A stretch of DNA of 64,000 nt from Halococcoides cellulosivorans (GTDB lineage: Archaea > Halobacteriota > Halobacteria > Halobacteriales > Haloarculaceae): positions 372,001 through 436,000 of the forward strand of contig NZ_CP028858.1 of assembly GCF_003058365.1 (NCBI RefSeq), written 5' to 3'. Positions within the stretch are counted from its first letter, which is position 1. Every line of letters begins with the position of its first letter. Both the position numbers and the translations under genes were made by a program. Shown piece after piece: positions 1-64,000 of this stretch. The notes beneath the pieces were generated by a model. It was not told the DNA's origin and did no database searches. It was given only the letters and a program-made list of their open reading frames with translations.

Positions 1-36
1 GTCCTCTCCGACCGATTCGATCGCTGGGGTGACTGA
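1..36 (+). CDS. C-terminal tail of an upstream gene (partial)
   Basis: Frame 1 reads an open tail ending VLSDRFDRWGD and then TGA at 34-36. The residues and codons look like coding DNA of this genome. A type I restriction subunit gene such as hsdS or hsdM would be expected upstream of hsdR, but eleven residues cannot identify a family. It could also be chance. Confidence 0.35.
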   Translation, partial: VLSDRFDRWGD

Positions 37-42
37 CTGCGC

Positions 43-162
43 TTGAGTTACGCGCTCGAAATTCGCTCTAACTCAAACTGATCCTGGCTATATTTGAGTG
101 AGAGGCGAAATCTCCGACACCGATTTATTGGAGCACATCACCGCCGCCAGCGCTAACTCAAA
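43..162. promoter_or_regulatory. Four TAACTCAA-type motifs in the hsdR upstream region
   Basis: The octamer TTGAGTTA or its complement occurs at 43-50 and 69-76, imperfectly at 93-100 (TTTGAGTG), and at 155-162. The copies alternate in orientation, so they form inverted pairs. A TATA-like CTATATTT lies near 88-95. The array fills most of the gap before hsdR. Binding sites for a regulator of the restriction locus are a reasonable guess, but no regulator is visible here. Confidence 0.4.
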
Positions 163-225
163 TACGGCTGTCCGGTTCGGGCGATCCACCGATACAAACT
201 TCCATCCCGCGAACAACTGTCAGCT

Positions 226-3207
226 ATGGATGCCATCCCATCCGAGGGCGGCGTCGAACGTTCGCTTCTCTCGTGGCTCGACGGCGTCGGATGGGAGACA
301 CACGGACAGGACGGCGGACGCGGGGCGACCGTGCTCGACGAGGCCCACGAGCGCGACAGTCACGAGGTGATCTACTGGGATCTCCTTGCCGAGCAGGTCG
401 TCGCGCTGAACGAGGGCGTGACCGAGGCCACCGTCGAGCAGTTCGTCTCCTCGCTCCGGCGTGATCTCGACGCCGAGAACCTGATGGACGGCAATCGCGC
501 GTTCTACCAGGTGCTCACCAAGGGCAAGACGTTCAATGTCACGCGCGATGATGGCGCGACCGACACAATCTACGTTGACCTCCTCGACTACGAGAACCCC
601 GAGAACAATCGCTTCCACGCGGTGAATCAGTTCTCCGTCTCTCGCGAGACGACCATCCGCCCGGACGTGACCCTGTTCGTCAACGGGATTCCGCTCGTGA
701 CGATGGAACTCAAGAGCCTCGCGCAGGACAACGACTGGCACGACGCCGTTCGCGATCTCAAGGCCTACGAGGAAAGCGTGCCCCGGTTGTTCGTCCCCGG
801 ACTGTTCAATATCGCCGCCGATACGATGGCACTGCGCTACGGCGCGGTCGGCGCGCCCACGGAGTTCTACGAGCCCTGGAACGACGCGCCGGCGGTGTAC
901 GAAGACGACAACGCAATGCGGCAGGCGGTGCGGGCGCTGTGCAATCCCGAGGCGATTCTCGACCTGCTCAAACACTTCGTGTTCTACGAGCGCCGAGCGG
1001 GTGGCGACGCGAAGATCGTCCCGCGATATATGCAGTACTACGCGGTGAATCGCATCCTCGATCGGGTTCGCGAGGGCGAGCACAGGCGCGGGCTGATCTG
1101 GCACACTCAGGGGTCGGGCAAGTCGTTCACGATGCTCTACGCCGCCGAGAATCTTCTCTCGCGCCCCGCCGTGGCGCGCAACCCGCAGGTGTTCGTCATC
1201 GTGGACACGGACAAACTCAACAGCCAGATGCGCGACCAACTGGCGAACCTCTCGCTGGAGCAGTGGACGGAGGCCGAGAGTATCGACCACCTCCAGCAAC
1301 TCATCGAGGAGGGGCGCAGTCAACTCGTCCTCACGACGATTCAGAAGTTCGAAGATGTCGATCCCGACGTGCAGGGGAACGACGAGGTGATCGTGATGAG
1401 CGACGAGGCCCATCGCTTCATGGAGGGTGGCCTTGGCAGTCGTCTCGAAAACGCTCTCGATGGGGCCTACCACTTCGGATTTACTGGCACGCCGGTTCAG
1501 GAAGGGGAGCGGTATGCACCGGACGAAAGTGAGCAGGCCAAGCGCAATACGATGCGCGAGTTCTGCCCCGAGGGCGAAGACTATCTCCACCGCTACTCGG
1601 TCAAGCAGGGCATCGACGACGGGCTGATCTTGCCCGTCTACTTCACGCTCCGCCACGAGATGGCGTGGGAGATCGACGAGGCCGGACTCGACGAGGAGTT
1701 CGAGCAGACGTTCCGTGGGATGACGACCGACGAGAAACGCGATTTCATCCGAGAGACCGTGACGGCGACGACGCTTGCAGAGATCGAGCCCCGCGTCGAG
1801 ACGGCCGTCGCAGAGATCGACGCCCACTACGACGACCACGTCGCTCCGAACGGGTGGAAAGGGATGGTCGTCACGCCGAGCCGACGCTCGGCGGCGATGT
1901 ACGGTGAGCGACTCGTCGAACGGCGCGGTGACGAGGAGGTGGAGGTCCTCTACACGGCGACCAACGACGACCCCGATATTATCCAGCAGTTCCACACGGA
2001 CGCCGAGGAGCGTGATAGCATCGTCAAAGCGTTCAAAGACGAGGCGAATCCGAAACTGCTGGTCGTCCACAATATGCTCCTGACGGGCTTCGACGCCCCG
2101 ATTTTGAAGACGATGTATCTCGACCGGAATCTGAAAAACCACAACCTCATGCAGGCGATCGCCCGGACGAATCGACCCGCTGCGGGGAAGGAGAACGGCG
2201 AAATCGTGGACTTCCAGGGCGTCTTCGAGAACATCGACGAGGCTCTGGACTACGACGCAGAGACGAAACAATACGCCGCTCGCAACAAAGACGACCTCTT
2301 CGACGACCTCGTCGAACAGGTCGAGCGGGTGCTGGACATTTTCGACGGGATTTCTCAAGCGGACACGCAGGAGGCGACTTCCGAGGCCATCGAGCGCGTC
2401 AGCACACATCCGGAACGCCGCGAGTTCAAGCAGAACTTCCGGCGACTCCAGAACCTCTACGAGGCCGTCGCCCCGGATGGGCGACTTGTCAGTGAGGGCA
2501 TCGAAGACGACTACAAGTGGCTGAGTCGGATTCACGTCGCGTTCAAGCGCACCACGGCGGGCGAGGACGACCCCGAGCGGGAGATGCGCGAGAAGACGCG
2601 CGAGATCATCGACGACCACGTCGATATTTCCGAAATCAAGCGTGACTTCCCGACGTACAAACTCGGTGAAGAGTATCTCGACGACGTCGAGGGCCTCGAA
2701 AATCCTGGTGTGAAGGCCAGCCAGATCGCCCACGCAACCCGTGAACACCTCCATCCACGAGAGAACCAGAATCCCCGATACAAGCGACTCAGTGAGCGAG
2801 TTACCGACATCGTCGAGCGATGGCAAGGGGGTGAGATGAGCGACCCCGAGGCCGTTGCCGCCCTGAAATCCGTCGAGGAAAAAGTGCTGAACGTCGATCG
2901 GGAGGCCGACGACGAGGAGATGGAGGCCGCCGAGTTCGCCATCTACACGCACTTGACCGAGGAGACGCCCGACGCGATCGAGTCCGACGAGCAGGCCGAA
3001 CAGGTCGCGGCGGAGATCGTCTCACAGTTCCGCGATCGAGTCGATCGGCACTATCCCGGGTGGGAAACGAACCACCAGACCATTGCCGAAGTCGAGCGGA
3101 TCCTGTTGGGCGTTCTCGTGAAAGAACGCGACCTCGGCCACCTCATACGTGACGAGGAGGGATTCGTCGACGACGTTCGAAACTACCTCATCCAGAACGA
3201 TGGCTGA
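226..3207 (+). CDS. hsdR: Type I restriction enzyme R subunit (HsdR)
   Basis: This 993-aa protein has the size and plan of HsdR, the motor and nuclease subunit of type I restriction-modification complexes, which translocates DNA with ATP and cuts it away from the recognition site. The N-terminal PD-(D/E)xK nuclease is visible as RPDVTLF with MELKS (about residues 146-162). The helicase follows with Walker A TQGSGKS near 296 and the DEAH box MSDEAHRF near 393, then FTGTP and a C-terminal helicase lobe with IARTNRP. The partners HsdM and HsdS are not in the window and should lie just upstream. Its last 8 bases overlap the start of the next gene, so the two are probably translated together. All key motifs are intact. 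Confidence 0.93.
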   Translation: MDAIPSEGGVERSLLSWLDGVGWETHGQDGGRGATVLDEAHERDSHEVIYWDLLAEQVVALNEGVTEATVEQFVSSLRRDLDAENLMDGNRAFYQVLTKGKTFNVTRDDGATDTIYVDLLDYENPENNRFHAVNQFSVSRETTIRPDVTLFVNGIPLVTMELKSLAQDNDWHDAVRDLKAYEESVPRLFVPGLFNIAADTMALRYGAVGAPTEFYEPWNDAPAVYEDDNAMRQAVRALCNPEAILDLLKHFVFYERRAGGDAKIVPRYMQYYAVNRILDRVREGEHRRGLIWHTQGSGKSFTMLYAAENLLSRPAVARNPQVFVIVDTDKLNSQMRDQLANLSLEQWTEAESIDHLQQLIEEGRSQLVLTTIQKFEDVDPDVQGNDEVIVMSDEAHRFMEGGLGSRLENALDGAYHFGFTGTPVQEGERYAPDESEQAKRNTMREFCPEGEDYLHRYSVKQGIDDGLILPVYFTLRHEMAWEIDEAGLDEEFEQTFRGMTTDEKRDFIRETVTATTLAEIEPRVETAVAEIDAHYDDHVAPNGWKGMVVTPSRRSAAMYGERLVERRGDEEVEVLYTATNDDPDIIQQFHTDAEERDSIVKAFKDEANPKLLVVHNMLLTGFDAPILKTMYLDRNLKNHNLMQAIARTNRPAAGKENGEIVDFQGVFENIDEALDYDAETKQYAARNKDDLFDDLVEQVERVLDIFDGISQADTQEATSEAIERVSTHPERREFKQNFRRLQNLYEAVAPDGRLVSEGIEDDYKWLSRIHVAFKRTTAGEDDPEREMREKTREIIDDHVDISEIKRDFPTYKLGEEYLDDVEGLENPGVKASQIAHATREHLHPRENQNPRYKRLSERVTDIVERWQGGEMSDPEAVAALKSVEEKVLNVDREADDEEMEAAEFAIYTHLTEETPDAIESDEQAEQVAAEIVSQFRDRVDRHYPGWETNHQTIAEVERILLGVLVKERDLGHLIRDEEGFVDDVRNYLIQNDG

Positions 3208-3922
3208 GACTCGATCGCACGAAGTGGAGTTGGTCGGCCACTCCGTCGAGTACGATCTCCGACGGAGTGCTGACGCGACCAAGCCTCGGATCGACGTGGA
3301 CATTCACGGCGTCACGGTCGTGATTCCGGACGCGACCGACGTCGATCCCGAGGAGGTCCTTCAGGAGAATGCGGTATGGGTCGTCGAGAAGAAAGCGAAA
3401 TACGACACGTATCGTGAGGAGATCCCAGAGCGATCGTACGAGGAGGGCGCGATGTTTCCGTATCTTGGCGACGAGCGAGAGGTCGTGGTAGAACGTCGGT
3501 CATCGTCAGTCGTGTCAGAGAACGCGCTCCGGCTGGCCCGTCATCACGTTGAGGAGACCTCGGTGAAGCGGGCTCTGGAAACGCTGTACCGACGCAAAGC
3601 GCGAGAGACATTCGAAGAGCGGGCGGAGCATTTCGCTGAGCAGATCGGCGTGACCCACGAGCAAATCGAAGTTCGGAATCAGCGAACGAAGTGGGGGTCC
3701 TGTTCGACCACCGGGACACTCGGACTGAACTGGCGACTGATGATGGCTCCGCCGGAGATCGTGGACTACATCGTGATTCACGAACTGGCTCACCTGCGAG
3801 AACCCAACCACACAGATGCGTTCTGGTCTCTCGTTGGCGAACATGACCCGGACTACGAAGCACACGCTCGGTGGCTTGAAGAGAACAGTACGCAGTTAGT
3901 CTTCTCGGACGACGATCTCTGA
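3200..3922 (+). CDS. YgjP/M48-like metallopeptidase (DUF45)
   Basis: The 240-aa protein carries the zinc-protease motif HELAH near residue 194, followed by the third-ligand region REPNHTDAFW. This pattern is typical of the YgjP/DUF45 family, which is commonly found as the last gene of type I restriction loci. I chose the ATG at 3200 because it overlaps the hsdR stop by 8 bp; an in-frame GTG at 3149 would overlap hsdR much further. The substrate is unknown. The association with hsdR suggests a role in controlling or clearing restriction subunits, but that is inference. Confidence 0.85.
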   Translation: MAETRSHEVELVGHSVEYDLRRSADATKPRIDVDIHGVTVVIPDATDVDPEEVLQENAVWVVEKKAKYDTYREEIPERSYEEGAMFPYLGDEREVVVERRSSSVVSENALRLARHHVEETSVKRALETLYRRKARETFEERAEHFAEQIGVTHEQIEVRNQRTKWGSCSTTGTLGLNWRLMMAPPEIVDYIVIHELAHLREPNHTDAFWSLVGEHDPDYEAHARWLEENSTQLVFSDDDL

Positions 3923-4017
3923 GGGCCGTTCTTCCAGCCCCGTCTCTGAGACTTGCCGATTGCAGTCCTCTTCAAGATCGCGTGAAACGTGGGTCGAAAA
4001 CTCCTCAAAATCTGCCA

Positions 4018-4089
4018 AGCCTAGGCCGGGATTTGAACCCGGGCTCTCGTCCTTACCAAGGACGCGCTTTACCGCTAAGCTACCCAGGC
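4018..4089 (-). tRNA. tRNA-Thr (anticodon GGT)
   Basis: On the minus strand a 72-nt cloverleaf folds with a 7-bp acceptor stem (GCCTGGG with CCTAGGC, one G-T pair), an anticodon stem CGTCC/GGACG, loop TTGGTAA and T-arm GGGTTCAAATCCC. The anticodon GGT reads ACC threonine codons. No CCA is encoded and there is no intron. Confidence 0.95.
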
Positions 4090-4130
4090 GCGATTTCGCG
4101 TAACCGGGAATCGACTAAAGGCGTTTCGAT

Positions 4131-4796
4131 TCAGTGGTCGGCCTGACTGCGCGCGCCCTCGCTGCCGGGCGGATCGCGCGCGGCCGCGACGAGGTCGTCG
4201 ACGACCGTCTCGGGCACGCTCGGCGGGCCCTCGCCCACCAGATCGGCGGCGTAGTTCCGCAGGCGTGGCCCGGGTCGGCCGCCGACCGCCGAGACCCCGG
4301 CTTCGACGGCGAGTTCGAACGTGTCGCGTTCGAGGGCGTAATCCCCGCGGTCGACGTCGGTGGCGTGATCGTGCCCAAAGGATCGGATCGTCGCGACGGC
4401 GCGATCGGCGGCGGCGGTGCGTGCGAGACAGTGCATGCCACGGGCGACGAGCACGTCAGCGACGAGGACGGCCTCGTCGCCCTCGACCGTTCGCCCGTCG
4501 GTCCAGGGCGGGGCCTGGGCGAGCGATCTGGTGAGTTCGAGGCCACGATAGATGGCCTGCACGGCGACGGCACAGTCGAGCGGCGACCGATCACGGTCCC
4601 CGACGGTGACGGTCGGGTCGGGCGCGGGTTCACCCAGACGGCGGCGCTCGGCGGTGGCGGCGGCGAGTGTCACCTCGCCGGCCGCGACGGACCCGCCGGT
4701 CACGTGCTCGACGAGTCGGTCCCGGAACGCCGGCGGTTCGACGTCGTCGACGGCCTCGCGGGCGGCCCGGCGGACCCGGTCCCCAGGGGCGTCCAT
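4131..4796 (-). CDS. Haloarchaeal conserved protein, probably DUF7114 family
   Basis: A 221-aa acidic, alanine-rich, mostly helical protein with no membrane segments or signal peptide. The body contains helices of the type LDCAVAVQAIYRGLELT and VLVADVLVARGMHCLA, which recall the helical core of polyprenyl-synthetase-like folds, but I see no DDxxD metal motif. I recognise the pattern as a haloarchaea-specific family without known function. It stands alone between tRNA-Thr and the histone-fold gene. Confidence 0.7.
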   Translation of the reverse strand: MDAPGDRVRRAAREAVDDVEPPAFRDRLVEHVTGGSVAAGEVTLAAATAERRRLGEPAPDPTVTVGDRDRSPLDCAVAVQAIYRGLELTRSLAQAPPWTDGRTVEGDEAVLVADVLVARGMHCLARTAAADRAVATIRSFGHDHATDVDRGDYALERDTFELAVEAGVSAVGGRPGPRLRNYAADLVGEGPPSVPETVVDDLVAAARDPPGSEGARSQADH

Positions 4797-4918
4797 CGGG
4801 CCAGACTAGCCGAGCGACCGGCAAAGACCTTTGGACCCCGGACTCACTGACGAGACCGCTGTCTCGGGAATCGAGAGCCCGCCGGACCGCCCGGCGGTCG
4901 AAAAGGGGGACGTCCGGC

Positions 4919-5086
4919 TTAGAGGTCGCGCGGCTGGACCGTCTTTCGGTCGTTCTCCTCGGCACGTCGCGCGGCGGCTTCGAGCAGCTCCGCGACCTCG
5001 TCGTCGAGGGCATCGTAGAAGTCCGAGGCCACGTTCATGTCATCCAGCGCTTCCTTGACGGCGGCTTTGACGATCAGGTCTGCCAT
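4919..5086 (-). CDS. Histone-fold mini-protein (DUF1931 family)
   Basis: A 55-aa protein that starts MADLIVKAAVKEALDD and ends RKTVQPRDL. It has the short helix-strap-helix character of archaeal histone-fold proteins of the DUF1931 type, and the closing K-T-V-Q-P-x-D signature matches the C-terminal helix start of archaeal histones. It is half the size of a normal histone, so it probably pairs with itself or another subunit. The start ATG is at 5084-5086 and the stop TAA at 4919-4921. DNA or protein binding has not been shown for this family as far as I know. Confidence 0.75.
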   Translation of the reverse strand: MADLIVKAAVKEALDDMNVASDFYDALDDEVAELLEAAARRAEENDRKTVQPRDL

Positions 5087-5267
5087 ACAGGGATTTTGTT
5101 CCGGTGGATGGTTTATAAACGTTCCCCATTCTCCCGCGGTTCAGGCTCCCTCGGGCCCGGCTTGGCCCCCCGACTGGCCGATCGTGACGGTCGACAGACA
5201 GTATCGTGGCGGTCTGCCGACGCGTTCGTGGCGAAACGACCAATAGCGGGGCCCCGCTGGTGGGGCC

Positions 5268-6035
5268 ATGCGCGAGTTGCTGGACGCGGTCGCCGCTGGT
5301 GAACTCTCGCCCGCGGACGCCGAAGCGCGCCTTCGAGGGTACGCGACGACGGGCGCGGGCCGGTTCGACGCCGCGCGTCGGGAGCGATCGGGGGTGCCCG
5401 AGGCGATCCTCGCGAGCGAGAAGACCGCCGCGGACGTGGCCGCCCTCGCGGCGACGGCGATCGAGACGACGGGGCGAGCGATCGTCACGCGCGCGGATCG
5501 AGACCAGGTCGCCGCCGTGCGTGACCGACTCGACGCGGTGGCCCCGGCGGCGACGCTCGCCCACCACCCGGCCGCTCGGACGCTCGTCGCCCACGCCCCC
5601 ACCTTCGATCCACCGCGTCTCGACGCGACCGTCGCCATCGCGACCGGCGGGACGGCCGATCGGGGGCCCGCCACGGAGGCGAGCTTGATCGCCCGTGAGA
5701 TGGGGGCACGCATCCGCCTGATCGAAGACGTCGGCGTCGCGAGCCTCGCACGCACCGTCGACGCCGCCGACCGCCTGCGGGACGCCGACGTGGTGATCGT
5801 CGCCGCCGGCCGCGAGGGCGCGCTCCCGACGGTGATCGCGGGCCTGATCGACTCGCCGGTGATCGGACTCCCGATCGCCGCGGGCTACGGTCGTGGGGGT
5901 GAGGGCGAGGCCGCGCTCGACGGCCTCCTCCAGTCCTGTACTGCCCTCTCGGTCGTCAACGTCGACGCGGGCTTCACCGCGGGCGTGCAGGCGGGGCTGA
6001 TCGCCCGCTCGATCGACGCCGCACGGGGCGCGTAA
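5268..6035 (+). CDS. larB: LarB-type pyridinium-3,5-bisthiocarboxylate pathway carboxylase
   Basis: This 255-aa protein matches LarB, which carboxylates and hydrolyses nicotinic acid adenine dinucleotide in the first step of nickel-pincer nucleotide synthesis. It has the N-terminal LarB extension (MRELLDAVAAGELSP) and the AIR-carboxylase (PurE-like) fold with TGGTADRGPATEA, REGALPTVIAGL and PIAAGYGRGGEGEAAL. LarC and LarE are not nearby. It is convergent with hypF, another metal-cofactor gene. The last codons and the stop lie inside a 28-bp tandem duplication. Confidence 0.9.
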   Translation: MRELLDAVAAGELSPADAEARLRGYATTGAGRFDAARRERSGVPEAILASEKTAADVAALAATAIETTGRAIVTRADRDQVAAVRDRLDAVAPAATLAHHPAARTLVAHAPTFDPPRLDATVAIATGGTADRGPATEASLIAREMGARIRLIEDVGVASLARTVDAADRLRDADVVIVAAGREGALPTVIAGLIDSPVIGLPIAAGYGRGGEGEAALDGLLQSCTALSVVNVDAGFTAGVQAGLIARSIDAARGA

Positions 6036-6083
6036 TCGGGGTCACTCCGCACGGGGCGCGTAATCGGGGTCACTCCGCACGGG
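6021..6083. repeat. 28-bp tandem duplication across the larB-hypF junction
   Basis: Two perfect 28-bp copies (6021-6048 and 6049-6076), followed by 7 bases of a third, cover the last five codons of larB, the short gap and the last codons of hypF. Copy 1 supplies the larB stop. Copy 2 and the partial copy supply the hypF C-terminus. It looks like a recent slippage product between convergent genes. Confidence 0.9.
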
Positions 6084-8337
6084 CGGAGGCCACGACGGCC
6101 TGGCCGTACGCCAGTCCGGCGTCGCCGGGCGGCACCCGATCGTGAGCGAGAAAGGCGAGCCCCGCGTCCTCGATAACGTCGCGGACCCGGCGGTGGATCG
6201 CGGCGTTGACTGCGACGCCACCGGTCAGCCCGACGTGATCGTGTCCCCGCTCGCGGGCCGCATCGACGGCGATCCGGGCGAGTCCACGCGCGATCGCGTC
6301 CTGGACGGTCGCGGCGAGCGGGCCCGTGGCCGTCGCGTCCCGACGATCGGCCACCCACTGGAGCACGGCGTGCGCGTCGAGGACGGGCCGTCCGTCGCAT
6401 CGCTCCAGTGGCGGGTCGTAATCCAGCGGCTCGTGACCCGCTGCGGCGGCTTCGAGCGTCATCGCGGGCTGGCCTTCGTAGCTACGCTCCTGGCAGACGT
6501 CGAGTAGCGCCGCGGCGGCGTCGAGTGTTCGACCGGCGCTCGTCGTCTGTGGCGCATTCACGCCCGAGGCGGCCTGCTGGCGGATCGCGGCGGCCGCCGA
6601 CCGATCGAGGCCCGCCCTGGCGAGACATCGGTCGATCCGGTCCGGATCGTCGAGGAGGCTCGCGAGGATCCGTGCGGGCTGGCGGACGGCGGCTTCGCCA
6701 CCCGGGAGGCGAAACGCGGTGATCGAGCCGACTCGTTCGTAGCGGTCCCGGTCGGCCGCGAGCACTTCGCCACCCCAGACCGTCCCGTCGGGGCCGTAGC
6801 CCGTGCCGTCGAGGGCGAGGATCGTCGCGCGATCGACGCCCGACTCACCGAGGAGGCCCGCGGCGTGGGCGTGGTGGTGCTGGACCGATTCGACGCGATC
6901 GATCGACCAGTCGGGGTCGTCCGCGTACGCGCGAGCGCGCTCGGACGTGAGAAACCTCGGGTGGGCGTCACGGGCGACCACGCGGGGCTCGACGTCGAAC
7001 AGCGTACAGAGACGCTCGACGGCGTCGGCGTGGGCCGCGAGCGTTTCGGGGTCGTCCACGTCACCGACGTGCTGGGAGGGTCGCACCCAGTCGTCGGCTG
7101 CGACCGCGACCGTCGCGTCGAACTCCGCACCGACCGCGAGCACGGGTGGCCCCTCCGGCCGGGGCAACGCCTCGGGCACCCACCCACGGGAGCGGCGGAC
7201 GAACTGGCGGTCGCCGTCGACGATCCGGACGACGCTGTCGTCACACCGGTTCGCGATCGTCCGGTCGTGGACCAGGCTCGCGTCGGTCAGTTCGAGCGCT
7301 CGAATCGCCGCCTGATCGATCGCCATCGGTGCGCCCGGCGGGTTCGCACTCGTCATCACCAGCGGTTCGTCGAGCGTCTCGAACAGTCGGTGATGGAGCG
7401 CGGCGTACGGCAGCATGACGCCGACGGTGTGCAAGCCGGGCGCGACCGGCGCGAGCCAGCCGTCGTCGCGCCGATCGAGCACGGCGATCGGACGGCGGAT
7501 CGATTCGAGCGCCTCGCGCTCTCGCTCGGAGACGGTCGCGACCGCCCGGATGGCGTCGAGGTCGGGGGCCATGAGTGCGAACGGCTTCGCCGGCCGCCCC
7601 GAGCGCTCGCGCAGGCGGCGGACGACCGTGGGCCGACTCGCACAGACCAGATGCGTCCCGCCGACCCCTTTGATCGCGACGATGTCGCCCGCTGCAATCC
7701 GCTCGGCGGTCGCGTCGATCGCGGCCGGCCCGCGCTCGCGGACGGTCCAGTCGTCGTCCCGGAGGGTGAGCGTCGGCCCACACTCGGGACACGCGATCGT
7801 CTGGGCGTGGTATCGTCGATCCGTCGGCGTCTCGTACTCCGCGCGGCAGTCCGCACACATCGGAAACGCGGACATCGTCGTCCGCGGGCGATCGTAGGGC
7901 AGGGCTTCGATCACGGTATAGCGGGGCCCACAGTCGACACACGAGGTCGCCCAGTAGTCGGCGTACCGACTGTCCGGGTCGCGCACGTCGGCCAGACAGG
8001 CCTCACAGGTCGCGGTGTCGGGCGGGATCGCGCCCGAACCCCCGGACTCGCCGGTCGAGGCGACGATCTCGAACTCGGTCGCGCCCTCGGGGGCGACCCA
8101 GTCGACGGTCGCGTCGTCGATGCGTGCGAGTGGCGGCGGATCCGATCGGACGCGCTCGATCGCGCGCTCGACGGCCGACCGGGACCCTTCGAAGGCGATC
8201 GCGACGCGTCCGTCGCCGGTGTTGTGCACCCGGCCCGCCAGGTCGGCGTCGTCGGCGGTCCGGGCGACGAAGGGCCGAAAGCCGACGCCCTGGACGACGC
8301 CGGTGATCGAGAGAGTCGCGCGGGCGCGGTCGGTCAT
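6070..8337 (-). CDS. hypF: HypF carbamoyltransferase for NiFe-hydrogenase maturation
   Basis: The 755-aa protein has the full HypF order: an N-terminal acylphosphatase domain (GVVQGVGFRPF), two CxxC-x18-CxxC zinc fingers (about residues 105-185), a YrdC/Sua5-like domain (VAIKGVGGTHLVC), and a C-terminal Kae1-like domain (VQHHHAHAAGLL, ALDGTGYG, LTGGVAVN). HypF makes the thiocarbamate that becomes the cyanide ligands of NiFe hydrogenases. I chose the ATG at 8335-8337; the frame stays open upstream but would run over the NOG1 gene. No other hyp genes or hydrogenase are present here. Confidence 0.93.
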   Translation of the reverse strand: MTDRARATLSITGVVQGVGFRPFVARTADDADLAGRVHNTGDGRVAIAFEGSRSAVERAIERVRSDPPPLARIDDATVDWVAPEGATEFEIVASTGESGGSGAIPPDTATCEACLADVRDPDSRYADYWATSCVDCGPRYTVIEALPYDRPRTTMSAFPMCADCRAEYETPTDRRYHAQTIACPECGPTLTLRDDDWTVRERGPAAIDATAERIAAGDIVAIKGVGGTHLVCASRPTVVRRLRERSGRPAKPFALMAPDLDAIRAVATVSEREREALESIRRPIAVLDRRDDGWLAPVAPGLHTVGVMLPYAALHHRLFETLDEPLVMTSANPPGAPMAIDQAAIRALELTDASLVHDRTIANRCDDSVVRIVDGDRQFVRRSRGWVPEALPRPEGPPVLAVGAEFDATVAVAADDWVRPSQHVGDVDDPETLAAHADAVERLCTLFDVEPRVVARDAHPRFLTSERARAYADDPDWSIDRVESVQHHHAHAAGLLGESGVDRATILALDGTGYGPDGTVWGGEVLAADRDRYERVGSITAFRLPGGEAAVRQPARILASLLDDPDRIDRCLARAGLDRSAAAAIRQQAASGVNAPQTTSAGRTLDAAAALLDVCQERSYEGQPAMTLEAAAAGHEPLDYDPPLERCDGRPVLDAHAVLQWVADRRDATATGPLAATVQDAIARGLARIAVDAARERGHDHVGLTGGVAVNAAIHRRVRDVIEDAGLAFLAHDRVPPGDAGLAYGQAVVASARAE

Positions 8338-8464
8338 GGTGGCACCCGGGCGGCGATCGTGTTGAGACTGTCGGAGCCACGCAATAGGGTGGGTGTGTGA
8401 ATGGGTCTCGACTCCTGCGGCACCGATCGAAGAGGGTATGGGGCGCCGTCGGATAGATCCGCCA

Positions 8465-9436
8465 ATGGCGACCCCGTTCGAGGCGCTGCCGACCCAACCG
8501 CGCGCCCAGGAGTTGATCGACCAGGCGTTCTCGCGAGCGGGTCGAGCGGGCCACGCCAAAGACGGGATCGACGCACAGTTGAGCATGGTCCGGACGGCGG
8601 CGAACGCGATCGGTGACAACTGCGAACACGTCGTCACCACCTGGCCCGATTTCGACGCGATCGACCCCTTCTACCGCGATCTGGCCGACGCCGTCGCGGG
8701 CATCGACGAGTTGCGCCAGGCGCTCTCGACGGTCGACTGGGTGGCCGACAGGACGGGCGACATCCGATCGGAGTACGAGTCTCGGGTCGCCCGTGCGGGC
8801 GACACCGAGACCGCCCGGACCCACCGCAAACAGGCGTTCGCGCGGTTGGCCGACATCACCGAACAGGCCACCGACGCCCTCGAACGGCTCGCGGCGGCCC
8901 GCGAGGCACTGACCGACCTGCCCGAGATCGATCCGTCCGCGCCGACGATCGTCGTCGCCGGATCACCGAACGTCGGGAAGTCTTCGTTCGTGAACCACGT
9001 CACGCGCGCGGACAGCGAGGTCGCGACCTATCCGTTCACGACGACGCAGATCCACGTGGGACATCTCACTCGCGATCACGTCCGCTACCAGATCGTCGAC
9101 ACGCCGGGCCTGCTCGATCGCCCGGCCGCCGAGCGCAACGACGTCGAGCGCCAGGCCGCGAGCGCGCTGGGCCACGTCGCGGACTGCGTGCTGGTCGTCC
9201 TCGACGCCAGCGAGTCCTGTGGGTACACCCGCGAGACCCAACTCGCCTTGCTCGCGAGTCTGCGCGAGGAGTTCACGGACGCGCCCGTGCTCACGGTCTG
9301 TAACAAGTCCGACCTCTCGACGGACGTCGACGCCGAGTACGCGATGAGCGTCACCGAGGACGAGGGCGTCGCGGACGTCGTGGCGGCGGCGATAGAGGCG
9401 ATCGATTACGAACCCGTGCTTCCGCACGAGGAGTGA
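8465..9436 (+). CDS. NOG1-type GTPase
   Basis: A 323-aa protein with the NOG1 N-terminal helical domain (MATPFEALPTQPRAQELIDQ) and a G domain starting near residue 165: G1 GSPNVGKSS, switch region TYPFTTTQ, G3 DTPGLLDR and G4 NKSD. NOG1 GTPases act in large-subunit ribosome assembly. The archaeal form lacks the long eukaryotic C-terminus, and the length fits. The start at 8465 fits the family; earlier in-frame starts at 8393 and 8438 give no family-like sequence. It is divergent from hypF. Confidence 0.92.
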   Translation: MATPFEALPTQPRAQELIDQAFSRAGRAGHAKDGIDAQLSMVRTAANAIGDNCEHVVTTWPDFDAIDPFYRDLADAVAGIDELRQALSTVDWVADRTGDIRSEYESRVARAGDTETARTHRKQAFARLADITEQATDALERLAAAREALTDLPEIDPSAPTIVVAGSPNVGKSSFVNHVTRADSEVATYPFTTTQIHVGHLTRDHVRYQIVDTPGLLDRPAAERNDVERQAASALGHVADCVLVVLDASESCGYTRETQLALLASLREEFTDAPVLTVCNKSDLSTDVDAEYAMSVTEDEGVADVVAAAIEAIDYEPVLPHEE

Positions 9437-9557
9437 GCGTCTGATTTCGAGTGTTCGGCCCTCACGGGAGAGCCGAGCCGAACCCCCGAGTGGGACGGTA
9501 TTGGGCGTCTGAGGGATCGTTTCGGGTGCTCGCGGGAAATTACTTGTCGGCACTCCA

Positions 9558-9571
9558 CGAAAGATTTAAAC
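9558..9571 (+). promoter_or_regulatory. BRE/TATA promoter of the cohesin-dockerin gene
   Basis: The sequence CGAAAGATTTAAAC is a textbook haloarchaeal BRE plus TATA box. Transcription should begin near 9595, which leaves an untranslated leader of about 95 nt before the ATG at 9689. The rest of the 252-bp gap shows no coding signal. Confidence 0.6.
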
Positions 9572-9688
9572 TGATACGGGCGCAATAACACAGTTGTACA
9601 CACGACTCCCGGCAGCGGGTGGCGGTACTCGCCAGTCGGAGAGTGTGCAAGTCACACCCATGGGGGGAAGCGCGACGAGCGCAAACAC

Positions 9689-11887
9689 ATGACAGAGCAT
9701 TCCGATTATCACACAGCAGACGAAGCGACCGAGGAATCGACTATTGACGACGCCTCTCGGCGGACCTTCCTGAAGGGGACCGTCGGGGCGGGACTGCTGG
9801 CGACGGGCGCCGGGGCGGGGCTTTTCGGCTCTGCGACGGCGGCCGAAACCCTCCTCGTCGACGACTTCGACGACTGGAGTCACGGCGGAAGCAACGCGAT
9901 GGGGGGGTACACCGGTGCTGGTGGGTTCGCGACTGCCTCCGCCAGCGGTGGTGTCATGACACTCGAAACGGCCGCCGAAGAGACTGGCTGGTTCGCGACC
10001 ACCATCAGTGGGGACGTGAGTTCCTACGATCGTCTCGAACTCGTTCTCGCGGGGTCGTCGGACAACGCCGGTGAGGCGTTCACGCTCGGTGGGACGCCCC
10101 TTGGCGACCTTGCCGATGGATCCGTCTCGGGGACGGTCCAGATTCCGACGAGTTCGCTCGACGTTTCCGACGGCGCTCAGATGCAGCTCAACGGTGCCTG
10201 GGCACCGGCCGGAACCCTCGAAATCGACGCGATCCGCTTCGCCAGCGGTGACTCCGAACCGACCGAACCGACCACCGAGGAAACGCCGACGCCGACCGAC
10301 GGCGAGGAGACGACGGTCGATGAGATGTCGCTGTCGGCGGTGCCGTCGGTGAGCGGCGACTCGGGCACGGTGGACGTCGTGCTGAGCGAGGTGCCGTCGA
10401 CGGGCCTGTCCGGCTTCGAGATCGATCTGTCGATCGCGGACACGGACGTGGCGGCGTTCGAGACGGGCCGCGGCGTGTCGGCGGAGTTCCCGGACGCGTT
10501 CTCGTCGATCAGTTCGTCGTCGCTGTCCGAGTCGACGGCGACGGTGAAAGCGAGCGACGGAGCGGACGAGTACACGGGCGGCGAGACGGACGTGCTGCTC
10601 GCGACGGTCCCGGTCGTGATCAACGGGGACGGCGCGACGACGGTGTCGCTGTCGATCACGAAGCTGCAGGACGACGACGGGACGGAACTCGACCCGACGC
10701 TGGTCTCGGGGTCGATCCCGCCGGGGACCGAGCCGACCACCGAGCCGGGCACCGACCCGACGGTGGAGGGAACGACGCTGTCGGCGGCACCGTCGGTGAG
10801 CGGCGACTCGGGCACGGTGGACGTCGTGCTGAGCGAGGTGCCGTCGACGGGGCTGTCCGGATTCGAGATCGACCTGTCGATCGCGGACACGAGCGTGGCG
10901 GCGTTCGAGACGGGCCGCGGCGTGTCGGCGGAGTTCCCGGAGGCGTTCTCGTCGATCAGTTCGTCGTCGCTGTCCGAGTCGACGGCGACGGTGAAAGCGA
11001 GCGACGGAGCGGACGCGATCACGGGCGGCGAGACGGACGTGCTGCTCGCGACGGTCCCGATCGTGATGAACGGGGACGGCGCGACGACGGTGTCGCTGTC
11101 GATCACGAAGCTGCAGGACGACGACGGGACGGAACTCGACCCGACGCTGGTCTCGGGGTCGATCCCGCCGGGGACCGAGCCGACGACGACCGACGGCGAG
11201 CAGACGCCGGGCGAGTTCAACCTGATCCCCCGCCTCGACGTGGAGAACATCAACCTCGACGGGACCGCCGACGTGAGCATCACGCTCGACGAGGTCCCCG
11301 AGGCGGGCCTGTCCGGGTTCGAACTCGACGTGACGATCGCGGACACGAGCGTGGCGGCGTTCGATACGGGCCGTGGCGCGTCGGCGGAGTTCCCGGAGGC
11401 GTTCTCGTCGATCAACTCGTCGTCGTTCACCGAGTCGACGGCGACGGTGAAAGCGAGCGACGGAGCGGACGCGATCACGGGTGGCGAGACGGACGTGCTG
11501 CTCGCGACGGTGCCGGTCGTGGCCGTGGGCGGCGGGTCGACCGACATCAGCGTCTCGATCACCAAGCTTCAGACCGACGGTGCCGGTGACCCCATCGACG
11601 CAGTGACGATGGTCACCACGCTGACGGTCGACGTTCCCACGACGACGACCACGACCCAGGACGGTCCCGGCACGGTCGAAGAGGGCCTGTCCCGTCCGTC
11701 GGACACCGACGGCGACGGGTTCTTCGGTGACCTCAACGGCAACGGCCGCATCGAGTACATGGACGTGATCCTGTTCATCGATCACCTCGATGACCAGGTC
11801 ATCCAGGGCAACGTCGACGCCTTCGACGCGGACGGCGACGGCGACGTCGACCTCAACGACGTCGTCGCGCTGTTCGACATGATCTGA
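9689..11887 (+). CDS. Secreted scaffold-like protein: Tat signal, carbohydrate-binding-like domain, three cohesin-like modules, dockerin
   Basis: The 732-aa protein starts with a Tat signal (DASRRTFLKG, RR at 24-25) and a likely cleavage near residue 52. Residues about 53-200 form a beta-sandwich-like region (VDDFDDW, ISGDVSSYDRLELVL) resembling carbohydrate-binding modules. Three cohesin-like modules start near residues 215, 364 and 511; each shows the pattern of a GLSGFE strand, IADTxVAAF, ATVKASDGAD and GGETDVLLATVPV. Thr/Pro-rich linkers separate the parts. Residues about 668-732 are a dockerin with two EF-hand loops (DTDGDGFFGDLNGNG and DADGDGDVDLND). Carrying cohesins and a dockerin on one chain is the plan of an adaptor scaffoldin. 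The family assignment of the cohesin modules is by pattern only. Confidence 0.82.
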   Translation: MTEHSDYHTADEATEESTIDDASRRTFLKGTVGAGLLATGAGAGLFGSATAAETLLVDDFDDWSHGGSNAMGGYTGAGGFATASASGGVMTLETAAEETGWFATTISGDVSSYDRLELVLAGSSDNAGEAFTLGGTPLGDLADGSVSGTVQIPTSSLDVSDGAQMQLNGAWAPAGTLEIDAIRFASGDSEPTEPTTEETPTPTDGEETTVDEMSLSAVPSVSGDSGTVDVVLSEVPSTGLSGFEIDLSIADTDVAAFETGRGVSAEFPDAFSSISSSSLSESTATVKASDGADEYTGGETDVLLATVPVVINGDGATTVSLSITKLQDDDGTELDPTLVSGSIPPGTEPTTEPGTDPTVEGTTLSAAPSVSGDSGTVDVVLSEVPSTGLSGFEIDLSIADTSVAAFETGRGVSAEFPEAFSSISSSSLSESTATVKASDGADAITGGETDVLLATVPIVMNGDGATTVSLSITKLQDDDGTELDPTLVSGSIPPGTEPTTTDGEQTPGEFNLIPRLDVENINLDGTADVSITLDEVPEAGLSGFELDVTIADTSVAAFDTGRGASAEFPEAFSSINSSSFTESTATVKASDGADAITGGETDVLLATVPVVAVGGGSTDISVSITKLQTDGAGDPIDAVTMVTTLTVDVPTTTTTTQDGPGTVEEGLSRPSDTDGDGFFGDLNGNGRIEYMDVILFIDHLDDQVIQGNVDAFDADGDGDVDLNDVVALFDMI
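10331..11530 (+). repeat. Internal repeats encoding the cohesin-like modules
   Basis: The copy starting at 10331 and the copy starting at 10778 (447 bp, 149 codons apart) are nearly identical over about 400 bp. The third copy, from about 11221, has a diverged 5' third but a nearly identical core (about 11335-11515) to copy 2. This patchwork suggests recent duplication with gene conversion. Confidence 0.85.
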
Positions 11888-11966
11888 TCGGCAGATCAGA
11901 CGCGGTCGCATCGCACCCAATCTCGACGTGACGGCGCGATTCGTCGCGTTTCCCCCTTTTTGCCGC

Positions 11967-13283
11967 TTAGCGGTTCCGAACCGATCGCTGATACCGATAG
12001 CGGACGGTCACTTCGACGTCCGACAGCGACGGTGGGAGTTCCGCAGCGATCGCGTCGGCCAGCGGGGGTGGTGACTGCTCCCAGGGAATCGTGACGTCGA
12101 CGACGATCGCTCGTGGCGGGCGGTCGAGGATGCCGTCAGCCCGCTCGATATCGACGCTCTCGATGGCGACGTCGGGATACCGATCGACGGTGTCGGTCGT
12201 GATCGCGCGCAGGTCGGCGTCCTGGCTGGCCTGGTGCTGTGCGGTGTAGGTGACGCCGACGAGGACGACCGAGAGGACGCCGATCGCGGCCGCCAGCGCG
12301 ACGATGCGCTTGAGTGTCGCGACGCGGGCCTCTTCGAGGCGAAACCATCGCTGCGGGCGATAGCCGAGATACCGCAACACGACCAGCGCGGCGAGATTGA
12401 TCGAGAGCAGATTGACGAGTGTCAGGACCCCTGCGGCGAGCGCCGCGGTCGGGTCACCCCACGCGAGCGCGATGCCGACGGTCGCGGCGGGCGGGATGAG
12501 CGCGACGGCGATCATGACGCCGACGATGGCGGTCGAGACGCCCGCTGCGAGGCTGATCACGCCCGCGACACCCGCTCCGACGGCGACGATCAGTGAGAGC
12601 ACGCCCGGCGCGAGGCGCTCCTGGACGGCGGGGATCGCCGTCACGTCGGTGCCGGCGGGGACGACACCCGTGACCTTGATCAGCCAGGCGAACACCGCGG
12701 CACTCACGATCGAGAGACCGACACCGCCGATCTGGTAGACGACGCCGCGCTCGAACAACTCCTGATCGTCGACGACGGTCCCGACGCTCGCGGCCATCGC
12801 CGGCCCGATCAGCGGGGCGATCACCATCGATCCGACGATCACCGCCGGCGAATCGAGCAAGAGGCCGGCGGTCGCGATGATCGCGCTGATGAGTGACATG
12901 ATCGCGAACGTCGACCGCGACGGGACGAGATCACGGGCCGCGGAGGTGAGTTCTTCGCGAGCGATGCGGTCTTCGTCGGTGTCCTCGGCGTACCGGTCTT
13001 CGAGGTCTTCGAATCGCCGCGAGATGACGGTGTTCGCTTCGAGGACGACCGTGTACGCGCGGTCGTCGATCCCCGCGGTTCGCAACCGTTCGAGAACCGG
13101 TTCGACCGCCGCCGTCGGCAGCGGGACGTGGACGACGGCCTCGTACTCGCGGCCGCTGGTCTCGTCTGCGACGACGTAATCGAGGTCCTCGTCGTCGAGC
13201 GCGTCGAGGACACCCTCGCGTTTGCCCGTCGGGATCGATACCTGCAGGAGACGCACGACCGACGCCTCGGCCGCCGCGCTCAT
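11967..13283 (-). CDS. DUF389 / TIGR00341 membrane protein
   Basis: A 438-aa protein with a soluble N-terminal half (about residues 1-115) followed by a block of hydrophobic helices beginning [24 protein letters not shown] in two overlapping pieces, and a soluble C-terminal tail. The strongly conserved [14 protein letters not shown] segment identifies the DUF389 (TIGR00341) family, whose function is not established. I chose the ATG at 13281-13283. It is divergent from engB with about 100 bp between them. Confidence 0.88.
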
Positions 13284-13387
13284 CAATGGCCCGGCCGAGC
13301 GTGGCGCCCCCGTCGCCCGGTCGGGCGGGGACGAATCGGTCCGATCGAGCGGGACAGCCTTATCGCTCTGGACAGAAAATGCGCGGT

Positions 13388-14008
13388 ATGTTCGAGTCCC
13401 GACCCGACCGTGAGTACGAAATCTTCCTGCTCGGCCGGTCGAACGTCGGGAAGTCGACGCTGATGGCCGAACTCACCGGCCACGCGGTCGAGACCGGCCA
13501 GCGACCCGGTGTGACCCAGGCGCCCAACCACTTCGACTGGACGCACCCGAGTATGGTCCTCACGGACCTGCCCGGGTTCGGGTTCATGGCGGGAGTCTCC
13601 GAGGCCGATCGCGAGCGCATCAAAACCGACGTGATCCAGTACGTCGAACGCTACGCCGATCACGGGCTCGTCGCCGTGCTCGTCGTCGACGGGAAGGCCG
13701 TCATCGACATCATCGATCGGCATACGGGCCCCGACGAGGTGGCCCACGTCGTCGAGTTGTTCGCCTTCCTCCAGGACGTCGGGATCCCGACGGTCGTCGC
13801 CGTCAACAAGATGGACAAGGTCGATGACCGTGACGAGCGTCTGAACGAACTCTGTGATCGTCTGGGCCTGCCGGGGCCCTGGCAGCAGTGGCAAGACACC
13901 ATCGCACCGATCACCGCGAAACGCGGATCGATCGACGCGCTGGAGTCCGCCGTTCGAGAGCACCTCCACGAAGCGGGGCGTGACGACGTGATCGGCCTGC
14001 TGTTCTGA
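13388..14008 (+). CDS. engB: EngB-type GTP-binding protein
   Basis: A 206-aa P-loop GTPase with G1 GRSNVGKST near residue 15, G3 DLPGFGFM, G4 NKMDK and the C-terminal ITAKRGSID (G5-like). The length and motifs match the archaeal EngB/YihA family, linked to ribosome assembly. The ATG at 13388 gives the usual family N-terminus [11 protein letters not shown]; an ATG nine bases upstream (13379) is also possible. Confidence 0.9.
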
Positions 14009-14063
14009 ACGGCGTGACCGCTGATCGAGTCACTCTGAAGCGCCGACAGAACAGGCTGATCGG

Positions 14064-14357
14064 TCAGGCGACGTTGTATCCCTTCTCTCGAAGGAAGTCT
14101 TCGACGCGACCGGTGTGATTCCCCTGGAGTTCGATCTGGTCGTCCTCGACAGTCCCTCCACAGGCGAACTTGGACTTGAGGTCCGAGGAGAGGCTGTCCA
14201 TGTCCACGTCGCTGGGGTCGAAGCCCGTGATGATCGTGACTTCTTTGCCGTAGCGACGCTCGTCGATGTGAATCGATATCTCCTGTGACTCCTTGGCGAC
14301 ATCCTCACAAACGCAGAGCTCTTCGGGCAACCCACACGTCGGGCAGACTTCCGCCAT
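14064..14357 (-). CDS. Translation initiation factor SUI1 (aIF1)
   Basis: This 97-aa protein is the archaeal homologue of eIF1, which binds the small ribosomal subunit and controls start-codon choice. It has an N-terminal CxxC-x4-CxC zinc knuckle ([13 protein letters not shown]) and the SUI1 core [23 protein letters not shown] and [12 protein letters not shown]. It lies 27 bp downstream of the transglutaminase gene's end in the same direction. Confidence 0.96.
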
Positions 14358-14384
14358 TACGCACCCTGTTTCGGAAGCGACCTA

Positions 14385-16598
14385 TTAAACACTGTCGGGA
14401 CTCCACGGCAGGAGGGCGATGACGGGCCACAACGCCGCCGTGACCAGCGTTCGGATCCCCACTGCACGTCGGACGCTCCCGGCCGCCGCGCGGGCCTCGT
14501 CGGCGCGGGCCCGCTCGACCTGGCCGCCGTAGTGGGAGCGTTCGCGAATCGCTGCGACGCGACGCGCGGCCTCGTCGGCCCCGACGCTGTCGAGGTAGTC
14601 CGCGACCGGTTCGGCGGGCCGTCGCGGGCGGTGGGCGGCGGCCAGCAGCGCCATCGTGCGCTCGAAGGCGCGTTCGACGTCGGCGGCGGGTTCGGATCGC
14701 GGTTGATGGACCAGCCAGACCAGGCGATAGCCCGCTCCCGCGAGGCCGGACTGGCGGACGCCGACGGCGAGACCGCCGAACCCGATCAGCCAGAGCCACC
14801 AGTCGCCGCCGTCGCCGTCGTTTCCGGCGGCGGGCGTCTCGGTCGTTGCCGTCAGCCCGCTTCCGGGCGTAATCGGTGCGTCGATGACGGCCTGGGGGGC
14901 TGGGGGAATCGTCGTCTGCGGAGCGTCGCTCGGGTCGGCGGTCGTCTCGGGCGCCGACGGCGTCCACTCGCCCTCGACAGAATCGTTCAGGTCGACGTTC
15001 GGGGCACCCTCCTCGCGGGCCGCTTCGAGTCGGTTTTCTGCCGTCGACGTTCGTGGCCCGGACGGCGTCGGATCGAATCGGACCCAGCCCACCCCCGAGA
15101 GGTAGACTTCGACCCAGGCGTGGGCGTTCTGTCCGCGCACCACCCACTCGTCGGGCCCGACGCGCTGGCCCGTTCCGTACCCGGTGACCATCCGCGCGGG
15201 GATGTCCTGGGTGCGGAGCATGACGGCCATCGTCGTCGCGAAGTACGTACAGTAGCCCGCGTCCATCTCGAACAGGAAGCTGTCCGCGACGTTCGTTCGG
15301 GGCCGAGAGACCGACAGCGAGTAGTCGTTCGACGATTCGAGATATCGCTCGATCGCGACCGCGGTCTCGTACGGCGTCTCGGCGTTGGCGGTCACTCGAT
15401 CGGTCCGCTCTGCGACGCGGTCGGGCGTGCTGTCGGGCAACTGCTGATAGGTGCCGGCGATGTCCGCGGGCACCGGCCCGTCGGCGGCCTGGAGTTGTGC
15501 GTTGGTCGCCGCCGGGGCCGCACTCTGGAGCCTGTAGCTGTCACCCGCGTCGAGTGGTTCCCGGGGGACCAGGCCACCCTGGCCGTCGGTCAGGACGTAC
15601 GTCTCGTTGTCGAGTGCGATGGGCCGCCAGACGGCGGGCATCGCGTTCATCCGGCGCTGAATCCGGTACTCCTGGATCACAGACTGGCTCGCCCCCTCTG
15701 GCGGGGTGAGATACCGTTCGGCGGCGTTCGATCGCCTGATCCACCCGCCGCCGGTGTAGGTGTCGTACGATCCCGTCCGCCAGTAACTCGCCCGGTCGCT
15801 CCGGACGCTGAACAGCACCTCCGGCGAGAGCGAGACCGACCCCTGGACGGCCAGGCGGTCGCCCCCCGGGTGGAGGCCGCCGTCGAGGCTGCCCGGATCG
15901 CTGTCCGTGCTCTCTTGAACGCCCGTCGTCGGGCTGACGACGTAGGCGCCGCTCGCGGGGACGATCGAGACCGACAGCGTCGCGATCACGACGATTCCGG
16001 CGATGGTCGCCACACTCGCGCCGTCACTCAACGACCCGTCGTGGTGGTCGATCGCCGCCGCGGCGAGGAGTGCGAGGCCACCGATCGTCGCGAGCAGTGT
16101 GATCGCGTGACCGGCGTCGCCGGTGAGCACGACCGTGCCGACCGCGATCGTGCCCACGACGGCACTCTCGACGTACCGGCCTCTGACGGTGAGATACCAC
16201 CCCAGGAAGACAGGTGCGGGCGTCACGCCGAGGATCCAGGTCTCCAGACTCTGGATGTCGAGGACGGACTGGCCGGCGGCCATCGCGGCGACGTACCCGA
16301 TCTGTTCGCCGGTGTCGATCGCACCCGCGTCGATCGTCTGGAGATACCACCACAGCCCGCCGGCGAACAGTGCCAGTCCGAGCGGGACGGCGATCCGGAT
16401 CGAGACGACTCGCGCGAGGACGGTCCCGGCGACGATCGCTGCGGCGACGATCAGATAAAACCGGGTCGACCCACTGGTCAGTTCACCCGGGACGGCCACC
16501 ACGTCGACGAAGTGCCCGAGCACGGCGACGAACGCCCCGAGCATGAGCGCCGCGCCGAGGTATCCGAGCCAGTCGACCCGCGTTGGGCGTTCGATCAC
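14385..16598 (-). CDS. Transglutaminase-like membrane protein (TgpA type)
   Basis: The 737-aa protein has about six to seven N-terminal membrane helices, a large extracytoplasmic transglutaminase-like domain and one more helix near the C-terminus (WWLWLIGFGGLAVGV). The catalytic triad candidates are Cys in GYCTYFATTMA (about residue 450), His in NAHAWVEVY and Asp in RFDPTPSG. It starts with GTG, whose bases overlap the DUF58 stop (GTGA). It is the last gene of a MoxR-DUF58-transglutaminase operon, a widespread arrangement. The substrate is unknown. Confidence 0.9.
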   Translation of the reverse strand: MIERPTRVDWLGYLGAALMLGAFVAVLGHFVDVVAVPGELTSGSTRFYLIVAAAIVAGTVLARVVSIRIAVPLGLALFAGGLWWYLQTIDAGAIDTGEQIGYVAAMAAGQSVLDIQSLETWILGVTPAPVFLGWYLTVRGRYVESAVVGTIAVGTVVLTGDAGHAITLLATIGGLALLAAAAIDHHDGSLSDGASVATIAGIVVIATLSVSIVPASGAYVVSPTTGVQESTDSDPGSLDGGLHPGGDRLAVQGSVSLSPEVLFSVRSDRASYWRTGSYDTYTGGGWIRRSNAAERYLTPPEGASQSVIQEYRIQRRMNAMPAVWRPIALDNETYVLTDGQGGLVPREPLDAGDSYRLQSAAPAATNAQLQAADGPVPADIAGTYQQLPDSTPDRVAERTDRVTANAETPYETAVAIERYLESSNDYSLSVSRPRTNVADSFLFEMDAGYCTYFATTMAVMLRTQDIPARMVTGYGTGQRVGPDEWVVRGQNAHAWVEVYLSGVGWVRFDPTPSGPRTSTAENRLEAAREEGAPNVDLNDSVEGEWTPSAPETTADPSDAPQTTIPPAPQAVIDAPITPGSGLTATTETPAAGNDGDGGDWWLWLIGFGGLAVGVRQSGLAGAGYRLVWLVHQPRSEPAADVERAFERTMALLAAAHRPRRPAEPVADYLDSVGADEAARRVAAIRERSHYGGQVERARADEARAAAGSVRRAVGIRTLVTAALWPVIALLPWSPDSV

Positions 16599-17590
16599 GC
16601 CGATCCCTCCGCGGTGGGGGTGCGCTCGACGCTCCGATCTGCCCGGAGGCGGTCGAACGGAATCGTCGCGTCACCGACGGTCACGCGTGGCCCGTCGGTC
16701 CCGTCGGTGACCTGGACCGTCGCGTTCGCCCAGGCGTCGGGTGGTGTCCGCTCGCCGTCGTAGGCAGCGAGTGCGGTCAGGAGTTCGTACCGATGGTCGC
16801 GACCCCGGCCCGGTTCGATCACCTCGTCGCCGGCGACGAGGCCGACCGATCGGCCGGCGGTCAGCGCGGCGATGGCGACCGACGCGGTCGCCTCCGCGAT
16901 GGCGTCGGCCTCGCGTCGTGGCCCACTCGCGGCGACGAGGACGTCCTCGTCCGGTCGTCGATCCGCGAATTCGACGACGTAGAGTTCGTCGGGCCGCTTG
17001 GCCGTACTCGCCCAGTGGACGTCGCTCAGTGGGTCCCCCGGGACGTACTCCCGAACGCGATCGAACTCCTGGCGTTCGATGCCCCCCGTCGGGTCGATCA
17101 GCGGCGCGAGCGGGCCCTCGGGGACGAGATCGAGCACGCGCGGAAACACCGTCGTCGTCACGCGCTCGTCGAGCGAGCGCGAGCGCCGCCAGAGCCCCAT
17201 TCGATCGCGGACGACGGCTCGCCCCGGCCCGAGCGTGGCCGTCCCGCGATCGGTGAGCGTTACGCGACACGTCCGTCCGGTGGGGACGACACCCGCGATC
17301 GGCCCGTCGATTGTCACCCCGTCGGTATCCACCTGGGCGGTGGCGAGCAGGCCGCGGTGGCCGGTCAGCGTACAGTCTGCCGTCACCGTCGTGCCCTCGT
17401 GGTCGTCGCGCAGCCGTGGCAGGTCGAGGCGCAGGTCCGCAATCGCGATCTGGACGAACCCGACTGCGAGCGCGACGACAGCGGGCACCGCCACGGCGTT
17501 CAGTGTCCGCGGACCGAACGCCCACGCCTGGGCGATGGCGGCGATCGCCACGATCGCGACGGCCAGGCCCCGCCAGGTCGGTCGGATCAT
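16595..17590 (-). CDS. DUF58 domain protein
   Basis: A 331-aa protein with two N-terminal membrane helices and the DUF58 signature near the middle (FDRVREYVPGDPLSDVHWASTAKR), followed by a vWA-like C-terminal region. DUF58 proteins are usual partners of MoxR ATPases, probably receiving their chaperone action. It overlaps both neighbours by 4 bp, which indicates translational coupling. Confidence 0.92.
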   Translation of the reverse strand: MIRPTWRGLAVAIVAIAAIAQAWAFGPRTLNAVAVPAVVALAVGFVQIAIADLRLDLPRLRDDHEGTTVTADCTLTGHRGLLATAQVDTDGVTIDGPIAGVVPTGRTCRVTLTDRGTATLGPGRAVVRDRMGLWRRSRSLDERVTTTVFPRVLDLVPEGPLAPLIDPTGGIERQEFDRVREYVPGDPLSDVHWASTAKRPDELYVVEFADRRPDEDVLVAASGPRREADAIAEATASVAIAALTAGRSVGLVAGDEVIEPGRGRDHRYELLTALAAYDGERTPPDAWANATVQVTDGTDGPRVTVGDATIPFDRLRADRSVERTPTAEGSA

Positions 17591-18531
17591 TCGATCGGGA
17601 CGGTCTCGATGGCCTCCGTGACGAGCGCTTCGGCGGACCGATCGGTCGATCCGGTCCGGATCCGGTGGGGGAGGACGACCGGGGCCTCGCTGGTGACGTC
17701 GTCGGGAACGACGTACTCTCGGCCGTCGAGCAGTGCCCGTCCCTGGGCGGCCCGCACGAGCAAGATCGCCGCCCGCGGACTCGCACCCAGGACGGCGTGT
17801 TCGCGGGTGTAGGCCGTCAGCCGGGTGACGTACTCCCGGAGGGGCTGTTCGGTGCGGACGCCCGCGGCGGTCGCGCGCATCGCCTGGAACGCCGACAGAT
17901 CGACGGCGGGATCGAGGTCGTCGATCGGATGGTCCGCGACGACTCGCTCCAGGATCTCGGCCTCCTCGCTTTGATCGGGATAGCCCAGCGAGACGCGTTT
18001 CATGAATCGGTCGAGTTCGGCCATCGGCAGATCGAACGTCCGATCGCGCTCGATGTCGTTCTGGGTCGCGATCACGGTGAAGGGGTCGGGCAACGAGTGG
18101 GTCTCGCCGTCGACGGTGACCTGACTCTCTTCCATCGCTTCGAGCAGCGCGCTCTGGGTCTTCGGCGGCGCACGATTGATCTCGTCGCCCAGCACGACGT
18201 TCGCGAACACCGGCCCCTCGCGGAACGCGAACGTCCCCGTGGCCTGATCGAACACGTTGACGCCCGTCACGTCCGAGGGCAGCAGGTCGGGTGTGAACTG
18301 GACCCGCGAGAACGAGCCGCCGATCGAGCGCGCGAACGCCCGCGAGAGCATCGTCTTGCCCGTGCCCGGCACGTCGTCGATCAGGACGTGCCCGCGACCG
18401 AGCAGGGCCGTCAGCACGTGCTCGATCGTCTCGCGGTGACCGACGATCACTCGTTCGACGTTCTCGACGACGCGCTGGGCGTCGGCCGCTGCCGTTTCGA
18501 CATCGGTCGTCTGGGCCGATGACTCCGTCAT
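17587..18531 (-). CDS. MoxR-family AAA+ ATPase
   Basis: A 314-aa AAA+ protein with Walker A DDVPGTGKTML near residue 55, Walker B LGDEINRAPPKTQSALLEAME and sensor ATQND, then the AAA lid. MoxR ATPases act as chaperones for proteins with vWA or DUF58 domains; the next gene is DUF58. I chose the ATG at 18529-18531. The frame remains open upstream, but the extra sequence has no MoxR features. Confidence 0.93.
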   Translation of the reverse strand: MTESSAQTTDVETAAADAQRVVENVERVIVGHRETIEHVLTALLGRGHVLIDDVPGTGKTMLSRAFARSIGGSFSRVQFTPDLLPSDVTGVNVFDQATGTFAFREGPVFANVVLGDEINRAPPKTQSALLEAMEESQVTVDGETHSLPDPFTVIATQNDIERDRTFDLPMAELDRFMKRVSLGYPDQSEEAEILERVVADHPIDDLDPAVDLSAFQAMRATAAGVRTEQPLREYVTRLTAYTREHAVLGASPRAAILLVRAAQGRALLDGREYVVPDDVTSEAPVVLPHRIRTGSTDRSAEALVTEAIETVPIE

Positions 18532-18766
18532 GCGTGGTCCACTCTCGTGTTCGGTGCTGCTGTGACCGGCCGACGTGTCGTGTGCTGGGTCATCATGGTC
18601 GTTTGGTCCGTGGGTGATGTCGGCAGTCGTGCCAACGCCGATCGTGAGGGGCCATAACAGCGGGAGACTCCTAACTGTACTGCCTGCGGACATAGGACCG
18701 ATCGGACCCGCCGGGTGGGCCCGTCGATCGTGCGAGTGGGGAACAATAATTACAGAGGAGGCCGTC

Positions 18767-19747
18767 ATGACCAGTATGGCCACCGACGCCGAGGACCTCC
18801 CGGAGAACGCGTTGATCGAGTACTACCGACGGTTCTTCGGGGAACCGGACGAATACGTCGACGTGTACGCCGGGTTCGGCCTGTTTTTCGCCGGGATCGC
18901 CTTCGGCGCGATCGCACTGGTCGCCTTCCTGGTGAGCACGACGGCCCAACCCTACGAGGGCCTGTACTATCCGGCCCGGAGAGCCGGGTTTTCCGTGGGG
19001 CTCGTGGGCGTCCCCATGATTTTGCTCGGGGTGATCGTCTTGCTCCCGGTCGAGCGCAAGGCGATCGTCGGGGGCGCGGTCGGGACGGTGTTCACGCTGA
19101 TCGCGACGGCCTGGTTCTACACGGCGTATCCGTACAACTTCAACGTCGCGGGGACCGGTCAGGCCGACTACAGCGGACAGATCGTCCTGATCTACGCCGT
19201 CGGGCTCGCGGTCTTGCTCGCGGCGACCGCGACGGCGCTGATCGCCTACCTCATCGCCCGCCAGAAACCCGGCCCGGCCGACATCCAGGCGCCCGACGAA
19301 GACGACGAGCAGGACGAAGAGTCCTACTCCGACGAACAGATCCGCGACGATATCGACACGGCGATGGAAGGCGTCGAGTTGACCTGGGGCGGCGTCGAGA
19401 AACACGAGGGCACCGCGCTGAAGTTGAACACCGACTTTGGCGACGCGGACCTCTCGGGGATGCAAGTCGAGGCGACCAAGACCACGAGCGATCGGGGCGT
19501 CGACGACCAGGTCGCCGGACTGAGTTCGATGAAAGCCGGCGAGGCCAAGACCGCCACGTCCGAATCGACCGTCGACGACCAGACCGCGGCGCTGAACGAC
19601 CTTCGCGACCGCAAACGAGCGGGTGAGGCGGGCGAACCGAGTCAGACCGTCGGCCGACTCAGTGACGTGACCGATCGCGCCGAACGCATCGGTCCGATCG
19701 GGGCGATCGCTGACCGCGTACGCTCGCTGTTCGGCCGCGGGTCCTGA
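18767..19747 (+). CDS. Four-helix membrane protein with long acidic tail (DUF7139-like, possibly CdpA-related)
   Basis: The 326-aa protein has a short cytoplasmic start ([20 protein letters not shown]), four membrane helices between about residues 35 and 165, and a long polar tail of about 160 residues with low complexity ([14 protein letters not shown]). A second ATG at 18776 is possible. I recognise the pattern as a haloarchaea-only family, and its plan (four helices plus a disordered tail) resembles what I recall of the division protein CdpA, an FtsZ membrane anchor. That identity is inference. It sits about 90 bp before the salactin gene. Confidence 0.65.
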
Positions 19748-19803
19748 CCGGCCACGAGTCGCGAACCGGGCCGTACGTTCGCTCGGAGGCGAAAATGCCG
19801 TAG

Positions 19804-19810
19804 TTTTATT
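19804..19810 (+). promoter_or_regulatory. TATA element of the salactin gene
   Basis: TTTTATT ends 28 bases before the ATG at 19839, a distance that predicts a leaderless transcript, as is common in haloarchaea. Confidence 0.5.
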
Positions 19811-19838
19811 ACTCGCAGACCCAACTGTGGAAACGACC

Positions 19839-20876
19839 ATGGCGAAAGGCCTCGACGTCGGCACGATGAACATTCTCTCGGCACAGCAAGAAGGAAACGA
19901 GACGGTTTTCGTCCAACAGCGAAATTCCTTCGTGGAGATCGAATACTCCGACATGGCCGAGGAGATGCTCAGCCGCTCGGACGTTCTCCACATCCGAAAA
20001 GACGACAAAGTGTACGTCGTCGGTGACGACGCACTCAACTTCGCGAACATCTTCAACAAGGAGACCCGTCGCCCGATGAAACACGGGATCCTCTCGGCCG
20101 ACGAGAAATCGGCCATCCCGATGATGAAGCTCATCATCGAACAGGTCGTCGGTTCGCCGGAGTTCCCCAACGAGAAGTGCTATTTCTCGACACCGGCAGA
20201 CCCGATCGACTCGGATCTCTCGACGCTGTATCACCAGAAGACGATCCAGTCGTTCCTCGACGAGATGGGCTACGACGCCGAGCCGATCAACGAGGGCATG
20301 TCCGTGATCTATAGCGATCTCGCGGACAACGACTTCACTGGGCTGGGGATTTCGTTCGGCGCGGGCATGACGAACGTCTGTCTGGCGTACTACGCCGTGC
20401 CGGTCATGAAGTTCTCGGTCGCCCGTGGTGGCGACTGGATCGACGAGCAGGCCGCGACAGCGACGGGCACGCCCGTCGACAAGGTCACCTCGATCAAAGA
20501 GGACGACTTCGAACTCGACTTCGAGACCGACGTCGGTGGCGTCGAGGGCGCGCTCTCGATTTACTACGAGAACCTGCTCGACTACGTCATCGAGAACATC
20601 GCGAAGGAAGTCGACGAGGAAGACGTCGAGGAAGGCCTCGACGTGCCCGTCGTCGTCACCGGCGGCACCTCGATGCCCGACGGCTTCACGAAACTGTTCG
20701 AGCGCCACCTCGAAGAGGCGGATATTCCGTTCTCGATCAGTGGCGTCCACGAGGTCGACGAAGCGATGTATTCGGTCGCCCGTGGTGGCCTCGTCGCCGC
20801 CCGATCGGACGAAGAAGACCGTGGCGGCAACGACACCGTCGACGAGGAAGAGGAAGCCGAAGCGGCGGCCGAGTAA
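19839..20876 (+). CDS. Salactin-type actin homologue
   Basis: The 345-aa protein begins [16 protein letters not shown], with phosphate-1 loop DVGTMN (residues 6-11), and has the phosphate-2 loop [10 protein letters not shown] near residue 170 and the adenosine-region [13 protein letters not shown]. This is the actin/Hsp70 ATPase layout, and the sequence matches the haloarchaeal salactin family, which forms dynamically unstable polar filaments linked to cell growth. The C-terminus ends in a Glu/Ala-rich tail. It starts at the ATG, not the upstream GTG at 19827. The membrane protein before it and the coiled-coil protein after it may be partners. Confidence 0.85.
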
Positions 20877-20919
20877 CGGCGGCCACCAGGCGTTTCTTGA
20901 GCGGGTGCGTTCGGCCGGT

Positions 20920-21555
20920 ATGGACGATGTCTCCGGCCAGATGGCGACGGCCGTTCTCGACCGCGAGGCGACGGTGCGGGCGTTGCTGGCCGAGTTGGAC
21001 CGTCGGCGGCTGACGGGTGACGCCGCGGCGGTCCGGGCCGACGTCCGTGGGCTCGCACGCACGGATCGCGAACTCTTTCTCGCGCTCACGCTCACGCTCT
21101 CGGGCTCACAGCAGTTTTTCGGTGACGTCGAGGCCACCCTGGACGTGAGTGCGGCCGACCGCCTCCGCGACCTCGAAGCGTCGTTCGGAGCCCTCTCCGA
21201 CTCCTTCGCCGTCGTCAGGAGTGAAGTCCTCGACGGGCGGCACAACCCCGTGACGGCGATCGACACGACGATCACCTACGACGCCGACGCCGAGCGCCCG
21301 ATCGTCGAGTACGGCCTGACGAGCGGGTCGGTCGAGCGGTTTCGCGCCCGTGAGTCGCCCGCCGAACTCCTCACCGTCGTCGAGGGCTTGCTCGGCGCGA
21401 CGACCGACGCCCTGGAGGCCACCGGCGATCGCACGCTGTCGACCGAGGAACTCGGCGGACTGATCGACCGGCGTGAGGCCATCGAGTCCGAACTCGACCG
21501 CCTGCGCGATCGGATCGACGCGCTCCGCCAGCAACCGCCGGGCGATCAGAACTGA
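20920..21555 (+). CDS. Helical coiled-coil protein of unknown function next to salactin
   Basis: A 211-aa soluble, acidic protein predicted to be mostly helix, with heptad-like stretches at the N-terminus (LDREATVRALLAELDRRRL) and C-terminus (IESELDRLRDRIDALRQQ). No enzyme motif is visible. It begins 43 bp after the salactin stop, in the same direction, so co-transcription is likely. An in-frame GTG at 20905 is an alternative start. I do not recognise the family. Confidence 0.6.
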   Translation: MDDVSGQMATAVLDREATVRALLAELDRRRLTGDAAAVRADVRGLARTDRELFLALTLTLSGSQQFFGDVEATLDVSAADRLRDLEASFGALSDSFAVVRSEVLDGRHNPVTAIDTTITYDADAERPIVEYGLTSGSVERFRARESPAELLTVVEGLLGATTDALEATGDRTLSTEELGGLIDRREAIESELDRLRDRIDALRQQPPGDQN

Positions 21556-21582
21556 CTCGGCGCTCGCCGCACAACTCGGGCC

Positions 21583-22179
21583 GTGAGCGAAACGTATCGG
21601 ACGATCGAGGGTCGTGGCGAGGCCGCGTTTTCCGTGGCCGGCTCGGAGTTTTTCGGGATTGCCGAGCCAGTCGAGACGGTCGCTGACGCCGAGGCGCTGC
21701 ACGCGTCGGTTCGCGAGGCCGACCCCGACGCGACCCACCACGTTCTCGCCTATCGCGTGCGGGCCGATCCCGTGCGGAGATACGCCGACGGCGACGGCGA
21801 ACCCAGCGGGTCGGCCGGCAAGCCCGCGCTGGGCGTGCTGGACGGCGAGGACCTCCTCGACGTCGCGGTGGCGATCGTCCGGCATTTCGGTGGGACCGAA
21901 CTCGGCGTCGGCGGCCTCGTCAAGGCTTACTCCCGGGCGACACGGGAGGCCATCGCGGACGCCGGCGTCGTCACCCGCCGGCCACACGACTGCCTTTCGA
22001 TCACCTGTACCTACGACGACTCGGGTTCGGTTCGCGCCATCCTCGACAGCGAGGGCGTCGAATTCGACGCCGAGTACGCCGAACGCGTCACCTTCGACGT
22101 CCGGGTGCCCTCGGCGGACCGCGAGGCCCTCGAAGACCGCATCGCGAGCGCCACGAGCGGGCGGGCCAGCGTCGAGTGA
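21583..22179 (+). CDS. IMPACT/YigZ family protein (UPF0029)
   Basis: A 198-aa protein with the UPF0029 signature: YRVRADPVRRYADGDGEPSG followed by GKPALGVLDGEDLLDVAVAI and RHFGGTELGVGGLVKAYS. Members are related to eukaryotic IMPACT, a regulator of translation control, and to bacterial YigZ; the archaeal role is unknown. The start is GTG at 21583, 27 bp after the previous stop. Confidence 0.9.
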   Translation: MSETYRTIEGRGEAAFSVAGSEFFGIAEPVETVADAEALHASVREADPDATHHVLAYRVRADPVRRYADGDGEPSGSAGKPALGVLDGEDLLDVAVAIVRHFGGTELGVGGLVKAYSRATREAIADAGVVTRRPHDCLSITCTYDDSGSVRAILDSEGVEFDAEYAERVTFDVRVPSADREALEDRIASATSGRASVE

Positions 22180-22236
22180 GCCGAGGGACCGGTCGCCCGC
22201 TCGTCGCGACCATCCGGTAACAACTGCCGCTTTGTC

Positions 22237-22316
22237 AGACGATCGGTATTTGATCGTCTACATTGGGACCGATCGGTACTGGCGAGACCGGTCCGTTCGT
22301 TCGAACATCTTCGAAC
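22237..22316 (+). promoter_or_regulatory. Inverted repeats upstream of nadA
   Basis: Two clear dyads lie in the 235-bp gap before nadA: AGACGATC-7-GATCGTCT at 22237-22259, and GTTCGAA-4-TTCGAAC at 22299-22316. The first could be a terminator for the upstream gene. The second is close to the AT-rich promoter (AAATATTTT, 22362-22370) and could be an operator for the nad operon. Confidence 0.4.
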
Positions 22317-22414
22317 GTCGTTCGAGGGGCGGAGAAAACACCGATCGGGTGTATTGAAGAGAAATATTTTTCAAAGTCGGGCTGATAGCGACTGCTACTC
22401 ACAGGAGTCCCAGA

Positions 22415-23545
22415 ATGCCTGCCATGGACACCGCATCGTTCGACAGCGAACTGAGTCTGTTCAAATACGACGATCTGGATCCCGTCCCCGAGGCGTATCG
22501 GGATCTGGATCCAGCGCGTCGCCAGGAGCGCATCGCGGCGGTGCGGGCCGAACTGGGCGACGACGTCCTCGTCCTGGGCCACAACTACCAGCGCGAGGAG
22601 ATCGTCGAACTGGCGGATTTCGTCGGTGATTCGTACGCACTCAGCACGCGCGCGGCGGAGGCCGACGCCGAGACGGTCGTGTTCGCCGGCGTCACCTTCA
22701 TGGCCGAGTCCGCGGACATCATCACCGACGCCGATCAGTCGGTCGTCCTCCCGAGCGTCGAGGCCTCCTGTCCGATGGCGGGGATGGCCGAGGCGCTGCA
22801 GGTCGACGCGGCCTGGGCCGACCTGACCGAGGTGGCGAGTGCCGACTCGATCGTGCCGATCTGCTATATGAACTCGTACGCGGACCTGAAGGCGTTCTGT
22901 GGCGAACACGGCGGCCTGGTCTGTACGTCCTCGAACGCCGCCCGGGCGTTCGAGTGGGCGCTCGACCGGGGCGAGACGGTCCTCTTTCTCCCGGACAAAC
23001 ACCTCGGCGTCAACACGGCCCGCGATCTGGGGATCGACGACGCCACGGTGATCTACGACCCCTGGGACCCCGACGGCCTCGACCCCGCGACGGCACTCGA
23101 CAACGACCTCGTCGTCTGGGACGGCTACTGTCAGGTCCACGATCGGTTCACGACCGACCACGTCGAGGCGGTCCGGGCCGAGGACCCCGAGGTCAGCGTC
23201 GTCGTCCACCCCGAGTGTCGCCCGTCGGTCGTCGAGAGTGCCGACGCGGTGGGCTCGACCGCCCAGATCCGCACGTTGATCGAAGACGCCGATCCGGGCG
23301 AGACCTGGGCGGTCGGGACCGAGATCCACATGGTGAACCACCTCGATCGGTGGGCCGACGCCGACGTCCGCGCGCTGTGCGGGGACGCCTGCTCGGACTG
23401 CAACGCGATGCGCCAGATCGACCCCGCGGCGGTGCTCTGGGTGCTCGAATCGATCGCTGACGGGTCGACGCCGAACGTCGTCTCGGTCGACCCCGAGACC
23501 GCCGAGTACGCGCGAACCGCGCTCGATCGCATGCTCGATCTATGA
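22415..23545 (+). CDS. nadA: Quinolinate synthase NadA
   Basis: The 376-aa enzyme condenses iminoaspartate with dihydroxyacetone phosphate to quinolinate, using a 4Fe-4S cluster. Characteristic segments are LGHNYQREEIVELADFVGDS, SCPMAG, CYMNSYADLKA, CTSSNA, HPECR and a C-terminal CSDCNAM; the three conserved cysteines needed for the cluster are present. A GGAG at 22404-22407 serves as a ribosome binding site for the ATG at 22415. It is first in nadA-nadB-nadC and overlaps nadB by 4 bp. Confidence 0.96.
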   Translation: MPAMDTASFDSELSLFKYDDLDPVPEAYRDLDPARRQERIAAVRAELGDDVLVLGHNYQREEIVELADFVGDSYALSTRAAEADAETVVFAGVTFMAESADIITDADQSVVLPSVEASCPMAGMAEALQVDAAWADLTEVASADSIVPICYMNSYADLKAFCGEHGGLVCTSSNAARAFEWALDRGETVLFLPDKHLGVNTARDLGIDDATVIYDPWDPDGLDPATALDNDLVVWDGYCQVHDRFTTDHVEAVRAEDPEVSVVVHPECRPSVVESADAVGSTAQIRTLIEDADPGETWAVGTEIHMVNHLDRWADADVRALCGDACSDCNAMRQIDPAAVLWVLESIADGSTPNVVSVDPETAEYARTALDRMLDL

Positions 23546-24996
23546 GCCGGGTGCTCGTCATCGGCAGCGGAATCGCGGGCTGTGCGGCGGCGCTCGGCGC
23601 GGCCCGCGCGGGAAGCGACGTCGACCTCGTGACGACCGCGACCGAGCCACGCGACACCGCGACCTGGTGGGCCCAGGGCGGCATCGCGGTGCCCCGGGAG
23701 GACGAACGGGCGTTCGTCGAGGACATCGTCACCGCCAGCGATGGGACGGCCGACCGCGCGACGGTCGAATCGCTCGTCGGCGACGCCCGCGCGGCCGTCG
23801 AAGACGTGCTCGTCGAGACGGCCGGCGTCGACTTCGACCGCGACGGCGAGGAGTACGACTTCAGCCACGAGGCCGGCCACGCTCGGCCGCGCGTGCTCCA
23901 CGTCGACGCGGCCACCGGCCAGTCGATCGAACAGCGCCTCTTCGAGACCGTCGCCCGGCGCTCGGCGGTGACCGTCCGGACCGATACCGCCGCGCTCGAC
24001 CTCCTCGTCGGGGCATCGGGCGTCGGCGGCGCGGTCCTGGAGGGCCGCGAGCCGATCCGGGCCGGCGGGACGGTCCTCGCGACCGGCGGGATCGGCGGCC
24101 TGTACCCCGAGACGACGAACCCACCGGGTGCGACCGGCGACGGCATCGCGATGGCTGCCCAGGCCGGGGCGGATCTGGCGGATCTCCCCTTCGTCCAGTT
24201 TCACCCGACGGTGTATCTGGACGGCGAAACCCTGCTCGTGAGCGAGGCGGTCCGTGGCGCCGGCGCGGTCTTGTGGAACGCCGACGGCGAGCGGTTCATG
24301 CCGTCGGTCCACCCCGACGCCGAACTCGCGCCACGGGACGTCGTCGCCCGTGCGGTGGCCCGCGAGCGCGACCGGACCGGCCGGGTCACGCTGGACGTCT
24401 CCGCGATACCGTTCCGCGCGGAGTTTCCCGGCCTGGCCGATCGGCTGGCGGATCGCGGCGTCGATCCCGATGCGGGCATTCCGGTCGGGCCGGCCCAGCA
24501 CTTCCTCTGTGGCGGTATCGCGGTCGACGAGCGCGGGCGCACGTCGGTCCCCGGCCTGTTCGCCGCCGGCGAGTGCGCCCGGACGGGCGTCCACGGCGCG
24601 AACCGCCTGGCGAGTACGAGCCTCCTCGAAGGGCTGGTCTGGGGGCTGCGCGCCGGGCGGGCCGCGGCGGGGTCCGAGGCCCGACCGGCGCCCGACCCGT
24701 CGCTACCCACTCGCGATCCGGACCTGCCCGCGGCGTTCGCTGCCGAGAAGCGCCGTCGCCTCCAGCAGATCGTCGGTGAGCACCTCGGCATCGAGCGCTC
24801 GCCCGCGGGGCTGAAGCGAGCGGTGTCGGCACTCGGCCGCCTCCGCGGCGAACTCGACGCCTACACCCGGACGCGATCCAGTCGGTCGCTCAACCAGCTC
24901 TATTCCGCGACGATCACCGCCGAATCGATCGCCCGGGCCGCCCGAGCGACCGACAGCGTCGGCACCCACCGCCTGGAGGCCACGCGTGCTGACTGA
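23542..24996 (+). CDS. nadB: L-aspartate oxidase NadB
   Basis: This 484-aa flavoprotein oxidises aspartate to iminoaspartate for NadA. It has the FAD dinucleotide fold (GSGIAGCAAALGAARAG), WWAQGGIAVP, HARPRVLHVDAATGQ, the active-site region QFHPTVY and the C-terminal HGANRLASTSLLEGLVWG. The start ATG overlaps the nadA stop (ATGA). Confidence 0.95.
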   Translation: MSRVLVIGSGIAGCAAALGAARAGSDVDLVTTATEPRDTATWWAQGGIAVPREDERAFVEDIVTASDGTADRATVESLVGDARAAVEDVLVETAGVDFDRDGEEYDFSHEAGHARPRVLHVDAATGQSIEQRLFETVARRSAVTVRTDTAALDLLVGASGVGGAVLEGREPIRAGGTVLATGGIGGLYPETTNPPGATGDGIAMAAQAGADLADLPFVQFHPTVYLDGETLLVSEAVRGAGAVLWNADGERFMPSVHPDAELAPRDVVARAVARERDRTGRVTLDVSAIPFRAEFPGLADRLADRGVDPDAGIPVGPAQHFLCGGIAVDERGRTSVPGLFAAGECARTGVHGANRLASTSLLEGLVWGLRAGRAAAGSEARPAPDPSLPTRDPDLPAAFAAEKRRRLQQIVGEHLGIERSPAGLKRAVSALGRLRGELDAYTRTRSSRSLNQLYSATITAESIARAARATDSVGTHRLEATRAD

Positions 24997-25798
24997 CGCT
25001 CAGATCGACCGCTGGCTCGACGAGGATCTGGGCCACCACGACGTGACCAACGACCTCCCCGGGACGGCGACCGGGCGGCTGGTCGCGACCGAGGCGGGCA
25101 CGGTCGCCGGCGTCGACGCCGCGCGACGCGTGTTCGAGCGCCTGGACTGTGCGGTCGACACCCACGTCGATGCGGGCGATCGGGTCGACGCCGGGGCGAC
25201 GCTGTGCGAGGCATCGGGGCCAACGAGAGCGGTCCTCCGGGCCGAACGCGTCGCGGTCAACCTCGCGGGCCACGCCTCGGGGATCGCGACGGCCACCGCC
25301 GCGATCTGCCGTGCGGTCGAGGCCGTCGACCCGTCGGTCACCGTCGCGGGCACGCGCAAGACTACGCCCGGCCTGCGCGGGATCGAAAAGCGGGCGATCG
25401 CCGCCGGCGGTGGCGACACCCACCGGCTCGGGAGTTCACACGCCGTGATGATCAAAGACAACCACGTCGCGGCGTTCGGCCTCGAAGACGCCATCGAGCG
25501 GTTTCGCGAGCGGGCGTCGTTTACGACGCCGATCGAAGTCGAGGTCGAGACCGTCGCGGACGCCGAACGAGCGGCCGCACTGGGCGTCGACATCGTGCTC
25601 CTCGACAACATGGATCCCGCGACCGTCGAGCGGGCGGTCGAGCGGATCGGGGGTGACGGCGCGCCGATCGTCGAAGCCAGCGGCGCGATTACCCGCGAGA
25701 CCGCGCCCGACTACGCCGCAACGGGCGTCGACGTCTGCTCGGTCGGCGCGCTGACTCACTCCGCGCCCGCGCTGGATCTGTCCTTTCGGCTGGCGTAG
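24986..25798 (+). CDS. nadC: Nicotinate-nucleotide pyrophosphorylase NadC
   Basis: The 270-aa protein converts quinolinate and PRPP to nicotinate mononucleotide. Family segments include the N-terminal LDEDLGHHDVTND, GHASGIATATA, TRKTTPGLRGIEKRAIAAGGG, HRLGSSHAVMIKDNH, EVEVET and VLLDNMDP. It starts with GTG at 24986, overlapping the end of nadB by 11 bp, which completes the de novo NAD operon. Confidence 0.95.
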   Translation: MLTDAQIDRWLDEDLGHHDVTNDLPGTATGRLVATEAGTVAGVDAARRVFERLDCAVDTHVDAGDRVDAGATLCEASGPTRAVLRAERVAVNLAGHASGIATATAAICRAVEAVDPSVTVAGTRKTTPGLRGIEKRAIAAGGGDTHRLGSSHAVMIKDNHVAAFGLEDAIERFRERASFTTPIEVEVETVADAERAAALGVDIVLLDNMDPATVERAVERIGGDGAPIVEASGAITRETAPDYAATGVDVCSVGALTHSAPALDLSFRLA

Positions 25799-25825
25799 GT
25801 CGGCGGTCGCCCGGGACCGGCCTGC

Positions 25826-26650
25826 TCACTCGCACGCCGCGAGCACGTCGTCGTTGCGATTCACTGCGCGCTCGCGATACGTTTCGTAGCGCCGCTCGCC
25901 CCAGGCGACCGCTTCCGGCCGATCGCTGACGAGGGTCCCGTTCGCGCTGTAGTAGTTCTCGTCGTAGGAGATGAGCGCGAGTTCCGACCCGCCATCGTAG
26001 TAGCCCGTCCCGAACCCGTACGGAAAGTCGTGCTCCTCGACGGTCATCGCGTCGAGGCCGTGCTCAGCGACCAGCATGGGCAGTCGGTCACCGAACCGCT
26101 CCATGAGCGTGTCGAGATACGCATCGGTGAGGATCATCTCCATGTCGAGGTCCTTCTCGACGATGCGGTCGGAGAGGTACGTCCAGTTGGCGTCGCGGGT
26201 CAGATTCGGCGCGACGACGCGAAACGTCTCGATCCGGTCGAAAAAGGCGAGGATCTGATCGAAGACGCTGTGTTTCGCGACGGTCGCGTCCGCGAGTTCG
26301 ACCGATCCGCTCTGCACGACCCACCAGGGGAGCGACGCCGACGGTGGGATCGCCTCGTAGAGTGGCCGGTTGGCCAACCGGCCCAGCCCCTCGTCGTACC
26401 ACTCCAGGAGTTGTGCGCCCAGATGGGTCAATACGTACGTGTGCTGGTTGCTCTCGACTCGACAGTCGACGAGTCCGGCGTCTTCGAACCGCCTGACTGT
26501 CCGGTTGACCGTCGATTTCGCGTGGTCGGTCGTGGCCGCGAGATCCGCGAGCGATCTGGGCTGGTCGGTATCGAGCGCCGCGAGGACGTACTGCTTGTCG
26601 ATGACCGACTCCAACACCTCGCTGTCGAGGTGATCGCCCGATTCGTCCAT
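25826..26650 (-). CDS. HTH regulator with FilR1-type sensor domain
   Basis: A 274-aa regulator. Residues about 20-80 form a winged helix (RSLADLAATTDHAKSTVNRT, then RRFEDAGLVDCR), and the C-terminal 170 residues match the methanogenesis-regulator FilR1-like sensor domain found in many haloarchaeal regulators (FRVVAPNLTRDANWTYLSDRI in two parts). It ends 28 bp from nadC in convergent orientation and is divergent from the aminotransferase-like gene. Target genes are unknown. Confidence 0.85.
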   Translation of the reverse strand: MDESGDHLDSEVLESVIDKQYVLAALDTDQPRSLADLAATTDHAKSTVNRTVRRFEDAGLVDCRVESNQHTYVLTHLGAQLLEWYDEGLGRLANRPLYEAIPPSASLPWWVVQSGSVELADATVAKHSVFDQILAFFDRIETFRVVAPNLTRDANWTYLSDRIVEKDLDMEMILTDAYLDTLMERFGDRLPMLVAEHGLDAMTVEEHDFPYGFGTGYYDGGSELALISYDENYYSANGTLVSDRPEAVAWGERRYETYRERAVNRNDDVLAACE

Positions 26651-26862
26651 CTACAGTGCGCATATCGCGTTTCAAATATAACTCTAATGGGTGACGGGCC
26701 GACCCGTCTCGCCGGGGCGTCTCGCCCGGAATACGTTGCACCCGTTGCAGTGCGTTGTGAGTTCTGAGATGGTATTGATTCTCGACATGGGAATCATTAT
26801 GCCCCCTCCACCACAATCGGAGAGCGTATCTCTGGACCGTTCAGGGGTCAGAGTAAAATATC
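26651..26862. promoter_or_regulatory. Divergent promoter region with dyad
   Basis: The 212-bp gap between the regulator and the aminotransferase-like gene contains the dyad TGATTC-9-GAATCA at 26776-26796 and the direct repeats GTTGCAC and GTTGCAG near 26733-26752. These are candidates for binding by the divergently encoded regulator. Confidence 0.35.
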
Positions 26863-27939
26863 ATGGAACCTGATGCTCTCGACGATCTGTGCTCGGCGGC
26901 CGAGGGTCGAGACGCCACGATGGAGTGGGACTGGCGCGATCGGACGCGCGTCGGCCACGGTGGGGAACGAGACTGCCACTGGGAGCGTGATTTCTCCCGG
27001 ACGGCCAACCCGATGACCCCGGACGGCGTGAGTCGCGTCTTCGAGAGCAGTTATCCCACCAGTCGACAGCGGCCGGCCGACGATTACTGCTCGTTTCGTG
27101 CCGCTGCGGCCCAGTATCTCGGTGTCGAACCCAGTCAGGTCGTCCCGACGACGGGAGCCACGGGGGCGATCAGACTGGCCATCGACGCGACCGTCGAGGC
27201 CGGGGACAGCGTGGTCCTCGCCCGACCGTCGTTCGCGGAATACGAACGCGAGGTTCGCCTCCAGGGCGCGAAACCGTCGTTCGTGGCCGAGGACGCACTG
27301 TTGGAGGTCGACCCCGATCCGTACGCGCTCGTGATCGTCGCCGCACCCAACAATCCGACCGGGTGGCTGCCCGAGGACCGCCGACTGGCCCGTCTCGTCG
27401 AGCGCTGTCGTGACGCCGAGACGCCGATCGTGATCGACGAGACCCATCTGGCGTTCGCGGATCGCGTCTCGATGGCGGGCCACGCGGGAACGATCGTGGT
27501 GCGCTCGCCGTCGACGACGTTCGGCCTGCCCGGGCTTCGGGCCGGGTTCGCCGTCGCCACTGGTCGCCTGCGCGACCGTCTCGACGCCGGCCGCCTCCCC
27601 TGGGCGATCGGGCGGCCCGCCGAGGCGGCCATCGTGCACTGTATGGACCACCCCGAGTTCGTCAGCACCTCGCGGCGTGTCGTCGCCAGCGAACGCGATC
27701 GCATCCGCGAGTCGTTGCCCGACGGCGTCGACGCCCCGCCCTCTTCGGCCCCATTTGTCCTGCTCGACCTCGGTGATTCCGCCGCCGTCGACCGACTCCT
27801 CGACGTGGGTCGCGAACGCGGCGTCGCGGTCCGGGACGCCCGGAACTTCCGCGGCCTCGACACCCACGTTCGGGTCGCGATCCGCTCTCCGGCCGACAAC
27901 GACGCACTCGTCGAGACGATCGCAGCGGCCCTCGAGTGA
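26863..27939 (+). CDS. Class I/II aminotransferase-fold protein lacking the catalytic lysine
   Basis: The 358-aa protein has the fold-type I pattern of HisC/CobD-like enzymes: TTGATGAIRLAIDA, the PLP-site APNNPTGWLPED, and DETHLAFAD. The segment that should hold the PLP-binding lysine, normally S-x-S/T-K-x-F-G-x-x-G-x-R, reads RSPSTTFGLPGLRAGF, so the lysine is replaced by threonine (codon ACG at about 27516). The usual Tyr after the conserved Asp-Glu is also changed (DETH). It is therefore either a catalytically altered enzyme or a binding protein derived from a threonine-phosphate decarboxylase or histidinol-phosphate aminotransferase. The length is normal. Confidence 0.8.
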   Translation: MEPDALDDLCSAAEGRDATMEWDWRDRTRVGHGGERDCHWERDFSRTANPMTPDGVSRVFESSYPTSRQRPADDYCSFRAAAAQYLGVEPSQVVPTTGATGAIRLAIDATVEAGDSVVLARPSFAEYEREVRLQGAKPSFVAEDALLEVDPDPYALVIVAAPNNPTGWLPEDRRLARLVERCRDAETPIVIDETHLAFADRVSMAGHAGTIVVRSPSTTFGLPGLRAGFAVATGRLRDRLDAGRLPWAIGRPAEAAIVHCMDHPEFVSTSRRVVASERDRIRESLPDGVDAPPSSAPFVLLDLGDSAAVDRLLDVGRERGVAVRDARNFRGLDTHVRVAIRSPADNDALVETIAAALE

Positions 27940-28147
27940 GTCGTCGGCGCGTGTGAACGGATCTCCCAGTATCCTTTTGCCTCCATGGACGAATATTATA
28001 GATATGGAGATAGCCACCGCGACCACGGCGCCGAACCGCGCCCGAGGACTCCCCACCGACTGCCGGGAGTCGTTCGGGACATCGGGCGTGGCCGATCGGT
28101 GGCACCGCATTTTCCGGACGATCCGACGCCCGAGGGGTCGCCCGTAG

Positions 28148-28924
28148 ATGGGCATCGTCGATCGTCCGGCACTCCGGGGCCTCCAGGCGCGCCTCCAGGG
28201 GCCCACCGGAGTGCTCGCGACCGTGATGGGACTGCCGCTCGTCGACGGGGTGTTCCCGGCGCTCGTACTCTCGGGCGCGCTCGCGACCGTCGGTGGCGTC
28301 CTCGAAGTCGGACTGCTCGTCTTCGGCGGGAGTGCGACGGTCGTCGTCGTCCTCCTCGAACTGGAGGGGTCACCGACGCGCCGGGCCCGCACCGTCGCGC
28401 TCGTGGGCAGTGTCGTGATCGCGCTCGCCGCCGTCGAGGCTGCGTTCGCCCCGACGGTCGCGACCCTGCTCGACCAGGCGGTCGTCGAGCGGGTCGCCGC
28501 GGCGGCGATCGCGCTGATCGGCGCACGCACCGCGAGCGATCGGCTGGCCGCGTGGCTGCCCCACCCGGGGCTGGTCGTCGTGCTCGGATTGCTGGTGAGT
28601 CTCGACCCCTCGGGCTTTACCGTCGGGACCGTCGCGAGCGGCCCGTTCCTCGCGGGCGTCGCGGCGGCGACCATCGGTGTCGGGTTCGCGCTGGTCGTCG
28701 CGCTCGCGGGCCCCTGGATTCGCCGGCACGTCGATCTCGTGAAGTTCCGACTGGGGAGTGCCGTCGCGCTGGGCCTGCTCGCGCTGTCGGTCGCGGGCCT
28801 CGTCCAGCCGGGCCTCTCGCTGATCGCGTTCGGCGCGACGATCGCCTTTTCGATCGCGCCGGGCGATCGCGACCGGCCGACCGAGACGGCCGTCGCGCGC
28901 ACGGAGCGCCTCCCCGGTGACTGA
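28148..28924 (+). CDS. Multi-pass membrane protein, probably DUF5794
   Basis: A 258-aa protein with about six to seven hydrophobic helices and the opening VLATVMGLPLVDGVFPALVL that I associate with the haloarchaeal DUF5794 family. There are no catalytic motifs. A TATA-like ATATTATA at 27992-27999 may be its promoter, which would leave a leader of over 100 nt. Function unknown. Confidence 0.7.
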   Translation: MGIVDRPALRGLQARLQGPTGVLATVMGLPLVDGVFPALVLSGALATVGGVLEVGLLVFGGSATVVVVLLELEGSPTRRARTVALVGSVVIALAAVEAAFAPTVATLLDQAVVERVAAAAIALIGARTASDRLAAWLPHPGLVVVLGLLVSLDPSGFTVGTVASGPFLAGVAAATIGVGFALVVALAGPWIRRHVDLVKFRLGSAVALGLLALSVAGLVQPGLSLIAFGATIAFSIAPGDRDRPTETAVARTERLPGD

Positions 28925-28932
28925 GCGGGTAG

Positions 28933-30939
<2,007 letters not shown>

Positions 30940-30957
30940 CATGCGACGTGCACACCA

Positions 30958-33411
30958 ATGAGTTCAGATCTCCCCGATACACCGGCGAACGTCGACGCGG
31001 ACCGCCTCGAACGCGTCCGCGTCGAAGACGAGATGGAGCAAAGCTACATCGACTACGCGATGAGCGTCATCGCGGGCCGGGCCCTGCCCGACGTCCGCGA
31101 CGGCCTCAAACCCGTCCACCGGCGCATCCTCTACGCGATGGACGAGATGGGCGTCACCAGCGCGTCGGGTCACCGCAAGTCCTCGTCGATCGTCGGCGAG
31201 ACGATGGGGAACTACCACCCCCACGGCGACAGCGCGATCTACGACACGCTCGTCCGGATGGCCCAGGACTTCTCGATGCGGTACCCCCTGGTCGACGGCC
31301 AGGGCAACTTCGGGTCGATGGACGGCGATCCGCCCGCCGCGATGCGGTACACCGAGGCGCGGATGGCCCCGATCGCCGAGGAACTCTTAGAGGACATCGA
31401 CAAGGACACCGTCGACTTCTCGGCGAACTACGACGACCGTCTCGAAGAGCCAGACGTCCTCCCCGCGGCGATCCCGAACCTGCTCGTCAACGGTTCCTCG
31501 GGCATCGCGGTCGGGATGAGCACGAACATCCCGCCGCACAACCTCGGCGAGGTGATCGATGCGACCGTCCACCTGATCGAGAACCCCGAGGCGAGCGTCG
31601 TCGATCTGATGGAGTTCGTCGAGGGCCCAGACTTCCCGACCGGGGGGCAGATCGTCGGTCGCGATCCGATCTACGAGGCCTATCAGACCGGGCGTGGCCG
31701 CCTCACCGTTCGCTCGACGTTCGACGTCGAGGAGTCAGATCGCGGTGGCGACCGGATCGTCGTCACCGAACTCCCCTACCAGGAGAACAAGGCTCGCGTG
31801 GTCGAGCGCATCGCCGAGGACGTCCAGGAGGGCACCATCGAGGGCGTCTCGGATTTGCGCGACGAGTCGGATCGCACGGGGGTTCGGATCGTCGTCGAGT
31901 GCAAGCGCGGCGCGAACACCGACGTCGTCAAAAATCAGCTCTTAGAGCACCACCTCGAGTCCACCTTCGGCGTCATCAACCTCGCTTTGGTCGACGGCCA
32001 GCCACGCGTCTTGAGCCTGAAAGAGACCCTCCAGCACTACGTCGATCACCGCCGCGAGGTCGTCCGCCGGCGTTCCGAACACGACCTCGAGGCCGCCGAA
32101 GACCGCGCACACGTCCTCGACGGCCGCCTCGTCGCCGTCGAGAACGCCGACGACGTCGTCGAACTCATCCGGAACTCCGAGAACCGTACCGCAGCCAAAG
32201 AGGCGCTCCGCGAGGCCTACGAGTTTAGCGAGCGCCAGGCCGACCACGTCGTCCGGATGCAACTTGGATCGTTGACCTCCGAGGAGGTCGGCGACATCGA
32301 AGACGAGTACGAGGACGTGCAACGCGAAATCGAGCGCCTGGAGGCCATCCTCGACTCTGACGAGCGCCTGGATGGGGTCGTCGTCGACGAACTCGAAGCG
32401 ATGAAAGCCGAGTACGACGACGAGCGCCGCACCGCGATCATCGAGGACGTCGGGACGGTCACCCGCGAGGATCTCATTCCCGAAGAGGACGTCCTCGTCG
32501 TGATGACCGCCGACGACTACATCAAGCGCATGCCCGTCGAGACGTTCGATCCCCAGCGCCGCGGCGGCAAGGGGATCATCGGCGCCGACCCCAAAGAGGG
32601 CGATCGCGTCACGACGATCTTCCGGGCGAACAGCCACGACTACCTGCTCTGTTTCACCACCCAGGGCCAGGTCTACCGGCTGAAAACCTACGAGGTGCCC
32701 GAGATGGGCCGCACCGCCCGGGGCAAGTCCGCGATCAACCTGCTGGATCTCGACGACGGCGAGGAGATCACCGCGGTCGTCGCGGCGGATGCCTTCGACG
32801 ACGAGAACTGTTTCACGATGGTCACTCGCCAGGGCTACGTCAAGCGCACCTGTGCGGCCGCCTTCGAGAACATCAACTCATCGGGTATCATCGCCGCGAC
32901 ACTCGGGGACGGTGACGCACTCGTCGATGTCGCGGTCACCGACGGGTCGCGTGACATCGTCATCGCGACCGAGGGCGGGATGACGATCCGGTTCGCGGAG
33001 AGCGAGGTCCGCGAGATGGGTCGAACGGCCCGGGGCGTCCGCGGGATCGATCTCGAAGGGGACGATCACGTCGCGGGCCTCGTCGCGACGGCGGACGGCG
33101 AGCGCGACCTGCTGACGATCACGCAGAACGGCTACGGCAAGCGCACGCCGCTCGCGGAGTATCGCCGTCAGTCCCGCTACGGCAAGGGCCTGATCGATAT
33201 CGACACCGGCGAGCGCAACGGGCCCGTCGCGAGCGTCCACGCGGTCGACACCGACGATCACTTCGTCGTCGTGAGCGAGTCCGGGCAGATCGTCCGGACG
33301 CCAGCGCGCGAGGTGAGCGAGGTCGGCCGGAACACGATGGGCGTGATCGTGATGGACCTCGCTGCGGGCGATCGGGTGGCCTGTGCGGACCTGATTCCCG
33401 GCGCAGAGTGA
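30958..33411 (+). CDS. gyrA: DNA gyrase subunit A
   Basis: The 817-aa DNA-cleaving subunit. The catalytic tyrosine is Tyr131 in [10 protein letters not shown], and the winged-helix region [17 protein letters not shown] is intact. The C-terminal beta-pinwheel starts with the GyrA box PQRRGGKG near residue 533, which marks a true gyrase able to introduce negative supercoils rather than a topoisomerase IV. A six-codon reading frame from 30941 ends exactly on the gyrA start (ATGA) and may couple translation. Confidence 0.97.
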
Positions 33412-33441
33412 CCGGCGTCGGTAGCACGAAGCGCCTGCTTC

Positions 33442-34368
33442 TCACTCCAGATACGTGAACCACTCGGCGGGTTCGCCGGTCTCGACGATCTCGAAGAAGC
33501 GCTGTTGGATCTCGTCGGTGATGGGGCCTTTCGAGCCAGACCCGATCGGCGTGTCGTCGACGGTCGCGATCGGCGTGACCTCGGCGGCGGTCCCCGAGAA
33601 GAACAGTTCGTCGGCGGTGTAGAGCTCCCCACGCGAGACCGTCGCGTCGTCGTGAACGGTATAGCCCAGATTCTCGGCGACCTCGATGACGCTCCGGCGG
33701 GTGATGCCGTCGAGGTTCGACTCCGCGAGACCGGGCGTGTGGATCTCGCCGTCGCGGACGAGAAACAGGTTCTCGCCGGGGCCTTCGGCGACCTGGCCGT
33801 CGGCGTTCAGCAGCAGGGCCTCGTCGTAGCCGTCCCGGGTCGCCTCCAGGTTCGCGAGCACGCTGTTGACGTACGGGCCCGTCGTTTTCGCGTTCGTGGG
33901 AATCTGGTCGGATTTGTACTTCCGCCACGAGGAGATCGAGACGTCGACACCGACTTCCAGGGCCTCCTCACCGAGATACGCACCCCAGGGCCAGGCCGCG
34001 ATCGCGGTCGTCACGGGGCAATCGCCGGGGTTCAAGCCGAGCATGTCGTACCCGTAGAAGGCGATCGGGCGGATGTACGCCGAGTCGAGGTCCTCGCGAT
34101 CGAGCAGTTCGAGCGTCGCGTCGGTCAGTTCCTCGCGCTCGTAGGGAATCTCGATCTCGTAGGGCGCCCCCGAGGCGTAGAGTCGATCGAGATGATCTCC
34201 CCACCGGAAGATCGCGGGCCCCCGATCGGTGTCGTAACACCGGACGCCCTCGAAGACGCCCGTGCCGTAGTGCAGGCCATGCGAGAGCACGTGCACCTGG
34301 GCGTCGGCCCAGTCGACGAACTCGCCGTCCAGCCAGATCGTCCCCACGTCCATGTCATCGAAGCTCAT
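33442..34368 (-). CDS. ilvE: Branched-chain amino acid aminotransferase
   Basis: The 308-aa class IV aminotransferase transfers amino groups between glutamate and the keto acids of Leu, Ile and Val. The PLP lysine lies in NAKTTGPYVNS, with EGPGENLFLV and the upstream HGLHYGTGVFEGVR as further family marks. It is convergent with gyrA. No operon partner is evident. Confidence 0.95.
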   Translation of the reverse strand: MSFDDMDVGTIWLDGEFVDWADAQVHVLSHGLHYGTGVFEGVRCYDTDRGPAIFRWGDHLDRLYASGAPYEIEIPYEREELTDATLELLDREDLDSAYIRPIAFYGYDMLGLNPGDCPVTTAIAAWPWGAYLGEEALEVGVDVSISSWRKYKSDQIPTNAKTTGPYVNSVLANLEATRDGYDEALLLNADGQVAEGPGENLFLVRDGEIHTPGLAESNLDGITRRSVIEVAENLGYTVHDDATVSRGELYTADELFFSGTAAEVTPIATVDDTPIGSGSKGPITDEIQQRFFEIVETGEPAEWFTYLE

Positions 34369-34505
34369 GATCGATCGCTTAGGCCCGGGGATTAAGAGTG
34401 TTCACGGTTCGAGGGCGCGGTCGCCCGTCGCTCGGAGGTCGAGTCGACACGACAGATCGGCGGCAACACTAGATTCATGGGTCTCCGTGCCCGACGTATA
34501 CGACG

Positions 34506-34727
34506 ATGGCGTCGACCAGTCGCGGACCGACCGACGAGTTGGCGACCGCAGTCGGCCGGTACGTTCTGGGCGATCTCTCGCTCGGGCGAGCCGCCGAAGA
34601 GGCGGGGCTCTCCCGATGGGAATTCGAGGAACTACTCAGCGACGCTGGTTTCAGTGCGCTCTATGGCCCACGAACGGACGAACAGTTAGACGGGGAGATC
34701 GATGTCGCACGAGACCTCGACCAGTAA
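34506..34727 (+). CDS. UPF0175-type antitoxin
   Basis: A 73-aa protein with the UPF0175 HTH-like core YVLGDLSLGRAAEEAGLSR followed by WEFEELLSDAGF. Such proteins are antitoxins of PIN-domain (DUF3368-type) toxins. The stop codon directly abuts the ATG of the following toxin fragment, as expected of a toxin-antitoxin operon. The antitoxin itself is intact. Confidence 0.8.
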   Translation: MASTSRGPTDELATAVGRYVLGDLSLGRAAEEAGLSRWEFEELLSDAGFSALYGPRTDEQLDGEIDVARDLDQ

Positions 34728-35012
34728 ATGACGGGTCAAGCGCGACCGATTTATCTCGACGCGACCGTTCTCAGCAACTTCGCTAGCACGGACGCGATCG
34801 AGTTCCTCGGTTCCGTTCTGGACGATCCAGTCGTCGTGCCTGCTGTACGGGACGAGATCGAACGCGGTCACAGTCTCGGCCACGACTATCTTGCCAATGC
34901 GATCACGGCGTTCGATGACGACCTTCCGATTGGTACCACTCCGATAGACTCTGAGACGCCACGGGTACGCGAGCGCCTCGACGCGGGTGAGGCCGAAGCG
35001 TTACAGCGGTAG
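34728..35012 (+). pseudogene. 5' fragment of a PIN/DUF3368-type toxin gene, cut by an insertion element
   Basis: The frame begins as a PIN-like protein (PIYLDATVLSNFAST with the first acidic residue, then VVPAVRDEIERG) and reaches the conserved AGEAEALQ at about residue 93, where it runs into the left end of the TnpB element and stops at TAG 35010-35012. The missing C-terminal part continues at 36419, on the far side of the element. The intact gene would have encoded about 170 residues. Confidence 0.85.
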
Positions 35013-35088
35013 CGAGGCGAAAGCCCACGGCTTTAGCCGTGGGATGAAGCCGACAACCACGTGTATCGCCCCGACCGATATTCCCACG

Positions 35089-35097
35089 TTTTAATAA
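35089..35097 (+). promoter_or_regulatory. TATA-like element of tnpB
   Basis: TTTTAATAA lies about 30-37 bases upstream of the GTG start at 35126, a fitting distance for a leaderless or nearly leaderless transcript. Confidence 0.4.
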
Positions 35098-35125
35098 CCT
35101 CCAGACACACGTTACATTTGTAACC

Positions 35126-36172
35126 GTGGTCACGACGACCGTCACCACGACGTTCCACAACCCATCCCGCGACCGGCGCAGGGAGTGGCAACGCGCCACT
35201 CACCTGTACCGCGACACCAAGCAGTTCTGCATCGACGGGTGGGAAACCGACGAGTTCGGGATGGGCGTGACCACGGCCAGCATCGACAACCCACTCTACT
35301 CGGCCATCCAGAACCAGGCCATCCGCGAAGCCAAATCCGACTACAAGAAAGACGGCATCGTGGAGTACCACGCCAGCCAGCCGTTCGCGGTCAACAACCA
35401 GAACTGGGAGATCAACCGCACCGAGAACGGGTCGGTCGTCGTCGGCTTCCCCTGTATCTCGGGGTGGTGGTACACGCCCATCGACGTGTACGAGGACATA
35501 GCCGACGACGTTGCCCGGCTCGTGGATGGCGAGGCTGACAAGTCCCGGTTGCAGATGTACCGCCGTGGCGAGGACTGGTTCTGTACGTTCACCGTCGAGT
35601 ACGACGCCGAGACAGGCGAGGAGACTGCAATCGGCGTGGACATCGGCCACAACCACCTGCTCGCCGCCGACGCCGAAACGGGCGAGTCGATGCTGGTGTC
35701 CGGTCGTGAGGCGAAATACGTCCGCCGCAAATATCGTTCCCTACGCGAGTCGCTTCAACAGGCGGGTGCGCTTCGCGCACGAAACCGCGTGGGTAACAAA
35801 GAGGAGCGTCGGATTCGTGACCTGAACCACAAAGCCTCCCGTCGCCTCATCGACTGGGCACAGCAGTTCGAGAATCCCGTGCTGAAAATCGAGGACTTGG
35901 AAGGCATTAGAGATGGAAGCGACTGGCGTGGTGTCCACTCGTGGCATTTCCACCAGTTGCAGGAGTTCATTGTCTACAAGGCCGAGCAGGCTGGGATTCG
36001 CGTCGAGGAAGTTGACCCGTTTGAAACGAGTCAACGCTGTTCGGCCTGCGGTACCGAAGGCTCGCGTGACGGCGACTACTTCTCGTGTTCCGAGTGTGGC
36101 CGTGGCCGCCACGCCGACCTGAACGCCGCCGAAAACATCCGACAACGGGAGGGCGAACCATGCACGGCCTAA
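35126..36172 (+). CDS. tnpB: TnpB RNA-guided nuclease
   Basis: The 348-aa protein has an intact RuvC-like centre: Asp in [11 protein letters not shown] (about residue 172), Glu in LKIEDLEGI (about 256) and Asp331 in [12 protein letters not shown] zinc ribbon CSACG and CSECG lies between the last two. The N-terminal helical domain is present ([17 protein letters not shown]). TnpB cuts DNA guided by an RNA made from the element's right end. It starts with GTG. There is no frameshift, so it is likely active. Confidence 0.93.
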
Positions 36173-36418
36173 CAGTTCGGCTGAGGCGAACCGTGCGGCC
36201 TCGTGGACTGAACACTCCACCGTCTGCTTCGCAGACGCTCGGCGTGACCGGGGAGGAAGGCCGCTTTGACCCGGCTGTACGCGCTGGAAAGCACATCCGG
36301 GGTCGTAACCGGATGGCGACCGCTGACGCGGGACGCGAAAGCGTACCTCACCGCCGAGGAAACGCGCAACCTGAATATCCCCTTCGGGGAATCCCACCCC
36401 TTTAGGGGTGGGAGGAGG
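36173..36418 (+). ncRNA. Probable omegaRNA scaffold at the right end of the element
   Basis: The 246-bp segment between the tnpB stop and the element edge has no convincing gene but holds several hairpins, such as CGTCTGC-TTC-GCAGACG at about 36220-36236, ATCCCC-TTC-GGGGAAT at 36377-36391 and the terminal CCCACCCC stem. In this family the guide RNA is made from this region, and the guide is the DNA just past the right end, here the toxin gene from about 36419. Confidence 0.55.
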
Positions 36419-36652
36419 TCAATCGCTGCACTCGAAGACGACGGGACACTCGCGACCGATGACCTCGCTGCCCGCCGGTTCGCGGACGATCTGTCCGTTC
36501 CAGTCACCGGATCGATCGGAATTCTTCTGGTGGGTATCGAGTCCGGTGCGATCGATCGTGAACAGGCCGACGATTGGCTCGAAACGTGGCGCGAGACACG
36601 TGGGTACTACGCCCCTGTGAACAGTGTGAGCGAAATTCTAGACGAAACTTGA
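36419..36652 (+). pseudogene. 3' fragment of the interrupted PIN/DUF3368-type toxin gene
   Basis: From TCA at 36419 the frame reads SIAALEDDGTLATDDLAARR and then FADDLSVPVTGSIGILLVG to the stop at 36650-36652. The paired acidic residues TDD and the PVTGSIGILL segment are typical of the C-terminal half of DUF3368/PIN proteins. Joined to the fragment ending near 35008 it restores a continuous toxin. Confidence 0.85.
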
Positions 36653-36708
36653 TCGACGCTGACCGATTGGCAGTTTGAGTGCAGATCTTTCGGCTCGTCG
36701 GCCGCCGA

Positions 36709-37584
36709 TCACACCCGATCGCGCCAGGAGACACGGGGCTCCCACCCCAGGAGCGCCGCCGCCCGCGAGATGTCGAACAGCGTTTCGGTGCCGTCGAAGG
36801 ATTTCGTCCGCTCGGCGTCGGGGTAGACCTCACGAGCGACGCGATCGGTCGGGGTCTCCAGTGACGTATCGGCGGCGACCGTCCAGACCGCCGCGTGCCC
36901 GTCGATCGCGGCGTCGAGGGCCGCCCGGATCACGCTCACAGCGTCCTCGATGTGGAGATACGCGAACAGCGTGTTGCGGTCGTCGTGGAAGCGATCGCTC
37001 TCGCGAACCGCCGACAATGTCCGATCGCCCCCGAAATGGTCGCGAACGTCCGCGTCGGAGACGACCATGGGGAAGCGCAGCGAGACGGCGTCGGGCGCGC
37101 CAGCGTGCCGACCGATGCCGGCGGCGACGACCTCGGCGGCCTGCTTGCCCAGGCCGTAGGGGTTCGTCGGGGTCAGGCGATGCGACTCGTCGACGGGGAG
37201 GGTGTCGACCCGGACGGGATCGGGTTCGAACGCGCCACCGATCGCGCTGACGCTGGAGGCGAGGACGACCCGGTCGATATCGAGCGCCGCCGCGGCCTCC
37301 AGGACGTGATACGCGCCGACGGCGTTGCTCTCGAAGACGCGATGAGGGGGGTCTTCCAGCGGATGGGCGAGTGTGCCCAGATGGACGATCGCGTCGGGAT
37401 CGATCGCCGCCAGCGCGCCGAAACAGTCGCCCGCGTCGGTGCAGTCCGCCCGGTAGCAGGCCGCAGCGGCGTCCATCTCGCCCCCCGAGCGCGTGATCGA
37501 GACGACGCGGTGGTCGTCGGCCAGCGTTTCGACGGTCGGGCGGCCGATCGATCCGGTCCCGCCGGTGACGGCGACGGTGTCCAT
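36709..37584 (-). CDS. NAD-dependent epimerase/dehydratase
   Basis: A 291-aa short-chain dehydrogenase of the extended type. The nucleotide-binding motif TGGTGSIG is at residues 8-15, the catalytic YGLGK follows TPTNP, and the LASSVSAIGG region supplies the active-site serine. Members act on nucleotide sugars or related substrates; the substrate cannot be told from the sequence. It ends 40 bp before ribB starts its downstream end, on the same strand, so read-through from ribB is possible. Confidence 0.85.
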   Translation of the reverse strand: MDTVAVTGGTGSIGRPTVETLADDHRVVSITRSGGEMDAAAACYRADCTDAGDCFGALAAIDPDAIVHLGTLAHPLEDPPHRVFESNAVGAYHVLEAAAALDIDRVVLASSVSAIGGAFEPDPVRVDTLPVDESHRLTPTNPYGLGKQAAEVVAAGIGRHAGAPDAVSLRFPMVVSDADVRDHFGGDRTLSAVRESDRFHDDRNTLFAYLHIEDAVSVIRAALDAAIDGHAAVWTVAADTSLETPTDRVAREVYPDAERTKSFDGTETLFDISRAAALLGWEPRVSWRDRV

Positions 37585-37622
37585 ACGTCGGGGTCGGCGG
37601 GCGGGCCCAAAGCGGTTCGGGC

Positions 37623-38291
37623 CTACAGGTGATCGACGATCGTCCCGCCCTCGACGTAGACCAGGCCCTCCCGATCGGCGTACGCCTGCGCGTCGGCGGG
37701 CGTTCTCGCCAGCCCCGTCGCGGCGTCGAGCATCTCACAGACGACGACTGCGGGCGGCAAGTCGGCGGCGTCGGCGAGTGCGAGCGCGAGTTCGGTGTGG
37801 CCCGTCCGTTCGGTGACGCCGTCGGCGGCCCCGCGCAGGAGGTGGACGTGGCCCGGCGAGCGGAAGGTACCGGCGAAGTCCGTCCCCGCGGGATCGGCGG
37901 CAGCGTCGCTGAGCGCGGTGATCGTCCGGGCGCGATCCCGATCGGTGATGCCCGTCTCGGTCTCGCGGTGGTTGACCGTGAGCGAGAACGACGATCGGTC
38001 GTCATAGCTCAACACGTGGTTCTCGGTGGCGGGGTGCTCGACGGCGTCCGCGAGGAAGGGCAGATCGAACGCCCTGGCGACGCGATCGGAGAGCGCGACA
38101 CAGATCAGTCCGCCCGCATCGGTCCGCAACCGGGCGACGTCGCTGGGAGCGACCGTCCCCGCGGGGTAGACCAGATCGACCTCGCCCTCGCGGTCGGCGG
38201 CGTCGTGGATCAGGACCGGGTCGCCGTTCGCGAACGCCTCGATCGCGGCGTCGAGACGGTCGGCGTCGGTGCGGTCACTCGGTCGTGACAT
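37623..38291 (-). CDS. ribB: 3,4-dihydroxy-2-butanone-4-phosphate synthase
   Basis: The 222-aa enzyme makes the four-carbon precursor of riboflavin from ribulose 5-phosphate. Conserved acidic residues appear in DREGEVDLVYPA, and the His-Thr-Glu segment reads GHTELALALA; the middle holds FRSPGHVHLLRG. I chose the ATG at 38289-38291, which overlaps the end of the upstream kinase gene by 17 bp, so the two genes are coupled. The length is normal for a monofunctional RibB. Confidence 0.93.
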   Translation of the reverse strand: MSRPSDRTDADRLDAAIEAFANGDPVLIHDAADREGEVDLVYPAGTVAPSDVARLRTDAGGLICVALSDRVARAFDLPFLADAVEHPATENHVLSYDDRSSFSLTVNHRETETGITDRDRARTITALSDAAADPAGTDFAGTFRSPGHVHLLRGAADGVTERTGHTELALALADAADLPPAVVVCEMLDAATGLARTPADAQAYADREGLVYVEGGTIVDHL

Positions 38292-38976
38292 GGATCTGGA
38301 GTCGATCGCCGTCTTCGAGATCGAGGCTGTCTCGAAGCCGCGTCGGCGCGAGCAGTTCGAGTTCGGTCTCGTCGTGGTGCGTGCGTTCGGGACTGATGAC
38401 GTGGACCGGCGATGCGCGCTCACCCGAGGGCGCTTCGATCGTCGCGGGGTAACAGTACGCCGGGCCGTAGGTGCGCTCGTCGCCGTCCCAGCCCTCGATG
38501 ACGATGGGGTCGAGAGCGTTCATCCGCGTCCGCGCCCGGACGCTCTCCTCGTCGAGCCGGCAGTTCAGCGTCCCGGGAAACGGATCGTAGCCCAGGCGCC
38601 GTTCGAACTGCTCGGCGTACCCCGGCAGGGAGACGTAGTGACTCCCCTCGCCCATCCCGCGTGTCAACTGCCCACTGAGCGTCACGCCGACGCTGTTCTC
38701 GAAGATGCGCTGGTACTCGGCGTAGGTCTCCTGGAGGTGTTGCTCGCCGGATGCGGTGATCTCGACCCACTGCCCGTCGCTGACCTTCTCGCGGGTGATC
38801 GCGCCCGACTCTTCGAGGCGCTGGAGGCGTCGAGACGCGGTCTGGTCCGAGACGTCGAGCCGTCGGGCCAGACTCGCACACGACACTTTCGCGGCCCCGT
38901 CGAGGGCGCCCGCGAGCGCGAGATGCTTGAGGGTGGCCCGCTCGGCGTGGCCGACCGCCCCCGTCGTGGCTGCCAT
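38275..38976 (-). CDS. rbkR: CTP-dependent riboflavin kinase with N-terminal HTH (RbkR type)
   Basis: The 233-aa protein combines a winged helix (about residues 10-75: VSCASLARRLDVSDQTASRR) with the archaeal CTP-dependent riboflavin kinase domain (TLSGQLTRGMGEGSHYVSL, LGYDPFPGTLNCRL, YCYPATI). Such RbkR proteins make FMN and also repress riboflavin genes in response to it. Its downstream partner is ribB. I chose the ATG at 38974-38976. Direct repeats just before the start are candidates for its own operator. Confidence 0.9.
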   Translation of the reverse strand: MAATTGAVGHAERATLKHLALAGALDGAAKVSCASLARRLDVSDQTASRRLQRLEESGAITREKVSDGQWVEITASGEQHLQETYAEYQRIFENSVGVTLSGQLTRGMGEGSHYVSLPGYAEQFERRLGYDPFPGTLNCRLDEESVRARTRMNALDPIVIEGWDGDERTYGPAYCYPATIEAPSGERASPVHVISPERTHHDETELELLAPTRLRDSLDLEDGDRLQIHVTTE

Positions 38977-38977
38977 T

Positions 38978-39012
38978 GGATAGGAATAGCCGTCGAGACG
39001 AATAAGAATAGC
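38978..39012 (-). promoter_or_regulatory. Direct repeats upstream of rbkR
   Basis: Two 13-bp near-identical copies, GGATAGGAATAGC (38978-38990) and GAATAAGAATAGC (39000-39012), are spaced 22 bp start to start, or two helical turns. They lie immediately before the rbkR start and overlap its promoter, a position suited to autoregulation. Confidence 0.45.
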
Positions 39013-39040
39013 GTTCGCGTTACGCGTCTCACTCCTGGAA

Positions 39041-39589
39041 TCAGTCAAGCAGGTCGAGGAACGCCGCGATCCACTCTGGGTGGTCGGGCCAGGCCTGGGC
39101 GGTCACGAGATTCCCGTCCCGCACGGTCTCCTCGACCCACGAACAGCCGGCGGCCTCGACTTCCGGGCGCACGGCGGGGTAGGCGGTCATCTCGTAGCCC
39201 TCCAGGACGCCCGCGGCGGCGAGGATCTGCGGGCCGTGACAGATCGAGGCGACGGGCTTGTCGGCCGCGAAGAAGTGCTGGACGGTCTCGATGACCGACT
39301 CGTACCCACGAAGGTACTCTGGCGCTCGGCCGCCGGGGACGACGAGCGCGTCGTACTCGCTGGGATCGATCTCACTCATCGTCGCCGTCAGTTCGAAGTC
39401 GTGACCGCGCTCTTCGAGGTAGGTCTGATCCCCACGGAAGTCGTGAATCGCCGTCTTGATCGTCTCGCCCGCCGATTTCTCGGGACAGACCGCGTCGACC
39501 TCGTGGCCGACCGCTTGCAGCGCCTGGAACGGCACCATGATCTCGTAGTCCTCGCCGAAGTCGCCGACGATCATCAGGATCGTTGCCAT
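39041..39589 (-). CDS. DJ-1/PfpI family protein
   Basis: A 182-aa protein with the DJ-1/PfpI nucleophile elbow [14 protein letters not shown] (Cys at about residue 116), the conserved Glu region [12 protein letters not shown], and [13 protein letters not shown]. Members include deglycases and proteases; this form resembles the larger PfpI-like branch. No operon partner is certain. Confidence 0.9.
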
Positions 39590-39652
39590 ACAGGCGGGCG
39601 TTCTCCCGGTCGCGACAAAACGATTGGTGTTCGGCCGGCGATACGACCGCGG

Positions 39653-40555
39653 TCACGCCCGCTGGTCGAGGAAGTGGAGGACACCCCGAGCGTTCATCGC
39701 GACCTCACCGCGGGCCTTGTGTGCCGGCCAGACATCGGGCCGGTCGCGCGTCTCGATGGCCCGCTCGACGACCTGCTCGTCGCCCATCTCCGCGCGCCAC
39801 GTGGTGATCTGGTCGACCCACCGATCGACTGCCTCGCGGTACGTTGCCAGCCGATCGGCCCGCTTCGCGGGCCCGAAGTGGGCGTAACAGATCCACTCCC
39901 GGCCCAGATCCTCGATCGTGTGCGTGTCCGCGAGCACCTGCTCGTGATCGAAATCCGGCGGCGGACTCGTCGGGTAGACCGCGTCCGTCGAGGGTGCGTA
40001 CACCCCGGCGGCGTCGCCGGTGAACACGGCGTCCATCGTCGGGGCCTCGTAGACGACCTGGTGGGGCGCGTGCCCGGGCGCGTGGTGGGCGACGAGGCGG
40101 TGTGCACCGAGATCGATCGTCTCGCCGTCGGTGATCTCGACGATCCGATCGGGGTCGACCGCCTGCGGCGTTCGATAGAATGCGATCTGGTCGCCCACCG
40201 CGCGTTTGGTCCCCTCCCAGAGCCGCTCGGGGTCCTCGACGTGGGGTGCACCGATCTCGTGGACGTACACCTTCGCGTCGGGACAGCGCTCGATCAGGTG
40301 GCCGGCCCCGCCCGCGTGATCGAGGTGGACGTGCGTGAGTGCGATCACCGCGAGGTCTGCGGGCGCGATGCCGACCGTCTCGCAGGCGTCGAGGATGCGA
40401 TCCACGCCCGTGCCGATGCCCGTGTCGACGATCGCCGGGCGGTCGTCGTCGATCAGGTAGATCGACCCGTACTCCGGACAGTCGAACATGCCCGAATCGA
40501 CGAACGCGAGGTCGGGATCGACGCGGTCGGCGTGCGTGAGCTCTCCGATGGCCAT
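39653..40555 (-). CDS. Metallo-beta-lactamase-fold hydrolase
   Basis: The 300-aa protein has the zinc-binding motif LTHVHLDHAGG near residue 92, GIGTGVDRIL before it, and later HHAPGHAPHQ and FTGDAAGVY with further metal ligands. The substrate is unknown; the family includes glyoxalase II and lactonases. It stands alone on the minus strand. Confidence 0.9.
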   Translation of the reverse strand: MAIGELTHADRVDPDLAFVDSGMFDCPEYGSIYLIDDDRPAIVDTGIGTGVDRILDACETVGIAPADLAVIALTHVHLDHAGGAGHLIERCPDAKVYVHEIGAPHVEDPERLWEGTKRAVGDQIAFYRTPQAVDPDRIVEITDGETIDLGAHRLVAHHAPGHAPHQVVYEAPTMDAVFTGDAAGVYAPSTDAVYPTSPPPDFDHEQVLADTHTIEDLGREWICYAHFGPAKRADRLATYREAVDRWVDQITTWRAEMGDEQVVERAIETRDRPDVWPAHKARGEVAMNARGVLHFLDQRA

Positions 40556-40641
40556 GCTCGATGGCGGGCCTGCACTGGCCTAAGTGTTGATGTGTCCGGG
40601 TGCGGTCTGACCGTCCGGTGCGGCGATCGGTCCCGATCCAC

Positions 40642-41466
40642 TCAGCTCAGATCCGCTCGCTCGAACTGGTGAGCGCCGATCGCCAGCGGAAGGACCGTCC
40701 AGCAGACGAGGATCGCGACGAACACGCCCGGGTGGAGATACGCCGGCACGGCCACGTCGATCCGGGCCTCCACGGCGACTTCACTGCCCAGGAGGAGCGT
40801 CTGGGTCAGTGCGTTGTACGCGCCCGTCGGACTCAGTCCCTCGATCAACAGGAGCCAGGGGGGAACGACCTGGCCGGGCATCGTGCCTCTCACGGCCAGA
40901 TGGATCAGGACCGGGACGAGATCCCAGAGCAGCGTCAGTCCCAGGTAGGCGGCCACGGCGAGGGTCATCGCTCGCGAGCGCGTGGTCGCGATCGCCGAGA
41001 CGCCGATCGCGATGCCGACGAAGGCAATGCCGAGCACGACGGTCAGCGCGACGGTCCCGAGGAAGGCTCCGATCGGCAGGCCACCGTGGAGTGCGGCGGT
41101 GACGACCCCCGAGACCGCGAAGCCCAGGGCGATTCCGATCGCGACGACGCCGCTTCGCCCGAGAAACGTGCCGAGCAGGACCTGGCCCCGCGACGGCGGG
41201 AGGCCGAGCAGGACTTTCAGACTGCCCGCCTCGCGCTGCCCTGCGATCGCGAGCGCGGCCCCGATCAGCGCCATGATCGGGACCAGCAGGCCCGCGAACT
41301 GCGAGGCCCCGCCCAGTGCCATCGCGGGGTCGCTCTCGACGTCTGGCACGAGCACGGAGACGCCCGCCGCGAGCGATGTCATCACCGCGATGATCGCGAC
41401 GATCGCCCAGAGCATCCGCGAGCGCACGGCGTCCGCGAACTCCTTGCGAGCGATGGTCCCGATCAT
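40642..41466 (-). CDS. ABC-2 type transporter permease
   Basis: A 274-aa membrane protein with about six helices and the ABC-2 N-terminus IARKEFADAVRSRMLWAI, followed by SLKVLLGLPPSRGQVLLG. It overlaps the ATPase gene by 4 bp (ATGA) and is its transport partner. The substrate is unknown. Confidence 0.92.
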   Translation of the reverse strand: MIGTIARKEFADAVRSRMLWAIVAIIAVMTSLAAGVSVLVPDVESDPAMALGGASQFAGLLVPIMALIGAALAIAGQREAGSLKVLLGLPPSRGQVLLGTFLGRSGVVAIGIALGFAVSGVVTAALHGGLPIGAFLGTVALTVVLGIAFVGIAIGVSAIATTRSRAMTLAVAAYLGLTLLWDLVPVLIHLAVRGTMPGQVVPPWLLLIEGLSPTGAYNALTQTLLLGSEVAVEARIDVAVPAYLHPGVFVAILVCWTVLPLAIGAHQFERADLS

Positions 41467-42452
41467 CGTCGCTCCTCGCGTTCTGTGGCACCCGTCGGCG
41501 GCGCGGAGCCCGTGTACGCACTGAACAGATCTTCCAGCGAGGACTGCTCGACCGAGAGGTCGACGATTGCGCCCGCCCCGTCCTCGCGGACCCGGTCGAG
41601 GACAGCGACTTTCGCCTCCGGACGATCGACGGTTGCGCGGATCGTTCGCCCGTCGACGGTCACCGACTGGACGCCCGGAACCTGATCGATCGTGAGATTC
41701 GCGGGCACGCTATCGACGGTCATCGTCACGGTCGCGCCGGTGCCGAGCGCGTCGCGAAGCCCGTCGACGCTGTCGACGGCGACCAGCCGACCGCGATTCA
41801 AGATCGCCACCCGGTCACAGACCGCCTCGACCTGGGGGAGGATGTGCGAGGAGAAAAACACGGTCTTGTCGCGCTCGGCCCGTTCGAGAACGATCTCACG
41901 CACCAGACGGACGCCGTTGGGATCGAGCCCCGAGGACGGCTCGTCGAGGATCAACAGGTCGGGATCGCCGACGAGCGCGATCGCCAGCGCGAGCCGCTGA
42001 GTCATGCCTTTCGAGTAGCCCCCGACGGGTCGGTCGGCCGCCGCCCGATCGAGGCCGACGCGATCGAGCAACGCGTCGATTGCGTCGTTCGCTCCCTTCA
42101 GGTCGATCGCGTATTCGAGGTGGGTCCGCCCGGTGAGTCGATCCCACAGGCCGTAGCCGTCGGGCAAGATGCCCACCCGCTCGTGGACCGCGCGGGTCTC
42201 GCGCTGGGCGTCGAATCCCAGCACCGTCGCCTCTCCCGCGGTCGGGCGGACGTAGTCCATGAGCACGTCGATCGTCGTCGACTTGCCCGCGCCGTTCGGG
42301 CCGAGAAAGCCGAAGATCTCACCGCGCTCGACCGACAGCGAGAGGTCATCGACTGCGAGCACGTCCGCTCCGTACCGTTTCGTCAGCCCGTCGATCCGGA
42401 TCGCGTGGTCGCCGGTCGCCCGCTGGCGATCCCCAGGAGCAGCGCCGTTCAT
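41463..42452 (-). CDS. ABC transporter ATP-binding protein
   Basis: The 329-aa ATPase has Walker A GPNGAGKST near residue 53, signature GGYSKGMTQRLALA, Walker B LLILDEPSSGLDPNG and a C-terminal extension of about 100 residues typical of DrrA/CcmA-type exporters. It forms a two-gene unit with the permease. Confidence 0.95.
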   Translation of the reverse strand: MNGAAPGDRQRATGDHAIRIDGLTKRYGADVLAVDDLSLSVERGEIFGFLGPNGAGKSTTIDVLMDYVRPTAGEATVLGFDAQRETRAVHERVGILPDGYGLWDRLTGRTHLEYAIDLKGANDAIDALLDRVGLDRAAADRPVGGYSKGMTQRLALAIALVGDPDLLILDEPSSGLDPNGVRLVREIVLERAERDKTVFFSSHILPQVEAVCDRVAILNRGRLVAVDSVDGLRDALGTGATVTMTVDSVPANLTIDQVPGVQSVTVDGRTIRATVDRPEAKVAVLDRVREDGAGAIVDLSVEQSSLEDLFSAYTGSAPPTGATEREERR

Positions 42453-42660
42453 GGACGGGTATCGACAGGAGGGGTCATAATCTCTGGGTGGAGTTTCTCG
42501 GGCGGTGGGGTCCTGGGCCGTTCGATCGCCACCTGGCGATCCTCACGCCCGTAGCACTCCCGGCGATGACGCACTCATCGGCGGCGTCGTGGACGGTGAG
42601 GCCACGGACCGTAGCATTATGAGCCTGCCCGCCGGCCGTTTTCACATGGGTGAACGGGGA

Positions 42661-43548
42661 ATGGACGATCGGGCCGTCGACGATCACGAACCCCTGATCG
42701 CGGCGTACGGCGTCTCGCGGCCACTCGTCGTTCAGTGGACGGTCGTCAGCGTCCTCGGCGTGGTCGTCTCGCTGTTCGGATTTGGGCTCCTCTATCACGC
42801 GGTGAACGGGTCGGCCGGGCCGATCGCGTTCGTGGCGACGCCCGAGACCGGGTGGTGGAATGTTGGCCTCACCGTTCTCGCCCTCGCGACGGTCGTGGTC
42901 GCCGTCGTCGTCCCGCACGAACTCTGTCACGGCCTCGCGATCCGGGCGTTCGGCGGTCGTCCGCGATACGGTCTCGGCGTCGCGTACGCCGTCGTCCCGT
43001 ACGCGTTCGCGACGACCGAGACACGCTTTTCGCGGAATCAGTTCGTCGTGATCGCGCTCGCGCCGCTGGTCGTGCTCTCGGCGCTCGGTGTCCCGGCCAT
43101 GCTGGCGTTCGAGTGGCCGTGGCTCGCCGTGCCGCTGGCGATGAACGCTGGCGGCGCGGTCGGTGATGTCTGGATGGCGCTGACGATTCTGGGCTATCCC
43201 GACACGGTGACCGTCCGCGATACCACGACGGGGCTGGAGGTGTACGGTCCGGGCGACTGCGAGCGGATCGAGACGGCCCCCACGGCGGTGCTCTGGGATC
43301 TCCTCGTCGGGATCGCCGGCGCGACGGTGACGCTGGCGCTCGCTGGTGGGGTCGTCGTCCCCATCGTGTTGACGGCGATCGGTGTCGAGGCGTTCGCGCT
43401 GGGCGTCCCTGAGACACCACTCCTGATCGTGGAGTTCGTCCGCACACCCGACGGCGGTGTCGAGTTCGCGATGGGGTCGGGCGTCTTCGCCCTCGGAATC
43501 GTCGTCGGCCTGTGCTATGCGTACGTTCGGTCGCGACTTCGATCGTGA
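42661..43548 (+). CDS. DUF3267 membrane metalloprotease-like protein
   Basis: The protein (295 aa from the ATG at 42661; in-frame ATGs at 42619 and 42646 are possible) has about six membrane helices. The first part contains VPHELCHGLAIRAFGG, an HExxH zinc motif inside a helix, and NAGGAVGDVW may supply a third ligand. This is the DUF3267 layout, related to site-2 proteases. Substrate unknown. Confidence 0.8.
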   Translation: MDDRAVDDHEPLIAAYGVSRPLVVQWTVVSVLGVVVSLFGFGLLYHAVNGSAGPIAFVATPETGWWNVGLTVLALATVVVAVVVPHELCHGLAIRAFGGRPRYGLGVAYAVVPYAFATTETRFSRNQFVVIALAPLVVLSALGVPAMLAFEWPWLAVPLAMNAGGAVGDVWMALTILGYPDTVTVRDTTTGLEVYGPGDCERIETAPTAVLWDLLVGIAGATVTLALAGGVVVPIVLTAIGVEAFALGVPETPLLIVEFVRTPDGGVEFAMGSGVFALGIVVGLCYAYVRSRLRS

Positions 43549-43806
43549 GGATCGCCGTGATCTCCGTCGGCCCGCTCCGCTCGACGATCACGGCCCCCGG
43601 CGGCGCGATCCGTTCGCGTCCGAAGAGCCAGTGATCCGGTTGCTCCGACTCCTCGGTCGCGGGGCCTGGACGAGCCAGGCGATGTCCTCTATCGGTGTGT
43701 TCCGATCGGAGCGAGTTCGCGTCCCGGCGAGACGCGCGTCGTCGAGGCGTGCTCACCGCCGCATTTCGTCGGTACGCTTACCGTCTCAGACTGAGAACAG
43801 CGGCCC

Positions 43807-44145
43807 ATGAGCGCCCCACCGTTCGTCGACCCGGAGTCACAGGAACTGGATCTCGGCCAGATCGCTCGCGAGGCCGTCCCGCTCGCGGCGCTCGTCGTGC
43901 TGTTCGGTGGGGCCGCGCTTCTTTTCGCACTCTTCGGGATGGCCGTCTTTTCCGCGTCGATTCTTCGGGTGGTCTTGTTCGTCGCCGCGCAGTTCGTCCT
44001 CGTCGTCGGAACGGGGATCGTTTTGATCTACGTTGTCGCCCGTGGAATCCAGCTTGCCGACCCATCGAGTCGGCCTGTGTCCGGCGATTCCGAGAATCGG
44101 GATACCGGTAATTGGGACGCCGAGAGTCCCGATCCCCGGAGCTGA
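43807..44145 (+). CDS. Small two-helix membrane protein
   Basis: A 112-aa protein with two hydrophobic helices (about residues 25-50 and 54-80) and a polar C-terminal tail. No motif suggests a function. The 258 bp before it (43549-43806) show no other clear feature. Confidence 0.65.
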   Translation: MSAPPFVDPESQELDLGQIAREAVPLAALVVLFGGAALLFALFGMAVFSASILRVVLFVAAQFVLVVGTGIVLIYVVARGIQLADPSSRPVSGDSENRDTGNWDAESPDPRS

Positions 44146-44190
44146 ACCGGCCGATCGGGCCGCCAGGATCTCCACAGATTTGGCCGCGTC

Positions 44191-44233
44191 CGACATCACA
44201 TGTCGTAATATATGTCCGATAAATTATTCAGTA
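44191..44233 (+). promoter_or_regulatory. Operator-promoter element upstream of the xylanase gene
   Basis: A perfect dyad CGACAT-CAC-ATGTCG (44191-44205) is followed 10 bases later by CCGATAAATTATT, a BRE/TATA-like box. The same dyad and spacing recur at 46066, downstream of the gene. The position immediately before the BRE/TATA suggests control by a dimeric regulator. Transcription would begin near 44250, leaving a leader of about 130 nt. Confidence 0.6.
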
Positions 44234-44381
44234 TGGGTCGCCATTAATTTTACAGACGACGGTCGCAGGTGTCGTCCGAGGTCGGGGCGTGTCAGCGCAC
44301 ACGGCGGCGGTCGGGCCCACGGTGGCCGCTGTGACGCCCACGAGGGGGACGTCTCGGACGACCGCGGCCACAGTCGAAATC

Positions 44382-45902
44382 ATGACTCACGACTCGTCCG
44401 AACCCACGGCAGAGGCGCACCGACAGCCAGCAATCGACGACGCGGCGATGGACCGTCGTACCTATCTGAAAGCCGTCACGGGCGCGGCGGCGGCTGGGGT
44501 CGGCCTCGGCGCGCTGGCTTCGCCTGCGGCGGCGATCACCGAAAACCAGACCGGGACCGACGACGGCTACTTCTATTCGTTCTGGACCAACGACCAGGGG
44601 TCGATCACGATGACCCTCGAAGACGGGGGGTCCTACAGTACCGAATGGTCGAACACGGGCAACTTCGTCTGTGGGAAAGGCTGGGAGACCGGCGGCCGGA
44701 AGGACGTCGAGTACACCGCGGAGTTCAACCCGCAGGGCAACTCGTATCTCTGCCTCTATGGCTGGACGACCGACCCGCTCGTCGAGTACTACATCATCGA
44801 GGACTACGGTAACTACAAACCGGGCGACGCCCGCCAGGGATCGTTCGAGACCGACGGGGGCACCTACGAAATCTACACCTCCGAGCGCGTCGAGAAGCCT
44901 TCGATCGTCGGGACGGCGACGTTCACGCAGTACTGGTCCGTCCGGCAGAACTCTCGGACGAACGGGACGATCACGACGGGGAATCACTTCGACGCCTGGG
45001 AGGACCACGGCATGCCGATCGGTGACCACGACTACATGATCATGGCCACCGAGGGCTACCAGTCCAGCGGCAGTTCGTCGGTGACCGTCGGCGCCACCGG
45101 TGGGACCGACCCGACCACGACGACGCCGGTCGACACCCAGACCCCCGGCGAGCAACGCCCCTTCGACGGGAGTCCGATCACGATTCCCGGGCGGATCCCC
45201 GCCGAGGCGTTCGACGAGGGTGGGCCAGGCGTTGCCTACAGCGACGCCACCACCGAGAACGAGGGTGGCGACTACCGCACCGACACGGCAGTCGACGTGC
45301 GCGGGAGTTCCGATGGGACGGGCTACGCGGTCGGCACCATCGAATCCGGCGAGTGGCTCGAATACACGGTCGACGTCCAGGAGGCCGGGACCTACGCGCT
45401 GGAGGCGCTCGTCGCCTCTGATTCGGGCGGTGGGGCCTTCCACCTCGACGTCGACGGTCAGGACGTCTCGGGCACCGTCGACGTGCCCGCGACCGGCGGG
45501 TGGTCGACCTGGGAGACCGTCTCCGGCGAGGTGACGCTCTCGGCCGGCGAGCAGGTCATCCGGATCGCCATGGACGAGTCGTGGTGGGACCTCGATTACG
45601 TCGATCTCACACTCGACAGCGCGACACCGACCACCACGGAGCCGACACCGACCACCACGGAGCCGACGCCCACGACCACGCCCGAGACCAGTCCCGACTG
45701 GCCGGCGGGCGCGACCGACCCCGACGGCGACGGCCTGTACGAAGACCTCTCGGGCGACGGGGAACTGAACTTCCCGGACGTGAACCGTCTGTTCCAGAAC
45801 ACCGACTCGACGGCGGCACGGAACAACGCCCAGTTCTACGACTTCGATGGCGACGGCAGCGTCGGCATGCAGGACGTCCTCGCGCTGTTCGAACTCGTCT
45901 GA
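44382..45902 (+). CDS. Secreted GH11 endo-1,4-beta-xylanase with CBM6 and dockerin
   Basis: The 506-aa protein starts with a Tat signal ([12 protein letters not shown] at 25-26) and a likely cleavage near residue 51. Residues about 54-237 are a GH11 xylanase: NFVCGKGW, the nucleophile Glu135 in [12 protein letters not shown] and the acid/base Glu224 in [17 protein letters not shown]6 module follows (about 268-411: [30 protein letters not shown]), then a Thr/Pro linker and a dockerin (about 445-506) with two EF-hand loops starting [15 protein letters not shown] and [12 protein letters not shown]. It cuts xylan outside the cell. A start at 44448 is possible but the ATG at 44382 includes the usual Tat leader. 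Confidence 0.92.
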
Positions 45903-46065
45903 TCGCGACTCCTGGCCACCGACGAAGCTCTTACCTGACGGTCGGGTGAGTGGACGCCGCCGCACCCGGCGAGTCGCTTTGCGACACTCGATGTCGATTA
46001 TGACTCCCTTTTTCGCCGCCGAATGCCGGTGAGAGTGGTCACTCACATACACTTCGAAAACTGTT

Positions 46066-46107
46066 CGACATCACATGTCGTATAATAAATCCGATAATTT
46101 TATGCGA
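46066..46107 (+). promoter_or_regulatory. Second copy of the xylanase operator-promoter element
   Basis: The dyad CGACAT-CAC-ATGTCG is identical to that at 44191 and is again followed by a CCGATAATTTTAT box with the same spacing. Unlike the first copy it is not followed by a recognisable gene on the plus strand. Confidence 0.55.
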
Positions 46108-46731
46108 GCGATGTACGTGATTCCGTCTTGTCGATGGTCGCAGCCGGCGGTCACGGCGACTGCCCGACGGCGAGGCACCACCACCGATCAAGGGGGCCAC
46201 ACGGGAGGGGGCTGGACACCGCCGGAGGGCTGTACGACGAGGGGGGGGGTGGTTCGACTGGTCACCACCCGACTCAACCGTCGAACGCGACCATCGGACC
46301 ACATTCGTCTGATTGAGACACCATTCGAGACGACACGACGTGTCGCATCGACAGTCGATGCGGAGGCGATTGCCGCCGTACGGACCTGCAAACGGCCGCC
46401 GCTCGGCGCTGGCGGTCCGGACGAGTGCACTTTTCTGGAGTCGTCGCCCTCCGTCGACGACGGTCAGTTCGGCCGCATCACTCTCGAATTTCTATCCGAT
46501 CAGGTCGCGCTCGTCCACGCGACGATCGCTCAGCGCTTTCGAATCGGGGCCGTCCCGGGACCGTCACTGGACCTCGGCGTCCAGTTGACGTTGCGCCCGA
46601 CGGCGCCCGTCGAACTGCGGGTCAGGGAACGGTAGCGTCGACGGCCACATCGGTCGACGGACTTCGCGCAGTCCACAGCGAGCCTGGCTTGCGAGGAGTC
46701 CCGAGCAGGAAAACGGTGGTCTATCGCCTTC

Positions 46732-46800
46732 CGGATTTGAACCCTGGCAGGCGCGCGCAGCGAACGGAGTGAGCGAGCACGTCTGCCTCCGGTTCAAATC
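46732..46800. repeat. Inverted repeat of tRNA T-arm-like sequence
   Basis: CCGGATTTGAACC followed by GGCAG, and later CTGCC followed by CGGTTCAAATCCGG, form long arms around a loop of about 32 nt. Both arms hold the GGTTCAAATCC signature of a tRNA T-arm, but neither side completes a cloverleaf. It lies about 90 bp from tRNA-Phe and may be a remnant of tRNA-associated integration or duplication. Confidence 0.5.
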
Positions 46801-46893
46801 CGGTCGGCGTCGTTTCTTCGACGGACCGCTCGCTCTGTGAAGTCGTTCACCCCGTTCACGACTCGCATCGCTCGCGGTTGCGGTCTCAGAAAG

Positions 46894-46967
46894 TGCCGCC
46901 TCCCGGATTTGAACCGGGGACAGCTCGATCTTCAGTCGAGTGCTCTCCCAGTCTGAGCTAAGGCGGC
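46894..46967 (-). tRNA. tRNA-Phe (anticodon GAA)
   Basis: A 74-nt cloverleaf on the minus strand: acceptor GCCGCCT with AGGCGGC, D-arm AGCTCAGACTGGGAGAGC, anticodon stem CTCGA/TCGAG with loop CTGAAGA, and T-arm CCCGGTTCAAATCCGGG. Anticodon GAA reads phenylalanine codons. No intron and no encoded CCA. Confidence 0.96.
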
Positions 46968-47009
46968 GCAAACGAATCAACGGCAAGCGCCGGGTTAAGA
47001 ATTACGAAG

Positions 47010-48080
47010 CTATTCCGGCGCGGCGTCGATCAGCGAGTCGACCTCGGCGTGATCGGTGATCAACTCGCGGACCCGATCCACGGTCTCGGCGCTGCGGGTC
47101 GGGCCCGTCCGGAGGATGTCCTCGGCGCGGTCGATCGTCATCCGGGTGTCGGACTGTAACAACAGGACGGGGACGCCGCGCTCCTCGGCCTTCCCGAGCA
47201 CGGCACTCGTCGGGCGGAATCCGCCCGAGAGGATGATGCACTTGATGCCCGAGGCTTCCAGCCCGGCGGTGATGATCTCCGAGCGATCGCCACTGGTGAT
47301 CATCGCCGCGTTCTGCGTGCGGCGGAACTGCTGGAGCGCGGATTCGGCGCTCATCGCGCCGACCGTAAAGCGCTCGATGAACAGGTCGGTCGCGACGTCA
47401 CTGGTGAGCACCTGTGCGCCGAGCCGATCGGCCAGATCACCGACGGTCATGCCCGCGAGCTCCTGAATGCGCGGCAGGACGCCCAGAACGGGCACGTCGC
47501 GACTCTCCAGGAACGGGACGACGTCGGTGGTCAACTGGTCGAACTGGGCGTCGGGGACGGCGTTGAACAGGACGCCCGCGAGGTTGTCACCGATCTGGTC
47601 GACGGCGGCGAGGATCTCGTCGATGTCTTCGGGTTCGTCGTACCGGCTCAGGAGGACGACGTTCGCGTCGACGGCGTCGGCAATCTCGGGGTCGGTCAGG
47701 TCGACGATCCCACCCGTCTCCAGGCGGTCGGTGCCTTCGAGCACCATCAGATCGGACTCGGCGGCCTGGCTGTCGTAGTGTTCGAGCAGGCGCTCGCGGA
47801 GGTCGGCGGGGTTCTCCCGCCCGCGGATGGCCTCCTCGACGAACGTCGGCGTGTAGACGATCGGTTCGAGTTCGTGCATCTCGCGGTCGAGACCGAGGAG
47901 GTCACGCGCGAGCATCGGGTCTTCGTCGCGGGTCTTGCCCGTCGCGGACTGCAGGCGTGTGCCCTTGGGTTTCATGTAGCCGACGTCGTGGCCCTGGTCC
48001 TGGGCGATGGTGGCCAGTGCGAGCGCGACGGCAGTCTTTCCGGTCGCTTCTTCGGTCGAGGTGACGAGTATTGGGTCCAT
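47010..48080 (-). CDS. Phosphotransacetylase-like P-loop/DRTGG protein
   Basis: The 356-aa protein has an N-terminal BioD/CobQ-like P-loop domain (LVTSTEEATGKTAVALALA) and a C-terminal DRTGG domain (ILSGGFRPTSAVLGKAEE, VPVLLLQSDTRMTIDRAE), the non-catalytic N-terminal part of large phosphotransacetylases. It lacks the phosphotransacetylase catalytic domain. It follows the acetate-CoA ligase gene after 25 bp on the same strand, so a regulatory role in acetyl-CoA metabolism is likely. Confidence 0.85.
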   Translation of the reverse strand: MDPILVTSTEEATGKTAVALALATIAQDQGHDVGYMKPKGTRLQSATGKTRDEDPMLARDLLGLDREMHELEPIVYTPTFVEEAIRGRENPADLRERLLEHYDSQAAESDLMVLEGTDRLETGGIVDLTDPEIADAVDANVVLLSRYDEPEDIDEILAAVDQIGDNLAGVLFNAVPDAQFDQLTTDVVPFLESRDVPVLGVLPRIQELAGMTVGDLADRLGAQVLTSDVATDLFIERFTVGAMSAESALQQFRRTQNAAMITSGDRSEIITAGLEASGIKCIILSGGFRPTSAVLGKAEERGVPVLLLQSDTRMTIDRAEDILRTGPTRSAETVDRVRELITDHAEVDSLIDAAPE

Positions 48081-48105
48081 AGGTGTATTCTCCAGTGGGA
48101 GTCGC

Positions 48106-50205
48106 TTAAAGCTCCTCCTGATCGACTGTCAGGCGGATGTCGACGGCCGAGACGCCCTCGGGCGTCGCGACGAGCGGGTTGATGTCCAGTTCCATGATCG
48201 CGGGGAAGTCGGTGACGAGCTGTGAGATGCGCTGGATGGTCTCGATCACGTCGCCCTCGTCGACGGGATCGCGGCCACGCGCGCCACGCAACAAGGGTGC
48301 GGAGTCGATTTCGTCGAGCATCGACGTGGCCTCGCTCTCGCTGACGGGCGCGACCCGGAAGGTCGCGTCTTCGAGCACTTCCACGAAGATGCCGCCCAGC
48401 CCGAACATCACGAGCGGGCCGAACTGCGGGTCGCGGTTCATCCCGACGATGGTCTCGGTCCCGGCGTCCAGATCGGCCATCTCCTGGACCTGGACGCCGA
48501 TGATGTGCGCGTCGGGGTGGTAGTTGCGCGCCCGACTGATGAGGTCGCCGTAGGTGTCTGCGACCTCGTCGTTCGGGACGCCGACTTCGACGCCACCGAT
48601 GTCGGACTTGTGCAGGATGTCGGGACTGACGATCTTCATCACGACGTCGCCGTCGATCGATTCGGCGGCCTCGACGGCCTCGCCGGGCGAATCGACGATC
48701 GCGCCCTCGGGGATCGGGATGCCATACGCTTCCAGCAGATCCATCGCCTCGACGCCGAGACTGTTGTTCTCGCGCTCGCGCGTGCGTTCGAGGATCGACC
48801 GCGCGCGCTCGCGGTCCACGTCGAACTCCGTGGGGGGTTCGTAGCCACGCTCCTGGAGTTGGGCGAACTCGTAGAGGGCGTCCAGCCCGTTGATCCCTCG
48901 CGCGGGATCGAAATAGGAGGGAATGCCGACCTCTCCGAGGATTTTCTCGGCGGCGTCGGCGGAGTGCCCGCCCATCAGGCTCGCGGCGATCGGCACGTCC
49001 GTGGTCTCGCTGGCCGCGACGATCGCGTCGGCAAGCCGTTCGAAATCCAGCACGGCGGTCGGACAGGCGACGACGATGACCGACCCGACGTTGGGGTCGT
49101 CCAGCACGATCTCCAGGGCGTCCTCGAACCGGTCGGTCGGCGCGTCACCGAGCACGTCGACGGGGTTGTAGATGTTCGCCCCGTCCGGCATCGTGTCTTC
49201 GAGTCGCTCGACGGTGTCGTCGTTCAGATCGGCCATCTCCAACTGCGAATCACCGATCGCGTCGGTGGACATCACGCCCGGGCCACCGGCGTTCGTGACG
49301 ATCGCGACCTCGTTGGTGTCGGGGGTCGGCTGGCCCTCCAGGATCGTCGCGTAGTCGAACAGTTCCTGGACGCCCGTCGCGCGGATCACGCCGGCCTGCT
49401 GGAGGCCCGCCTCGTAGGCGCGTTCGCTGCCCGCGATCGCACCGGTGTGGGAGGCTGCGGCCGACGCACCGGCCTCCGTCCGACCCGATTTCACGGCGAC
49501 GATCGGTGTCCCCTCGCTGGTGACCTTCTGGGCGGTCTCGATGAACTCCTGGCCGCGTTCGATGTCTTCGAGATAGCCCAGGACGACGTCGGTGTCGGGG
49601 TCCTCGCCCCAGTACTCGACGAAGTCGCGCTCGTCCATGACGGCCTTGTTGCCCAGCGAGACCACGTCTTTGAACCCCAGGTCCTGGTCGCTGGCCCAGT
49701 CGAGGACGGCCGTGATAAACGCTCCCGACTGGGACATGAAGGATATCTGGCCCTCGATCGGGAACTTCGGGCTGAACGTGGCGTTCATGCCCGTCGGCGT
49801 GTTGATCACGCCGATACAGTTCGGCCCGACCAGGTTCAGATCGTACTCGGCGGCGATCGCTTTCATCTGGCTTTCGAGCTGGGCCCCCTCACTGCCGGCC
49901 TCACCGAACCCGGCCGTGATGACTGCGACGTCCTGGATGCCCGACTCGCCACACTCCTCGAGGACGGTGTTGACGATCGTGGGCGGGACGACGACGACCG
50001 CGAGTTCGACGCCCTCGGCATCGGTGACGCTGTCGACGGCGGGCACGTCGAAGACGGTGTCGGCGTTCGGATTCACCGGGACGACGATCCCGTCGTACCC
50101 GTCGAGGAGGTTCTCCATCACGGCTCGACCGACCGAGCCTTCCGATTCGGTCGCGCCGACGACCGCGACGCCGTCCGGCGCGAAGAGTGTATCGAGCGTT
50201 CCCAT
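48106..50205 (-). CDS. acd: Acetate-CoA ligase (ADP-forming)
   Basis: The 699-aa protein is the fused alpha-beta form of acetyl-CoA synthetase (ADP-forming), which makes ATP while converting acetyl-CoA to acetate in archaea. It opens with the CoA-binding domain (PDGVAVVGATESEGSVG), holds the phospho-His region of the succinyl-CoA ligase type (KSGRTEAGASAAASHTGAIAG in two parts) and ends with the ATP-grasp domain (VVMKIVSPDILHKSDIGGV). I chose the ATG at 50203-50205, which gives the usual length. Confidence 0.93.
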   Translation of the reverse strand: MGTLDTLFAPDGVAVVGATESEGSVGRAVMENLLDGYDGIVVPVNPNADTVFDVPAVDSVTDAEGVELAVVVVPPTIVNTVLEECGESGIQDVAVITAGFGEAGSEGAQLESQMKAIAAEYDLNLVGPNCIGVINTPTGMNATFSPKFPIEGQISFMSQSGAFITAVLDWASDQDLGFKDVVSLGNKAVMDERDFVEYWGEDPDTDVVLGYLEDIERGQEFIETAQKVTSEGTPIVAVKSGRTEAGASAAASHTGAIAGSERAYEAGLQQAGVIRATGVQELFDYATILEGQPTPDTNEVAIVTNAGGPGVMSTDAIGDSQLEMADLNDDTVERLEDTMPDGANIYNPVDVLGDAPTDRFEDALEIVLDDPNVGSVIVVACPTAVLDFERLADAIVAASETTDVPIAASLMGGHSADAAEKILGEVGIPSYFDPARGINGLDALYEFAQLQERGYEPPTEFDVDRERARSILERTRERENNSLGVEAMDLLEAYGIPIPEGAIVDSPGEAVEAAESIDGDVVMKIVSPDILHKSDIGGVEVGVPNDEVADTYGDLISRARNYHPDAHIIGVQVQEMADLDAGTETIVGMNRDPQFGPLVMFGLGGIFVEVLEDATFRVAPVSESEATSMLDEIDSAPLLRGARGRDPVDEGDVIETIQRISQLVTDFPAIMELDINPLVATPEGVSAVDIRLTVDQEEL

Positions 50206-50450
50206 CGTATCTTCGAGAGGCTTACCGATGCCCGGAGAAATATTTACCTGTATCGGGACGCCGTGCCAACGCTCCACGTGAAATTTCGGCCGTCTGGATG
50301 GGTTCAGCGATACCAATCGGGCGATACCTTCGTGAGTAATAATAGTTAAGAGGAAATGTTAATAATTCGTATTGTTTCCCACGTGTATCGTAACACGCTC
50401 GAACAGCCGTCGCCCATAGTTATTAGGCGGTCTAGCGGGACGATTCGGGC

Positions 50451-51371
50451 ATGTCTCTGAAACGCCTCCTCGCGACAGGCGCCGGTGCGATCGGCGTGGC
50501 GGCAGTCGGTAATCACCTTCTCACCCGTCGTGCGGGTCCGCTGGGGCCGCCGCTCGACGGGACGACCGACGAGACCGACTGGCGCGGGTTCTCGGTCGCG
50601 ACGACGGAACTGGGCGACCCCGAAGATCCGGATCTCCTCGCGATTCATGGCATCAGTGCGGCGGCGAGCAGCCACGAGTTCGCAGACGTGGCCAGCGAAC
50701 TCGCTGACGACTATCACGTGATCGCGCCCGATCTCCTCGGATTTGGCCGGTCGGACCGCCCGCGCATCGGGTACGACCCGGCGGTGTACACGGGCGTGAT
50801 CGAGGCGGTCCTCGCTGAGTGTGACGAGCCGACGGTGCTCGCCTCGTCGCTGTCGGGGGCGTACACCGCGGCCGCGGTGGCCGATCACGACATCGCGGAA
50901 CTGATCGCAGTCTGTCCGACCGACCGGACGATGGCCGTCGAGATGGGCGGCCCACTTCTCCGCGCGCCGATCGTCGGCCGATCGGTGTACAACGCGCTCG
51001 TCTCTCGGCCGTCGCTGCGGCACTTCTACGCCGATCACGGCGTGAGCGATCCCGACGCGATCGACGCGTTTCGACTCGATTACGACTGGCAGGCCGCCCA
51101 CCAGCGGGGGGCCCGCTGGGCCCCCGCGGCGTTTCTGGAGGGCGCACTTCAGCCCGACCGCTCGCTCGAAGCCCTGTTCGATCCGATCGACGCGCCCGTG
51201 CGCCTGCTCTGGGGTGCAGACGCCGACCTCCCGCCGGTCGACCGCGGGCGCACCCTCGCGGACGCCATCGACGCCGAACTCGTGATATTCGAGGAGAGCG
51301 CCCTGCTCCCCCACGTCGAACGTCCCGAGCGGGTCGTCGAGGTCGTCACTGGGACCGAGCCACAGGACTGA
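50451..51371 (+). CDS. Alpha/beta hydrolase
   Basis: The 306-aa protein has the fold pattern of alpha/beta hydrolases: LLAIHGISAAASSHEF, APDLLGFGRSDRP, a nucleophile elbow TVLASSLSGAY (the first small residue is Ala rather than Gly), and a late Asp/His pair region (LLWGADADLPP, LLPHVERPE). The first 20 residues are hydrophobic and could be a membrane anchor. It lies 27 bp before the TrmB gene. Confidence 0.88.
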   Translation: MSLKRLLATGAGAIGVAAVGNHLLTRRAGPLGPPLDGTTDETDWRGFSVATTELGDPEDPDLLAIHGISAAASSHEFADVASELADDYHVIAPDLLGFGRSDRPRIGYDPAVYTGVIEAVLAECDEPTVLASSLSGAYTAAAVADHDIAELIAVCPTDRTMAVEMGGPLLRAPIVGRSVYNALVSRPSLRHFYADHGVSDPDAIDAFRLDYDWQAAHQRGARWAPAAFLEGALQPDRSLEALFDPIDAPVRLLWGADADLPPVDRGRTLADAIDAELVIFEESALLPHVERPERVVEVVTGTEPQD

Positions 51372-51398
51372 TTTACTCGCTGGAGAAACAATGAATCG

Positions 51399-52442
51399 AT
51401 GACCGACGATCTCCTCGACAGCCTCGAAACACTCTCCGATCGGCTGGATTTCGGTGAGTACGAGGCGGCGGCGTACCTCACGATTCTCGAACACGGTGAA
51501 CTCACCGCCTCTGAGATCGCTGACCAGACCGACATCCCCCAGCCCCGGGTGTACGACACCGTCCGGGATTTGAGCGACCGTGGGCTGGTGGAGGTCAACG
51601 AATCGCGGCCGATGAAGGTGCTCGCGATCGATCCCGCCGACGCCTTCGACGAGTATCGCGTCTCCTTTTCGACGGTCGTCGAGGGCCTGACCGAGCGATA
51701 CACTCAACCCGCCCGCGAGTCCGAGGGGATCTCGCTGGTCCGGTCGCGACCGACGATCCTGCGGTATATCGAGGACATCCTCGACGCCGCGGAGTACGAA
51801 CTCCTGCTCTCGCTCACGCCGGACCTGCTCGATCGGTACGAGGACCTGCTGGCCGCGAAGATCGACGACTCCGTCGGCGTCGAGATCATGATCTCGCCGT
51901 CGGTCGAGGTCCCCGACGCCGACGCCTACGACTACCGCGAAGTCGCGACCGCGGTCCGGGCGCGTCGGGGCGTCACCTCGCCAGTGATCGCGATCGCTGA
52001 CGGGCAGTACGCCATCTACGCGACACGCGAGGGCGTTCGCGGCGCTGAGGATCGGTACGGAGTCATCTTCGATCGGTCCGAACTCGGATTTCTCCTGTCG
52101 AGTTTTCTCAACACGGTGCTCTGGTCGACCGCCGAGACGGTGCTCTCCTACGGTGAGATCCCCACCTTTCCCCGGCGGTACGCGACGATCCGTCGGTGTG
52201 TCTCGGAACTCCAGTCCGTCGAGGGCCCACTGTATGCCCGCATCGAGGGGCGCGACATCGTGACGGGGAATCCCCGCGTCCTCACGGGCAAAGTCAGCGA
52301 GACGGCGATCGACTCCAATCGGGTCACGGCCTCACTCCAGGTCGAGACGGCGACCGAGACGGTCGAGGTCGGTGGCCAACTCGCGGCGCTCGAAGACATC
52401 GAAGCCCACGAGATCACGATCGATCGCGACCCACTCGACTAG
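51399..52442 (+). CDS. TrmB-family transcriptional regulator
   Basis: The 347-aa protein has the TrmB N-terminal HTH (LDFGEYEAAAYLTILEHGEL, then ASEIADQTDIPQPRVYDTVR) followed by the sugar-sensing phospholipase-D-like domain (EGISLVRSRPTILRYIEDIL) and a C-terminal beta domain. TrmB proteins control sugar transport and central metabolism in archaea. The gene ends with a 4-bp convergent overlap with the ABC ATPase gene. Confidence 0.92.
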   Translation: MTDDLLDSLETLSDRLDFGEYEAAAYLTILEHGELTASEIADQTDIPQPRVYDTVRDLSDRGLVEVNESRPMKVLAIDPADAFDEYRVSFSTVVEGLTERYTQPARESEGISLVRSRPTILRYIEDILDAAEYELLLSLTPDLLDRYEDLLAAKIDDSVGVEIMISPSVEVPDADAYDYREVATAVRARRGVTSPVIAIADGQYAIYATREGVRGAEDRYGVIFDRSELGFLLSSFLNTVLWSTAETVLSYGEIPTFPRRYATIRRCVSELQSVEGPLYARIEGRDIVTGNPRVLTGKVSETAIDSNRVTASLQVETATETVEVGGQLAALEDIEAHEITIDRDPLD

Positions 52443-53527
52443 GCGGGAAACCAGGCGAGATCGTGATCGGCGGCGATCGTCACCGAGACGCGCGTCTCCG
52501 CGTCGATCACGTCGGCGTGGTTGTGTCGACACCGAACTGTCGGGCCGTCGTCGATCGCGACCCGGTGGATCGCCGCCGGGCCGACGTACCGGCACTCCTC
52601 GACGACGGCCGTGCCTGCCGGATCTGGCTGTGCGAGGAGGTCGTCCGGCCGGACGAGCAGGTCGATCCGATCGCCCGTCGGCGGGTCGCCAGCGAGTCGG
52701 TCGACCGGGACCGGGCCGACCGGCGTCTCGACGCATCCGTCGCGGATCCGTCCGGGGACAAAGGCCGTCCGGCCCAGAAAGCGCGCGACGAACCGGGTCG
52801 CGGGGTGTTGAAAGACTCGCTCGGGCCGGTCGATCTGGGCGATCTGGCCGTCGTCGAGCACGGCGACCCGGTCGCTCATCGCGAGCGCCTCGCGCTGGTC
52901 GTGCGTGACGGCGATCGTCGTCACGTCTGCGGCGTCCAGAATACCGAGCACGTCGTCGCGCACCTGTTCGCGCAGGCCGACGTCGAGATTCGAGAACGGT
53001 TCGTCCAGCAAGAGGACGTCTGGGTCGGGCGCGAGCGATCGCGCGAGTGCGACCCGCTGCCGTTGCCCGCCCGAAAGGGCCTCCGGGTCGCGATCACCGA
53101 GGCCGGCGAGATCCACGAGTTCGAGGGCGCGCTCGACCCGGTCGGGATCGTCGACGGCGTAGCCAACGTTCTCGGCAACCGTGAGGTGTGGGAACAGCGC
53201 GTACTCCTGGAAGACCAGGCCGACGTCGCGGGCTTCGGGCGGGACGTTCGCCGTCGGACTCGCGACGCAGTCCCCGTCGATTTCGATCCGGCCGGCCGTC
53301 GGGGATTCGAGACCGGCGATCATCCGCAAGAGCGTGGTCTTCCCACACCCCGAGGGCCCCAGGATCGTCACCACCTCGCCCGATCGGACCGACAGCGAAC
53401 AGTCCTCGATGACGGGCTGGCCGCCGAAGGATTTCGTTACGCCGTCGAACGAAAGCACCGTCTCGTCGTCCGTCGCCTCGGACGCTGTCGACGACGTGAT
53501 CCGGTCGTCGAGGGCGGACCGACTCAT
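52439..53527 (-). CDS. ABC transporter ATP-binding protein, iron-regulated
   Basis: The 362-aa ATPase has Walker A GPSGCGKTTLLRMIAGL, Q-loop QEYALFPHLT, signature LSGGQRQRVALARSL, Walker B LLLDEPFSNLD and a C-terminal TOBE-like regulatory domain. It belongs to the Fe3+/spermidine/molybdate importer class. The iron-box dyad 13 bp upstream of the start favours ferric iron. No permease or binding protein is adjacent. Confidence 0.92.
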   Translation of the reverse strand: MSRSALDDRITSSTASEATDDETVLSFDGVTKSFGGQPVIEDCSLSVRSGEVVTILGPSGCGKTTLLRMIAGLESPTAGRIEIDGDCVASPTANVPPEARDVGLVFQEYALFPHLTVAENVGYAVDDPDRVERALELVDLAGLGDRDPEALSGGQRQRVALARSLAPDPDVLLLDEPFSNLDVGLREQVRDDVLGILDAADVTTIAVTHDQREALAMSDRVAVLDDGQIAQIDRPERVFQHPATRFVARFLGRTAFVPGRIRDGCVETPVGPVPVDRLAGDPPTGDRIDLLVRPDDLLAQPDPAGTAVVEECRYVGPAAIHRVAIDDGPTVRCRHNHADVIDAETRVSVTIAADHDLAWFPA

Positions 53528-53539
53528 CGACTCTCCCTA

Positions 53540-53555
53540 TTTAGGCAAGCCTAAA
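53540..53555. promoter_or_regulatory. Iron-box dyad upstream of the ABC ATPase
   Basis: TTTAGGC-AA-GCCTAAA is a perfect inverted repeat of the DtxR/SirR/Idr iron-regulator type, located 13 bp upstream of the ATPase start. Confidence 0.65.
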
Positions 53556-53615
53556 GAGCGTGCCGGTTTCGACACCCGCTCCTGGGGGGCGACAATCGGC
53601 ACAACTCTTTTGTTT

Positions 53616-53629
53616 TTAGGCGCGCCTAA
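53616..53629. promoter_or_regulatory. Iron-box dyad upstream of the small CC protein
   Basis: TTAGGCGCGCCTAA is a 14-bp perfect palindrome of the same DtxR/SirR type, 8 bp upstream of the ATG at 53637. Together with the dyad at 53540 it frames the divergent promoter. Confidence 0.65.
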
Positions 53630-53636
53630 GACGACT

Positions 53637-53795
53637 ATGGCCGACGACATCGCTGGCGAGCGCCGTGCGCCATCGAACGCCGACGACCCGACGATCGCCA
53701 CGCACTGCTGTTCGGCGGATCGAACGGTGTTCGTCGAGAAAGGGCGAGACGACGCCTGGATCGCGACCGATCGAACCGTCTCGATCGACCCCTGA
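53637..53795 (+). CDS. Small haloarchaeal protein with a Cys-Cys pair
   Basis: A 52-aa protein with THCCSADRTVFVEKGRDDAW followed by IATDRTVSI, a pattern I associate with short haloarchaeal proteins (possibly DUF7331). The adjacent cysteines could bind metal. It starts 8 bp after the second iron dyad, so it is probably controlled by iron with the divergent ABC ATPase. Function unknown. Confidence 0.6.
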   Translation: MADDIAGERRAPSNADDPTIATHCCSADRTVFVEKGRDDAWIATDRTVSIDP

Positions 53796-53815
53796 GTCAG
53801 CGCCGGTGTGCCGGT

Positions 53816-54349
53816 TCAGCGTTCGACGAGCGTGTCGTCTTCGAGGTAGTGTTCGATGTGGTGAGCGTCTTCTTCGACCTCGACGAGGATCTCCCGGAGG
53901 ATCTGTGCGGTCGCGTGATCACCGAGGTTGGTCGCGAGGTCGACGTGGTCGCGCAGCGACTCGATGATGTCGCCGTAGATCGCGAGGTCGTTGCCGAGTG
54001 AGGTTCGGATGTCGTAGACATCTTCGCCTTCCATCGAGACGGGCGCACGGTCGGCCAGCGCGGTCGGGCCGGCGACCGGAGCGCCGCCGAGTGCCTGCGC
54101 GCGTTCGGCGAGTTCGTCCGCCGCGTCCTCGGCGCGGCCCGCCGCGTCGCCCAAAAAGAGGTGCAGGTCGCGGAACTCCGCGCCCTCGACGTTCCAGTGG
54201 TGTTTCTTGAGCTGGTGATAGAGCACGTACGTCGCGGCCAGATCGGTGTTGAGCGCCTCGACGATCTGCTCGGATTTCTCCGTACTCAGTCGGAGTTCGT
54301 TCGATTCGATCTCGTCGGCGTGCTTCCGGACGGCGTCGGTGTTGGCCAT
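53816..54349 (-). CDS. dpsA: DNA-protecting ferritin-like protein DpsA
   Basis: The 177-aa protein belongs to the Dps family, which forms 12-mers that oxidise and store iron and protect DNA. The ferroxidase segment LYHQLKKHHWNVEGAEFRDL shows the conserved His and Trp, with DLHLFLGDAAGRAEDAADEL after it. I chose the ATG at 54347-54349. A BRE/TATA and two direct repeats lie upstream. It sits beside the iron-box cluster, which suits its role. Confidence 0.93.
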   Translation of the reverse strand: MANTDAVRKHADEIESNELRLSTEKSEQIVEALNTDLAATYVLYHQLKKHHWNVEGAEFRDLHLFLGDAAGRAEDAADELAERAQALGGAPVAGPTALADRAPVSMEGEDVYDIRTSLGNDLAIYGDIIESLRDHVDLATNLGDHATAQILREILVEVEEDAHHIEHYLEDDTLVER

Positions 54350-54396
54350 TACGATTGGATCGTTGGCCGCTTCCCACTTCAACGTTGGTGTACCAG

Positions 54397-54445
54397 GAAA
54401 TATTCTTCGTACCTATGGGCCATCGACTCACGAATTACCTATGGG
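54397..54445 (-). promoter_or_regulatory. dpsA promoter with direct repeats
   Basis: On the minus strand CGAAGAATATTT (54398-54409) reads as BRE/TATA. Just upstream of it are two identical decamers CCCATAGGTA (54410-54419 and 54436-54445), 26 bp apart. The repeats could bind a regulator; they do not match the iron-box dyads nearby. Confidence 0.45.
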
Positions 54446-54504
54446 AAACTCTCTCTGAACGAATTTCCGCCCACCGAGGCCGGGGGAAACGTTCGAGACG
54501 TGGC

Positions 54505-55359
54505 TCAGAGTTCGATCAGATCGTCGGATTCGTCGCGTGGAACCCCGATCTCGCCGGTCACCGCCGTCACAGCGCGACCTCCGACGGCGACGTCGTCGGT
54601 TTTGACGACCACGCGCCCGGGTCGGTCGAGATAGTCGCCCTGTTCACAGCGGACGGTCGCGGCGTCGATCTCACCGAATCGACGGAGTCCCACCCCGACC
54701 GCGCCGGCGACCAGCCCCGAGGCGTGTTCCTCGCGAAACTCGCCCGCTCGGGGGTCGAACGACCGGCAGTGCACCGTCGAGTCGGGGTCGAGCGTGTCGA
54801 ACGTATAGACCGCGAGCGCGTCCGCGCTGGCTTCCTCACAGAGCGCCCGGACGGCCGTCGGATCGGGCGCGAGTCCGCCGGCCTGTTCGAAGTAGTTCAC
54901 CGGGACGGCGAGCGTGGGTCGGCCGATCGACGCGCGAGTGATCGGAAGGTCTCGCCCGACGCCCGCGAGCGCGGCGGTCTCGATCCCGAGCGCGCCGGCG
55001 ACGCGGTCGTACTCGGCCTCGACCCGGTCGACCGACGCGTCGAACCCCTCGATCCAGGTTCGGTCGTCCTGACTGACGGTGAGCGAGCCGTCGGGCGTCT
55101 CGATCGGTCCGTCCGCGATCGGTTCGACGGCGAGCGCACCGATCGCCGTCCGGGCGCTCACACAGTCGCCGTCGGGCCCGACCGAGCGGAGCCGATCCCC
55201 GTCGATCCCCCCGACGACGCGAGTCCCGAGTTCGGTGCCGATCGCTCGCAACTGCGCGGTCGAGAAGTCGCTCGCGTCGTGGACGATCCCGGTCGGGGTG
55301 CCCGCGAAGGTATCGTTCGTGAACACGTCGACGACCGTTATCGTGCGGGTGTCGGTCAT
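54505..55359 (-). CDS. PhzF-family isomerase-like protein
   Basis: The 284-aa protein has the PhzF N-terminus (VVDVFTNDTFAGTPTGIV) and the second-half motif RSFDPRAGEFREEHASGLVAG in two parts, typical of the family that includes PhzF and uncharacterised epimerases. The segment where the catalytic Glu usually sits (NLSET) reads ELGTRVVGG, so the Glu may be missing. The substrate is unknown. Confidence 0.85.
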   Translation of the reverse strand: MTDTRTITVVDVFTNDTFAGTPTGIVHDASDFSTAQLRAIGTELGTRVVGGIDGDRLRSVGPDGDCVSARTAIGALAVEPIADGPIETPDGSLTVSQDDRTWIEGFDASVDRVEAEYDRVAGALGIETAALAGVGRDLPITRASIGRPTLAVPVNYFEQAGGLAPDPTAVRALCEEASADALAVYTFDTLDPDSTVHCRSFDPRAGEFREEHASGLVAGAVGVGLRRFGEIDAATVRCEQGDYLDRPGRVVVKTDDVAVGGRAVTAVTGEIGVPRDESDDLIEL

Positions 55360-55544
55360 ACCCCGATTCGCGGGGCCAGCGGGTTAAAAGGCGAGCACTG
55401 TGGGATCGAGAATGGACGGGGCTGGAATCACTCGAACCGCTCGCAGAAATCTGCCTTCCGGTCACCCGTCGAACGCCGGTCGTCGAGGCACTCGCTAGAA
55501 TCTCCCTCTTGGGACGTCATACAGGTTTTGGATAGAGGGCTGGG

Positions 55545-55802
55545 TCACAGCTCTCGGTCGTAAAAATTCCGTCGGTGGCCCACTGATTTGACGTAGAGGA
55601 CATCTCCGTCACGGTCCCATTCGATGAGTGCCCGGTAGTCCCCGATTCTGACGGAATAATCGTCTCGCCCGGAGAGCGGTTTCAGGTAGTGATCTGGCCA
55701 GTCGCTGATGTCGCGGAGTTTCTTCTTGATCCGTGATTGGACATCTGATTCGAGGTCTTCGAGAGCGTCTTTCGCTCGCTCGGTAACGTAAACCTCGGCC
55801 AT
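55545..55802 (-). CDS. RelE/ParE-family toxin
   Basis: An 85-aa protein with the RelE fold pattern VTERAKDALEDLESDVQSRI, KPLSGRDDYSVRIGDYRALIE and a final KSVGHRRNFY. RelE toxins cut mRNA at the ribosome. It directly abuts the antitoxin gene (antitoxin stop at 55803-55805), forming a complete toxin-antitoxin pair. Confidence 0.9.
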   Translation of the reverse strand: MAEVYVTERAKDALEDLESDVQSRIKKKLRDISDWPDHYLKPLSGRDDYSVRIGDYRALIEWDRDGDVLYVKSVGHRRNFYDREL

Positions 55803-56021
55803 CTATAGGTCTTCAAGAGACGTTACGTTGCCATTCTCGATCTGCTGGCGAGAAATACGGTCGTCTTCGAGCGTCCGCTCGGAGAGTTTCGGCTGTTCGA
55901 TCAGATGTCGGACTGCGTCCCTCACGAGTTCACTCTTGTTGAGGTAGTGCGGTCGGTCGTCGAGAAATGCCTCGATGTCCTCGTCCATCTCGTCGGGAAC
56001 CTTGACGTTGAGTGTGCTCAT
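55803..56021 (-). CDS. Ribbon-helix-helix antitoxin
   Basis: A 72-aa protein whose N-terminus STLNVKVPDEMDEDIEAFL and YLNKSELVRDAVRHLI show the ribbon-helix-helix DNA-binding fold. It is the antitoxin partner of the RelE gene that follows, and probably represses the operon. Confidence 0.88.
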   Translation of the reverse strand: MSTLNVKVPDEMDEDIEAFLDDRPHYLNKSELVRDAVRHLIEQPKLSERTLEDDRISRQQIENGNVTSLEDL

Positions 56022-56093
56022 GACTGTACCAGAGTATTACTCTCGATGGACGAAAAGTATTGCGCCGACGATCGAAACCGCGATCGTCCCGCG

Positions 56094-58541
56094 TCAGCCC
56101 ATCACGACGCGCACGTCGTGGGTCTCGCCGTCCTCGAACGCGGGGACCGTCTGGCCGTCGATTTCCTCACCGTCGACTTCGACGCTCGCCACGCCAGATT
56201 CCACGCCGTCGGGGTTCTCGACCGAAATCTCGTAGGTCGCGTCGCGGAACTCCCGTTCCATCTCGAAGCCGTCCCAGTCGGCCGGAATCGACGGATCGAC
56301 CACGAGGCCGTCGTGGTCGGGCCGCACGCCGAGGATGTACTGCGTGATCGCGACGTAGTTCCAGGCCGCGGTGCCCGTCAGCCAGGAGTTTTTGGCCTCG
56401 CCGGTGGTCGGGGCGTCCGGCCCGGCGATGGTCTGGGCGTAGACGTACGGTTCGGTGGTGTGGGTCTCGCTGATCTCCTCGCGGGCCGCCGGACAGATCC
56501 GCTTGTAGTAATCGAAGGCGCGCTCGCCGTTGCCCAACTTGGCTTCCGTGATCATGATCCACGGGTTGGTGTGACAGAACACCGATCCGTTTTCCTTGTA
56601 GCCCGGCGGGTAGGAGGTGATCTCACCGTAGCGCTCGTCGTACTCGGTGTAGGCGGGCTGGTGGAGCACGATGCCGTGCTCGGTCGCGAGTCGCTCGCGC
56701 ACCGAGTCCATGGCGTCCTGGGCCTTGCCGTCGTTGAACCCGATTTCGGCCATCCCGCACATGCCGTTGGACTCGACGAAGATCTGGCCCTCGTCGTTCT
56801 CGCTCGACCCGATCGGGTCGCTGAAGTGGTCGTACGCCCGTCGGAACCAGGATCCGTCCCAGCCCGCGTCCTGCACTGCGGCGGTCATCTCGTCGGCGTA
56901 CTGCTGGTACTCGTCGCTGGACTCGGGGAGGACGTCGGTCTGCTCTGCGAGTGCGGCGAGTTCTTCGAGCGCGTAGACGAACTGCCCGGCGATAAAGACC
57001 GACTCCGCGCGCTCCTCGTCGATGTCGTGTTCGGCGGTCTGGAACGACTCGTCGGGATTGTCCGAGAAGCAGTTCAGGTTGAGGCAGTCGTTCCAGTCGG
57101 CGTGGCCGATCAGCGGCAGGTCGTGGGGCCCGCGGCGCTCCCAGACGTACTCGACGGCGCGCTGGAGGTGCTCGGCCAGCGGCGCTTCCGTGCCTTCCTC
57201 GTTCTCGAAGACGGCCTCTTCGTCGAGGATCGAGGTGTCGCCGGTCTCTTTGACGTACGCGGCGGTCGACATCACCAGCCACATCGGGTCGTCGTTGAAC
57301 CCGCCACCGATCTCGGCGTTGCCCTCGCCCGTCAGCGGGGTGTACTGGTGGTAGGCCCCACCGTCTTTCAGCTGGATCTTCGCGAGGTTGAGGATGCGCT
57401 GGCGTGCGCGGTCGGGGAACTGATGGAGGACGGCGAGCTGGTCTTGCAGGGAGTCACGGAAGCCGATGCCCCGCGTGAGCCCGGTCTCGTACATCGAGGC
57501 CGACCGCGCGAGGTTCATCGTGACGGTGTTCTGGTAGGCGTTCCAGGTGTTGACCATCCGGTCGGTCTCGGGGTCGGGCGTCTCGACCTGCAGTGCCGAC
57601 AGCTGATCCGTCCAGAACTCGTCGAGTTCGTCGAACGCCGCATCGAGCGATTCGGGGTCGCAGTACTCCTCGATCGTCGGCTCGACGTACTCTTTGTTGA
57701 CGACGCCCGGTTCGGCCCACTTCTCGTCTTCGGGGTTCTCGTGGAAGCCCAGCAGGAAGACGATCTCTTCGCTTTCCCCGGGTTCGAGGTCGAGATCGAT
57801 CTGGTGGGAACCGATCGGGGCCCAGCCGTGGGCGACCGAGTCGGTCGCCGCGCCGTCTTCGAGCACCTGGGGCTGGTCGAACCCCTCGTAGTTGCCGAGG
57901 AAGGCGTCGCGCTGGGTGTCGAACCCGTCGATGTCCGCCGAGCACGCGAAATAGGCGAAGTGCTCGCGGCGCTCGCGGTATTCGGTCTTCTGATAGATCG
58001 TCGAGCCCTCGATCTCGACTTCGCCCGTGTTGTAGTTGCGCTGGTAGTTCGAGATGTCGTCCATGGCGTCCCACAGACAGAACTCGACGAGCGAGAACAA
58101 CTGGAGACTGCGCGCCTCGCTCCCCTCGTTGGTGACGGTCACGCGCCAGGCTTCGAGGTCTTCGCCGGGCGGGACGAAGTAGGTCACGTCGGTCGCGACG
58201 CTATTTTTCGTGCCGCTGATCGTCGTGTAGCCGAGTCCGTGGCGACACTCGTAGTCGTCCAGATCGACTCTGGCGGGTTGCCAGGTCGGCGACCAGTACT
58301 CGCCGGACTCGGCGTCGCGGACGTACAGGCCACGGCCCCCGACGTTGCGGGGCGCGTTGTTGTACCGATACCGGATGAGTCGTCGATACCGGGGGTCCTG
58401 ATAGAACGAATAGCCGCCGCCGGTGTTCGAAATCATCCCGACGTAGTCCTTGCGGCCGATGTAGTTGATCCACGGCCGGGGGGTTTCCGGGTCCGTGATG
58501 ACGTATTCGCGGGCGTCGTCGTCGAAGTGGCCGTAACTCAT
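56094..58541 (-). CDS. GH94 glycoside phosphorylase (cellobiose phosphorylase type)
   Basis: The 815-aa protein matches the cellobiose phosphorylase branch of GH94 in length and motifs. It shows the N-terminal beta-sandwich (INYIGRKDYVGMISNTGGG), the glucose-binding FRDSLQDQLA (about residues 361-370) and the catalytic segment GHADWNDCLNLN with the general-acid Asp near residue 482-485. No signal peptide is present, so it acts in the cytoplasm, splitting cellobiose with phosphate to glucose 1-phosphate and glucose. The exact substrate could also be another beta-glucan disaccharide. Confidence 0.9.
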   Translation of the reverse strand: MSYGHFDDDAREYVITDPETPRPWINYIGRKDYVGMISNTGGGYSFYQDPRYRRLIRYRYNNAPRNVGGRGLYVRDAESGEYWSPTWQPARVDLDDYECRHGLGYTTISGTKNSVATDVTYFVPPGEDLEAWRVTVTNEGSEARSLQLFSLVEFCLWDAMDDISNYQRNYNTGEVEIEGSTIYQKTEYRERREHFAYFACSADIDGFDTQRDAFLGNYEGFDQPQVLEDGAATDSVAHGWAPIGSHQIDLDLEPGESEEIVFLLGFHENPEDEKWAEPGVVNKEYVEPTIEEYCDPESLDAAFDELDEFWTDQLSALQVETPDPETDRMVNTWNAYQNTVTMNLARSASMYETGLTRGIGFRDSLQDQLAVLHQFPDRARQRILNLAKIQLKDGGAYHQYTPLTGEGNAEIGGGFNDDPMWLVMSTAAYVKETGDTSILDEEAVFENEEGTEAPLAEHLQRAVEYVWERRGPHDLPLIGHADWNDCLNLNCFSDNPDESFQTAEHDIDEERAESVFIAGQFVYALEELAALAEQTDVLPESSDEYQQYADEMTAAVQDAGWDGSWFRRAYDHFSDPIGSSENDEGQIFVESNGMCGMAEIGFNDGKAQDAMDSVRERLATEHGIVLHQPAYTEYDERYGEITSYPPGYKENGSVFCHTNPWIMITEAKLGNGERAFDYYKRICPAAREEISETHTTEPYVYAQTIAGPDAPTTGEAKNSWLTGTAAWNYVAITQYILGVRPDHDGLVVDPSIPADWDGFEMEREFRDATYEISVENPDGVESGVASVEVDGEEIDGQTVPAFEDGETHDVRVVMG

Positions 58542-58675
58542 GAGTCACGTGAAAATCGCCGATTCGGGCCTTCAAGGTTACGATGGCGGGTCACGGATCG
58601 TGGCTCGGTGGCAGTCTGTCGGCGGCTGGTCACTCGAAACACATTTCAGTTTCGTCGGTACGATGTTCGGATACA

Positions 58676-59857
58676 ATGGAGCGACGTCAGTTCGTCGCGG
58701 CGCTCGGAACGATGGCCACCGGCAGTCTCGTTGGCTGTTCGATGCCGTTTCAGTCCGCCGAACTCACCGATCCACGCCTCGTTACGAACGACACCAGCTA
58801 CGGCTCGGAGCCCGCTGTCGATGTCGTCGTTCAGAACACGGGTGGGCAGGAGGGGACGTTCAACGGCACCGTCCGGGTGACCAACGACACTGTCGAGTTC
58901 TCCCAGGAGGTCTCGGTCACCGTCCCGCCGGGCGAGAACGCGACCGTTCGGACCGACCCGGTCGACGTTCCGGCGGCAGGGGCCTACGAGTTCGCTCTCG
59001 TCGGCCGCCCACCGTCCGCCACCCAACCGGAGGAGGGGACGGTCCGACCGCAGGTCCTCCATCGATCGAATCTGGTCGTCTCGCCCGACACGCTCCAGGC
59101 CGGTGAGAGCGTGACCGTCGCGGATCGCTTGCGGGTGGCCGTCGACTCCTGCAGCGTTCAGGACACCGTCTTCGTCGCGACCGGCGGGGAACCGTCCGGC
59201 GTCTTTCGGGCGCCGACGGGGGCCGCGCTCGGCCTGTATCGCATCACCATCGAGAACGTCTCGACCGAATCCCTCCAGTGGGATCCCCAGCAGGCACTCC
59301 AGGTCCCGGGGGGCGACATCTATTCGAACGGGGCCGTCGGGCAGGTGGCCGACGCCGGGCCGGCGCTCTCTCGTCCGCGCACGCTCGATCCGAGCGCCAC
59401 GGTGTCCGGACACGTCGTCGCGAAGCTCCCGAAAGCCGTCGCGACCGACACGCCGGCGCTCGCGATCGATGCGAACCCACAGACCGAGACGCCGGAGTAC
59501 CGCTGGCAGTTCCCGAACGCGTCCGCCGACGGCCTCGCCGAGGTCACACTCGACGACGTGAGCGCTCCCGACAGCGCCACGGCCGGGGAGGGCTATCCCA
59601 TCACGCTGACGTTCAGTAACTCCGGCGACGGAACCGGGACCGGCCGAGCGGTCCTCCAGTACAAGACGGCCGGCGGATGGCAGACCGTCGGCGAGTGGAC
59701 GCTGCTCGAATCGGCGGAGTCGCCGCTAGTCGAGACCGAGGTGCCGCCTGGCGAGACCGTGACGACGACCGTCACCAACACGCCGGCCGAGGGTGTCAGT
59801 CGAACCGTCTCCTATCGAGCGCTCCCGACCGGGACGACCTGGAAAACGTCGTTCTGA
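58676..59857 (+). CDS. Predicted Tat-exported lipoprotein with CARDB-like domains
   Basis: The 393-aa protein starts MERRQFVAALGTMATGSLVG followed by CSMPFQS: a twin arginine and a lipobox Cys at residue 21. The body contains two beta-sandwich stretches with the NxGxxxGxxxV style of adhesion or CARDB-type domains (about 45-115 and 315-385). The ligand and role are unknown. It is divergent from the GH94 gene. Confidence 0.75.
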   Translation: MERRQFVAALGTMATGSLVGCSMPFQSAELTDPRLVTNDTSYGSEPAVDVVVQNTGGQEGTFNGTVRVTNDTVEFSQEVSVTVPPGENATVRTDPVDVPAAGAYEFALVGRPPSATQPEEGTVRPQVLHRSNLVVSPDTLQAGESVTVADRLRVAVDSCSVQDTVFVATGGEPSGVFRAPTGAALGLYRITIENVSTESLQWDPQQALQVPGGDIYSNGAVGQVADAGPALSRPRTLDPSATVSGHVVAKLPKAVATDTPALAIDANPQTETPEYRWQFPNASADGLAEVTLDDVSAPDSATAGEGYPITLTFSNSGDGTGTGRAVLQYKTAGGWQTVGEWTLLESAESPLVETEVPPGETVTTTVTNTPAEGVSRTVSYRALPTGTTWKTSF

Positions 59858-59883
59858 CGGCCCTGCCCGATTCGCAACACACA

Positions 59884-60603
59884 ATGGCCGGTAGCGGGTA
59901 CGGTGGCGTGATCGCTGTGGCGACACGGTTCGTGGATCGTGGCCTCCTGCTCGACGAGACGCTCGTCGTCGCCGACCTCCATCTCGGGCGATCGGCGGCG
60001 TCGAACGTCCAGGCGTCACTGGGCGGTGATCGGGCGACGCTCGATCACGTCATCGCGCTGGTCGACCGTCACGACCCCGAGCGGGTGGTGATCGCGGGCG
60101 ACGTCCTCGAATCCTTTTCGTCGGTGCCCGACGGGGTGACCGACCATCTCGAAGACTTCGAGCAGTCGATCGCGGATCGGGACATCGCGCTGGACGTGAT
60201 CGCCGGCAACCACGACCCGATGCTCACGGAGGTCTGGGACTATCCCCTCGCTGATCGCGTTCGGATCGACGAGACGCTCGTCGTCCACGGCGACACCGAC
60301 CCGGACCTGCCGAGCGGGGTCGATCGGATCGTCATGGGCCACGAACACCCGGCGATCGAAATCGAGGGTCACAAACGCTTCTGTTTTCTCGTCGGTGAGG
60401 CGCTGTACCGCGGCCGGGACGTGATCGTCGTCCCCGCGATCAATCGCCTCTTGCGCGGGACGACCGTCAACGAGATGCGCGGTCGGGATTTCCACAGCCC
60501 GATTCTCACCGCGGCGGACCCGCTCCGTCCGGTGGTGTACGATGTCGAGTCCGAGGAGACGCTGCGGTTTCCGACGCTCGGGCAGTTTCGCGAGATGCTG
60601 TAA
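59884..60603 (+). CDS. Metallophosphoesterase (Mre11/SbcD-like calcineurin fold)
   Basis: The 239-aa protein has the calcineurin-type metal motifs VADLHLG, VIAGDVLE, IAGNHDPML and VMGHEHPAIE. The haloarchaeal single-domain form is annotated as SbcD-related phosphoesterase but lacks the nuclease partner here. I chose the ATG at 59884, 26 bp after the previous stop. It may be translated with the lipoprotein gene. Confidence 0.88.
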   Translation: MAGSGYGGVIAVATRFVDRGLLLDETLVVADLHLGRSAASNVQASLGGDRATLDHVIALVDRHDPERVVIAGDVLESFSSVPDGVTDHLEDFEQSIADRDIALDVIAGNHDPMLTEVWDYPLADRVRIDETLVVHGDTDPDLPSGVDRIVMGHEHPAIEIEGHKRFCFLVGEALYRGRDVIVVPAINRLLRGTTVNEMRGRDFHSPILTAADPLRPVVYDVESEETLRFPTLGQFREML

Positions 60604-60616
60604 TCGAATGGTGCGG

Positions 60617-62014
60617 TCAGACCAGCTCGAACAGCACGAGCACGTCCTGGGGGTCGACCCGTCCGTCGCCGGTGAAGTCGTAGGCAGTAGCGTGATCCTG
60701 GACCACCGCTTCGTCAGTGTGCTGGAAGAATGCATTCACGTCGGGGAAATCGACCTGACCGTTGGCGTTGATGTCTTCGTGGAGGCCGTCACCGTCGAGA
60801 TCCTGTGGAACCGCCCCGTCGATCGGTTCGATCGGATCTGACGACTGATTCGCTCGGTCGCCCACGTGCCCGAGTGTGCCGAGTCTGACGCGAGAGCCAC
60901 TGGAATCGTTCGAGTGGCTGGTTTCGAACGCGTACAGATTGCCATCCTCAGACCCGACGTACACCACCCCGTTCGACACCGTCGGCGAGGAGTCCACATC
61001 ATTCCCCGTCGATGCGGTCCAGCGTTCGCTCCCGTTCTCGGCGTCGAACGCGTACAGGTTGTAGTCGTCAGACCCGACGTACACCACCCCGTTCGACACC
61101 GTCGGCGAAGAGTCCACCCAATGCCCCGTCGATGCGGTCCAGCGTTCGCTCCCGTTTTCGGCGTCGAACGCGTACAGACTGCCGGCGCCAGACCCGACGT
61201 ACACCACCCCGTTCGACACCGTCGGCGAGGAGTCCACAACAAACCCCGCCGATGCGGTCCAGCGTTCACTCCCGTTCTCGGCGTCGAACGCGTACAGGGT
61301 GTCGTCCTTCGACCCAACGTACACCACCCCGTTCGACACCGTCGGCGAGGAGCCCACCCAAAGCCCCGTCGACGCGGTCCAGCGTTCGCTCCCGTTCTCG
61401 GCGTCGAACGCGTACAGGGTGTCGTCGTTCGACCCGACGTACACCACCCCGTTCGACACCGTCGGCGAGGAGGACACCCGATCCCCCGTCGACGTGTTCC
61501 AGCGTTCGCTTCCGTTCTCGGCGTCGAAGGCGGTCAGATTGCCGGCCGAAGACCCGACGTACACCACCCCGTTCGACACCGTCGGCGAGGAGTACACCCG
61601 ATCCCCCGTCGACGCGGTCCAGCGTTCGCTTCCGTTCTCGGCGTCGAAGGCGGTCAGATTGTGGTCCCAAGACCCGACGTACACCACCCCGTTCGACACC
61701 GTCGGCGAGGAGTACACCCGATCCCCCGTCGACGCGGTCCAGCGTTCGCTCCCGTTCTCGGCGTCGAAGGCGTACAGATTGTCGTCCCAGGACCCGACGT
61801 ACACCACCCCGTTCGACACCGTCGGCGAGGAGTACACCCCATCCCCCGTCGACGCGTTCCAGATCTCCTCGCCGGGTTCCTCGGGCGCGTCACTCGCGGC
61901 CGCCGCGCCGACGGGGTCAAGCGCCCCGAGCGGGCCCACTGCCACCACCGGCACGCACAGCACTCCGATCAGCACCGCGAGCCACACGACGCGACGGCGA
62001 CCGACGCGCGTCAC
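60617..62014 (-). CDS. Secreted eight-bladed PQQ-like beta-propeller with dockerin
   Basis: From the GTG at 62014 the protein has 465 residues. A Sec-type signal (VVWLAVLIGVLCVPVVAVG) is followed by eight 40-residue repeats, each of the form SSPTVSNGVVYVGS, a variable stretch, AFDAENGSERWTASTG. These are PQQ-type propeller blades. The C-terminal 65 residues are a dockerin with loops DLDGDGLHEDINANG and DFTGDGRVDPQD. A TTG at 62110 is an alternative start but gives no better signal. The ligand is unknown; the dockerin suggests it joins the same assembly as the xylanase. Confidence 0.85.
   Translation of the reverse strand: MTRVGRRRVVWLAVLIGVLCVPVVAVGPLGALDPVGAAAASDAPEEPGEEIWNASTGDGVYSSPTVSNGVVYVGSWDDNLYAFDAENGSERWTASTGDRVYSSPTVSNGVVYVGSWDHNLTAFDAENGSERWTASTGDRVYSSPTVSNGVVYVGSSAGNLTAFDAENGSERWNTSTGDRVSSSPTVSNGVVYVGSNDDTLYAFDAENGSERWTASTGLWVGSSPTVSNGVVYVGSKDDTLYAFDAENGSERWTASAGFVVDSSPTVSNGVVYVGSGAGSLYAFDAENGSERWTASTGHWVDSSPTVSNGVVYVGSDDYNLYAFDAENGSERWTASTGNDVDSSPTVSNGVVYVGSEDGNLYAFETSHSNDSSGSRVRLGTLGHVGDRANQSSDPIEPIDGAVPQDLDGDGLHEDINANGQVDFPDVNAFFQHTDEAVVQDHATAYDFTGDGRVDPQDVLVLFELV
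60930..61875. repeat. Eight 120-bp tandem repeats in the propeller gene
   Basis: The conserved segment recurs exactly every 120 bp, eight times. Its coding-strand DNA is almost identical between copies. Differences cluster in two short windows per copy (the residues after ASTG and those after VGS). Confidence 0.92.
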
Positions 62015-62364
62015 GTGTGCACCCCTGCAATCGGTGATACTCGGCTTCCCTCGTCTCGATTCGAGTGACGACCGAGCGAACCACTTCGACCCCGTCCGCG
62101 TGCACGGCAAATCATCTGATGACTGTCAATCCACTCTCTCGTTCTTAGTGTTTGCTATGTCAGACTTGATTTAACGTGCCCTCGGTGCTGTTCGAGTGCA
62201 GGCCCGGTCGATGGACGTGCTCTTTTTGTCGCCCGTCACGCCACTCTGTCCGGTCACTTGGAGCGACAGCGAGAGCCGAGCGAGTGTCGCGGGTAATCGA
62301 CTGCCGCCGATCACACCCCCACCCGCCGCAACACCTTTCATTAACGAAGGACCAATCAATAAAT
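62015..62364. other. Intergenic region between the propeller and RNase H-like genes
   Basis: A 350-bp divergent gap. Apart from an 11-bp near-palindrome TCATCTGATGA at 62113-62123 and an AT-rich TTAACGAAGGACCAATCAAT just before the downstream ATG (about 62341-62360), I see no feature. No convincing coding frame crosses it. Confidence 0.5.
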
Positions 62365-62985
62365 ATGGCCGCCTACGGCCGGCCGTCGTTGCGGGACCTG
62401 TTCGACGAGGCACCGACTCCCTTCATCGCGCACCCACCATCGACCCACCACCGGGATTACTACATCGCCACCGACGGCTCCTTCCGGGAGTCCGGCGGCG
62501 GTCTCGGCGTGGTGATCGAGACCCGAGACGGCGAGCGCGTGACGCGGGTGTCGCTGCCGGACGACTGCCCCGACAACAACGTCGCGGAGTATCGCGCCCT
62601 CCATCTCGGCCTCGACGTGCTCGCCGAGCGCGCGCCACCCTCGGCGTCGGTGGGCCTGCTCGTCGATCACGACGACCTCGCGGGCAACGTCAACCTCGCC
62701 ATCCTGGCCGCACGCGGGCCGACCGGCGAGCCACCCCGCCCAGTCAGTCGCCCCCGTGCGACCGATCACCACTGGCGAGGCATTCGCGCTCGCCTCCACG
62801 GGTTCGGGCGCGTCCGCGCGGCCCGCCTCGATAGCGATCGAAACCCCGCCCACCCACTGGCGAACAGTCCCGACGAGTACGCCCACGTCGACGGCCGGCC
62901 GCGTCAGTGTGTGATGCCGGCCGCCCCGACGTCGCGCGACCCGATCCCGCCGCCGTCGCGGGCCGACCGACCGAGCAGCGACTGA
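62365..62985 (+). CDS. RNase H-like protein
   Basis: The 206-aa protein has the archaeal RNase HI pattern: YYIATDGSFRESGGGLGVVI with the first Asp, NNVAEYRALHLGLDVL with the Glu, and VGLLVDHDDLAGNVNLA with the next Asp. The C-terminal part is Arg/Pro rich and unlike the family core. It could cut RNA in RNA-DNA hybrids; activity is not certain since the last conserved Asp is not clearly placed. Confidence 0.78.
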   Translation: MAAYGRPSLRDLFDEAPTPFIAHPPSTHHRDYYIATDGSFRESGGGLGVVIETRDGERVTRVSLPDDCPDNNVAEYRALHLGLDVLAERAPPSASVGLLVDHDDLAGNVNLAILAARGPTGEPPRPVSRPRATDHHWRGIRARLHGFGRVRAARLDSDRNPAHPLANSPDEYAHVDGRPRQCVMPAAPTSRDPIPPPSRADRPSSD

Positions 62986-63018
62986 TCGGTCGGCTGTGCG
63001 ACGGCCGTTCTCCCCCGA

Positions 63019-63741
63019 TCAGTCCGCGAGCCAGGCGTCGTCGATTCGCAGGTGACCCCGATCGCCCTCCCAGACCGGTTCGGCGTCGATCCGGATCGCC
63101 CGCTCCATGTGCGGGCCGTCGGTGACGAGCGTCTCGTAGCCACCGCCTTCGCCCATCGGGTGGATACCGTGGCTGTCAGCGATCGCGGTGAGGTCGTCGA
63201 TCGCGTCGCTGTCGATCTCTCTGCCGAGCCAGTCGGGACCGAGTCCGTCGGCGGCGACCTGGACGATCCGGACGGCGAAGCCCGCCGCGACCATCGCTTC
63301 GAGCGCCGCGCGTGGGTCGACTCCCCACAGCGGGGCATAGAGATCACAGCCGAGTCGGTCACACAGCGCCTCGATCCGATCGCCCTGGTAGGTCGAGGCG
63401 ACCGCGCCGACGGTGACGCCACCGAGGCCATCGGGCGCGTCGGCGTCGATCGCCCGGAGTTCGCGTTCGAGCGCGGCGAGTTCGGCGTCACCGCGCGCGC
63501 TCGGATCCGTCGTGTCGAGGCCCGCGGCGTCGCTGGCGTCGACCGAGCGCGCGTCGAGTCCGGCACTCTCGGCGGCGAGCGCGACGAGATCGGTCGCGGG
63601 GACGTGATACAGAAACGAGTCCTCGGGCGGGTGGACCGTCACGAGCGTCTCGACGGGCAGGCCCCGGTCGAGCGCGCGGTGACAGGCCCACGCCGAGTCC
63701 TTCCCGCCGGAGTACAGCGACACCCAGGGCCGATCGAGCAT
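63019..63741 (-). CDS. Dph6-type diphthine-ammonia ligase / PP-loop ATPase
   Basis: The 240-aa protein starts MLDRPWVSLYSGGKDSAWAC, with the PP-loop SGGKDS of N-type ATP pyrophosphatases, and ends with the Dph6 signature GEGGGYETLVTDGP. Dph6 amidates diphthine on elongation factor 2, the last step in diphthamide synthesis. I chose the ATG at 63739-63741; earlier in-frame starts add a region with no family features. Confidence 0.88.
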   Translation of the reverse strand: MLDRPWVSLYSGGKDSAWACHRALDRGLPVETLVTVHPPEDSFLYHVPATDLVALAAESAGLDARSVDASDAAGLDTTDPSARGDAELAALERELRAIDADAPDGLGGVTVGAVASTYQGDRIEALCDRLGCDLYAPLWGVDPRAALEAMVAAGFAVRIVQVAADGLGPDWLGREIDSDAIDDLTAIADSHGIHPMGEGGGYETLVTDGPHMERAIRIDAEPVWEGDRGHLRIDDAWLAD

Positions 63742-63953
63742 ACCTGGGGTCGCGGGCGCGCGCCAAAACGGGTTTCGGACGCCGATACGTGGGCTGTCGA
63801 ACGCCGCTGGCCCGGGGCGCACGGGCCCGGAATCGGTGCCTGCCCATCGGAACGCTCGTGAGCCGACCCGGAATCGGTCGCCCGTTCGAATCCGTCGAGC
63901 GCATTGCGAACGATCCACAATATCTAATGCCCTGGAACACCCCGAGTAGGGAT

Positions 63954-64000
63954 ATGGATCTCGAGTGGAGCGCGGGGGTCGTCGACAGGGGCGGCGATCC
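63954..64000 (+). CDS. Start of a gene cut by the window end (partial)
   Basis: An open frame from ATG 63954 (MDLEWSAGVVDRGGDP) continues past the window. An in-frame ATG at 63927 is an alternative. An AT-rich ATATCTAAT lies near 63919-63927. The family cannot be told from 16 residues. Confidence 0.45.
   Translation, partial: MDLEWSAGVVDRGGD

Follow-up and report, generated by a model that had tools for sequence, protein, structure and literature searches.

The locus raises the question of why a single xylanase gene of the halophilic, cellulose-degrading archaeon Halococcoides cellulosivorans carries what looks like the same operator-promoter element on both of its sides. In the window (the whole stretch of DNA that was analysed, 64,000 nucleotides), the perfect dyad CGACATCACATGTCG (CGACAT-CAC-ATGTCG) occurs without mismatch at 44191-44205 and at 46066-46080, in both cases on the forward strand and 1,875 bp apart, and the heptamer CCGATAA lies exactly 10 bp 3' of each copy (44216-44222 and 46091-46097, respectively). 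The earlier note had described the two elements as identical; this holds for the dyads (15/15) and for the CCGATAA boxes (7/7), which share distance and strand, and fails for the surroundings, since only 6 of the 10 spacer positions, 14 of 60 upstream positions and 22 of 55 downstream positions are the same. That the copies lie on either side of a xylanase gene was confirmed, the gene between them coding for a GH11-CBM6-dockerin protein. The features of the locus are the following:

44191..44205, + strand: operator dyad CGACAT-CAC-ATGTCG, copy 1, 5' of the GH11 xylanase gene (exact match, one of three exact genomic copies)
44216..44228, + strand: BRE/TATA-like box CCGATAAATTATT, 10 bp past the dyad (from its sequence; spacing equal at the three copies)
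44248..44381, + strand: 5' leader predicted for the GH11 transcript, about 135 nt (its start inferred from where the TATA lies)
44382..45902, + strand: GH11 xylanase gene, with Tat-like signal, CBM6 and dockerin domains (Pfam)
45982..45996, + strand: imperfect dyad CGACACTCGATGTCG, one mismatch to CGACATN3ATGTCG, 84 bp 5' of copy 2 (significance unproven)
46066..46080, + strand: operator dyad, copy 2, orphan (exact match)
46091..46103, + strand: BRE/TATA-like box CCGATAATTTTAT of the orphan promoter (from its sequence; equal 10-bp spacing)
46477..46635, + strand: remnant of a cytochrome P450 gene, last 52 codons and stop (tblastn; ends at the P450 C-terminus)

The longest open reading frame of the xylanase gene begins at GTG 44289, and ATG 44382 is the preferred start. 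Its product matches the Pfam models for GH11 (E 1e-76) and CBM6 (E 1e-24), and the dockerin match, of 18.9 bits, is below the cut-off of 22.9. The catalytic part has a single match in its own genome. The predicted leader folds more strongly than shuffled sequences (z -2.5), and the imperfect dyad at 45982-45996 may represent an auxiliary site.

In order to be meaningful, the element should be rare, and the earlier note had proposed a genome-wide search for the dyad plus box. The exact 15-mer occurs three times in the genome (2,723,120 bp, single contig), two of them within the window, against about 0.29 occurrences expected there with up to two mismatches. The composite CGACAT-N3-ATGTCG-N10-CCGA is found three times in perfect form and 35 times with three mismatches, and never with one or two; hence, it is a discrete element rather than a common word, and it is not found commonly at random places. 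Dyad forms with two or more mismatches are common, as expected if a short palindrome recurs by chance in a GC-rich genome; however, the gap between the perfect composites and those with three mismatches, together with the fact that two of the perfect composites precede xylanase genes at an equal distance from the promoter box, refutes this reading, whose probability we regard as practically nil. Outside this genome, searching 58 genomes of relatives with up to one mismatch retrieved scattered matches, most of them within genes, and the box follows none of them; the composite search of other genome contigs gave one match, in Nocardia, which was taken as chance, and nine matches to the bare 15-mer were found in viral contigs. 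According to these data, the element is best read as the operator-promoter of a putative xylanase regulon, consisting of a 15-bp palindrome, 10 bp and a BRE/TATA box.

The third copy lies on the minus strand (C1:2270648-2270662), in an unrelated locus 1.85 Mb from the window copies. Here, too, 10 bp separate the dyad from the box, which reads CCGACAA, so that the spacing to CCGAYAA is constant over all three genomic copies, the BRE/TATA call being made from the sequence alone. On the same strand, 3' of the dyad, lie a GH10 xylanase gene and then GH43 and GH5 genes. The only further exact copy thus precedes another glycoside hydrolase gene, as the earlier note had suggested checking; since all three copies are thereby placed, the other four GH10-like matches in the genome have no perfect copy. 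The predicted GH10 leader (about 210-220 nt) folds more strongly than shuffled sequences (z -3.6), and a perfect hairpin, GGGCGCTCGAAATCGAGCGCCC (L007 8397-8418), is located at its end, directly 5' of the GH10 start codon.

Moreover, a gene for a TrmB-family regulator (protein P0001) stops about 30 bp 5' of the third dyad, and an imperfect second dyad, 36 bp away from the third copy, falls within the end of this gene. P0001 harbors an N-terminal TrmB DNA-binding domain (PF01978, E 5e-14, 52.2 bits against a cut-off of 25.6) and a C-terminal effector-binding domain (PF11495, E 3e-32, 112.4 bits against a cut-off of 22.2), and it scores 82.5 bits with the haloarchaeal TrmB equivalog NF047392, whose cut-off is 500. 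Judging from these scores, P0001 is a member of the TrmB family and not the NF047392 orthologue. Probing the genome contigs with P0001 did not retrieve any relatives.

From the proximity of its gene alone, P0001 is the likely binder of the dyad. The TrmB-family motifs of Thermococcales, Halobacterium and Haloarcula activate transcription when they lie 5' of the BRE/TATA and repress it when they lie 3' of the BRE/TATA or overlap it (PMC4158304, PMC10817205). The palindrome studied here lies 5' of the BRE/TATA and is therefore, by this published rule, a predicted activator site; activation by the dyad-bound protein is the most likely mode of control, to the extent that position and a box assigned by its letters can indicate it. 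In such a scheme, P0001 sitting on the palindrome would help to recruit the transcription machinery when the right sugar signal is present, and the regulon would comprise the GH11 gene and the GH10 gene with the GH43 and GH5 genes after it.

It is also conceivable that the operator is real and its binder a different protein, either one of the other two TrmB paralogues, whose genes adjoin GH5/GH10 genes, or a regulator from another locus, and that the site may be a repressor site. P0001 has two TrmB paralogues (45-47% identical), the recognition helix being almost the same in all three, and the position rules have exceptions (PMC10817205); on the other hand, the P0001 gene is the only TrmB gene adjoining a copy of the dyad, and the sampled promoters by the other two paralogues have different palindromes or none. 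We consider this alternative somewhat unlikely. The genes of the two paralogues (L101 11671-12693 and L102 9812-10855) adjoin secreted GH5 genes, the former being also near GH10-like genes. At the former locus, a perfect palindrome, TAATTTATG-N11-CATAAATTA (L101 9107-9135), is located 5' of the GH5 gene next to the TrmB paralogue, and it represents a candidate operator of this adjoining paralogue.

If the element is an operator-promoter of xylanase genes, the copy at 46066, which starts 164 bp past the GH11 stop codon, has to be explained. The earlier note had envisaged a lost or unrecognised gene past 46107. No clear coding signal was detected in any frame of 45903-46892, where the only one, a weak one, falls in 46360-46600. 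An open reading frame spanning 46075-46635 was rejected as a real gene, because it begins 5' of the site where transcription is predicted to start and has a non-coding composition. In a six-frame search of 293 genomes of the order, its codons 135-186 matched the C-terminal end of haloarchaeal proteins about 460 residues long. Two of these proteins were read over their full length, and one, when scanned, fits cytochrome P450 family models with scores under their equivalog cut-offs. Direct alignment (tblastn) over 46477-46632 gave 50% identity over 52 residues (E 1e-9). The last 52 codons of the reading frame are thus a P450 remnant, which lacks the heme-binding region and everything 5' of it; elsewhere in the genome there is one P450 gene above the Pfam cut-off. 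The claim of a lost or unrecognised gene is therefore borne out insofar as there is no convincing gene behind copy 2 and a truncated P450 is present there. The wider proposal, that of a site shared by a regulon together with such a gene, also gains support from the third copy, placed before the GH10 gene and beside the TrmB gene.

A guide to what a lost gene may have been comes from other Haloarculaceae. In three genera of the family (g2, g13 and g21), GH11 genes are arranged in tandem or in small clusters, and in the pairs with both tails matched, a gene with a CBM6 module is paired with one that has a RicinB module. In these three genera, both genes of a pair have a common promoter element a short distance 5' of the start codon, with 15-18 of 20 bp in agreement; shuffled sequences agree at about 13 on average and at 14-16 at most, and L107 only equals its shuffle maximum. 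These elements are genus-specific, their sequences being quite unlike each other. The Halococcoides GH11 belongs to the CBM6 type, and the tree places it with g2 at a support of 86/84, which is under the starred threshold. The order in g2 is the CBM6 type followed by the RicinB type (several g13 genomes have the reverse), and the orphan promoter lies approximately at the site of the second GH11 promoter in g2. The surroundings of the tRNA-Phe (46893-46967) are not syntenic with those of the relatives; hence, an empty or a full site cannot be compared.

On this basis, we can depict a scenario in which copy 2 once drove a second, tandem GH11 gene, and a fairly recent deletion removed that gene together with the 5' part of the neighbouring P450 gene, thus orphaning the promoter. 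Loss by deletion of a second xylanase gene, whose former existence we infer, and of most of the P450 is the probable course of events. Against it stands the fact that nothing is left of the supposed second GH11 gene: no GH11 similarity was detected in 45903-46892, although a clean deletion would leave none either. Copies 1 and 2 have the same dyad and box but a diverged spacer and diverged flanks, which implies either a recent loss or a copy 2 that is still used; judged by this pattern, copy 2 probably kept its function until recent times.

The latter option would make copy 2 the working promoter of an unrecognised small RNA or small protein produced in response to xylan. A perfect dyad and box amid diverged surroundings are what selection would maintain, the TrmB of Haloarcula directly controls two proteins of less than 50 residues (PMC10817205), and an open reading frame of 60 codons begins at 46134, shortly 3' of the predicted start site. 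Nevertheless, 46120-46360 has no codon signal in any frame, an RNA spanning 46122-46300 would fold only slightly better than its shuffles (z -1.3), the Rfam scan returned nothing above the gathering score except the tRNA, and the DNA matches listed within the family fall in a dispersed repeat near 46725-46803, with none in 46070-46720. We regard a working copy 2 as unlikely. The fuller version, i.e., a xylan-responsive TrmB with its own operator, apart from the central-carbon TrmB, and with the site at 46066 driving a small regulatory RNA or small protein by the xylanase gene, appears quite doubtful.

The repeat mentioned above is an 81-nt hairpin (46725-46805, z -5.5). At its ends, GGATTTGAACC and GGTTCAAATCC, it matches the T-arm of the tRNA-Phe next to it. 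Of the 146 Haloarculaceae genomes searched, most contain similar copies, often several each, and two more are present in the Halococcoides genome; the hairpin matched no family in Rfam. It is possibly an undescribed dispersed repeat.

The other explanation put forward by the earlier note was that insertion or duplication of the xylanase cassette near the tRNA-Phe had left the two copies behind as direct repeats. Their equal orientation on either side of the gene, close to a tRNA and to a truncated P450, would agree with it. It did not stand up to the comparison of the two flanks, where the only common word of at least 12 bp is the 17-bp operator, spacers and surroundings being different; furthermore, the third copy precedes another xylanase gene at a distant, unrelated locus, and no 5' part of a P450 was detected 5' of the cassette. 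The latter result also led us to discard an insertion of the cassette into the P450 gene, which predicts the N-terminal part of the P450 at that place. An origin as direct repeats is very improbable. Overall, we favour, as rather probable, the joint reading of a xylanase-regulon operator that would be bound by a TrmB protein and act in activation, with copy 2 orphaned by the loss of a second GH11 gene.

A non-exhaustive search by title and abstract found no published work on how haloarchaea switch on their secreted xylanases. An operator present at three sites only, beside a candidate sugar sensor, offers a small regulon that lends itself to direct testing; the orphan copy illustrates how such a regulon may erode. 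The data also suggest that, in this cellulose specialist, TrmB paralogues have diverged into switches that each serve a different plant polysaccharide.

The closest known system is the haloarchaeal TrmB regulon (VNG1451C of Halobacterium salinarum and TrmB of Haloarcula hispanica), whose regulators, like P0001, combine a TrmB DNA-binding and an effector-binding domain and whose activated promoters have the palindrome 5' of the BRE/TATA, as here (PMC4158304, PMC10817205). The Halobacterium motif is TACT-N7-8-GAGTA and its targets belong to central metabolism, whereas here the motif is CGACAT-N3-ATGTCG and the targets are secreted xylanases. TrmBL1/Tgr of Thermococcales, which recognises the TGM (TATCAC-N5-GTGATA), is likewise a sugar-responsive family in which the position of the palindrome relative to the BRE/TATA sets activation or repression (PMC4158304); it differs in sequence, spacing and targets, and P0001 is just distantly related to it. 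Lastly, the tandem GH11 loci of other Haloarculaceae consist of paralogous xylanase genes with the same genus-specific element near the start codon; in those organisms both genes have been kept, whereas Halococcoides has one gene and an extra promoter.
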